Shown here piece by piece: positions 1 through 43,832 of a DNA stretch of 43,832 nt; positions within the stretch are counted from its first letter, which is position 1, and each line of letters opens with the position of its first letter. The stretch spans positions 74,851 to 118,682 of the forward strand of contig JAPLXS010000006.1 in the NCBI GenBank assembly GCA_026395965.1, written 5' to 3'. This DNA is from Candidatus Nomurabacteria bacterium (GTDB lineage: Bacteria; Patescibacteriota; Minisyncoccia; Phycocordibacterales; UBA9973). Under the pieces are notes generated by a model that was not told the origin of the DNA, did not search any database, and was given only the letters and a program-made list of their open reading frames with translations. The translations under genes were made by a program, and so were the position numbers.

Positions 1-1269
1 CTTTCATACAAAACAAAAGCTGAGCTTGATGCATACATATTACAGCAAGAAGAAGCAAAAAAACGCGACCATAGAAAGATTGGCAAAGAATTGAAACTAT
101 TCACTCTTTCTGAACTTGTTGGAGCAGGTCTTCCACTATTACAACCAAAAGGTATGATTATCCGAAAAGAGATCGAAGATTATCTATGGGAATTGCATAA
201 AAACAATGGATACAGTCGTGTTTGGACACCTCATATAGCAAAACAAAACCTATACGAAACATCTGGTCATGCTGCCAAGTTTGGAGCTGAGCTTTTCAGA
301 GTAAAAGGTGGAGATGAAGAATTTTTTATGAAGCCCATGAATTGCCCACACCACATGCAAATCTTTGCTGATAATCAATTTTCATATCGTGATATGCCAG
401 TTCGATATTTTGAACCAGCAACTGTTTATCGTTATGAAAAAGCAGGACAACTCTCAGGACTTACTCGCGTACGTGCTATCACTCAAGATGACGGTCACCT
501 ATTTTGCCGAGTATCACAAATTGGCACTGAAGTAAGTACAATAGTTTCAATAATAAAATCTTTCTACACTACAATGGGAATGATGAATGGCTACTGGGTT
601 AGACTTTCTGTTCGCGGAGATGATAAAAGCAAATATCTTGGTACAGATGAAGTATGGGAAAAAGCAGAAAGCGCTCTTGAAATAGCAGCTAAAGAAAATG
701 AATTAAACTACAAAATAGGACGTGACGAAGCAGCTTTCTACGGACCAAAATTAGACTTTATGTTTAAAGATGCGATAGGACGTGAGTGGCAACTAGCTAC
801 AATTCAATGTGACTTCAATCTACCAGAGAGATTTGAATTAAAATTTATAAATGAGAGTGGAGTAGAAGAAAGACCAGTAGTAATACACCGTGCTATATCT
901 GGATCACTAGAGCGATTTATGGGAGTTATGATAGAACATTTTGCTGGAGCATTTCCACTATGGCTTTCCCCTGTCCAAGTTGTTGTCTTGCCTATTTCTG
1001 AGCACCAAAAAGAATACGGAGATAGTGTATTTAAAGCATTAAAAGATAGAGATATAAGAGTAGAAATTGATGATTCAAATGAATCACTAGGCAAAAGAAT
1101 ACGAAACGCAAAGATGAAAAAAGTTCCTTATGTTATAGTAATCGGTGATAAAGAAAAAGAATCTGGGCTTATAACAGTAGAAGGACGAACTGAAAAATTG
1201 GAAAATATTACAACCGAAGCTTTCTTGGAAAGACTTTCTGGTGAAATTAAAAATAAGACTTTGAATTAG
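1..1269 (+). CDS. thrS: Threonyl-tRNA synthetase, C-terminal part (truncated by window start)
   Basis: Frame is open from base 1 (LSYKTKAELDAYILQQEEAKKRDHRKIGKEL...) into the given ORF. Class II motifs MKPMNCPHHMQIF, RYEKAGQLSGLTRVRAITQDDGHLF, HRAISGSLERFMGVMIEHFAGAFPLWLSP. Confidence 0.96.
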   Translation, partial: LSYKTKAELDAYILQQEEAKKRDHRKIGKELKLFTLSELVGAGLPLLQPKGMIIRKEIEDYLWELHKNNGYSRVWTPHIAKQNLYETSGHAAKFGAELFRVKGGDEEFFMKPMNCPHHMQIFADNQFSYRDMPVRYFEPATVYRYEKAGQLSGLTRVRAITQDDGHLFCRVSQIGTEVSTIVSIIKSFYTTMGMMNGYWVRLSVRGDDKSKYLGTDEVWEKAESALEIAAKENELNYKIGRDEAAFYGPKLDFMFKDAIGREWQLATIQCDFNLPERFELKFINESGVEERPVVIHRAISGSLERFMGVMIEHFAGAFPLWLSPVQVVVLPISEHQKEYGDSVFKALKDRDIRVEIDDSNESLGKRIRNAKMKKVPYVIVIGDKEKESGLITVEGRTEKLENITTEAFLERLSGEIKNKTLN

Positions 1270-1274
1270 GTAAA

Positions 1275-1305
1275 TAAAAAACCTCTCATAAGTGAGAGGT
1301 TTTTT
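1275..1305 (+). terminator. Rho-independent terminator after thrS
   Basis: AAAAAACCTCTCATAAGTGAGAGGTTTTTT hairpin with T tract. Confidence 0.85.
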
Positions 1306-1379
1306 ATTTGTATTTTAGTAGTAATCAAACAAAATATATCTTTCCAAAAACTATTTTGTTTGATTACTAATTCTCTAAA

Positions 1380-3476
1380 TTATATATCCAAGTTTGCCAT
1401 TTTGGCATGAGATTGAATGAAAGATTTACGAGGAGGAACTTCACTTCCCATAAGCATGTCTATAACTTTGTTTGCATTTTCTGCATCAATAACTGAAACT
1501 TGTTTTAGCACACGCTTGGTTGGATCCATAGTAGTTTCCCAAAGTTCTTCAGCATTCATTTCTCCGAGACCTTTATATCTCTGAATATGAATCTTGGAAG
1601 CGGCTTTTTTGCTTTTTACTTCTGTCTCCTCTTCTGTTTCTTCTTGTGCAACACCGTCTTCTTCATTTGCTGATTCGGCAAGAAGTTCGGCGAGAGATGC
1701 AGCATCATTACCCAAAAGCTTGTCTCTCTCTTCATCAGAATAAGCATACATTATTTCTTTACCTCTTTTAATTTTGAAAAGTGGTGGTTGAGCAATATAT
1801 ATATAACCTGCATCTATAATAGGACGGAAATATCTATACATAAGAGTCAAAATAAGTGTACGAATATGGGCCCCGTCCACGTCGGCATCGGTAGCAATGA
1901 TTATCTTATGATAACGCATTTTCTCAAGATCAAAAGTATCACCTATAGAAGTCCCCATAGCAATAACTAGATTTTTGATTTGTTCACTTCCGAGCATACG
2001 GTCTAGACGAGCACGCTCTACGTTTAGGATTTTACCGCGAAGAGGAAGTATGGCCTGAGTCTTTCTATCTCTACCCATCTTGGCTGTACCACCAGCGGAG
2101 TCTCCCTCTACTATAAATAGTTCAGCAGAAGTTGCATCACGAACCTGACAGTCTGAAAGCTTACCAGGAAGAGTCATACCTTCTAGTGCCCCCTTTCTCA
2201 AGATTGAATCTTTGGCTGCTTTAGCCGCCTTACGAGCACGTAAAGCAAGTAAAGATTTATTTATCATCATTTTAGCTTCATCTGGATTCTCTTCCAAGAA
2301 AGCTGAAAATGCTTCTCCAAAAACAGTTGCCACAGCTCCTTGAGCTTCAGTAGAACCTAGTTTTGCTTTTGTCTGACCTTCAAATTGAATTTCACGAAGC
2401 TTAACTGATATTACAGCTGTTAAACCTTCAAGAACATCATCTCCGGTAAATCCCCCATCTGCTTCTTTGATTAAGTTGTTTTTCTTGCCGTAAGTATTTA
2501 TGACACGAGTAAGAGCCATTTTAAATCCAGTTACATGAGTACCTCCTTCTGGAGTATGAATATTGTTGGCAAAAGGAATAATATCAGAACTGAAATTATC
2601 TACATACTGTAATGCAACTTCCACTCCAACATCATCAACTTCTTTTTCAACATAAAAAACACTAGGATGAATTGGCTTTTCGATTTTATTATAAAATTTA
2701 ACCAAAGATACTAACCCTCCTTCAAAATAAAATGTTGTAGACGGGATTTCAAGACCAAGCTCTTTGAACCAAAAAACTTCATCAGCATTACCCTTTCCTT
2801 TTCCACCTGTTAGTGGATCCCAGTCTCGTGCATCAAGTATCTCAATACGCAATCCTTTTACAAGGTATGCTTGCTGACGCAAATGATTTACTACTGTATC
2901 TAAATCAAATTTAACCTGTTTAAATATTTCTTCATCTGGTCTGAAAGTGATGATAGTTCCATGATTTTTAGAAGTTCCAACTTTTTTAACAGCTGCTTTT
3001 CTTTTACCTTGAGCATATTCTTGTATGTATTTACCACCATCTGTATGTACTTCTGCTTTTGTATAAATAGAAAGTGCATTTACAACAGATGCTCCCACTC
3101 CGTGAAGTCCTCCTGATACTTTATATCCACTATCATCTCCTCCAAACTTTCCTCCAGCATGGAGAGTAGTCATAACAGTTTCAAGTGCTGATACTTTTGT
3201 TTTAGGATGAATACCGACTGGGATTCCGCGTCCGTTATCTACAACTCTGACTGAATTATCTGGAAGAAGAACCACTTCAATATGATCACAATATCCTCCC
3301 ATCGCTTCATCGCGTGAGTTGTCGAAAATTTCCCAGATCAAATGGTGAAGCCCATCTATACCTGTAGAACCAATATACATTCCGGGACGACGACGAACTG
3401 GCTCAAGACCTTCGAGTACTGATATTTGTTCTGCTCCGTATTTACCTGTTGGTTTATTTTTTTCTTCTTTTGCCAT
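1380..3476 (-). CDS. gyrB: DNA gyrase subunit B
   Basis: LEGLEPVRRRPGMYIGSTG, HHLIWEIFDNSRDEAMGGYC, VDNGRGIPVGIHPKT, VEGDSAGGTAKMGRDRKTQAILPLRGKILNVE, IATDADVDGAHIRTL, QRYKGLGEMNAEELWETTMDP. Confidence 0.95.
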   Translation of the reverse strand: MAKEEKNKPTGKYGAEQISVLEGLEPVRRRPGMYIGSTGIDGLHHLIWEIFDNSRDEAMGGYCDHIEVVLLPDNSVRVVDNGRGIPVGIHPKTKVSALETVMTTLHAGGKFGGDDSGYKVSGGLHGVGASVVNALSIYTKAEVHTDGGKYIQEYAQGKRKAAVKKVGTSKNHGTIITFRPDEEIFKQVKFDLDTVVNHLRQQAYLVKGLRIEILDARDWDPLTGGKGKGNADEVFWFKELGLEIPSTTFYFEGGLVSLVKFYNKIEKPIHPSVFYVEKEVDDVGVEVALQYVDNFSSDIIPFANNIHTPEGGTHVTGFKMALTRVINTYGKKNNLIKEADGGFTGDDVLEGLTAVISVKLREIQFEGQTKAKLGSTEAQGAVATVFGEAFSAFLEENPDEAKMMINKSLLALRARKAAKAAKDSILRKGALEGMTLPGKLSDCQVRDATSAELFIVEGDSAGGTAKMGRDRKTQAILPLRGKILNVERARLDRMLGSEQIKNLVIAMGTSIGDTFDLEKMRYHKIIIATDADVDGAHIRTLILTLMYRYFRPIIDAGYIYIAQPPLFKIKRGKEIMYAYSDEERDKLLGNDAASLAELLAESANEEDGVAQEETEEETEVKSKKAASKIHIQRYKGLGEMNAEELWETTMDPTKRVLKQVSVIDAENANKVIDMLMGSEVPPRKSFIQSHAKMANLDI

Positions 3477-3659
3477 CCTGTTAAAAAATTTAATGATAAT
3501 GTTTAGTGATTCATTTTTTATTACAAATTTTGAGTGAAAATATGTAAAATTGATTCAAATTGCCCTTTTAGATAAGACAATTACTCTATTTATTATATCA
3601 AAATATAAACCAAAATACTAATATTTTTTCTAGGAAGTAACCTTATATTTAAAGGGTTT

Positions 3660-5483
3660 TTATCTAACTTCAAAACCAAGAGATACTATTTTATCAGTTA
3701 TATTAGACATGATTGTATTTACATCCTCCTCTACTAGAGTTCTGTCGTATGATTGGAATACTAAACGATAAGCAAAAGAAGTTCTGCCTCCCTTTGTAAA
3801 ACTATCAAACAATACTGGCTCACCAACCAAAAGTTCAGTTCCAAAACTATTGTAAACATTTATAAGAACCTGTGGTGCTGTGCCTTCTGGTACCCATACA
3901 GCAATATCTCGAGTCATAAATGGATATATTGACCAGTTTTTAAATATTTGTGGTACAAATTTTTCATTTGTTTCATTTTGAGTTATTGATTCTTTGGAGT
4001 GAAAATCTGAAGATTTTAAAATTATATTATCTAAACTAGAAATATATTCATCTAGAGTTACTTCAATAACATTTTTCTTATCTCCGTAAGCTACATGAAT
4101 TTCTTCTCCGTCATCTTTAAATATCTTTCCAATTTCAAAAACTTTTATTTCATTTGTGCCAAGTAGCGGCATATTTTTCTGATTGAGTAATATACTTTCT
4201 TTTAGCCCTTCAGAAAGACTTGTTCTTAAAAAATTTTTATCTGAAGCCGCAGCTAAAATTTCCAAATCTCCACTATCTCTAAAAACATAAGTCATAACTT
4301 CCTTATATCCATCTTGTACTAGTTTTTTCTTTGCTGTAAATATTTTATCCCAATCAGAGTCATCTTCTCCTTCAAATTTTATCTCTGGGACTAGAGGAAC
4401 AATCTTTTCGTAACCATAAGCACGCCCTATCTCCTCTACAAAATTATGAGAACCAACTAGATCTAGTCTCATAGGAGGTATAGTAATATTCCAAGAATTA
4501 TTTATATTTTCAAATTTATAATTATAATTTTTTAATATTTTTTCTATTTCAATATCTGAGATATCCAATCCCAATATTTTTGAAATATAATGTGATTCGA
4601 AAGATACAGTAGTTTCTTTTTGGGGATTTGGATACAAATCAATAATATCTTCAAAAGATGCCTCTGGACATAACTCCATGATCAAGCTTGATATCTCACT
4701 CATCGCGAATTCACAAAGAGTTGAAGATAGATCATTCTCATACCTCTTGGATGCATCGGTCTGTATACCAAGTCTACGAGCAGTCCTGCGTACTGGAATA
4801 GGATCAAAACTAGCTACTTCTATTAAAATATTTGTGGTCAAAGGAGATATGCCAGAATCTAAACCACCCTTTACGCCTGCTAGAGCCAAGTTTTTAGTTC
4901 CATCGGTTATCATCATATCTGTATCTTTTAATGCAACAGAAATTTTTTCTGAACCTACAAGCTGAAAACTTTCACCCTCTTTTGCATTTTTTACAATAAT
5001 TCTTTCATAGGACAATTGCTTTAAATCAAATGCATGTATAGGTTGACCGGAATCAAACATAACTATATTTGTAGCATCTACTATGTTGTTTATACTTCTC
5101 TGCCCAATCGAGGCAAGATATTCAACCATCCACTTCGGTGATGGTTCTACTTTTATATCTCGAATAATTCTTCCCATATAACGACGACAGTTTGGAGTTT
5201 GTATATCTATTTTTAAATCAGTTCCAATTGATTTCGGTATTTTGTATTCTGGTAATTTAAAACTGATACCGAGCAATCCTGCTATTTCACGAGCTACACC
5301 CATATGTGAGAGTAAATCATGAGCTCTGTCTGGTAAAATTTTTAAATCGTAAACAGTATCACCATTTGGTAATTTTTCTATATCTTCTATCTCACAAAGT
5401 TTAAATGTTAAAAGACTAGCAATCTCGTCTTCGCTTGGAATATCTGCAATATATGATTTTAACCAATTATAGGAAATGAGCAT
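3660..5483 (-). CDS. pheT: Phenylalanyl-tRNA synthetase beta subunit, short form
   Basis: MLISYNWLKSYI start, DLKILPDRAHDLLSHMGVAREIAGLLG, B3/B4-like core, C-terminal FDX-ACB-like MTRDIAVWVPEGT...; the EMAP/OB tRNA-binding insertion near the N-terminus is absent. Confidence 0.93.
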   Translation of the reverse strand: MLISYNWLKSYIADIPSEDEIASLLTFKLCEIEDIEKLPNGDTVYDLKILPDRAHDLLSHMGVAREIAGLLGISFKLPEYKIPKSIGTDLKIDIQTPNCRRYMGRIIRDIKVEPSPKWMVEYLASIGQRSINNIVDATNIVMFDSGQPIHAFDLKQLSYERIIVKNAKEGESFQLVGSEKISVALKDTDMMITDGTKNLALAGVKGGLDSGISPLTTNILIEVASFDPIPVRRTARRLGIQTDASKRYENDLSSTLCEFAMSEISSLIMELCPEASFEDIIDLYPNPQKETTVSFESHYISKILGLDISDIEIEKILKNYNYKFENINNSWNITIPPMRLDLVGSHNFVEEIGRAYGYEKIVPLVPEIKFEGEDDSDWDKIFTAKKKLVQDGYKEVMTYVFRDSGDLEILAAASDKNFLRTSLSEGLKESILLNQKNMPLLGTNEIKVFEIGKIFKDDGEEIHVAYGDKKNVIEVTLDEYISSLDNIILKSSDFHSKESITQNETNEKFVPQIFKNWSIYPFMTRDIAVWVPEGTAPQVLINVYNSFGTELLVGEPVLFDSFTKGGRTSFAYRLVFQSYDRTLVEEDVNTIMSNITDKIVSLGFEVR

Positions 5484-5487
5484 AAAA

Positions 5488-6201
5488 TTAGAATTGATTT
5501 AGTCTTAAGTCACCTTGATAAACGAGCCTAATGTCTGGGATTTTATATTTCATCATCATCAATCTGTCTAATCCTACTCCAAAAGCAAATCCTTGATATT
5601 TTTTACCGTCGATACCGCAATTTTCTAGAACTTTAGGGTGGACCATACCTGCACCCAATAACTCAAACCACTTCTCACCTTTTTTTAAGTCAATCTCAAA
5701 ACCAGGTTCTACGAAAGGAAAAAAACTAGGACGAAGTCGAATCTCTATATCGTCAGCTGCAAAAAACCTCTTGAAAAATTCAAATAAAATTCCTTTCATA
5801 TGAGCTACAGAAATATCTTCTCCAATCATAAGACATTCAATCTGATGAAATTGCATTTCATGCCCTGAATCAGTAGACTCGTTGCGAAATACTTTACCAG
5901 GAGAAACAATAGCAAAAGGTGGTTGACCTCCGGAGCGTACTAGATTTTCCATAAATCTTATTTGTGTATTTGAAGTATGAGTACGAAGAACGAAACCTTC
6001 TTTACCTTTTATAAAAAAAGTATCTTGCATGTCACGAGCTGGATGGTCTTTGGGAACATTGAGTGCGTCAAAGTTATGCCATTCGTCTTCTATTTCTGGA
6101 CCAACTTCTACAACAAAACCTAAATCTTTAAAGATAGAGACTGCTTCGTTTATAGTCAAAGTTAATGGGTGTAAACTTCCTTTTGGGTATGTGTCTTTCA
6201 T
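5488..6201 (-). CDS. pheS: Phenylalanyl-tRNA synthetase alpha subunit, short form
   Basis: HPLTLTINEAVSIFKDLGFVVEVGPEIEDEWHNFDALNVPKDHPARDMQDTFF, FHQIECLMIGEDISVAHMKG, GFAFGVGLDRLMMMKY. Starts at the catalytic domain. Confidence 0.94.
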   Translation of the reverse strand: MKDTYPKGSLHPLTLTINEAVSIFKDLGFVVEVGPEIEDEWHNFDALNVPKDHPARDMQDTFFIKGKEGFVLRTHTSNTQIRFMENLVRSGGQPPFAIVSPGKVFRNESTDSGHEMQFHQIECLMIGEDISVAHMKGILFEFFKRFFAADDIEIRLRPSFFPFVEPGFEIDLKKGEKWFELLGAGMVHPKVLENCGIDGKKYQGFAFGVGLDRLMMMKYKIPDIRLVYQGDLRLNQF

Positions 6202-6267
6202 TTTTATCTTGGCCTTAAATTAAAATTATTCTCCAGTAATATTAGCACAAAAATGACTTTATTTGAA

Positions 6268-9200
6268 TTATATTTTTCCTGCCAATAGGTCCTCCTCAAA
6301 CTGATTTATTCCCTTTAAAGTCTTTGGATACTTGTCTATATTGACGAAATCTAGGTTATTAATCTTATTAAAGATTATTTCTATTAGCTTCCTAGTTCTC
6401 GCAACTTCTTCGTCGGTAAATTCAATTTGTTTTTCGTTTATAGAAGTTGCTCCATTGTATATTTCTGGCTCAACAAATATAAAAATACCATTATTCATTT
6501 TATAGTTTTTATAATTTTTAGAATTTTCTATTAACAATTTATAAAAAATAATTTGGTTTTTATAACTCCATTCTTTTATTTTATCTTTCTCATCTTTATT
6601 TTTTTCAGCAATAGCTTTGCCTGTTTTAAAATCAAATACATCTACAATATTACCGTCTAGAATTCGAAGTAAATCTATTTTACCAGTTATGTGTGCTTTA
6701 TCTAAAACTACTCCCTCTTTTCCAAAATCTACTTCTGTTTTATCTGTTGGAAGTATTTCTTTTAACTTAATATCATAAAAAATAGAAAGTGCTTCTTTGC
6801 CTCTAGCAAGATATTTTTCCATTTCCATCTCACTTATTCTTTTTCTCTTAAAATCATTTTCAAATAGATTTATAAATTCTTCTTTACTTGGCAATATCCC
6901 CTTTTCTTTATATTTTATAATACAAAGCTCTATAGACTTGTGAATAGAGGAACCAAAAATATTTGAAATACTCATAGGCTGTGGAAAACGAATAAGATTC
7001 TGCTCAAAAAAAGTCTTTGGACCCTCTCCGTAATAAATATTTAAATAATTATTAAAATGAGAAACACTGAGCTTGTAATTCTCAACGAGGGGTGCCAAAA
7101 ATGCCTTTTCACTTTCTATATAGACTTTATCAGTATAGTTTGGTGTTGTGGTTTCAAGTATTGAACTAGTATTTAAATCTTCGTCTTGATTATCTTTTGA
7201 ATCCAAAACTAAATTATTGTTTAAAAATTTAACTTCTACTGACTCACCTCCATCATCTTTAAATAAATAAGTTGAAAGATATAGATTTTTTTTGGCTCTT
7301 GTGAGAGCCACATAAAATAGCCTCAAATCATCGTCTGATTCGTCGCTAGATAGGTCTATAGGGAGATTTTCTGGTAAACGTATCTTATTTCTCATTCCTC
7401 CTTTTGACCAGTTCTCATCCTGACAAGACAAAAGAAAAACTGTTTCGAATTCTAGACCTTTTGACTTATGAGCAGACATCAACTGAACTGCATTTTCTGC
7501 TCCCGTAAAGGGGCTTGTGTCGTTTAAAAGAATATGACTACTTTCATGAATCTCTACAAATTTTACTAAGTCGGAAACTTTCAATAAACTATTTAGACTA
7601 TGACCTCGGAGCGCACCAATGAAAAACTTTAAACCAGAAAGAAATCTAAGATATTCGGGTTTATTTTTTTCTAACTTTTCTTTACTAAAATAATAATCTT
7701 TATATGGACTAATAAATTTATCTACATTATTATTTTCTGTTTCTTCAAACTCATCATCAGTAAGTTTCAAATCACTCTTGCCTATCAAACTTTCAAGAAC
7801 ATACTCAACAGGCTCATATTTTGATCTTGCCGACATCTCTATAAAGAATTCTGCAATCTTTACAACCTTCTCATCTTTATAATCAAGCATCACAGAAAGC
7901 CAAGATGTATCTAGAGATTTATCATCTCGTTTTGTTTTAGCTAAAAGTGAAATATCCCATATTGTTTTATATGATAAACCCCAAAATGGATATGAAAGAA
8001 TTTCCGGCATTAGACTATCTCCGGAATAAGGAGACTCACTTTCCATGATATTTAAATATTTACACATAGTAATGAGCTGATGAATATGCGGCGTAGCAAG
8101 AACATTTTGCTCTTTCTCGTAAACAATAGGCACACTAAAATAGTGCATAAAAGGAACTAGATTTTCGAGTTCTCTATGTTTACGAGATATTACAGCTATA
8201 TCTTTTGGATTATGCCCTTCTTTTATTAGATTTTTTATTTTAAGAGCAATATTGTGGTACTGGTGTTCCTTTGTTTTATATTTTAATTTTTTTATTTCCC
8301 CAGTGTAATTTTTATTTTCATCACCACTTGATATCAACTTTTTATTTATACCTTCAATAATATCTTCCAATCTATTTGAACCTGTAACTATTATAGTACG
8401 AGCTAAATCTAAAATATTTTGACCTGAGCGGTAATTTTCAGTCATAACTATTATTTTCACACTCTCATATACCAAATGAAAATCTTTTATATTTGAAATA
8501 TCTGCACCTTGAAAACGATAGATAGCCTGATCGTCGTCACCCACTACCATTATATTTGGTTTCTTTTCATTTACAGGATTGTCAGTTAGTAGTCTTATCA
8601 GTCTTATTTGGGCATCATTTGTATCTTGAAATTCATCCACCATAGTATATAAAAACTGCTCTTGAAGCTCTGCTTTAAGATTTTCATTTTTCCTTATGGC
8701 TTCTATGACTTCAAGTATCATATCGTCATAATCAAAGTAACCACGTTCAAATAACATATCTTTATATTTACTATATATAAAGCCGAGATTTTCTAACTTT
8801 TCTCCAGCTTCAAAAGATTTCAAAACTATATTTTCATTTGTACCTGTTGTGTATTTTTTCTTCCATTCCCCTATCGGTCCTGTTTTATTTTCTGATACAG
8901 ATTCTTCCAAGGCTTTCTTTAATGAAGATATCAGGTAACCAGATATTGGTTTAAAATAATCTGAGGGAAAAGAACTCGTGTCTATATTTTCCCACTGTGT
9001 TATCATCTTTTTTATTTCGGGGAAAATTTTTGTAGATAGTCTATCTTTAAAAACCATAGATAAAGATGAATTTATGTTTTCTAAAGTAATTTTATTATTA
9101 CTAATAATTAAATCAAATTCTTTTGGAGTTATGCCTGCTTTTTTTATTTGTGAAATTCTAGATAATATATCTTTTAGAAATACATATCCTTCATTTATAT

Positions 9201-9633
9201 GAAAACTAGAATACGGATTTTTATGATCTAGTGATTTTAAAATTTCTGTTATTATTTCTCTCTGAATAAGCTCATCTGCTGGAGAGAGTCTGGCGTGACT
9301 AAAAAAATACTCTGGATAGCGACTTATTATATTTGTTCCAAAAGCATGGAAGGTGAAAATATTTACTTTGTATGCCTCCACTCCTATCATTGTTTTTAGG
9401 CGATTTAGCATATTTATAGCTCCAGCTTCTGTGAAAGTAAGACACAGTATTCCATGAGGAGGAGTATCTGTTTGTTTTAAGATGTTTGCAACCCGCAATG
9501 ACAATATCTGAGTCTTTCCACTTCCAGGGCCAGCCACGACCATTACAGGACCATCTATAGTGTCCACAGCTTCTTTTTGTGCTTTGTTTAGATTCTTATG
9601 GGCTTTTTCGAAATCAAGTAATATATCGCTCAT
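6268..9633 (-). CDS. UvrD/PcrA-like SF1A helicase with C-terminal PD-(D/E)XK (RecB-like) nuclease domain
   Basis: LNKAQKEAVDTIDGPVMVVAGPGSGKTQIL (Walker A), MVDEFQDTNDAQ, VVGDDDQAIYRFQGAD, LMSAHKSKGLEFETVFL, LRLFYVALTRAKKNLYLS; C-terminal GKIDLLRILDGNIVDVFDFKTGK nuclease motif. Confidence 0.93.
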   Translation of the reverse strand: MSDILLDFEKAHKNLNKAQKEAVDTIDGPVMVVAGPGSGKTQILSLRVANILKQTDTPPHGILCLTFTEAGAINMLNRLKTMIGVEAYKVNIFTFHAFGTNIISRYPEYFFSHARLSPADELIQREIITEILKSLDHKNPYSSFHINEGYVFLKDILSRISQIKKAGITPKEFDLIISNNKITLENINSSLSMVFKDRLSTKIFPEIKKMITQWENIDTSSFPSDYFKPISGYLISSLKKALEESVSENKTGPIGEWKKKYTTGTNENIVLKSFEAGEKLENLGFIYSKYKDMLFERGYFDYDDMILEVIEAIRKNENLKAELQEQFLYTMVDEFQDTNDAQIRLIRLLTDNPVNEKKPNIMVVGDDDQAIYRFQGADISNIKDFHLVYESVKIIVMTENYRSGQNILDLARTIIVTGSNRLEDIIEGINKKLISSGDENKNYTGEIKKLKYKTKEHQYHNIALKIKNLIKEGHNPKDIAVISRKHRELENLVPFMHYFSVPIVYEKEQNVLATPHIHQLITMCKYLNIMESESPYSGDSLMPEILSYPFWGLSYKTIWDISLLAKTKRDDKSLDTSWLSVMLDYKDEKVVKIAEFFIEMSARSKYEPVEYVLESLIGKSDLKLTDDEFEETENNNVDKFISPYKDYYFSKEKLEKNKPEYLRFLSGLKFFIGALRGHSLNSLLKVSDLVKFVEIHESSHILLNDTSPFTGAENAVQLMSAHKSKGLEFETVFLLSCQDENWSKGGMRNKIRLPENLPIDLSSDESDDDLRLFYVALTRAKKNLYLSTYLFKDDGGESVEVKFLNNNLVLDSKDNQDEDLNTSSILETTTPNYTDKVYIESEKAFLAPLVENYKLSVSHFNNYLNIYYGEGPKTFFEQNLIRFPQPMSISNIFGSSIHKSIELCIIKYKEKGILPSKEEFINLFENDFKRKRISEMEMEKYLARGKEALSIFYDIKLKEILPTDKTEVDFGKEGVVLDKAHITGKIDLLRILDGNIVDVFDFKTGKAIAEKNKDEKDKIKEWSYKNQIIFYKLLIENSKNYKNYKMNNGIFIFVEPEIYNGATSINEKQIEFTDEEVARTRKLIEIIFNKINNLDFVNIDKYPKTLKGINQFEEDLLAGKI

Positions 9634-9681
9634 TTTTTTATAATTTAATGCTCCATTAATGTTTACGTAGGTATTATATCA

Positions 9682-10371
9682 TTATTTTTTAGACATATAT
9701 GCAAGCCAATAATCACGCTTGTAAATGCGACTATTGAATGTAGTATAACTCGTCTTCTTTTCTAAATTTATAATTTTAAAAAATCTAATATACATGCCCA
9801 CAAAATCATCTCTAGAAAATACGCGTTCAGTCAGTCCTATTTCCTTTATCACATAAGTATCGTATTCCAACCCAGGATTATCTTTTAGTAAATTTTTGAC
9901 ATTCTTATTCCCGTCTTTAGCAAGCGCTCTGACAAAAAAATATCCACCATTTTTTAAAACTCTATTTACTTCATTTAAATAACTTTCTCGCCCTATATCG
10001 TTTAGAGAATTTGATGATGTTACATCTATAACTACGTCTACAAAATTGTCTTTTATATTATATGACTCTCCTATATCACCAAGACGATAATCTACTTCTA
10101 CCTCTAAATTGTTTGCTCTTTCTTTTGCTAGATTAAGAGCTGTCTTTGATATCTCTATACCTATTACTGTATTTCCTTTTTCGGCTAAGTAATTTGAATT
10201 TCTACCTGTACCACAACCAAGATCAAGGATAACTCTATCTTCGACTCTAAACTTTTCTTCTTTTTTAAGAAACTTCAAAAAACGCAAAGTGTCGGCTTGT
10301 GGACCTTCGTTTTTGGTCACCAACAATGGATTTCTATATTCTCTCTCCCATGTATTTCCTTGATGTGACAT
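9682..10371 (-). CDS. SAM-dependent class I methyltransferase
   Basis: VILDLGCGTGRNSNYLAEKGNTVIGIEIS motif I and downstream Rossmann pattern. Confidence 0.88.
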   Translation of the reverse strand: MSHQGNTWEREYRNPLLVTKNEGPQADTLRFLKFLKKEEKFRVEDRVILDLGCGTGRNSNYLAEKGNTVIGIEISKTALNLAKERANNLEVEVDYRLGDIGESYNIKDNFVDVVIDVTSSNSLNDIGRESYLNEVNRVLKNGGYFFVRALAKDGNKNVKNLLKDNPGLEYDTYVIKEIGLTERVFSRDDFVGMYIRFFKIINLEKKTSYTTFNSRIYKRDYWLAYMSKK

Positions 10372-10374
10372 ATA

Positions 10375-11289
10375 CTAATCGTCTTCCTCACTATCGTTTC
10401 CATTGTTTGAAGTTGGAGCAACTACAGAATTTGTTTGAGCGACAGCTTGCTGTCCGATAACCTGATTAAAATTACCTATAAAATAACTAGACAACATATT
10501 AGTAGCTCGAGATGAGTGAGCACTGCTACCAGCACTACTTGATGCATTTGGATTCTGTGTCATGTATGCAACAGTTGCATCTGTTCCACAAGTAGCAGCC
10601 ATAACAGCACTTCCCCCGGGATGTGAGCCAAAGAAACTAGTTATATTATAAACCTTATTACTTACAATAAACCAACAATCTGAGGCTTTATTGTGCTTAG
10701 AAATCTCTGTCATATTTAATGATATATTTCCAGATGGTGTTACAGAAGGCAAAACAGCTTTGGGTGTTGTTGGATTATTTGTTGTATTTGAAATAACATT
10801 ATTTACTGAAGGTATAGTAGAATTTATTTCAGGAAGAGTTACTTGACCTATAGTCTGATTTAAATCACCTATGTAGTAATCATTCAATAAATTTTTAGCA
10901 CTAGAAGAATGTCCACTACCACCTACAGCGCTTGATGCATATGGGTCTCTAGTGGCATAGGCTACCGTAGCATCTGTACCGCAAGTAGCAGCCATTGTAC
11001 TATTTCCACCTGGATGTGAACCAAAATAAGAAGTAACATCATAAATTTTGCCGTTTATCAGTATCCAACAACTAGACTGTGAATTGTGTTTAGAAATTTC
11101 TGTCATATTTAAAACAATACTTTTTCCAGAAGCAGTTAGCTGGTTTAATGTATCTGCAACTTTACTACCAGTCTGAGAATTTGAAACTTGATTAGTCTTA
11201 TTGTTTTGATAAAAAACTAATCCAGCAGTAAGTATAGATACAACAACAACTCCGAATATAAATAGTGAAATGGTAGATAATATTTTCAT
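10375..11289 (-). CDS. Membrane-anchored protein with two cytochrome b5-like heme-binding domains
   Basis: N-terminal TM helix, then two repeats of MTEISKHN..(S/D)CW.......YxxTSxFGSHPGG...MAATCGTDATVAY (HPGG heme-ligand motif). Confidence 0.88.
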   Translation of the reverse strand: MKILSTISLFIFGVVVVSILTAGLVFYQNNKTNQVSNSQTGSKVADTLNQLTASGKSIVLNMTEISKHNSQSSCWILINGKIYDVTSYFGSHPGGNSTMAATCGTDATVAYATRDPYASSAVGGSGHSSSAKNLLNDYYIGDLNQTIGQVTLPEINSTIPSVNNVISNTTNNPTTPKAVLPSVTPSGNISLNMTEISKHNKASDCWFIVSNKVYNITSFFGSHPGGSAVMAATCGTDATVAYMTQNPNASSSAGSSAHSSRATNMLSSYFIGNFNQVIGQQAVAQTNSVVAPTSNNGNDSEEDD

Positions 11290-11306
11290 AATATAAATGC
11301 TATTTT

Positions 11307-12575
11307 TTAAAAACTAAAATTTTCATAGTGAATTTTTTTAATGTCGACTCCGAGCACAACAAACTGATTTTTTAAACTTTCCATAAACATTGGAGGACCA
11401 CAAAGAAATATATCCTTATCAGCAAAACCTTTACTTAAGTTTACAACAAGTCCGCTATTTATATACCCTTTCAAAGAAGCATCCCACAGATTAAATTTAA
11501 AGTTAGGATTTTTTAAAGAAATATCTTCAAAATCTTTTAGATAGACAGCTTCACTATTTTCTTTTACAGAATAGTACATATCAATATTGTATTCACTTTC
11601 TAAAACGCGAGCCATACTTAAAAAAGGAGTAATACCAATACCACCAGCAATCCAAATCTGATTTTTACTTTTAAAATTTTGATAAGAGAAATGACCGTAT
11701 GGCCCGTCTATCAAAACCCCATCATTGGGCTTAAGACCCACCAATAAACTAGTATAATCTCCTAGATTTTTAACGGTTATTTTTATATTATTATCTACAC
11801 TTGCAGATGAAATAGAAAATGGGTGGGATTCTGGTGTGACACCTCCACTTATAAAACTAAAAAATGCAAACTGTCCTGATTTAAAATTCATCTTGTTTGA
11901 AACTGGTTCCATCTCAATTTCTAAAATATCCTTGTTTAACTGAATAGTATTTTTGACTTTGTATTCAAATTTACTGACTAAAAATTTACTAAAAAATGTT
12001 TTACGAATACCTACAAACAATCCCGTCATAGTAAACAGCAGAACATAGAATCTAAGCAAACTACTTCTTGAAATATCACTATAAATAAAAAATGTGTGGA
12101 GAGATGCAAAAAAGAAAGACAACAACATAAATTTGTGTGACATTTTCCAAATATGATACTTGAGCTTAATATAAAAAGTTACACTCAAAAGAACTATCAT
12201 CATAAATAATGATATTATCCCCCATGTAACTGGCATATTTATAAATGGTACAAAAAACAAAGCTGCGTCTTGTGTAGAAATTAATAAATATCTAATAACT
12301 AAAAATATTGGATGAAATAGCAACATAGAAAAAGCGATAGAACCTATCCTGCTATGATGAGCATACACTTTGTCTAATCCTTTAAAATATTTATCTAGAA
12401 ATTTGAAACGTCCTGCCAAAATAAGATTTATAGAAAAAAGAACCATACCAACCAATCCAAAAATCTGCCCTAGGCTAGTAGCACTTGAACTGAAATCCAT
12501 AAAACGTGAGGCTAGTGGTTCTATAAGCGCCCATATGACAACTGGAATAAAAGATAATATAAATATAATAAACAT
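11307..12575 (-). CDS. Ferric reductase-like / NOX-like transmembrane flavocytochrome
   Basis: TM helices with paired His (YAHHSRIGSIAFSMLLFHPIF; KMSHKFMLLSFFFASLHTFF), FAD motif HPFSISSAS, NAD(P)-binding GGIGITPFLSMARVL and CGPPMFMESLK. ORF opens at 12662; MFIIFILSF at 12575 is a more plausible start. Confidence 0.85.
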   Translation of the reverse strand: MFIIFILSFIPVVIWALIEPLASRFMDFSSSATSLGQIFGLVGMVLFSINLILAGRFKFLDKYFKGLDKVYAHHSRIGSIAFSMLLFHPIFLVIRYLLISTQDAALFFVPFINMPVTWGIISLFMMIVLLSVTFYIKLKYHIWKMSHKFMLLSFFFASLHTFFIYSDISRSSLLRFYVLLFTMTGLFVGIRKTFFSKFLVSKFEYKVKNTIQLNKDILEIEMEPVSNKMNFKSGQFAFFSFISGGVTPESHPFSISSASVDNNIKITVKNLGDYTSLLVGLKPNDGVLIDGPYGHFSYQNFKSKNQIWIAGGIGITPFLSMARVLESEYNIDMYYSVKENSEAVYLKDFEDISLKNPNFKFNLWDASLKGYINSGLVVNLSKGFADKDIFLCGPPMFMESLKNQFVVLGVDIKKIHYENFSF

Positions 12576-12665
12576 AGATGTATTGTAACATAAATTATAG
12601 ACTAAAATAATAGAAAAAATATGACGTAAATGATATAGTTTATACTGTAAGCAAATATACATTAT

Positions 12666-13475
12666 ATGCCTGATATAAATATACTTTTAAATCTTCTAAC
12701 TCAATTTGCATGGCTCGGAAACTGGCTATTCTTTACCTTGGCTTTTATTGAATCTGCTCCATTTGTTGGGGTCTTTATACCAGGAGCAACACTTATATCA
12801 GTGGGAGGAATACTCGCATCTCAAGGATACTTAAATGCATGGGATATAATATTTTTTGCTACTCTAGGAGCAATATTTGGAGACTTTTTTAGCTATTCTC
12901 TCGGACGATGGGGAGGTAGTTGGATAAAAGATAAAAAAATAATAAACATAAATATTTTAAATCATGGAGAAAAGTTTTTTGAAAAATATGGCAATAAAAG
13001 TATTTTCTGGGGTCGCTTCTTTGGACCAATAAGAGCTATCATACCTTTCATTGCAGGCTTATCTAAAATGAAAAAAGGTCCATTTGTTTTTTGGAATATT
13101 TTAAGCAGTATATGCTGGGCAATGTTAAATGTCTTTGTTGGATATTTCTCGGGGACGCTCATTGTAGCTATTTTCAAAAAATGGTCTGGCCGTCTGAGTT
13201 TGATATTAATACTCATTTTAATTACTACTACACTGTATTGGATAGTAAAAAAGAAAGGACAATCTATTCAAAATTCTTTTCGTATTAGTAGTATTAAATT
13301 TGTAAAATTTCTCAATAATCAAAAATGGTTCAACAAACTGGCTACTAAATACCCTTTTATATCCTACTTTATTAATGAGAGTAATCGTGCTGAAGAAAAA
13401 ATATTTGGTGGAACACTTATTTTTGTATTCCTAACTATCATTTATTTTTTAATAATTATTTTAGATATTTTCTAA
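12666..13475 (+). CDS. DedA/SNARE-associated (VTT domain) family membrane protein
   Basis: ESAPFVGVFIPGATLISVGGILASQGYLN, GAIFGDFFSYSLGRWGG, WGRFFGPIRAIIPFIAGLSKM. Confidence 0.9.
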   Translation: MPDINILLNLLTQFAWLGNWLFFTLAFIESAPFVGVFIPGATLISVGGILASQGYLNAWDIIFFATLGAIFGDFFSYSLGRWGGSWIKDKKIININILNHGEKFFEKYGNKSIFWGRFFGPIRAIIPFIAGLSKMKKGPFVFWNILSSICWAMLNVFVGYFSGTLIVAIFKKWSGRLSLILILILITTTLYWIVKKKGQSIQNSFRISSIKFVKFLNNQKWFNKLATKYPFISYFINESNRAEEKIFGGTLIFVFLTIIYFLIIILDIF

Positions 13476-13480
13476 AATAA

Positions 13481-14569
13481 TTACTTTATTATACTTTTCA
13501 ATACTGGCTCTGTGTCTGATGGCAATACATTGAATCGTATTCGTCCTATTGTCTGTCCAAGTTCAGTTTTTATATTTACTCTCCATTTACCATAAGAAAT
13601 ATCGGAACGCTTTGAATACGTCCTGAAACCGTCATCTCTTCCTCCTACAACAGGAAGTCTCACAACTGCATCTGTAACCCATTTATTCTGTGCAATATTA
13701 TAATATTGCCATTCGTGAATAATAGTTATATCTAGATATTTAGGAGAAAATACCGCACTATAAGCATATATTGGCATACCAGGCACTTTTTTAAAGTCTT
13801 GGTACAATTTAAAATACTCTCTCCAGCCATAATCCTCATCTACGATATCGTAACCCCCCTCTTTATTTCTCTCTATAAAATGGTATACATCACCCTCTTT
13901 TAAAGATAGTGGTATGGGTGGAATCAGATTTGTAAAATATAAAAAATTTATAAAAATAAAAATACCGGCAATCAAAAGAAATATTATTCTTTTGCTCTCA
14001 GTAAATTCATCTTTTATAAAAAAATATAAAATTGAAATAAATAGCAATATTGCGATAAGACTAACCAATCCTGAGAGCAAAAATACTTGTGTGCCTATCT
14101 TATGCAAAACTACAGGTACCAAAAAAATAGCAAATGAATAGATAGATAAGAAAAATAAACTTATCTGAAAACTAAATCGTATATAATGCCTCTTCATAGA
14201 CTCGTTGGCAATAAATGCAAGAGCCAAGAGGAATATAAATGGCCATGTTGCAAAGATATCTGAACTTCTGAAATATAGGACTAAATAAGAAGAAAGAAGC
14301 CCCCCAAAGAAAAACTGCAAAATATTTACATACCAAAAATGTCTCTTGCTAGGATTTTTCTCGTCCCCTATTTCACTTTCTTTTGCATGAATAAGAATTA
14401 TAAATAATCCAACAATGATAAGGTGAGCCACAACCCAAGATATCTCCCAAAATGTGTCTACTCTTTTTAGAGTTAGTGCGTCGAAAACGAATCCGAACAC
14501 CAAAGATAAAGAAGAGATAGGTCGCTCAAAACGACCATACCAATTACGAGTTTTTTCAAATAGAGACAT
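13481..14569 (-). CDS. Multi-TM protein with C-terminal DUF2914-like domain
   Basis: N-terminal TM segments; C-term HEWQYYNIAQNKWVTDAVVRLPVVGGRDDGFRTYSKRSDISYGKWRVNIKTELGQTIGRIRFNV. Likely start MSLFEKTRNWYGRFER at 14569. Confidence 0.75.
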   Translation of the reverse strand: MSLFEKTRNWYGRFERPISSLSLVFGFVFDALTLKRVDTFWEISWVVAHLIIVGLFIILIHAKESEIGDEKNPSKRHFWYVNILQFFFGGLLSSYLVLYFRSSDIFATWPFIFLLALAFIANESMKRHYIRFSFQISLFFLSIYSFAIFLVPVVLHKIGTQVFLLSGLVSLIAILLFISILYFFIKDEFTESKRIIFLLIAGIFIFINFLYFTNLIPPIPLSLKEGDVYHFIERNKEGGYDIVDEDYGWREYFKLYQDFKKVPGMPIYAYSAVFSPKYLDITIIHEWQYYNIAQNKWVTDAVVRLPVVGGRDDGFRTYSKRSDISYGKWRVNIKTELGQTIGRIRFNVLPSDTEPVLKSIIK

Positions 14570-14577
14570 GTGTTGAT

Positions 14578-14681
14578 TATAACAACAAGCGAGGAGCACA
14601 AGCAAATGAATACCAATTCTTTTGCTTGATGTCCGAGCGATGTTGTTCTATCGTATTCGATATAACAACAAGCGAGGAGCA
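14578..14681 (-). promoter_or_regulatory. Duplicated promoter-like element upstream of the DUF2914 gene
   Basis: Direct repeat TATAACAACAAGCGAGGAGCA at 14578-14598 and 14661-14681. On the minus strand each copy reads TTGC(TT/AC)-N18-TATA(AT/TC). Confidence 0.5.
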
Positions 14682-14687
14682 TGTGCA

Positions 14688-14729
14688 AACAAAACAGATA
14701 ACAATTTAATCATTGCTATCTGTTTTGTT
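14688..14729 (-). terminator. Terminator hairpin overlapping the stop of the coiled-coil gene
   Basis: AACAAAACAGATA ... TATCTGTTTTGTT, 13-bp arms. Confidence 0.7.
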
Positions 14730-15537
14730 ATTTAGGATCTACTTCTTGAGATATTTCACTAGTAGATGTTGAATTATTTTGATTTTCTATTTCCCCATCC
14801 GGTCTTATACCCCCTACCTCTGGTTCTGATTTTTCATTTTCTTTTATTTTTTCTTTATCTCCCTTTAATTTTTTATCAATATTTTCAATTGCTTCTTTTT
14901 CTAAATCTTCATCAAGCTTCTTTAGTAGCTCTGGAATATTTTTTAATATTTCTGGCAATAATCTAATTCCATTTTTAAATAGAGTGGCTAAGGATTGCAT
15001 ATCTTTAGAATCAAGTTTCCCAATTGATAGGCTCTCAAAATTACTTCCATTCAAGTTTTTACCTGTATTAAGAATGCTTTCAAAATTTTGTTGATTTATT
15101 TTTTCAAATTCTTTAAACAAGAGTTCTATTTTTTCTAACAATATTTTTTCTTTCTCTTGATTAATGAGTTTCTCTTTTTCTTGTTTTGTTATAATTTCTT
15201 CTTTATTTTTTTATAATTCTTTCTGCTTATCTTGTAATTTTTCTAATTTATCTTTACCAAAAAGAACACTAGGAGAATCCTCTTCTTCCTTGGGAAGACC
15301 AAGACTTTCCCTTATTTCATTTAACTTACTTTTTGTATCATCGATAGATTGAGTCAATTTACTAATTCCATCTTCTTGAAGATTAATATTTTCTTCCAGA
15401 TTTTTTAATTGTTCTTCCGAAGATAATTCTAGCTGTTCTGTTTTATTAGATTCTACGGTTTTATCTTGGGTTGATATAGATTCTATTGATTCAGTAGAAA
15501 TAGATACATCTTGAGGATTATTATTTATATTTTCCAT
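14728..15537 (-). pseudogene. Charged coiled-coil protein split by one in-frame TAA (ORFs 15211..15537 and 14728..15141)
   Basis: Both ORFs are in one frame. After TAA at 15211-15213 the frame continues KNKEEIITKQEKEKLINQEKEKILLEKIELLFKEF with the same E/K-rich composition. Confidence 0.65.
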
Positions 15538-15654
15538 GCTTAAATTATACCATACAATATAAATATTGCTTATATTATCAGTAAAAATGTAAATATGGAG
15601 TTAAAATGACTTATATTTATGTTTTTATATACAGTCCATGTAATTTATTAGTAC

Positions 15655-16005
15655 TTATAATTCAAGTCCTTGAAGATAAGGAGTTAAACATACAATAATA
15701 GATATTATTTTAATTTGACCTTGATTGCATTTTGGACACTCATATCCATCAGCAAAAAGAGTATGAAAACTAGAACAATTAGGGCAAACATATGTTTTTC
15801 TTTCAACTAATACATATTTGTTACAGTTAGTACAAAGTTTCTCATCCAACATCTCAATTATTGTACAACCTAGATCACTAATCTTTTCAAGAGTAATATC
15901 TTCTTCTTCTAAGTGTACGTGCTTATCCAAAACTGGGACCCATGCACGAATTTTTACAGTGAAGTCACAATTTTTATTGGTGCATTTACATCTTTTTATT
16001 TGCAT
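15655..16005 (-). CDS. Small zinc-ribbon protein
   Basis: Multiple CxxC-type pairs: CKCTNKNC, CTNCNKYV, CPNCSSFH, CPKCNQGQ. Confidence 0.65.
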   Translation of the reverse strand: MQIKRCKCTNKNCDFTVKIRAWVPVLDKHVHLEEEDITLEKISDLGCTIIEMLDEKLCTNCNKYVLVERKTYVCPNCSSFHTLFADGYECPKCNQGQIKIISIIVCLTPYLQGLEL

Positions 16006-16130
16006 ATTTATATTTTAGTTATTACAAACTCATAATGACTGTTCTTGAGAGTTATACCCCCAACTCCTTGTGATTACAACATAGAGCTATACATCCTATG
16101 CGTACATAAACTCACTCTCTTTATATTTAA

Positions 16131-16478
16131 TCAAGAAAGTTCTTTTTCCAAAACATCAAAAATAGTGTTTTTAAAAATTATATTTGTTTTATGGTTTTCA
16201 ACATCAAGAGTACCATTCATATAATCTATATATTCAAGACGAACTAATAGATATATTATCCAAAAAAGACTACCTCCCATTTCTTTATAAAAATTAAAAT
16301 CTTGCAAATCCGCAAATAATTTTTGAGCTGGCTTTCCTGGACGATCAGATAATGTCATTTTCAATAATTCAAAATCATTTAAATTGGGATAATGTTTTTT
16401 GTATGCTTTATAACTTCGAATCATAGCTTTAGCTATTCCTCGAGCAAATCTTTTTTCTCCCCATTGAAATAATCCCAT
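16131..16478 (-). CDS. Hypothetical protein
   Basis: 115-aa ORF, MGLFQWGEKRFARGIAKAMIRSYKAYKKHYPNLNDFELLKMTL; soluble composition. Confidence 0.6.
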   Translation of the reverse strand: MGLFQWGEKRFARGIAKAMIRSYKAYKKHYPNLNDFELLKMTLSDRPGKPAQKLFADLQDFNFYKEMGGSLFWIIYLLVRLEYIDYMNGTLDVENHKTNIIFKNTIFDVLEKELS

Positions 16479-16592
16479 AAAGTTATAATACTACATAATT
16501 TTATATTTTAGAATAGAATACATAATTAGCAATAACTATCTTTACTAATTTATTACTTATATTCTAAATTTTTGTTATTTATAGCTATAAGT

Positions 16593-17081
16593 TTAATTAC
16601 TGAGAGAAATTTTTTCGCACAATTTTTTATCTTTAATAAGAGATAAAACTGCTACAAATATAAGTAACCCAGGAAATACAAATCTACCATTTGGTAAAGC
16701 ATCAATAAAAATAACACAAAAACTTACTAATACTAACCAGTAGATATTCCTGTATCTGTTTGTAAGTGGGTAGAGTATTTCTTTATTACATGACATACAT
16801 GTATATTTTCTAAATCCCCATAAATCTCTTTTTGGATTATCATTAATCTCCAATTTACATTGGAAACAAATAATTTTGTTTTTTTCTATTTTCCATAAAA
16901 TAGACTCGTGTTTAATCATTTTTTTAATACGCTCAAATGCATAATCAACTTGCCAATCTTCGTAATTATGATTCTTTAATTCAACTTTAATAATCTCATC
17001 TACTTCTCGAGTGGAAAGAGTTTTTATTTTTTCTTTTATTGAAAGAAAAATTTTATTTTCAATTTGATTATTGTTTTCCAT
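16593..17081 (-). CDS. Zinc-ribbon membrane protein, hypothetical
   Basis: CFQCKLEIND...YTCMSCNKEI plus C-terminal hydrophobic helices. Confidence 0.6.
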   Translation of the reverse strand: MENNNQIENKIFLSIKEKIKTLSTREVDEIIKVELKNHNYEDWQVDYAFERIKKMIKHESILWKIEKNKIICFQCKLEINDNPKRDLWGFRKYTCMSCNKEILYPLTNRYRNIYWLVLVSFCVIFIDALPNGRFVFPGLLIFVAVLSLIKDKKLCEKISLSN

Positions 17082-17259
17082 AAAAATTATCTTTTAATTT
17101 AATTAATTTCCCCATATTTCCACACTTTTGATTTATACATTCAAAATTAAAAAATCCATCCCATTTTTTAGCTGACTGGCCCTCTAACATAACTCCAGCA
17201 AATGGACCGATTTGCCTCATGTTAATGAGGCATTCCTTACATTTTATATCTTTATTCAT
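17068..17259 (-). CDS. Hypothetical Cys-rich small protein
   Basis: CKECLINMRQIGPF...FECINQKCG; overlaps the next gene by 14 nt. Confidence 0.5.
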   Translation of the reverse strand: MNKDIKCKECLINMRQIGPFAGVMLEGQSAKKWDGFFNFECINQKCGNMGKLIKLKDNFYGKQ

Positions 17260-17333
17260 AATTTTAAAATATTACTTTAATTTATTAGAACTGTTATTAT
17301 AAATTCAAAATTGTCACTAGGTATTAAATTTTA

Positions 17334-17765
17334 TTATTTTGGTTTTTTAACTTCATAAATATTGCCACAAGTTTGGCATATTGCCTCTACCGAAAAATCT
17401 CCTTCGGGAATTCTAACTTTCCCATCTTTTTTACAAGATGGACATTTTACATTAATACTCTCAATTTCTTTAATAATTTTTAATACCTCTTTTTTAAAAA
17501 GATTATCCTTTTTTTCTATCTCTTCGTTCTCTTCAATAATTCTTTTATAATCAAAAATCACTGATTCACACGAAGTACATTCCATATATTTAACTTTTTT
17601 ACTAGTTGGGAAAAATGGAATAAAATAAATATGAAAATATCTTATTCCTTTCATTTCTACAAAAAGCCTATTTTTTTTACACTTTTTGCAAAAAAGTTCC
17701 TTTTTAATACCCTCCGAAACTGGTCGTCCAACATATTTATGTCCGTATATAATTATAGATATCAT
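17334..17765 (-). CDS. Zinc-ribbon protein
   Basis: LFCKKCKKNRLF...FFPTSKKVKYMECTSCESVI plus C-terminal CPSCKKDGKVRIP...AICQTCGNIYEV. Confidence 0.7.
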   Translation of the reverse strand: MISIIIYGHKYVGRPVSEGIKKELFCKKCKKNRLFVEMKGIRYFHIYFIPFFPTSKKVKYMECTSCESVIFDYKRIIEENEEIEKKDNLFKKEVLKIIKEIESINVKCPSCKKDGKVRIPEGDFSVEAICQTCGNIYEVKKPK

Positions 17766-17867
17766 AATAAAATATAAACTCCTTTTAAATTTAATTGATT
17801 TATTATAACAATAATATCATTTATATTAAAGGCGGTTCTTGTTTAATTTAATTAATAAATTCCTAAA

Positions 17868-18407
17868 ATTTATATTTATTTGAAAAAATAATAATTTCAT
17901 GCAATTCTTTGCAAAGAGCACATGCATTATTTGATTTTTTTATTTCTCTATCTAAATCGATAGTTATTTTTTTTTATTGTCCCACTACTTAAAATTATTT
18001 CATTTTTATTTTTTCTTTTTAGATAAGCTACATTTATTCCATTCATTGAAAAAGTTAGATAATTATGTGCTATCTTATTTCTAATTTCTTGAATATCTTT
18101 GATATTATTACAAATATTTTTATATTTTTTTACATCAAAATATATATTTTTCTTCTGCTTTTATTTCCAAATTATTTATAATTTTATGTAATAAATTTAT
18201 CTTATTTTGTAATGTTGAAAAAATTTGATTATCAAAAAAAGCATCATTTAAAATAAAATTTTTTACGGAATTACAATCTGATTTATCATTAAAAAATAAT
18301 GAAAGAATGGTTATAATCTCTATCTCAATATAATTCAGATTGAAAATTATTAATCCGATTTTTTTTAATTCTTCTGAATATTGTTCTAAAATTTCTTTAG
18401 ATTTCAT
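17868..18407 (-). pseudogene. Frameshifted HEPN-like protein gene (R-N-K-I-A-H motif)
   Basis: ORF 18135..18407 continues in a shifted frame as KKNIYFDVKKYKNICNNIKDIQEIRNKIAHNYLTFSMNGINVAYLKRKNKNEIILSSGTIKK and, after a second shift in a 9-A run, as ITIDLDREIKKSNNACALCKELHEIIIFSNKYKF*. Confidence 0.6.
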
Positions 18408-18526
18408 ATTTATTTATAGTAATAACTGTTCTTGCTATATAAATTAATAACATGAAGTCTTTTAAGACCTTAACAATTTAATTATATCAATAATAGAAAA
18501 ATTTAGATAGAAAATATATGATGGGC

Positions 18527-18742
18527 TGCAAGTACGCTTTTTGAACCCTACTGGTTCTGTACACCTTTTCGACAAATTTATGATAAATCATAAATTTGTA
18601 ACGAAAAGTCTTTCAAATCCTCTACGGAAGGACCGTGAGTACACATTTTGACTACCACGTAGTCAGGTACTTTTCGCTCTGGCTAATGTCAGAGAACGAA
18701 AAGTCTTTCAAATCCTCTACGCACGACAAGCAGTTGTCGTGC
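18527..18742. repeat. Two tandem structured non-coding elements plus a terminal hairpin
   Basis: 27-nt direct repeat AACGAAAAGTCTTTCAAATCCTCTACG at 18600-18626 and 18695-18721. Each is preceded by CTTTTCG + a different hairpin, and by GTAC...[different hairpin]...GTAC. Final hairpin GCACGACAA-gcag-TTGTCGTGC at 18721-18742. Confidence 0.7.
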
Positions 18743-18803
18743 TCCTCTCCGCAAATTTAAAAAACCAAAATTAATGTTTGGTTTTTTAAATTTGCGGAGA
18801 GGA
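18743..18803 (-). terminator. Very long perfect hairpin (27-bp arms) downstream of, and overlapping, the tRNA-Ser 3' end
   Basis: TCCTCTCCGCAAATTTAAAAAACCAAA-attaatg-TTTGGTTTTTTAAATTTGCGGAGAGGA. Confidence 0.8.
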
Positions 18804-18881
18804 GAGGATTTGAACCTCCGAAGGCTTTAACACCTTGCTGCCTTTCCAAGGCAGTGCACTAGACCACTATGCGACCTCTCC
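18795..18881 (-). tRNA. tRNA-Ser (GGA anticodon)
   Basis: Acceptor GGAGAGG/CCTCTCC, anticodon stem-loop CTGCC-TTGGAAA-GGCAG, long variable arm (AAGGTGTTAAAGCCTT), T-arm GGAGGTTCAAATCCTCT. Confidence 0.93.
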
Positions 18882-19031
18882 ATACCCCGAGTTTCATCCC
18901 GCCGAAGCGGAACTAAATCAGGATACACATGAGTGTTAATAATAAAAACTCATGCTCTTTGAAAAGAACATCTAGATATAGATTACTTTAAAAAATAAAT
19001 ATAAGCAAATATATTATATTGAATCTACTTT

Positions 19032-19907
19032 TTATTCATTCTTGGAATCCAAAACTATTTCTTCCTCTTTTGTTAAATTAGAATCTGTATCAAAATTTAT
19101 ATGAACAACAGTAATTAAAATCAATATATTCAATAAAGAATTATTTAATGAACCAAAAAATGAACTAAATACACCAAAGATTAGTATAGTAGTACTGGCG
19201 TGAATTGCCACTTGGTAAGACTTCAAATAAGATAATTTTATTCCTTTTAATTTCAACAATACCCATACTGTTACTGCATAAAAGAAAAGTAACATGATAG
19301 TGCTTATAAAAATTACAATAAATAAAATTATATATACAAACGGAACCATGAATGCCATGATCCAAGGAAGTATTTTATTTATGTAAATTTCTTTCTCCAA
19401 AACTAAAGTCTTTGTAATTTCTATATTACCCATATTAGAAAGGGGTAAAATTTTCACTGCACCACGTTCTGCTTGTATCAATACCAATTCTGTATTTGTT
19501 AAAAGTGAAACAGCAGAATAGCTATGAAATTTATTGATATTAAAAGGTTCTTTTGTATTTATAGCAATCAGATTATTTATTTCTAATGCTTTTAAGTCAT
19601 TTGAATTGATCAAATTGTCTGGCATTTTAACTACATATGGTTCTGGTTTATTTACTGTTGCATGTCCGTCTTTTATAGACACAGCTAAGTCATCTGGATA
19701 ACCGGCAACAAATGAAGATACTCCCCTTTTTATAGTTTTAGATATTGCAGGGACAGAAAAAGAAAAAACAATAACCCCCAACAATGCCACCACTAAAGAT
19801 AGCTTTAATAAATATTTTAATGATTCTTTAAATGTTTCATTTAAAACAATATTTTTGTAATAATGTTTATCGTAAATACTGCTTTTAATTTGTTTAAATA
19901 TTTTCAT
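19032..19907 (-). CDS. Membrane protein, DUF1189-like
   Basis: FKQIKSSIYDKHYYKNIVLNETFKESLKYLLKLSL followed by an extracellular loop and C-terminal TM helices. Confidence 0.55.
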   Translation of the reverse strand: MKIFKQIKSSIYDKHYYKNIVLNETFKESLKYLLKLSLVVALLGVIVFSFSVPAISKTIKRGVSSFVAGYPDDLAVSIKDGHATVNKPEPYVVKMPDNLINSNDLKALEINNLIAINTKEPFNINKFHSYSAVSLLTNTELVLIQAERGAVKILPLSNMGNIEITKTLVLEKEIYINKILPWIMAFMVPFVYIILFIVIFISTIMLLFFYAVTVWVLLKLKGIKLSYLKSYQVAIHASTTILIFGVFSSFFGSLNNSLLNILILITVVHINFDTDSNLTKEEEIVLDSKNE

Positions 19908-19911
19908 AATT

Positions 19912-20820
19912 TTATATATTAATTATATAACTTTCTCTTAATCTTTTTATTCTATCTTCTACTGGTGGATGAGTAGAAAATAGGTTACCAATCTTTTTAC
20001 TAAAAGCCCCAGAACCAGTTGGGTTTGCGATATAAAGATGGGCAATAGCTGTAGATTGTCTTTTCATAGGTACACCGTACTGACTAATCTTTTCAAGTGC
20101 TGATGCTAAGCCTTCAGGATAGCGAGTCAAAAGTGAACCTGATGCATCTGCTAAGTACTCACGCTTGCGAGAGATAGCAAGCTGAATAAGAGTTGCTATG
20201 ATGGGAGCTAGTATCGATAGGACTATACCCACAATCATAAAAATACCATTTCCACCTTCTCTGTCATCACTGCGATTACCGCCAAAAAGCGTCATGCGTA
20301 TTATCATATCTGAGACTATAGCAACAAAACCTACTAACACTACGGCTGCAGTAGATACCAACATGTCACGATTCCCTATATGACTCATTTCGTGCGCTAT
20401 AACCCCTTCTAGCTCGGTTTTATTCATAATAGAAAGTAATCCTGTAGTAACTGCAACTACGGAATGCTCTTTGTCGCGTCCCGTTGCAAAAGCGTTTGGA
20501 GACGGATCTTCAATAACAAAAATCTTTGGCATTGGTAGACCTGCTGTGATTGCTAGGTTTTCTACAATATTATAAAAATCAAAATATTGTTCACGTGTTG
20601 CTATGTGTGCACCAGCCATAGTCAGTGCTATCTTGTCAGAATACCAATACCCTACTATATTCATAATCACACTAAAGAAAACAAAGAAATATAGAATAGT
20701 TGGATTGCCATACATTCTAGAAAAAACAAAACCGAGTCCAATAACAACGATTAAAAAGACGCTCATTAGCATCCAAGTTTTTCGAACATTTTCTCCTTGA
20801 TGTGTATATAGTGTAGCCAT
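19912..20820 (-). CDS. htpX: Protease HtpX homolog (M48 metalloprotease)
   Basis: GVIAHEMSHIGNRDMLVST zinc motif, REYLADASGSLLTRYPEGLASALEKI, FSTHPPVEDRIKRL. Confidence 0.95.
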   Translation of the reverse strand: MATLYTHQGENVRKTWMLMSVFLIVVIGLGFVFSRMYGNPTILYFFVFFSVIMNIVGYWYSDKIALTMAGAHIATREQYFDFYNIVENLAITAGLPMPKIFVIEDPSPNAFATGRDKEHSVVAVTTGLLSIMNKTELEGVIAHEMSHIGNRDMLVSTAAVVLVGFVAIVSDMIIRMTLFGGNRSDDREGGNGIFMIVGIVLSILAPIIATLIQLAISRKREYLADASGSLLTRYPEGLASALEKISQYGVPMKRQSTAIAHLYIANPTGSGAFSKKIGNLFSTHPPVEDRIKRLRESYIINI

Positions 20821-20853
20821 GTAAATTAGTTGCTAGCTTCTAGGAGCTAGGTG

Positions 20854-21321
20854 CTATTTGATAATTATTGGTATTAAAATACTTTTATTAACTCCCTCTG
20901 TTGGTGCACCTGGATTATCATTATGAATTTCTATGAATGCATTTCCTTTTGGTAAATTTGTAAAATCGATGATTGTTTCAAAACCGACAGGATCCATAGT
21001 CATCCAATCTGTTTTTGCACTACCATTTCCTTTTTTAATAACTTTTTTATTTGAATCCAAGATATTTACTAAAATATTGCCTTCAAAAAAATAACCTCCT
21101 GATACAGAACCAACTGCAGTTAATGCTCCCGAAACACTACTTCCTGAATCTATGGAAAAAGAAACTAAATCTTTATAATCGCCCAATATCTTTGTATCAA
21201 ATACAATATTATTACTGATTACATCATTTGCATTTTTATTTAAATAATTCCACCCCCAAAAAGACACCGCTATAAGTGCTACAAACATTAATACTATTTT
21301 CAATACTATATGGTCTTTCAT
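20854..21321 (-). CDS. Exported protein with Gmad2-like immunoglobulin-like domain
   Basis: N-terminal TM/signal; VSGALTAVGSVSGGYFFEGNILVNILDSNKKVIKKGNGSAKTDWM... pattern. Confidence 0.7.
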   Translation of the reverse strand: MKDHIVLKIVLMFVALIAVSFWGWNYLNKNANDVISNNIVFDTKILGDYKDLVSFSIDSGSSVSGALTAVGSVSGGYFFEGNILVNILDSNKKVIKKGNGSAKTDWMTMDPVGFETIIDFTNLPKGNAFIEIHNDNPGAPTEGVNKSILIPIIIK

Positions 21322-21401
21322 AATTAAAATTACATCTTTAAATAAACATGAAAATAAATATATTTCATATGGTTATTTTTTCAAATAAAACAACTGTATT
21401 T

Positions 21402-21959
21402 TTAGAATTTAACTTCTATATTATTCTTTTCTATACTATCAGCTTCGAGTTCGAAGAATTCCATTTTTGTAAATTTAAATATCCCAGCAATAATATTTCC
21501 TGGAAACATTTGTACTCCAGTATTGAAATCACGAACATTACCATTGTAAAATCTACGTGATGCCATAATTTTATTTTCAGTATCTGAAAGCTCTCCTTGA
21601 AGTTGGATAAAATTTGTATTTGCTTTCAATTCTGGATAAGCCTCTGATATAGCAAACAATGATTTTAATGTACCAGAAAGCATATTTTCAGCTTCACCTT
21701 TTTGTGCTGGTGTTCCGGCTTGCATTGCATTTGAACGAGCTTCTGTAATTTTTTCAAATGTTTCTGATTCATGAGCTGCATAACCTTTTACAGTATTTAC
21801 TAGGTTGGGAATCAAATCATAACGACGCTTTAGCTGAACATCTATGTCTGCCCATGCTTCTTCTGCACGAGTACGAAGAGTAATAAACCCATTGTATTTA
21901 ACAACGAAAAACAAAACAAGTGCGACTGCTATAGCTATGGCGATATATAAAGTTGACAT
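21402..21959 (-). CDS. lemA: LemA family protein
   Basis: EEAWADIDVQLKRRYDLIPNLVNTVKGYAAHE, FNTGVQMFPGNIIAGIFKFTKMEFFE. Confidence 0.95.
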   Translation of the reverse strand: MSTLYIAIAIAVALVLFFVVKYNGFITLRTRAEEAWADIDVQLKRRYDLIPNLVNTVKGYAAHESETFEKITEARSNAMQAGTPAQKGEAENMLSGTLKSLFAISEAYPELKANTNFIQLQGELSDTENKIMASRRFYNGNVRDFNTGVQMFPGNIIAGIFKFTKMEFFELEADSIEKNNIEVKF

Positions 21960-22014
21960 ATTTATTTTAAAATTAATTCTAATAACGACTTTCGAGACTT
22001 ACTAATTATAGCAT

Positions 22015-22047
22015 AAATGCCCCGCAAGCGAAGCTTGCGGGGCATTT
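22015..22047 (-). terminator. Terminator-like hairpin between secF and lemA
   Basis: AAATGCCCCGCAAGC-gaa-GCTTGCGGGGCATTT. Confidence 0.8.
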
Positions 22048-22068
22048 ATTACATCTTAAATCTTAAAA

Positions 22069-22947
22069 CTATTTTTTCTGCATATCCTTAACTATTACCA
22101 ATAGCGGACTTGCTAGGAAAATAGATGAGTAAGTTCCAAAGAACATTCCAGCTGTAAGCATCATAGCAAATACCTTTGTACTTTCTGGACCAAAAAATAC
22201 AAGTGCAAGAAGTGCGATAATAACAGTTGATGAAGTAGCAATAGATCTTGTGTAAACTTGTTCCAAACTCTTACCAACAGTCTCCTCAAATGTTTTATAG
22301 TGACCAACGCGGATATTTTCACGTATACGATCAAACACAACAATAGTATCTGAAACAGAAAGACCCAAAACTGTAAGTATAGCAACTACAAATAGTGTAT
22401 CTATCTCTGTCCCATATATACTACTTAGTACTGCAAATGCTCCAACAGGAATCAATATATCATGTACTAAAGTAACAATAGCAATAAATCCATACTTCCA
22501 AGATGAAACTGGTTTTGATACTTTTCTAAATGAAAATGAAATCCAGAAAATTATTCCTAGTGCAACCAATATAAATGAGATTATAGACTTACGAACAAGT
22601 TCAGCTCCAACAGAAGGGCCAACAGAAGTAAAACTCTTTTCTGTAACATCACTACCTAGAGCTGTGATGATAGATGCGCGTTCTGTTTCATTGATTTGCT
22701 TTGTCTTAATACTATAGCCCATTGTACCCATAGGTTGTATAACCATTTCACCAAGAGCTAAAGGTTTAATACTTTCAGAAACTAATGTTTGTTCTGGACG
22801 AGATGTTTTGTATTCTACTTCAGTTAGAGAACCTCCCTTGAAATCGATTCCCAATTTTAATCCTGAAAATATAACTGCTGATACTGATAACACAATAAGA
22901 ACAGCTGAAATGATAACGAATATTTTTTTATTTTTAATTATAAACAT
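22069..22947 (-). CDS. secF: Protein translocase subunit SecF
   Basis: LGIDFKGGSLTEVEYK, VGPSVGAELVRKSIIS, GLSVSDTIVVFDRIREN; start MFIIKNKK at 22947, adjacent to the secD stop. Confidence 0.95.
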   Translation of the reverse strand: MFIIKNKKIFVIISAVLIVLSVSAVIFSGLKLGIDFKGGSLTEVEYKTSRPEQTLVSESIKPLALGEMVIQPMGTMGYSIKTKQINETERASIITALGSDVTEKSFTSVGPSVGAELVRKSIISFILVALGIIFWISFSFRKVSKPVSSWKYGFIAIVTLVHDILIPVGAFAVLSSIYGTEIDTLFVVAILTVLGLSVSDTIVVFDRIRENIRVGHYKTFEETVGKSLEQVYTRSIATSSTVIIALLALVFFGPESTKVFAMMLTAGMFFGTYSSIFLASPLLVIVKDMQKK

Positions 22948-22948
22948 A

Positions 22949-24349
22949 TTATTTTGAAACTGCGTGTGCAGTTTTGATAGTAGCATTACTAAATCCCGAC
23001 CCAAACAGAAAACCAGTTAATTTATTTTTCTTTTTAATGTTTAAAGAATAAAGGAAAATTCTTGTTATAGATATAGCTGATATCATAGAGATAACAACAC
23101 CTACAAGGAATACAAGAGCAAATCCTTTAATAAGAGAAGTTCCAAACCAAAATAAAATAATAGCAGTAATCATACTAGAAATATTTGAATCTCTTACTGA
23201 TAGCCATGCTCTTTTAAATCCATGATGAATGGAGTCTAGGATACTATCACCATTACGAAGCTCTTCTTTTATTCTCTCAAATATAAGTACGTTTGCATCT
23301 ACTGCAATTCCTATCGAAATAATAAATCCAGCAATACCAGCAGCAGTTAGAGTAACTGGAACTAGTTTAAATATTGCAAGCATTATTACTACATACATTG
23401 AAAGTGCTAGCACTGCTATCATACCTGGAAGTCTGTACCAGATTATAAGAAATAGTGCTATTGCCATAAATCCTATAAGTGCTGCTTTAACTCCGGCAGC
23501 TGTTGCCTGTGTACCAAGAGATGGGCCTATTGTCTGTGTAGAGATAAGACTTATTGGAACAGGAAGAGCTCCTGAATTTAGACGTCCAACCAAAAGTTTT
23601 GCTTCAGTAGGAGTAAAACTACCTGATATTTGAGCCTTACCTCCAGTGATTGCTTCGTTTACTGTTGGTATTGATATAGCTTGCCCATCGAGATAGATAG
23701 CTACTGACTTACCAATATTTTCTCTTGTTATCTTTTCAAAAAGCAATGAACCTTCTGCGTCAAACTGTAAAGATACTTTAGGCTCGCCTGTATTTTGATC
23801 AAATTCAAGAATTGCTTTATCTAAATATCTTCCAGTTAGATTGGTAGCAATATATTGTGAATTAGCATCAAGCTTAACTACACCATCAGCTCCAATCGTA
23901 GCATTTTGAGCTTTTTCTTTGTTTGGATTTTCTGTTCTAAAATCTAAAGATGGTGTCTGACCAATCATTTCTATTGCTTTACTTACTTCTGTAACACCAG
24001 GAAGATCTACTATCAAACGTTGTTCTCCAGCATTTGAAAAACCACCGTCTTGCACCTGAACTATAGGTTCTGATACACCAAAAACGTTTACACGTCTTTC
24101 TATGACATCACGAAGAGCATCCATAGAATTTTTCAAATCTGTGGGATCTATTTTTGAAACATCTGCTTTGTAAACCAAGTGTGTACCACCTGAAAGATCT
24201 AATCCCAATTTAAAGGGATATTTTGCGAAACCAGTAGCTTTAACTCCAGGAGCTAAATTTCTATGACTGATTTCAGATTTATAAACGAAAAAACCGAGAC
24301 CGATTCCTAATAAGAGTATTAATACTGCTGTAATTCTTGTTTTTGCCAT
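22949..24349 (-). CDS. secD: Protein translocase subunit SecD
   Basis: FKLGLDLSGGTHLVYKADV, RRVNVFGVSEPIVQ, ISIGIAVDANVLIFERIKEELRNG. Confidence 0.96.
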   Translation of the reverse strand: MAKTRITAVLILLLGIGLGFFVYKSEISHRNLAPGVKATGFAKYPFKLGLDLSGGTHLVYKADVSKIDPTDLKNSMDALRDVIERRVNVFGVSEPIVQVQDGGFSNAGEQRLIVDLPGVTEVSKAIEMIGQTPSLDFRTENPNKEKAQNATIGADGVVKLDANSQYIATNLTGRYLDKAILEFDQNTGEPKVSLQFDAEGSLLFEKITRENIGKSVAIYLDGQAISIPTVNEAITGGKAQISGSFTPTEAKLLVGRLNSGALPVPISLISTQTIGPSLGTQATAAGVKAALIGFMAIALFLIIWYRLPGMIAVLALSMYVVIMLAIFKLVPVTLTAAGIAGFIISIGIAVDANVLIFERIKEELRNGDSILDSIHHGFKRAWLSVRDSNISSMITAIILFWFGTSLIKGFALVFLVGVVISMISAISITRIFLYSLNIKKKNKLTGFLFGSGFSNATIKTAHAVSK

Positions 24350-24462
24350 CCCGTTAGAAGCAGGTCACGATCATTGTATCAATAACCGAATCTGCATAGT
24401 TAATTTAATTGATAATTTTCACAATCCCTATTACAAACCACGTGATCGTGGCTTCTAACGGG
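24350..24462 (-). promoter_or_regulatory. Long interrupted inverted repeat in the secD leader
   Basis: CCCGTTAGAAGC (24350-24361) and CACGATCA (24366-24373) pair with TGATCGTG (24443-24450) and GCTTCTAACGGG (24451-24462); it directly abuts the secD ATG. Confidence 0.65.
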
Positions 24463-24533
24463 ACCAAGTCATAATAGGACCATTTTATAGCGTTTTAGTT
24501 AAAAAAGCAAGTATACAAAATATAAAATATTAG

Positions 24534-25322
24534 CTATAAAATATGAAAAAATAAGGCTAAAATCAATAGAATACCTAAAACTATACGGTACCATCCAAAT
24601 ACCATAAAAGTATGTTTTTTAACATATTCAATTAACCATTTTATAACTACAAATGCGGTAGCAAAAGAAACAATAAAGCCCATTGCAATAGAACTCCACT
24701 CTGATGAGGAAAAAGAAAATCCTGACTTATACATATCATAAACTGTTGCTGCAAGCATTGTTGGTACTGCAAGCAAAAAAGAGAACTCTGTAATCAATTT
24801 TCTATTTAAACCAATAGCTCGTCCTGATATAATAACAGCACCAGAACGTGACACTCCAGGAATAACAGCAAGTGCCTGCGCAATACCAAGAGTCAATAAT
24901 TGTCTTGTGTTTAAACTTTCCAAATTAGTTTCATCTTCTTTTTCATTTTGCTTAATTTGATGTCTCTCAAAAAGAATTATTATAATTCCCCCTGCAAGTA
25001 TTGCAATAGCTTCTACCCAAATATTTCCCAATAAGAAAACTTTTATAAGTTTATATAATATAAAACCAATTATTCCAGTAGGGATAAAAGCTATAATTAT
25101 ATTTTTTACATTTTTCCAAGATGAAAAAACTTTTCTAAAATAAATAATTGCTACTGCTAAAATTGCCCCAAGTTGAATTATAATTTCAAAACTCTTAATA
25201 AATTCTGACGAAGGAATTGATAAAATAGTACGAACTATATCCATATGAGCCGTCGATGAAATTGGAAGAAATTCAGTAACACCTTCAACTATACCTAAAA
25301 TGATTGAGTGAATTAATATCAT
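24534..25322 (-). CDS. uppP: Undecaprenyl-diphosphatase UppP/BacA
   Basis: GIVEGVTEFLPISSTAHMDIV, IPGVSRSGAVIISGRAIGLNR. Confidence 0.95.
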   Translation of the reverse strand: MILIHSIILGIVEGVTEFLPISSTAHMDIVRTILSIPSSEFIKSFEIIIQLGAILAVAIIYFRKVFSSWKNVKNIIIAFIPTGIIGFILYKLIKVFLLGNIWVEAIAILAGGIIIILFERHQIKQNEKEDETNLESLNTRQLLTLGIAQALAVIPGVSRSGAVIISGRAIGLNRKLITEFSFLLAVPTMLAATVYDMYKSGFSFSSSEWSSIAMGFIVSFATAFVVIKWLIEYVKKHTFMVFGWYRIVLGILLILALFFHIL

Positions 25323-25804
25323 ACGTTTTTAAATAATCTAATAAAAATAAGTCCAATAAACCACCCTAAAACCCAGCCAACACAGACATCAAATGGATAA
25401 TGCACTCCGAGCACTACTCTAGAAAAACCAACCAATAAAGATGCTACAATAAGAAAAGTGCCTAGCTTTTTATTTATAGAATAAATAACAACAGCTATAA
25501 CCATAGTAAGTGCAGCATGTTGTGACGGAAAAGAATATCCATGTTCTATGATTATAGGATTTGCAACTACGGGTCTCGCGATAGCTGTAATACTCTTTAT
25601 AAATTGTGATACAAACCAAGTAGTAAGAGTCGATAAAAATAAAATAGAAAAATAATACATTTTTCTATTTTGATAACAATGACCCCAAATAATTAAAATT
25701 ACTGGTAGTAAGTAAATAAAAAAATAAGATAAAAAAATACTAATATAATTCACAAAATTATATTGGGACAAACCATTAATTAGATTAAATAAATAAATGT
25801 TCAT
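25319..25804 (-). CDS. PAP2 superfamily phosphatase
   Basis: IKSITAIARPVV, YSFPSQHAALTM, SRVVLGVHYPFDVCVGWVLG. Confidence 0.9.
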   Translation of the reverse strand: MNIYLFNLINGLSQYNFVNYISIFLSYFFIYLLPVILIIWGHCYQNRKMYYFSILFLSTLTTWFVSQFIKSITAIARPVVANPIIIEHGYSFPSQHAALTMVIAVVIYSINKKLGTFLIVASLLVGFSRVVLGVHYPFDVCVGWVLGWFIGLIFIRLFKNV

Positions 25805-26640
25805 TAGATTTTCTGTTTTGCCACTTTTAATACATTTTTAAGTAACATAGCAACAGTAACTGGGCCTACTCCTCCTGGTGTAGGAGATACAAAAGACGCA
25901 ATACCTGCGACACTCTCTAGGTCGACATCTCCTACTACTGCTCCATTGTCTTCGGAAGTACCAGCATCTATTAGAACAGCTCCTTTTTTTATCATACTAC
26001 CTTTTATATATTTTGCTTTTCCAATAGCAGAAATTATAATATCAGCATCTTTTATTAATTCTTCTGTATTTGTGGTTTTGATATCTGCAGTTGAAACATC
26101 TAGATATTTTGATTTTAATAAATGAGATACTGGTAATCCAACTAAACTTCCCTGCCCTAAAACTAATATTTTCTTTTCATTTAAATCAATATTTAAACTA
26201 TCTAAAATACGCACACAAGCAAGAGCAGTTGGATAACCCACGTCGCTATCATTATGATAAAAATTTTCGCTATTTACCGTACTCAAACAATCAACATCAA
26301 GCTGTGGTGATATAGCATCAAGAACCATTTGTTTATCAATATGATGAGGTAGTGGCAACTGTATTATGATGCCACACATAGATGGCACTCTATTTAGATT
26401 TTCAATTTCGTCAATTAAATCTTGAGTTGAAACAGAATCTTTAAACTCAACAGTTCGGAATTTAATTTCAACCAAAGAAGCACTTTTTGATTTAATCCTT
26501 ACATAGGAAGATGAAACTGGGTCACCCCCAACCAATATGTCACAAAAAATAGGAGTAAAAGGCAAAGACAAAACATCTTCTTTAATTTCACCTAAAATTT
26601 CATCTTTAATTTTACGGCCATCTATTGTTTTAGTTTCCAT
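25804..26640 (-). CDS. folD: Bifunctional methylenetetrahydrofolate dehydrogenase/cyclohydrolase
   Basis: VGGDPVSSSYVRIKSKSA, CGIIIQLPLPHHID, VLGQGSLVGLPVSHLL, SPTPGGVGPVTVAMLLKN. Confidence 0.95.
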   Translation of the reverse strand: METKTIDGRKIKDEILGEIKEDVLSLPFTPIFCDILVGGDPVSSSYVRIKSKSASLVEIKFRTVEFKDSVSTQDLIDEIENLNRVPSMCGIIIQLPLPHHIDKQMVLDAISPQLDVDCLSTVNSENFYHNDSDVGYPTALACVRILDSLNIDLNEKKILVLGQGSLVGLPVSHLLKSKYLDVSTADIKTTNTEELIKDADIIISAIGKAKYIKGSMIKKGAVLIDAGTSEDNGAVVGDVDLESVAGIASFVSPTPGGVGPVTVAMLLKNVLKVAKQKI

Positions 26641-26641
26641 T

Positions 26642-26683
26642 TCTTAATTCTTAATTCTTAATTCTTAATTCTTAATTCTTAAT
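26642..26683. repeat. Heptanucleotide tandem repeat (TCTTAAT)6
   Basis: Six uninterrupted copies directly upstream of the folD start codon (AAGAATT on the folD strand). Confidence 0.95.
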
Positions 26684-26691
26684 TCTTTTAA

Positions 26692-27831
26692 TTATATTCC
26701 TAAAAATTCATGATGCATATCATCTCTATGTGCAACTCTTCCATAACGATTCATGCCCATCAATATACCAAGAGCAACAAATTCTGTCAGCAGATGAGAA
26801 CCTCCATAGCTCATAAAAGGCAATGTGATACCCGTAACAGGCATTATACCCATATTCATGCCTATATTTATTATAAAGTGGGTCATAAAATATATTGCTA
26901 ATCCTAGCCCGTAAAGTATTTCAAAATTTGTAGTACCAAGTAAGGCAATATGTAATATTCTCCAAACAATAAGTCCAAGTAAAACAAAAAGAATCATAAC
27001 TCCTACAAAACCCCACTCTTCTGAAAAAGCAGCAAAAATAAAATCAGTCTGATACTCAGGTAAAAAATTTAACCTTGATTGAGTTCCAAACCCTACCCCT
27101 TTGCCAAATATTTGACCACTACCCACTGCTATAGTTGATTGATAAACATTGTATCCAGTACCGTGAATATTTGAAAGAGGTTGAATGAAGTTTATAACGC
27201 GCTCCTTTTGATATTGTTTAAAAGCAAAACCCCAAAGAAAAATAAATGAAACAAGCATAACGCTCATAACAACAAGTAGATGACGTTTTGAAATACCAGA
27301 AACAAGTGTCATCCCAAACCAAATAAAAAATATAATAATAGCAGATCCAAAATCGGGCTGTAAAAAAACAAGAAGAAAAGGAATAAAAGCATATAAGCCA
27401 GAGATAAAAATATGTTTAAAATTCCCTATTTCTATATGTCTCCTAGAAAAATACTTAGAGAGCATGAGGATAACTACAAGCTTCATCATATCTGATGGTT
27501 GAAAAGAAAAACCTCCAATAGAGAACCAACTTTGAGCACCTTTAGATATATGACCAAAAACAAATAACATCATCAATAAACCTGAAAAAATAGCAAAAAG
27601 TGAAACTAAAATATCAGTTCTTTTTAAAAATCTAAAATCAATGAAAGAAAATAAAAAAAGGAAACCAAAAGAAATAGCAATCCAAATCAGCTGATGGCTA
27701 AAAAATGAAGTATCTTCAGTAAAAGATTTCATAGTTATTAGACCAGCTCCAAGTACTGGTATCATAAACGAAACCAGTAGCCAATCTATTCCACTAGAAA
27801 TTTTACCTGACCTTTTTTTAGAAGATATCAT
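26692..27831 (-). CDS. rodA: RodA/FtsW family (SEDS) cell-wall polymerase
   Basis: FSFQPSDMMKLVVILMLSKYF, LQPDFGSAIIIFFIW, AVGSGQIFGKGVGFGTQSRLNFLPEYQTDFIFAAFSEEWGF, GITLPFMSYGGSHLL. Confidence 0.93.
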   Translation of the reverse strand: MISSKKRSGKISSGIDWLLVSFMIPVLGAGLITMKSFTEDTSFFSHQLIWIAISFGFLFLFSFIDFRFLKRTDILVSLFAIFSGLLMMLFVFGHISKGAQSWFSIGGFSFQPSDMMKLVVILMLSKYFSRRHIEIGNFKHIFISGLYAFIPFLLVFLQPDFGSAIIIFFIWFGMTLVSGISKRHLLVVMSVMLVSFIFLWGFAFKQYQKERVINFIQPLSNIHGTGYNVYQSTIAVGSGQIFGKGVGFGTQSRLNFLPEYQTDFIFAAFSEEWGFVGVMILFVLLGLIVWRILHIALLGTTNFEILYGLGLAIYFMTHFIINIGMNMGIMPVTGITLPFMSYGGSHLLTEFVALGILMGMNRYGRVAHRDDMHHEFLGI

Positions 27832-27853
27832 ATAATTTATAAATTAAAATTAT

Positions 27854-28630
27854 TTAAAAAGATACCAAAAAAGGATTAATCAAAACTATAATATCATTTG
27901 TAGATGGTTCAGACGAAAGAGCTTCTGGCCAAGTAAAAACAATAGGTGTACTAGTATTATTTAAAAGGCTATTTCTGTGAGTTTTAGATGCATTGATTGC
28001 ATTATGATTTACATCATATAAAATAGCTATCACATCAAATTCTGGAACATCATAAATAGAATTATTATTTACAACAGCAGACAAACTAGGTGTATTTTTA
28101 TTATTGTCGATAATAATATTATCAACATTTATTTTTAGTGTTTGTAGTGTTGGAAGTTTTTTTATCCAAGTAAGATTTGGTAAAAATTCAAAAGTAACTG
28201 TTTTTATCTCATTTTGTCCAGAATCAAAACGAGGTTCAAATACAGCAAATTGCTGATTTGGTGGTATAAATGTCGAACCTTCCCTACGGCCCAATAATTT
28301 ATTATTGGCATCATAAATCCTAAATTCATATGGAGCTTTTATTACTCCGGCAGTTTTATTTCTATTTTCAACAAAAGCTACTAGATTGTAAGTACTACCA
28401 ACTACATGAAATGATCTATTCCAAATAACAACAGGAGTAGATATTTCTTCCCTACACATAAGAAGACAAGACCCTCCACAGTCTATACCAGTTTCATCAC
28501 CATTTTTCTGAGAATCAAAACATGTTGGTTTTTTAAAAATAATAGGATAAATAAGAGCGAAAACAATTAGTCCTATAAAAATAACTAATCCAGAAAAATA
28601 TTGTAATTGTCTTTTTAATGCCCATGACAT
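27854..28630 (-). CDS. Membrane-anchored hypothetical protein with CFDSQKNGDETGIDCGGSC motif
   Basis: N-terminal TM helix, then Cys-rich NGDETGIDCGGSC motif and beta-rich ectodomain. Confidence 0.75.
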   Translation of the reverse strand: MSWALKRQLQYFSGLVIFIGLIVFALIYPIIFKKPTCFDSQKNGDETGIDCGGSCLLMCREEISTPVVIWNRSFHVVGSTYNLVAFVENRNKTAGVIKAPYEFRIYDANNKLLGRREGSTFIPPNQQFAVFEPRFDSGQNEIKTVTFEFLPNLTWIKKLPTLQTLKINVDNIIIDNNKNTPSLSAVVNNNSIYDVPEFDVIAILYDVNHNAINASKTHRNSLLNNTSTPIVFTWPEALSSEPSTNDIIVLINPFLVSF

Positions 28631-28696
28631 ATACGTATACTATACCAAAAATCTGCTTTAATATACAGAGCAATTTTAGGTATAGTATTTAATAAT

Positions 28697-28722
28697 AAAA
28701 AAACACCCAAATGGGTGTTTTT
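28697..28722 (-). terminator. Terminator after the 23S-5S locus
   Basis: AAAAACACCCAAATGGGTGTTTTT. Confidence 0.8.
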
Positions 28723-28740
28723 ATAGGAGTTAAATTCTTT

Positions 28741-28852
28741 GTTCTGGCAGTAACCTACTTTCCCCGTTTATAGAGTATCATCGGTGCAGATGGGCTTAAC
28801 TTCCGAGTTCGGAATGTTATCGGGTGTGACACCAATGCCAAACCACCAGAAC
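28741..28852 (-). rRNA. rrf: 5S rRNA
   Basis: GTTCTGGTGGTTTGGCATTGGTGTCACACCCGATAACATTCCGAACTCGGAAGTTAAGCCCATC...TTACTGCCAGAAC. Confidence 0.93.
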
Positions 28853-29174
28853 AAAAAATTCAACCATTTAGTTTTCAAATTTACATAAATTACCACCTTG
28901 GTAACTACAGATATAATACCTGAAAACTGAATGCTGTAAAACGCAACAATATGATTTCCAAATTTCCTAATAGGAATCGAACGATTAGTACACCTCGGCT
29001 AAACGCATTACTGCGCGTACACCTAGTGCCTATCAACCTAATCATCTCTTAGGTTTCTCAAACGATTCCTCATCTTGAAGTTGGCTTCCCTCTTAGATGC
29101 TTTCAGAGGTTATCCATTCCCGACATAGCTACTCGGCAGTCCAGCGGGCGCTAGAGCCGACACACCAGAGGTCA

Positions 29175-29205
<31 letters not shown>

Positions 29206-29390
29206 ATCTTCTCAAGAATCAACGCCTGCAGTAGATAGGAGACCAACCTGTCTCACGCATCTATGTTTTACTTCCATCAATATCGCGTTTAAATAATATA
29301 TTAATAGAACCACAATTACTTGTGGGATCGGACTGTAACATTCTCTAAAATAAATTTAGATATTTCACATTCAGTCTCTACGGGCTAAAA

Positions 29391-29457
29391 TAATTATGAA
29401 TTAATAATTACGAATTAGAAATTTAAATTCTTAATTCTACATTCTTAATTTTTAATT
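29391..29457. repeat. AT-rich repeat in the intron P6 extension
   Basis: TAATTATGAATTAATAATTACGAATTAGAAATTTAAATTCTTAATTCTACATTCTTAATTTTTAATT. Confidence 0.7.
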
Positions 29458-29644
29458 GTTTCTTTCCCTCGGTATTGTCCATTCTTTCGAATTGGGATTT
29501 CACCGATATAAGTGAATTTCTCATACAATTAATTGTATGCCGCCGTGTGTACAAAACTTTGTACCAGGCATCTCAGATTAAAACAGTTTTTAGAAAATCT
29601 CTTTTCTTTTTTTCCTCTCGATTGGTTCAAACTGTCGAAACAAT

Positions 29645-29724
29645 AATTAAAAATTAGGAATTAAGAATTAGGAATTGGATGCAAATGCATTTCATTCTTA
29701 ATTCGTAATTATTAATTCGTAATT
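29645..29724. repeat. AT-rich palindromic repeat, copy A (intron P1 loop)
   Basis: AATTAAAAATTAGGAATTAAGAATTAGGAATTGGATGCAAATGCATTTCATTCTTAATTCGTAATTATTAATTCGTAATT. Confidence 0.85.
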
Positions 29725-30048
29725 ACATTCTCAACGGTTTGAACCCAGCTCGCGTACCTTTTTAATTAGCGAACAGCTAAACCCTTGGCAGCTTCTCCAC
29801 CACCAGGATAAGGTGAGCCGACATCGAGGTGCCGAACTCCGCCGTCGATATGAACTCTTAGGCGGAACTAGCCTGTTATCCCTAGAGTAGCTTTTATCCG
29901 TTAATCTTCATCCGCATCTAATGCGAAATGTCGGTTCACTATGTTCTACTTTCGTATCTGCTCGACATGTACGTCTTACAGTTAAGCTAGCTTGTGCCAT
30001 TACACTATCGGCACGGTTTCCATTCGCGCCTAGCTAACCTTAATAAAC

Positions 30049-30089
<41 letters not shown>

Positions 30090-30392
30090 ACCCACCAGAT
30101 ACTGTCTCTCTACGTTTTTGCCGTAGAGATTAGAGTATATCGTTACAAAGAATGGTATTTCACTGTTGAGTAGATCAAAACCAAAATCTTGACCATCAAA
30201 CCTCTCCCATCTATGCTACGCAGTATAACCATACACTCAATATCAAGCTGCAGTAAAGCTTCTAGGGTCTTTTCGTCTATCTGCAGGTAACCGGCATCTT
30301 CACCGGTATTGTATTTTCACCGAGCAGGTCTTCGAGACAGCTCTCCAGTCATTATGCCATTCGTGCGCGTCGGAACTTACCCGACAAGGTAC

Positions 30393-30433
<41 letters not shown>

Positions 30434-31250
30434 CAGGGCTTATATCAGCCAGCACTACATCTTGCGACATAGCACCACCGATATTTGACCTTCTGGCATT
30501 GGTCAGGCATCACCCCCTATACATCCTCTTACGAGTTCGCAGGGAGCTGTGTTTTTGATAAACAGTTGCCAGAGATACTTTCGCTGCGGCCCTTTTTAAT
30601 AAATTAAAAAGGGCAAGCCTTATTCCAAAGTTACGGCTGCTTGTTTGCCGAGTTCCTTGAAGACCTCTCACTCGTTCGCCTTGGTCTACTCGACCTGATT
30701 ACCTGTGTCGGTTTACGGTACGGATTCTATTGTATTAACCTTAGATACTTTTCTTGGAAGCGTGCTTTATAAAATCTATGAGATCGAAACCTCACATTTA
30801 TACTTTGCTTGGATGTTACTTTAACGTCAGTTTCCGGATTTTCCTAGAAACCATCCTTACTAATATACTCAAATCCAATAATGAGCTTTATATACTACAC
30901 TCCGTCCTATCATCGGATACAACAGAAGTTAGGGAATATTAACCCTATGCCCATCAGGTGCGGCTATCGCCATCCCCTTAGGACCGACTAACCCTGGGTT
31001 GATTACCATTGCCCAGGAAACCTTAATCTTTCGGCGGGAAGGGATCTCACCTTCCTTGCGGTTACTTGTGCCAACATTCTTACTTCCACACGCTCCACTA
31101 TGGGTCACCCCTTTAGCTTCGACGCTGAGTGGAAAACTCTCCTACCACTTAATCCGCTCGAAAGCGGAATAAATCCTCAATTTCGGTATTATGTTTAGCC
31201 CCGATTATTTTCGGTGCGAAATCTCTGGATGAGTGAGCTGTTACGCTTTC

Positions 31251-31282
<32 letters not shown>

Positions 31283-31865
31283 TCATTGTCAGAGAAATTT
31301 CACCTCCTTGATTTGCACTTAACATAAATTTAGGGACCTTAATTAGAGATCTGGGCTGTTTCCCTTTTGGCTGATGGAGCTTCGCCCCCATAGCCTAACT
31401 GCTGCGCTTTTAACTCTTAGTATTCGGAGTTTGATAGAAATCGCGAGATTGCTCCCTGTCGATACCTTCCAGTGCTCTACCCCTAAGAGGAACACGCAAC
31501 GCTAGCCCTAAAGCTATTTCGGAGAGAACCAGCTATTACCAGGTTCGATTAGCTTTTCACTCCTTACCACAAGTCATCCGAGACTATTGCACGGGTCACC
31601 GGTTCGGACCTCCATCTATCTTTCGATAAACTTCATCCTGCTCATGGCAAGCTCACCTGGCTTCGGGTCTTATCTGTACTACATTTATTTTCGCGCTATT
31701 AACACTCGGTTTCCCTAAGGCTCCATTGTTCTAACAACTTAGCCTGCAGCATAGATAAACTCGTTGGCTCATTCTTCAATAGGCACGCCGTGACGGAACG
31801 TATAAATACGTCCGCTCCGACTCCTTGTAAGTATATGGTTTCAGGTCTATTTCACTCCCCTTATC

Positions 31866-31908
<43 letters not shown>

Positions 31909-32116
31909 ATCTAAAAATGTATTTAGCCTTGCCAGTTAGTTCTGGCGGATTCGCTCAAGCTATTCGTGTCTTGAGTTACTCAAGAATGACAACCAAAGAG
32001 ACTTGTAATTTTCGATCACCGGGCTATCACCGTCTACGGCGTTTCTTTCCAGAAACTTAATCTAACTACAAATTTTTTAACTCCTCTAGATAAATCTACG
32101 TTGTCACCTTACAACC

Positions 32117-32252
32117 CCAGTACATCACGCTACGCGCGATGACAATTAGGAATTAATAATTAAGAATTAGGAATTGGATGCAAGTGCATTTCATTCTTAA
32201 CTCGTAATTCGTAATTTTTAATTGCATCATCACTCACAGTGTGATGCACTGG
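32117..32252 (-). other. Expansion helix in 23S domain I carrying AT-rich palindromic repeat, copy B
   Basis: CCAGTACATCAC ... GTGATGCACTGG closing helix around AATTAGGAATTAATAATTAAGAATTAGGAATTGGATGCAAGTGCATTTCATTCTTAACTCGTAATTCGTAATTTTTAATT (32143-32223), closely similar to 29645-29724. Confidence 0.75.
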
Positions 32253-32960
32253 TTTGGGCTCTTTCCTTTTCGCTCGCCGCTACTCAGAAAATAAATATTT
32301 TTCTCTTTTCCTCCAGGTACTGAAATGTTTTACTTCCCTGGGTATGCTCGTTTACGTCAAGCGCAAACGTACTTCAAGTTTATTGAAGTGGGTTTCCCCA
32401 TTCAGAAATTTCCGGATCAAAGGTTGCTAGGCACCTCCCCGAAACGTATCGCCGCCATGCTACGTCTTTCATCGCCATTTTTAGTCTAGGCATCCACCAT
32501 ATACTCTTATATTTCCTATTAGGAAATATGAAAACCATCGTCATCTTCTTTAAAAAAGAAGAATCTGAACATATCGATATCTCGGGAACCGCTTCCTCTG
32601 ATATCAATATTTTTTTATTGTTGCATTCTGTTTCCAACTCGATTGAAAAGACCCTCTAAAATAAAGGATAACAGTGAGTTGGAACAGCATTCAGTTTTCA
32701 AATATCATATCAATGTCTCTAAAAATAAAAACCGCCTTCTGGGCGGACAAGGAAAACCAATTGGTCTTACTTTACCGCTTAACTTGGTGATTTTCATTCA
32801 TTAACATCGTGATTTGAATAATATACGAAACGAAAAGGAAAGTCAAGCATATACCCTCTTATTTATCTTGCTTTTAATTTTACAAATAAAACCCTTTAAA
32901 TATAAGGATTGTTGGTAAAGTAAAACATAATAAATATATTGATTTGATGGGTAAAATAAA

Positions 32961-32989
32961 AATAGCCCCGAGCAAAGCTCGGGGCTATT
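32961..32989 (-). terminator. Terminator after the TM-helix/MscS-like gene
   Basis: AATAGCCCCGAGC-aaa-GCTCGGGGCTATT. Confidence 0.85.
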
Positions 32990-33010
32990 TTAAATTAAAA
33001 GGTCTGTACT

Positions 33011-33700
33011 TTATTTTGAACTCAAGTCGTCTGCAAGCTTTCCAACAGCACGAGCTGCTGCTTCCTTACCTCCTAGACCAAATGATAGTCCAAGTGCTAT
33101 AGCAAGAGCTGCTATAAATCCTGTAAATAGGATTTGCATAAATGCTGTTGCAATACCTAATTCTGATAGAGCAATAATAAATGCAAAAATCCAAATTGAG
33201 TAAAGTGTGATTGAACCAAGCATTTTTGCAGAACGGATATCTGCTGCTTGAGCTGAAGCTCTTACAAGCTTTTGCATTGCATCAGCAAGTACAGTTGCGA
33301 TAACCAATACTAGAGAAGCGATTACTACTTTTGGTAAGTAATAAAGAACTGCTTCACGCAAGAAATCATTAACTTGTGTTAGTCCAATGATTTGTAATGA
33401 TGCCATTAAAAAGACAACAATTACGAACCACTTTGTAACTCCTCCAAAAAATCCACTAACATTTAATTTAAGACCAGCGCGATTCATAAAACTTGATGCA
33501 CCTGCGCTTTCAAAAAGCTTATCGATCTTTAGAGCAGCAAATAGTTGAGCTATTGCCTTTCCTATTATTGACCCTACCATCCAACCGATAATAAATAAAA
33601 CAATCGCACCTAATAGACTGGGTACAAAGCTAATAAATCCATACCATAGACCTATCAATGATTGACTGAAAACTTCGCCCCAATTTTGTAGTAATAACAT
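33011..33700 (-). CDS. Small-conductance mechanosensitive channel-like protein (conserved TM helix)
   Basis: LLGAIVLFIIGWMVGSIIGKAIAQLFAALKIDKLFE, ALAIALGLSFGLGGKEAAARAVGKLADDL. Confidence 0.82.
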   Translation of the reverse strand: MLLLQNWGEVFSQSLIGLWYGFISFVPSLLGAIVLFIIGWMVGSIIGKAIAQLFAALKIDKLFESAGASSFMNRAGLKLNVSGFFGGVTKWFVIVVFLMASLQIIGLTQVNDFLREAVLYYLPKVVIASLVLVIATVLADAMQKLVRASAQAADIRSAKMLGSITLYSIWIFAFIIALSELGIATAFMQILFTGFIAALAIALGLSFGLGGKEAAARAVGKLADDLSSK

Positions 33701-33880
33701 AATATAATAAATATTCTTTTAATAAAATAATAAAGTACCAACAAAGTTTCGACCCTTTAAAGTACTGTTCTATTATACCACTATATATTATTTATTAGTA
33801 ACGTATGTGGATAACTAATATTCATATATTAGTTTATAAACTAGATTTAGTATTATTTTTAATATACCGTAAAATATTAA

Positions 33881-33910
33881 AAAAATAACCTTATTAATAA
33901 GGTTATTTTT
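33881..33910 (-). terminator. Palindromic terminator overlapping the wHTH gene stop
   Basis: AAAAATAACCTTATTAATAAGGTTATTTTT, perfect 30-nt palindrome. Confidence 0.75.
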
Positions 33911-34520
33911 GGGTAACATATGTAGACAATTGACCGTTGTCTATGAGTTTTTCATGAGGGAGATCAATAATATCGCATACTAGTTTATCGTACATATCTA
34001 TACGATATTTAAATTCTGTTGTATCTAAGACAACATAATCAAGCTCTTTACCTATTTCAGCTTCTAAGCTTTTAATAACTTGTTGTAAAATATTCTTTTT
34101 TAATTTGTCCCCTACTATTAGTACATCTGCACGACTTTTACTATTTCCAATAAATACACCAGAAACTATCATGAGTTTTATCTTTCCTACTAGCTTAAAT
34201 TTTTGAGGTAAATCTTCTTGAAGCAAAAGAGTTGGATCTATAAGCAAGTCTCGAAGAGATGGAAGATATTTAAATTCTGTATTGAGTGACCAAGCAGCAA
34301 TTTTCTTTTTGGCACCACGAGAACCTTCTTTTGTTATCATTTTACTTTTAATAAACCCCATTGTAGATAGTGCGTTTATTTCTTTGCGGGCATTAGACTT
34401 CATAACACGGCTACGAGAAATAACTTCTTCTATTTCAAAACTATTACCACTATTCAACAAAAATAGTCGCATTATTCTAACGCGTGCCTGACCTCCGAAA
34501 AGTTTTGATAAAGTTTCCAT
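33903..34520 (-). CDS. Winged-helix transcriptional regulator with C-terminal nucleotidyltransferase-like region
   Basis: METLSKLFGGQARVRIMRLFLLNSGNSFEIEEVISRSRVMKSNARKEINALSTMGFIKSK (wHTH); VIGNSKSRADVLIVGDKL-type MNT-like segment. Likely start METLSK at 34520. Confidence 0.65.
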   Translation of the reverse strand: METLSKLFGGQARVRIMRLFLLNSGNSFEIEEVISRSRVMKSNARKEINALSTMGFIKSKMITKEGSRGAKKKIAAWSLNTEFKYLPSLRDLLIDPTLLLQEDLPQKFKLVGKIKLMIVSGVFIGNSKSRADVLIVGDKLKKNILQQVIKSLEAEIGKELDYVVLDTTEFKYRIDMYDKLVCDIIDLPHEKLIDNGQLSTYVTQK

Positions 34521-34580
34521 GGGGCTATTATACGCCAACTTTCAAATCCCATCAACCCCCACAATACATAAAAAATAATA

Positions 34581-34615
34581 CAAAACAGCCCCGGCCGAAG
34601 GCCGGGGCTGTTTTG
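34581..34615 (-). terminator. Terminator after rplL
   Basis: CAAAACAGCCCCGGCC-gaa-GGCCGGGGCTGTTTTG. Confidence 0.9.
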
Positions 34616-34629
34616 TATTTGAGAATTGA

Positions 34630-35019
34630 TTATTTAAGAGTAACTTTACCTCCTGCTTCTTCAATCTTCTTTTTGAAATCTTCAGCTTCTGCTTTCTTCA
34701 TACCTTCTTTAAGTACTGAAGGAGCGCCATCAACTAAATCCTTTGCTTCTTTAAGTCCAAGAGCAAGAACTTCTTTAACAACTTTCATAACTGCGATTTT
34801 TTGTTCTCCTGCAGCTGTTAGTTCAACAGTGAAAGCACTTTTAACTTCAGCTTCTTCTCCTGCTACAGCAGGACCAGCAGCAACAGCAGCTTGTGCTGAT
34901 ACTCCGAATTTTTCTTCTAAAACTTTTACTAGTTCGTGTAATTCAATAACTGACATTTCTTCAACTTTTGAAACTATGTCTTTGAATTTTGCAGGAACTG
35001 TTACTTTTGTTTCTTCCAT
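34630..35019 (-). CDS. rplL: 50S ribosomal protein L7/L12
   Basis: [22 protein letters not shown]..., [55 protein letters not shown]. Confidence 0.97.
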
Positions 35020-35143
35020 ATATTTATATGCTTCATAAATTATATTCTGAAAAAAGTCCTCGGGTCTCCTCGCCGAATTCTTTTAGAAGCTCGGCCAGAC
35101 ATTTTTTCATAAAATAATTTATTTTGCTTATTTTATTAATAAT

Positions 35144-35629
35144 TTATTTTGAAAGTGCAATCTGATTGATAACACTTGCAAATCCTTGTATTGGTGAATT
35201 GATAATATTGACAAACATTCCACGTAGAGTTTGAAGTGGAGGAATTGTTGCAATGGACATCATTTCTGATGCATTCATATATTTTCCTTCAAATACTCCC
35301 CCAACGATTGAAACATTTTCTTTGTGCTTTTTTTGAAAAGCAAAAACTTCACGAGCACCTGCTAGTAAGTCAGCACTGTATGCTATAGCTAGCTGTCCTG
35401 GCATCTCAGGTAAGTCACCTGTGATTCCATGAGTAGATAGAGCACGCTTTAGCAAAGTTTTCTTTGCTACTTTGTAACCAACTTCTTGCTCCTGTAAAGT
35501 TCTGCGAAGTGTGTTTACATCCGCAACTTTCAATTTATCAAATTTCACGAAGACAACAGAATTTGCACCTTTTAATGCTCCTTCAAGAGAAGCCACTAAT
35601 TCTTTCTTTTTGTCTAATGTAATTGGCAT
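35144..35629 (-). CDS. rplJ: 50S ribosomal protein L10
   Basis: LKVADVNTLRRTLQEQEVGYKVAKKTLLKRAL, MPGQLAIAYS, PPLQTLRGMFVNIINSPIQGFASVINQIA. Confidence 0.93.
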   Translation of the reverse strand: MPITLDKKKELVASLEGALKGANSVVFVKFDKLKVADVNTLRRTLQEQEVGYKVAKKTLLKRALSTHGITGDLPEMPGQLAIAYSADLLAGAREVFAFQKKHKENVSIVGGVFEGKYMNASEMMSIATIPPLQTLRGMFVNIINSPIQGFASVINQIALSK

Positions 35630-35700
35630 ATTTTTTTGATTTGTAAATATAATAGCTTAACTTAGTTAAAATAAAAAAGATTTTTTATTTACCCTTTGCT

Positions 35701-35825
35701 ACCTATTAAAAAATAAAAAAGACCCTTTCGGGCCGTAATACGTAGTCTATCTTGCTAAATGCAAAATATGTTCGACCATCGGCAGGATTTATTACCTTTT
35801 TACAGGTAGACCTACTTTCTACGGC
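35701..35825 (-). promoter_or_regulatory. Ribosomal protein L10 leader with possible attenuator
   Basis: Minus strand CCGTAGAAAGTAGGTCTACCTGTAAAAAGGTAATAAATCCTGCCGATGG...TAGACTACGTATTACGG closed stem, then GGCCCGAAAGGGTCTTTTTT hairpin with U tract, upstream of rplJ. Confidence 0.75.
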
Positions 35826-35869
35826 TACATACGCATAATAGCAAATATAAAAAATTTGTCAAAAAAAAA

Positions 35870-35965
35870 CTATTTCATAGAATCAATAACTACAAGCAAA
35901 ATAAGACCTATTATTATTACTCCTGCAAAACCAGCAATAACTTTTAACAAATGTTTATTGAACAT
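35870..35965 (-). CDS. Small single-TM protein (31 aa)
   Basis: MFNKHLLKVIAGFAGVIIIGLILLVVIDSMK*; hydrophobic helix with positively charged N-terminus. Below the ORF-track cutoff. Confidence 0.5.
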   Translation of the reverse strand: MFNKHLLKVIAGFAGVIIIGLILLVVIDSMK

Positions 35966-36006
35966 AAATGTATTATAACATATATTATTATTTATTCTAA
36001 AATAAG

Positions 36007-36048
36007 AACAAACACAGCCGTAATTTTAAAATTACGGCTGTGTTTGTT
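36007..36048 (-). terminator. 42-nt perfect palindromic terminator
   Basis: AACAAACACAGCCGTAATTTTAAAATTACGGCTGTGTTTGTT. Confidence 0.85.
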
Positions 36049-36063
36049 TGAGTCAGATATTTT

Positions 36064-36080
36064 TAGACGTTGGACGTCTA
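36064..36080. repeat. REP-like palindrome copy 1
   Basis: TAGACGT-TGG-ACGTCTA, arms extended by ATATTTT/AAAATAT. Confidence 0.85.
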
Positions 36081-36091
36081 AAAATATTTTA

Positions 36092-39000
36092 TTACTGTGT
36101 GTTTACTATAATCAAAACTGGAAGATAGTCATCGTATTCATTATTGGCAACATCTTTTATATGAACTTTGATTCTATAATTTCCACTTTGCAATAATCCC
36201 CCGCTAGACAATATTCCATCCCAATTTTTAGAACAAACATTTGTTCCGTCTACACAAGTAGTTGAATTTGATTGAAACATTCTATACAAAGTAACATCAT
36301 TTTCTTTTTCTATCTTTAATGACATCCAATTAACATTTTTGTTTGAATTTAAAACAATATCAAGACTATTTATCAATGGGTTAATATTAATACTACCCTG
36401 TGAACCATTTAGAGTATAACTCGATATTACAGGCAAAGTACTATCAGGAACAACAGGATCTGGAGTTGGTATAGGATTTGGAGAAATTGTAACTGTTGCA
36501 ATATATGACAATGTTGAACCATCTTCTGCCTTCACTATATATGTTACAGGATTTGTAAAATCTTGAGCAGTTAAACTAGTAGGCAAAACTGAGGACTTAT
36601 CTGCTGTTAAAATAGTAGGCACAAGAGCACTTATTGCAGCTCCATAAGGTACCGTCAATTTTACTGTGTGCATATTGTTATCTACAATACCGATTACACT
36701 TGGTGTTATACTATTAAAATCAAAAGAAGTTATAGATTTTAAAGAACTTAAAACTGGAGTCGGAGTTGGTGTTGGTGTTGGTGTTTGAACAGCAATAGAA
36801 TCATATATAGGAAATGGTTGTAGTACCATACTACTACCACCAGTCCTACCCATAGGAGATAAGTATGGTACATTTTCCCAAAGACCGGATGGAAAGGTTG
36901 TAAAATTATTAAATGAACCATCCCAACCAACCCACATATTGTTGTTTATATTTAGGACATCGGTATGCCCAGTTATTACAACACCCAAATCGTCGGTTAT
37001 AGTATAAACATATCCAGTAGTATCCCACTGAATAGCTACGTCATAAGTTTTTCCATTCATCATATTTTGTAGATTATATTCAAGACTAGACACAGACACA
37101 TCTGTTGTTTCAAATCCTTTTTGTGGATCATGACTGAAAACTCCTCTCTGCAAACACTGACTACAATAATACCCTCGCTGTGATTGAACTTTAAATTGCT
37201 CGCGTAAATAATTATTTACATAAGTATCTGTCCAATCATAAACATTTGAACCATTAAATGACCACACTTGCCAATCATTATTGTCACCGTTATTTATTCC
37301 AAATGACGATTTAGGTATATAAGTATAAGTAGATGGTATAACTGAAAATCTAAAAAGATTATCATTTTCTATTTTCGCAAAATCTCCAGTCTTGTCATCT
37401 GCAGAAAAAGAATATATATAATCACCTTGATCATAAGTATTATTTACAGTAAACAATTCTCCATTACTAAAATCTCCATCACTTAAAATACCAAAACCTT
37501 GAGATATCTTACTCATCACAGAATCTGCTAAATATATTCCTGTTGTTTTATCTTTAACATGAAGTTTTACATCTTGAGGAGAGTTATTATTTAAATCTGT
37601 ATAAATAACTTGAAAAATAAATGGGGTTAAATTTTTCCTACCACGATTTGTATCCAAGCCATCGAGCGCATTATTTCCAGAATTTGGAATAGAGAGTGTC
37701 GCTGTTGTAGAAACTACTGGAGTACGAGGTATAACTTCAACAACATTCACAGTGCGAGTTACATTTGATACATTATTTGCTGCATCGGTGGCAGTATAAG
37801 TAAGTAAATATGTACCAACAATAGAAGTATCTACAACACCTGTTTTCAAAACACTAATTACTCCATCTTTATTGTCTAGTGCAGTTGCACCTGCATCTAC
37901 ATATACCGAGCCTTTAAATACTGTTACAGTATTTTCTCCTACCAATGTAATGACGGGAGATATTATGTCCACAATTACAACAGGAACAACATTTATAGTA
38001 CGTATTGAAGTCGATATATTATTAGTAGAATCACTTGCAGTATAAGTAATAATATAAACTCCGGCACTTGAAGTATCCACAAAACCAGTTGATACAACAG
38101 AAATTACTCCATCTTTGTCATCTAAAGCTGTCGCTCCTGCATCTACATAAATAGAACCGATAGAAACTGTTACGATACTCTCTCCAAGAACAGTTATAAC
38201 TGGTGCGAGAATATCAGCTTTTATTGCCGTATCGTTTGATGAACTAGACCCACCCCCTCCTCCACTTACCCATCCGCTTGAGCTATTATTTACAGCCCCA
38301 CTTGAAACAACAGGATTTTTAACAGTACTGATTGGCTCTTCGTTATTAACCGAAGAATCATCAACTACAGAAATATCATTTGTGTCTACAACAGACACAT
38401 CACTTGATACTTTTTCATTAATAATATTAGGATCTAATGTTTCAGCTAAAATATCTCCATTTTTTATTGTTTGTTCTGTATCATTAAATATATTTTTATT
38501 ATCGTAAGACCCAGCTGCTGCAAGATTATTGTTTGCATTGTTTCCAAAAATATTAACTAAAGATTTAACTCCTCCTTTTACAGCATTAAAAGAAAAAGAC
38601 CCGATCTTGATTATGCTATTTACTACAAAATCTGCAGCACCGATTACAACCAAACTAGCTTTGTGAAATATGTTAATTTTCTGAGGTGAGATACATTTGT
38701 TATTTCCATCTTGGGTCTGATTTATAGCTAAATTTTCAAGAGAAGATTGTATATCCAAAACAATCTGATCTCCGCGGTATTTCAAATATACTTGAGAAAA
38801 ATCATGGCCATTACTTTTAATGCCTGTTAAATCTATATGAGTATTGGGTGTCATAATATTTTTAACACTACCCACAAGAGTAGCAATGACACTATCTGTA
38901 TCTGAAGTAAGGTATTTACCATCACCTGCTACTCTATCTGATGGAGTAGCTACACTGTATACACCGATAGATTCAACAGGAACTCCACCGTCTTTACCTG

Positions 39001-39403
39001 CAATTTTATCGTAGAAATTATTAACATAGAAATTGCCTTGCGAATGACCTACCAACAAGATTTTTTGAGTTCTTACTTGATTACTTGCATCATTGAGCAT
39101 GTCGACAAGATCAAAATCAGTCTTACTATTAAATAGCCCCTGTGCAATAGCATCTATTATATCCCCAGCACCACCAATATGAGTAGAATTGTAGATATAA
39201 TCTACGGTAACTTTTTCATTCTTATAATAACTTGGTAAAAGTTTTTTTAAATTTTCTTTATTTTCCTTTGCTCCAATATTGTCGGTAAAAATTCCATTTA
39301 CCGTAGCAATAGTGAACCCACTCTTAGAACAAACATCGCTAGCTAAAACATTTGAATACGATAACAATAATAGAACTAAAACAAATAATTTTAAATTCTT
39401 CAT
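36092..39403 (-). CDS. Large secreted/surface protein: N-terminal alpha/beta-hydrolase-like domain plus Ig-like repeats
   Basis: Signal peptide MKNLKLFVLVLLLLSYSNVLA; nucleophile elbow LLVGHSQGNFYVNNFYD; two DUF5011-like repeats (PVITVLGESIVTVSIGSIYVDAGATALDDKDGVISVV...); TPTPTPTPTP linker. Confidence 0.82.
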   Translation of the reverse strand: MKNLKLFVLVLLLLSYSNVLASDVCSKSGFTIATVNGIFTDNIGAKENKENLKKLLPSYYKNEKVTVDYIYNSTHIGGAGDIIDAIAQGLFNSKTDFDLVDMLNDASNQVRTQKILLVGHSQGNFYVNNFYDKIAGKDGGVPVESIGVYSVATPSDRVAGDGKYLTSDTDSVIATLVGSVKNIMTPNTHIDLTGIKSNGHDFSQVYLKYRGDQIVLDIQSSLENLAINQTQDGNNKCISPQKINIFHKASLVVIGAADFVVNSIIKIGSFSFNAVKGGVKSLVNIFGNNANNNLAAAGSYDNKNIFNDTEQTIKNGDILAETLDPNIINEKVSSDVSVVDTNDISVVDDSSVNNEEPISTVKNPVVSSGAVNNSSSGWVSGGGGGSSSSNDTAIKADILAPVITVLGESIVTVSIGSIYVDAGATALDDKDGVISVVSTGFVDTSSAGVYIITYTASDSTNNISTSIRTINVVPVVIVDIISPVITLVGENTVTVFKGSVYVDAGATALDNKDGVISVLKTGVVDTSIVGTYLLTYTATDAANNVSNVTRTVNVVEVIPRTPVVSTTATLSIPNSGNNALDGLDTNRGRKNLTPFIFQVIYTDLNNNSPQDVKLHVKDKTTGIYLADSVMSKISQGFGILSDGDFSNGELFTVNNTYDQGDYIYSFSADDKTGDFAKIENDNLFRFSVIPSTYTYIPKSSFGINNGDNNDWQVWSFNGSNVYDWTDTYVNNYLREQFKVQSQRGYYCSQCLQRGVFSHDPQKGFETTDVSVSSLEYNLQNMMNGKTYDVAIQWDTTGYVYTITDDLGVVITGHTDVLNINNNMWVGWDGSFNNFTTFPSGLWENVPYLSPMGRTGGSSMVLQPFPIYDSIAVQTPTPTPTPTPVLSSLKSITSFDFNSITPSVIGIVDNNMHTVKLTVPYGAAISALVPTILTADKSSVLPTSLTAQDFTNPVTYIVKAEDGSTLSYIATVTISPNPIPTPDPVVPDSTLPVISSYTLNGSQGSININPLINSLDIVLNSNKNVNWMSLKIEKENDVTLYRMFQSNSTTCVDGTNVCSKNWDGILSSGGLLQSGNYRIKVHIKDVANNEYDDYLPVLIIVNTQ

Positions 39404-39408
39404 ATAAT

Positions 39409-40056
39409 TTAATTTGTTAATATGGTTAAATCAATATCACATGTTATGTTTGTGGACTCTCCATAACTTCCAAGATATTTATAAAAATCACTATGAGCTT
39501 GTTTTCTATAGTCAGAATTAAATTGTTTTTCTTCAACAAAATTAATATACTCAGCTATTTTTTTCATTTCATCATTATTTCTAGGCAATTCAATGCTTTT
39601 TCTAGGAACTAGACTGTCACTCAAACAAGTATCTGCTCTACCTTGCTCTGTAACTACTTCTGTAACAATACCTTTATTTATAAAAGGTTGAATCACTTCC
39701 ATCTGAAGAGTAAGCGCATATTGCAAAAGTACTGCACGAGTTTTTTCAGAATTTGGATATTCTTTAAAAATAGCGACTTCAACATCATCGCGAATACCAT
39801 TATTGTTCAAATCTCTACCTTTGGGCGTATCATCGGTAGTAGAAACAAAGTCAGCGGGCAATACATCTCCTTTTACATCACTCATACTTAGTTTAGTAGT
39901 ATGAATTTTTAAAATTTGATTATTTGTATTTTCTACATTAAAAAAGTTAAAGAACCTGATAATAACTAAAATAATAAAAGCACCAATCAAAACTAAAAAA
40001 GCCCATTTAAATATACGAGATAATAGATGGGGAAACATTATTTTTATTTTTTTCAT
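39409..40056 (-). CDS. Membrane-anchored hypothetical protein with D-x-N-x-N-G calcium-loop-like motif
   Basis: N-terminal TM helix; GRDLNNNGIRDDVEVAIFKEYPNSEKTRAVLLQYALTLQ. Confidence 0.7.
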   Translation of the reverse strand: MKKIKIMFPHLLSRIFKWAFLVLIGAFIILVIIRFFNFFNVENTNNQILKIHTTKLSMSDVKGDVLPADFVSTTDDTPKGRDLNNNGIRDDVEVAIFKEYPNSEKTRAVLLQYALTLQMEVIQPFINKGIVTEVVTEQGRADTCLSDSLVPRKSIELPRNNDEMKKIAEYINFVEEKQFNSDYRKQAHSDFYKYLGSYGESTNITCDIDLTILTN

Positions 40057-40113
40057 TTCACAATTATATTTTTAGACAATAAAGTTGTAAATAGAAATAT
40101 TACAAAATAACCT

Positions 40114-40130
40114 TAGACGTCCAACGTCTA
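40114..40130. repeat. REP-like palindrome copy 2 (inverted: loop CCA)
   Basis: TAGACGT-CCA-ACGTCTA. Confidence 0.9.
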
Positions 40131-40143
40131 GCATTTTTCTTTC

Positions 40144-40160
40144 TAGACGTTGGACGTCTA
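40144..40160. repeat. REP-like palindrome copy 3
   Basis: TAGACGT-TGG-ACGTCTA, arms extended TTTC/GAAA. Confidence 0.9.
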
Positions 40161-40215
40161 GAAAATACAAAAATATCATATTTTTTATCCTTATAAAATA
40201 TAGATTAAAAATACT

Positions 40216-40232
40216 TAGACGTTGGACGTCTA
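40216..40232. repeat. REP-like palindrome copy 4
   Basis: TAGACGT-TGG-ACGTCTA, arms extended AAATACT/AGTATTT. Confidence 0.9.
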
Positions 40233-40300
40233 AGTATTTAATTTACGAAAACCCGACGTCTAAAAAATAAAAAATGTAACTTTTATTTTTATGGTTTTAT

Positions 40301-40966
40301 TTAGCTTAAATTAAAATCCTCCTCATCTATTGCTTTTTTACCTCTCTCTTCTCTAACCATATGAGATACTTTTAAACATTCACTTTTGAATATTTTATTA
40401 CTACCGTAAAATTCTAAAAGATTTATTGCTTCTTTTTTATTAACTATATTAAAATTTAAGGTGTCATACTCTTGGCAACTAGATAAAACTAGGTGCTTTT
40501 TTTCATTTGGAATATCATGGATTAAATAATTAGTATTTACATAAGGCCTTATTTTCAAAAAATAATCATTATCTTTTATTAATTTTGACTTAAATCTCCC
40601 CTGAAATAAAGCTCCATTCCTTTTGTGTATTTTATTAAAATATTTGGTATATCCTCCAAGTAAACGTTTCATAAATTCTGATATACCACCATCTTCTTCC
40701 TGTTTTAATATAAAATGAAAATGATTAGGATTTATAGAAAAACAAACTATTGAAATTAAGGTTTTATCTTCATTTTTTAAACGCTGTATATCTGTCTTGT
40801 TTTTTAAACTTGCTTCAATACTACCTATGGGAACAATAGTATTGAATTCCTTTATACTTAAAACAAAACGATCTAAATCGTCCTTGTTCATAAAAATATC
40901 TCTTTTATCAACCCCTCTGTTATAAATGTGATAATACTCACTAGTAAGAAGTGGATCTTTTCTCAT
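40301..40966 (-). mobile_element. REP-associated tyrosine transposase (RAYT, Y1 / IS200-IS605-like HUH superfamily)
   Basis: YYHIYNRGVDKRDIF, INPNHFHFILKQ (HUH-like HFH), FMKRLLGGYTKYFNKIHKRNGALFQGRFKSKLIKDNDYFL. Confidence 0.92.
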
Positions 40967-41098
40967 AAAAATAAAAAACCCACAAAAAATACATAAATAT
41001 TTTGCGAGTAAATAATAATATTAATTTTTCATGACTTATATTATATAACTTATTTATAATTAAACAAAAAAAATCTGTGGACAACATTAGGTTTATTT

Positions 41099-41115
41099 TA
41101 GACGTTGGACGTCTA
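41099..41115. repeat. REP-like palindrome copy 5
   Basis: TAGACGT-TGG-ACGTCTA. Confidence 0.9.
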
Positions 41116-41169
41116 TTTAATACACTAAATGTCAAAAAATAACCATTATAAAACATGGGTTATTTTTAA

Positions 41170-41186
41170 TAGACGTTGGACGTCTA
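41170..41186. repeat. REP-like palindrome copy 6
   Basis: TAGACGT-TGG-ACGTCTA, arms extended TTTAA/TTAAA. Confidence 0.9.
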
Positions 41187-41251
41187 TTAAACTACTACTA
41201 AAATAAAAACCCACTTTAAAAGCAGGTTTTGTTTTTTTATTTTGATTGAGG

Positions 41252-41665
41252 TTAATCACCAAAATCGATTCCTAGTAAATTCTTTAAAAGAATAGTTACA
41301 TGGAAAGGTCTGTCTACAGAATGAATTTGTTGCTTTTTCAACGTAGCTCTTTCGTAGTTGTCGTCTGGAAGTTTTTTCCATTCTTTTTCAGAAGCAAATT
41401 TTAGAACAACAACTTCTAGATTTGTATTTAATACTAATTCTAGGTTGTTATGGGATTCAATTACTACTGTAATTTCCTCTTGATCTTCATCTGAAGTACA
41501 TTTTCCATTTGAAAATTCATGATCGGGTTCTACCGTTTTTTTAGAAAGAAAACTAAAGGTAACTTCCTTAATCAACCTTTGGTCGATTATTTCTTCAAGT
41601 GATAGTGTTTCATCTTTACTATTTGTATAAAAGATGTCTTGGGCATTAATTGCATCTGTTTTCAT
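41252..41665 (-). CDS. Hypothetical protein
   Basis: 137-aa ORF, acidic, plausible codon composition. Confidence 0.6.
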   Translation of the reverse strand: MKTDAINAQDIFYTNSKDETLSLEEIIDQRLIKEVTFSFLSKKTVEPDHEFSNGKCTSDEDQEEITVVIESHNNLELVLNTNLEVVVLKFASEKEWKKLPDDNYERATLKKQQIHSVDRPFHVTILLKNLLGIDFGD

Positions 41666-41719
41666 TTATCTCTATTTTTTGTTTAAATTTTTTCTATTAC
41701 ACATTTATTATTATACTGT

Positions 41720-42067
41720 TTAATATTTACTAATTCCGTAAATATAAGTTGGGATTAAGATAGCGAAAATAATATAGCTACTAATCCCATAAAAATCAAA
41801 ACAATAAAATTCTTTGTCTTGATCAAATAAATTTATTCCATTTATTAAACCTCGTGCAAGCTCGACTACTGGAGTCAATGCCGCAAGTATAAACATAAAT
41901 ACGCTAGGCTTATAACTTTTTCGAAGGGCAACCCCTGCCACAAGTAGCACAGAGTATACTCCCCAAACAATATCACTGTAATTAAATGGTAAATTTAAAG
42001 TAACAGTAATAAGTAAAAGCCATAGAACAAATACAAACAAATAAGTTGTACCAACTGTTTTTTTCAT
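41720..42067 (-). CDS. Hypothetical multi-TM protein
   Basis: 115-aa ORF with several hydrophobic helices. Confidence 0.65.
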   Translation of the reverse strand: MKKTVGTTYLFVFVLWLLLITVTLNLPFNYSDIVWGVYSVLLVAGVALRKSYKPSVFMFILAALTPVVELARGLINGINLFDQDKEFYCFDFYGISSYIIFAILIPTYIYGISKY

Positions 42068-42146
42068 TTTTTAAAGATTTATCCTGAAAAGCGGATCGCT
42101 TTATTTTAGATAAAGTATAGCACAAATAAAATATATTGTCAATGAA

Positions 42147-42174
42147 AAAGAGTATAGTGTTAACTATACTCTTT
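42147..42174 (-). terminator. Terminator hairpin
   Basis: AAAGAGTATAGT-gtta-ACTATACTCTTT, downstream of the 42188 gene. Confidence 0.75.
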
Positions 42175-42187
42175 GTATTATTTACTC

Positions 42188-42553
42188 TTAGAAAAAGGTT
42201 TTTGCAAGCTTTGTTATTGCAGCTTTTTCTGCTTCTGAATCCGAAGGACATTTACTACATAAGTCTATTAAACCCTCATAACTTGAAGTGGCTTTTATCG
42301 CTTGTAGTAAAAACCAATTCAATCTCTTCAGAGCTCCTTCTCTTTTAGCCGAGAAGATTGGGGCATTTGTAAATTCACTTAACGCTAAATCTAAAGTAAG
42401 AGCCTTTGATTCATAAACAGTTGCGAGGCCTAAAGATTTAAGTATCTTGTGTGCAGGTATTCCTGTTTGTGATTCCATGTTATAGGCATTAACTTTTACT
42501 TCAGCTGCTGTGGAACTTTTGTCATTAAAACTCTTTAAACTTTTTCTTTCCAT
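42188..42553 (-). CDS. Hypothetical protein
   Basis: 121-aa ORF MERKSLKSFNDKSSTAAEVKVNAYNMESQTGIPAHKILKSLGLATVYE... Confidence 0.6.
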   Translation of the reverse strand: MERKSLKSFNDKSSTAAEVKVNAYNMESQTGIPAHKILKSLGLATVYESKALTLDLALSEFTNAPIFSAKREGALKRLNWFLLQAIKATSSYEGLIDLCSKCPSDSEAEKAAITKLAKTFF

Positions 42554-42742
42554 TTTTATTAAATTTTATTTTGTTTATTTAACACATTACTATACAATAG
42601 ACATAATGTCAAGTTTTAAACGGTTATATGCTAATCTATATAACACCTCTCCTACCTCACCTTTTTTATATAATTCAGTTGACTATTAATACTATTCAGA
42701 CTAATATGTCTATAAATATTAAACCTCAAAAAATAAATAGAT

Positions 42743-43138
42743 ATGGACAAGAGACTGATTACAACTATCAAGCACATCGGATGGTTACTAAATTCTGGTT
42801 TGCATATTGGGAAAAATATTCACAACGTAGATCATGAACATGATGAAATACATGTAAATTTTTACCCGAAAGAAATTTCTTTTGTAAAAGATGATAATGG
42901 GGAAAAATTATTTTTGTTACCCGTTTCACTTTTAAATAATACAGGCGCTCTAATAAAGCACCCTATACCTATCTTTATATGCAATTTTACTGCTTGGCAA
43001 AAAACCAAAATAATAAATTGCGGTAAATGTTTAGGATTTAAGATTCTTTTAAAACACTTTACTAAGCCTAGTATATACATCAGTTATGATGATAGTGCGG
43101 ACGATATAAGTGGACTAATAGAGTTCGAAGAAAAATAA
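42743..43138 (+). CDS. Hypothetical protein
   Basis: 131-aa ORF followed directly by a terminator; start codon uncertain. Confidence 0.55.
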   Translation: MDKRLITTIKHIGWLLNSGLHIGKNIHNVDHEHDEIHVNFYPKEISFVKDDNGEKLFLLPVSLLNNTGALIKHPIPIFICNFTAWQKTKIINCGKCLGFKILLKHFTKPSIYISYDDSADDISGLIEFEEK

Positions 43139-43143
43139 AATCT

Positions 43144-43172
43144 AAAATGCGACTATAATATAGTCGCATTTT
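43144..43172 (+). terminator. Terminator
   Basis: AAAATGCGACTATAATATAGTCGCATTTT. Confidence 0.8.
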
Positions 43173-43192
43173 TTATTCACAAATATAAAATT

Positions 43193-43222
43193 AAAAGGCC
43201 TAAATGTATATTTAGGCCTTTT
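43193..43222 (-). terminator. Terminator for the 43239 gene
   Basis: AAAAGGCCTAAATGTATATTTAGGCCTTTT. Confidence 0.8.
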
Positions 43223-43238
43223 CTTAAATGATTCAGAA

Positions 43239-43733
43239 TCATTTATTTTTTTTCAGCTTAGAAATCTCATCTCTTAAAATAGCAGCTTTTTCAAATTGAT
43301 CACTCTCAACAGCTAGCTTGAGTTTTAACTCCAATAAAGTCAATCTTCTTTTAAGTGGTAGGGATATAATTTTTTTAGAATTTGAATCAAGATCAAAATC
43401 ATAAAATACAATATATGCTTCACTTTCTGGAATAAGATCAAGGTATACACCATGTGACTCTACTATAATTTCACATCCGATTGAATCTGAAAAATCAATT
43501 TCAAAATCATTCTCTGTTAAACCAGGTCCTAATCTTTTGATTGGAATAAAATTGATTATATCTTTGTAATAGCTTAACTCGACGGCAGATACAATAGGTG
43601 CAATTTGATCCAAAAAAATAGCTGACTTAGTTATTATAATTTCGTCTTTATAGAAGTATCCTTCTCCTCCGACTGGCATGTTTTCTACGCGAAACTCATT
43701 TGGCATAGCATAAATTTTTCCTTTTACTGGCAT
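43239..43733 (-). CDS. Hypothetical protein with C-terminal UVR-like motif
   Basis: LKLKLAVESDQFEKAAILRDEISKLKK resembles the UVR (UvrB/UvrC) motif. Confidence 0.6.
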   Translation of the reverse strand: MPVKGKIYAMPNEFRVENMPVGGEGYFYKDEIIITKSAIFLDQIAPIVSAVELSYYKDIINFIPIKRLGPGLTENDFEIDFSDSIGCEIIVESHGVYLDLIPESEAYIVFYDFDLDSNSKKIISLPLKRRLTLLELKLKLAVESDQFEKAAILRDEISKLKKNK

Positions 43734-43832
43734 GATTTCTATTTTTTAGGAGAACGGTTAGATTTAATTTCAGTCTACTACACAGACAAGATGTGTCAAT
43801 CTTTTTATGCCCAGAGATATACCCTATTTATG

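Follow-up and report, generated by a model that had tools for sequence, protein, structure and literature searches.

A RAYT-type transposase gene amid its own dispersed family of untagged palindromes in a small patescibacterial genome

The window analysed here (the whole stretch of 43,832 nucleotides from a Candidatus Nomurabacteria bacterium) contains an open reading frame that is a RAYT-type transposase flanked by its own dispersed family of REP palindromes, as class 2 of the TnpAY1 transposases requires. We consider it quite probable that gene and palindromes make up a REPtron, i.e. one RAYT-type HUH transposase gene that lies amid, and probably acts on, an untagged palindrome family of its own. 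The best reading of the host system is a divergent, untagged RAYT/REPIN lineage in which the RAYT would cleave and mobilise the palindromes. RAYT/REP systems have previously been described mainly from larger genomes and with GTAG-footed palindromes; we find them to be common in streamlined patescibacterial genomes of 0.4-1.0 Mb, and in the host case the foot is absent. A literature search combining RAYT/REP with Patescibacteria or CPR found no earlier report within the library covered.

The transposase gene (40301..40966, minus strand) encodes a Y1/HUH protein of 221 aa that matched Pfam Y1_Tnp with 31.3 bits (cutoff 23). The HUH motif reads NHFH (residues 80-83) and is followed by FQG (residues 120-122) and by the catalytic tyrosine, Y141, within YVNTN. 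H81, H83, Y141 and N145 were invariant in an alignment of 42 relatives, so the protein has the HUH and Y---N motifs of TnpAY1 class 2; the proline of the catalytic NP is a tyrosine in the host protein, and NP is kept in deeper relatives. The transposase had one match in its own genome, i.e. it is single copy, as class 2 enzymes are. The sole NCBIfam match was REP_Tyr_transpos (NF047646), with 29 bits and thus under the curated cutoff of 80; the same model was matched by 41 of the 42 aligned transposase sequences. When an AlphaFold2 model of the transposase (mean pLDDT 83) was compared with the PDB, the best fold was 4ER8, the E. coli RAYT with a REP hairpin (E 1.3e-4, probability 1.00, a modest TM of 0.41/0.52), which gives the host protein a RAYT fold. 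Searches of PDB sequences with the single protein and with the 42-member profile returned nothing usable, BLASTP detected no similarity between the transposase and E. coli RayT, and neither PHROGs nor Rfam gave a match. Could the gene be the remnant of an ordinary IS200/IS605 element with decayed ends? Such an element would have the common HUH fold family, and the TnpA proteins of IS608 and ISDra2 do rank next after 4ER8, but the single copy, the Y---N (not Y---Q) arrangement of YVNTN, the dispersed palindromes, the lack of a tnpB-like neighbour among the ORFs scanned and the lack of any NCBIfam IS200 match in the 42 relatives make this origin hardly credible. The preliminary description would have been refuted by a grouping of the ORF with ordinary IS200/IS605 TnpA; the copy number, the motifs Y---N and FQG, the only NCBIfam match and the top-ranking fold all speak against such a grouping.

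The palindrome TAGACGTTGGACGTCTA is present in the window in six exact 17-bp copies. The first (36064..36080, plus strand) lies 12 bp past the stop of a gene for a 1103-aa protein and lies in a perfect hairpin with 14-bp arms (36057-36087). Next to the transposase gene, a copy on the minus strand (40114..40130), with opposite loop orientation, is 30 bp from a plus-strand copy at 40144..40160 (perfect hairpin 40140-40164, 11-bp arms), and a further plus-strand copy lies at 40216..40232 (perfect hairpin 40209-40239, 14-bp arms). Two plus-strand copies are found at 41099..41115, upstream of the RAYT gene, and at 41170..41186 (perfect hairpin 41165-41191, 12-bp arms). Sequence matching also located the degenerate half-site GACGTCTA at 40255..40262 (plus strand). 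The positions of the six copies and of the half-site had been given in the preliminary description; it erred in assigning opposite orientations to the copies at 40144 and 40216, whose loops are oriented alike, whereas those of 40114 and 40144 are opposed. The 1103-aa protein itself (36092-39403, minus strand) looks secreted and contains two bacterial surface Ig-like domains (Pfam PF16403).

The palindrome had been supposed to exceed its background frequency, and this is the case. With up to three mismatches, the window gave 12 strand-matches (six sites on two strands) versus 0.04 expected from dinucleotide shuffles. In the host genome (698,616 bp in 12 contigs, 97% complete), a pattern search found the exact palindrome 12 times and its reversed-pattern control not once, and about 20 sites had at most two mismatches. 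In a de novo hairpin census covering 414 kb of the host genome, the TAGACGT palindrome was the largest family, and mononucleotide-shuffled sequence yielded zero repeated families. The flanks of 20 copies had no tetranucleotide in common, and a canonical GTAG/GGAG tag was found at the foot of none of them, as the preliminary description had noted. Among 61 genomes, the 15-mer of this REP was held only by the host and by G012, whose RAYT is 74% identical. The next largest family in the census was a second REP, AGGGGT-TGG-ACCCCT, with 9 copies in the host genome (contig C7: 29814, 121532, 122995, 123015, 216690 and 216719; C8: 142289 and 142314; C3: 27033); it has no cognate RAYT there and matches the RAYT-flanking REP of the relative G016. 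In addition, a trmD-looking ORF of the host genome (L021, C7:64808) contains, in frame, the REP-like pair TAGAGGTTGGACCTCTA.

A TIRYT within a TIRtron (PMC3733652; subclass 2.1 of Quentin et al.) would be another way to read such a transposase with its repeats. The NHFH and FQG core motifs of the host protein resemble those of subclass 2.1, and some TIRs are self-complementary (PMC3733652). However, Pfam did not find a C-terminal HTH, the GGGGWSAS motif is absent, the flanking repeats being TAGACGT palindromes, and these repeats are short hairpins, dispersed in multiple copies and forming paired elements, of a kind that subclass 2.1 is reported to be without. We therefore regard a TIRYT as improbable and a RAYT as the better assignment.

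The REPs are in part arranged as composite REPIN-like elements (REP-linker-REP). One spans 40144..40232 (plus strand), with TTATAAAAT at 40191-40199 and a spacing of 72 bp, and could be aligned with its counterparts in two further genomes; the other spans 41099..41186 (plus strand), with TTATAAAACATGG at 41146-41158 and a spacing of 71 bp. The layout, of about 89 bp, consists of a REP, about 34 nt, a TTATAAAATAAGG-like motif, about 14 nt and a second REP. Paired REPs in the host, in G012 and in G023 are mostly 70-72 bp apart, with one pair at 62 (range 62-72), and twelve paired elements of these three genomes align end to end on one asymmetric TTATAAAATAAGG linker; they are thus dispersed pairs of REPs around a short spacer, as REPINs are. 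Over the fixed orientation of the linker, both loop directions occur. G023 has two nearly identical elements that are distinguished by flipped REPs (GGTGT-TCG versus GGTGT-CGA), and REPs of the GGGGT-CGG type are also found on the common linker. REPs that are flipped or swapped on one linker mean that the chassis is conserved while the REPs on it change in sequence and orientation, and how REPs spread and change thereby becomes directly testable. We also considered TTATAAAATAAGG as a stand-alone mobile motif and rejected it, because most genomes contain it and it is also found where there is no REP pair, so that it is nonspecific alone.

The 7-bp core, described initially as strictly conserved, is present as a minimum; it is not the limit of the arms, as several copies have perfect arms of 11-17 bp. 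The complementary flanks past the core are site-specific (10 bp at C7:120174, 9 bp at C8:148068, 7 bp both at 40216 and at 36064 of the window). The mean arm extension was 2.7, compared to 0.62 when flanks were re-paired among copies (0 of 20,000 permutations, p<5e-5), and it was significant in several other hairpin families, if not in every family. Template switching is documented to homogenise arms and to invert spacers (PMC8604942), and it would be the simplest account of the extended arms together with the flipped loops. Alternatively, the extended arms could reflect selection on RNA hairpins. Intrinsic terminators were considered for the extended copies by gpmI and a PhoH-like gene and rejected, because no T-run follows the hairpins. 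At the same two genes, an empty-site comparison gave no result, the intergenic flanks not being alignable among relatives.

Relatives of the RAYT make up an order-wide group and were found in 39 of the 61 genomes (about 0.4-1.0 Mb each), often several and up to 7 per genome, among them Nomurabacteria, Zambryskibacteria, Taylorbacteria and other Patescibacteria MAGs, and in a tree that included three outside proteins the patescibacterial transposases formed one group. One hairpin core recurred, in two or more copies, at 25 of 30 RAYT loci versus 4 of 85 control loci (dprA, gpmI, PhoH-like, uvrB and rsmA). In G017, each of the seven RAYT genes has its own palindrome family, in six cases on both sides. 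Across about 40 RAYTs, the hairpins lie at most loci at about -25 to -45 from the start or at -16 to +22 around the stop, and those inside the gene at +175 to +206 or +450 to +470. The host gene is without the near -40 and stop-codon hairpins of its relatives, its hairpins are located further out and its in-gene position has decayed; in hairpin placement, the RAYT gene of the window is a derived case. The difference between REP arms correlated with RAYT divergence (Mantel r 0.64, p 1e-4, 32 loci). Transposases and their hairpins thus appear to change together, because many sister pairs exist in the relatives and the hairpin is a different one in each pair. The identity of the REP is not always tied to that of the RAYT, since the RAYT closest to that of the host (G023, 79%) has a different REP core. 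With relatives in so many genomes and palindromes that co-diversify, the early suggestion that the REP/RAYT lineage of this reduced genome is a distinct one holds. The pairs of transposase and hairpin, which number dozens and diverge by degrees, also constitute a natural series for the evolution of HUH hairpin specificity.

The location of the copies bears on a further question: do the palindromes serve the host as regulatory hairpins (terminators or stabilisers of mRNA 3' ends), with a transposase that is a neighbour by coincidence or exploits them? In the host genome, 26 of 29 REP copies lie between genes (p 6e-20) and 10 of these 26 within 30 nt past a stop (p 0.002), and many RAYT genes have hairpins near both start and stop, as one would expect of such hairpins. 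Against this, the palindrome family changes with the RAYT, RAYTs that share one genome each have a separate family, the control gene loci are mostly devoid of repeated hairpins, and G017 has copies in frame within coding genes. We judge a purely regulatory origin to be unlikely and prefer a palindrome family that belongs to the RAYT.

The in-frame REPs of G017 are found in uvrB, rsmA, a tyrosine recombinase, a murC-like gene and others (names read from translations). In dprA of this genome (L100/L110), an exact 23-bp REP occupies a conserved stretch, and the length is unchanged compared to 18 readable orthologues; this single instance, with a REP of another RAYT family than that of the host, is a hint of overwriting, not insertion. 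We therefore put forward, as a speculative idea that is rather unlikely to prove correct, that hairpins partly spread and change when existing sequence is rewritten into a hairpin: after a RAYT nick at a hairpin, synthesis with template switching would overwrite similar sequence, lengthen the arms and flip the loops. In UvrB, the region between RPVS and YPGQI is a hot-spot of differing in-frame inserts (G017 L159, orthologues L195-L216), and a second insert site is common to G012 and G008.

For the host system as a whole, we envisage that the RAYT would bind the hairpin on single-stranded (lagging-strand) DNA, nick beside it through Tyr141 and move or copy the paired element. Hairpins, once placed, may then be reshaped by replication template switching, with the local flank lengthening and perfecting the arms and the loop being flipped, and turnover of REP identity would go along with RAYT specificity.

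Finally, we compared the host system with known ones. Like E. coli rayT and the Pseudomonas REPINs, it has a single-copy HUH Y1 enzyme with its own flanking palindrome family, the palindromes are intergenic, dispersed and paired, and the best fold is 4ER8; it differs from them in REPs that have no GTAG/GGAG foot, short perfect 7-bp arms and a 3-nt loop, and in pairing its REPs at 72 bp into composite elements whose AT-rich linker motif is conserved. While non-IS tnpAY1 genes were reported to be found preferentially in large genomes (Quentin et al. 2018, PMC6006769, the main text of which does not name Patescibacteria or CPR), here up to 7 RAYTs are present in a 0.69-Mb genome. The same study described untagged hairpins in subclasses 2.6 and 3 and in-gene REPs in subclass 2.4, and found no REPs for 2.1. 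The patescibacterial systems resemble subclass 2.4 in REPs within the transposase gene that leave the frame intact, and subclasses 2.6 and 3 in hairpins without GT[AG]G, but they have other key motifs (FQG, YVNTN/YIHLNP), another host group and three stereotyped hairpin positions. In-gene REPs and TIRtrons were also described in PMC3733652; with TIRYT/TIRtron the systems have in common a related core and some flanking repeats that are self-complementary and multicopy, whereas here an HTH tail was not found, GGGGWSAS is absent and the short hairpins coevolve with the enzyme. The palindromes of G017, in frame within genes such as uvrB, recall the Rickettsia palindromic elements (described in PMC3733652); in contrast to those, a cognate transposase is present here, and the copies of the host genome are nearly all intergenic.
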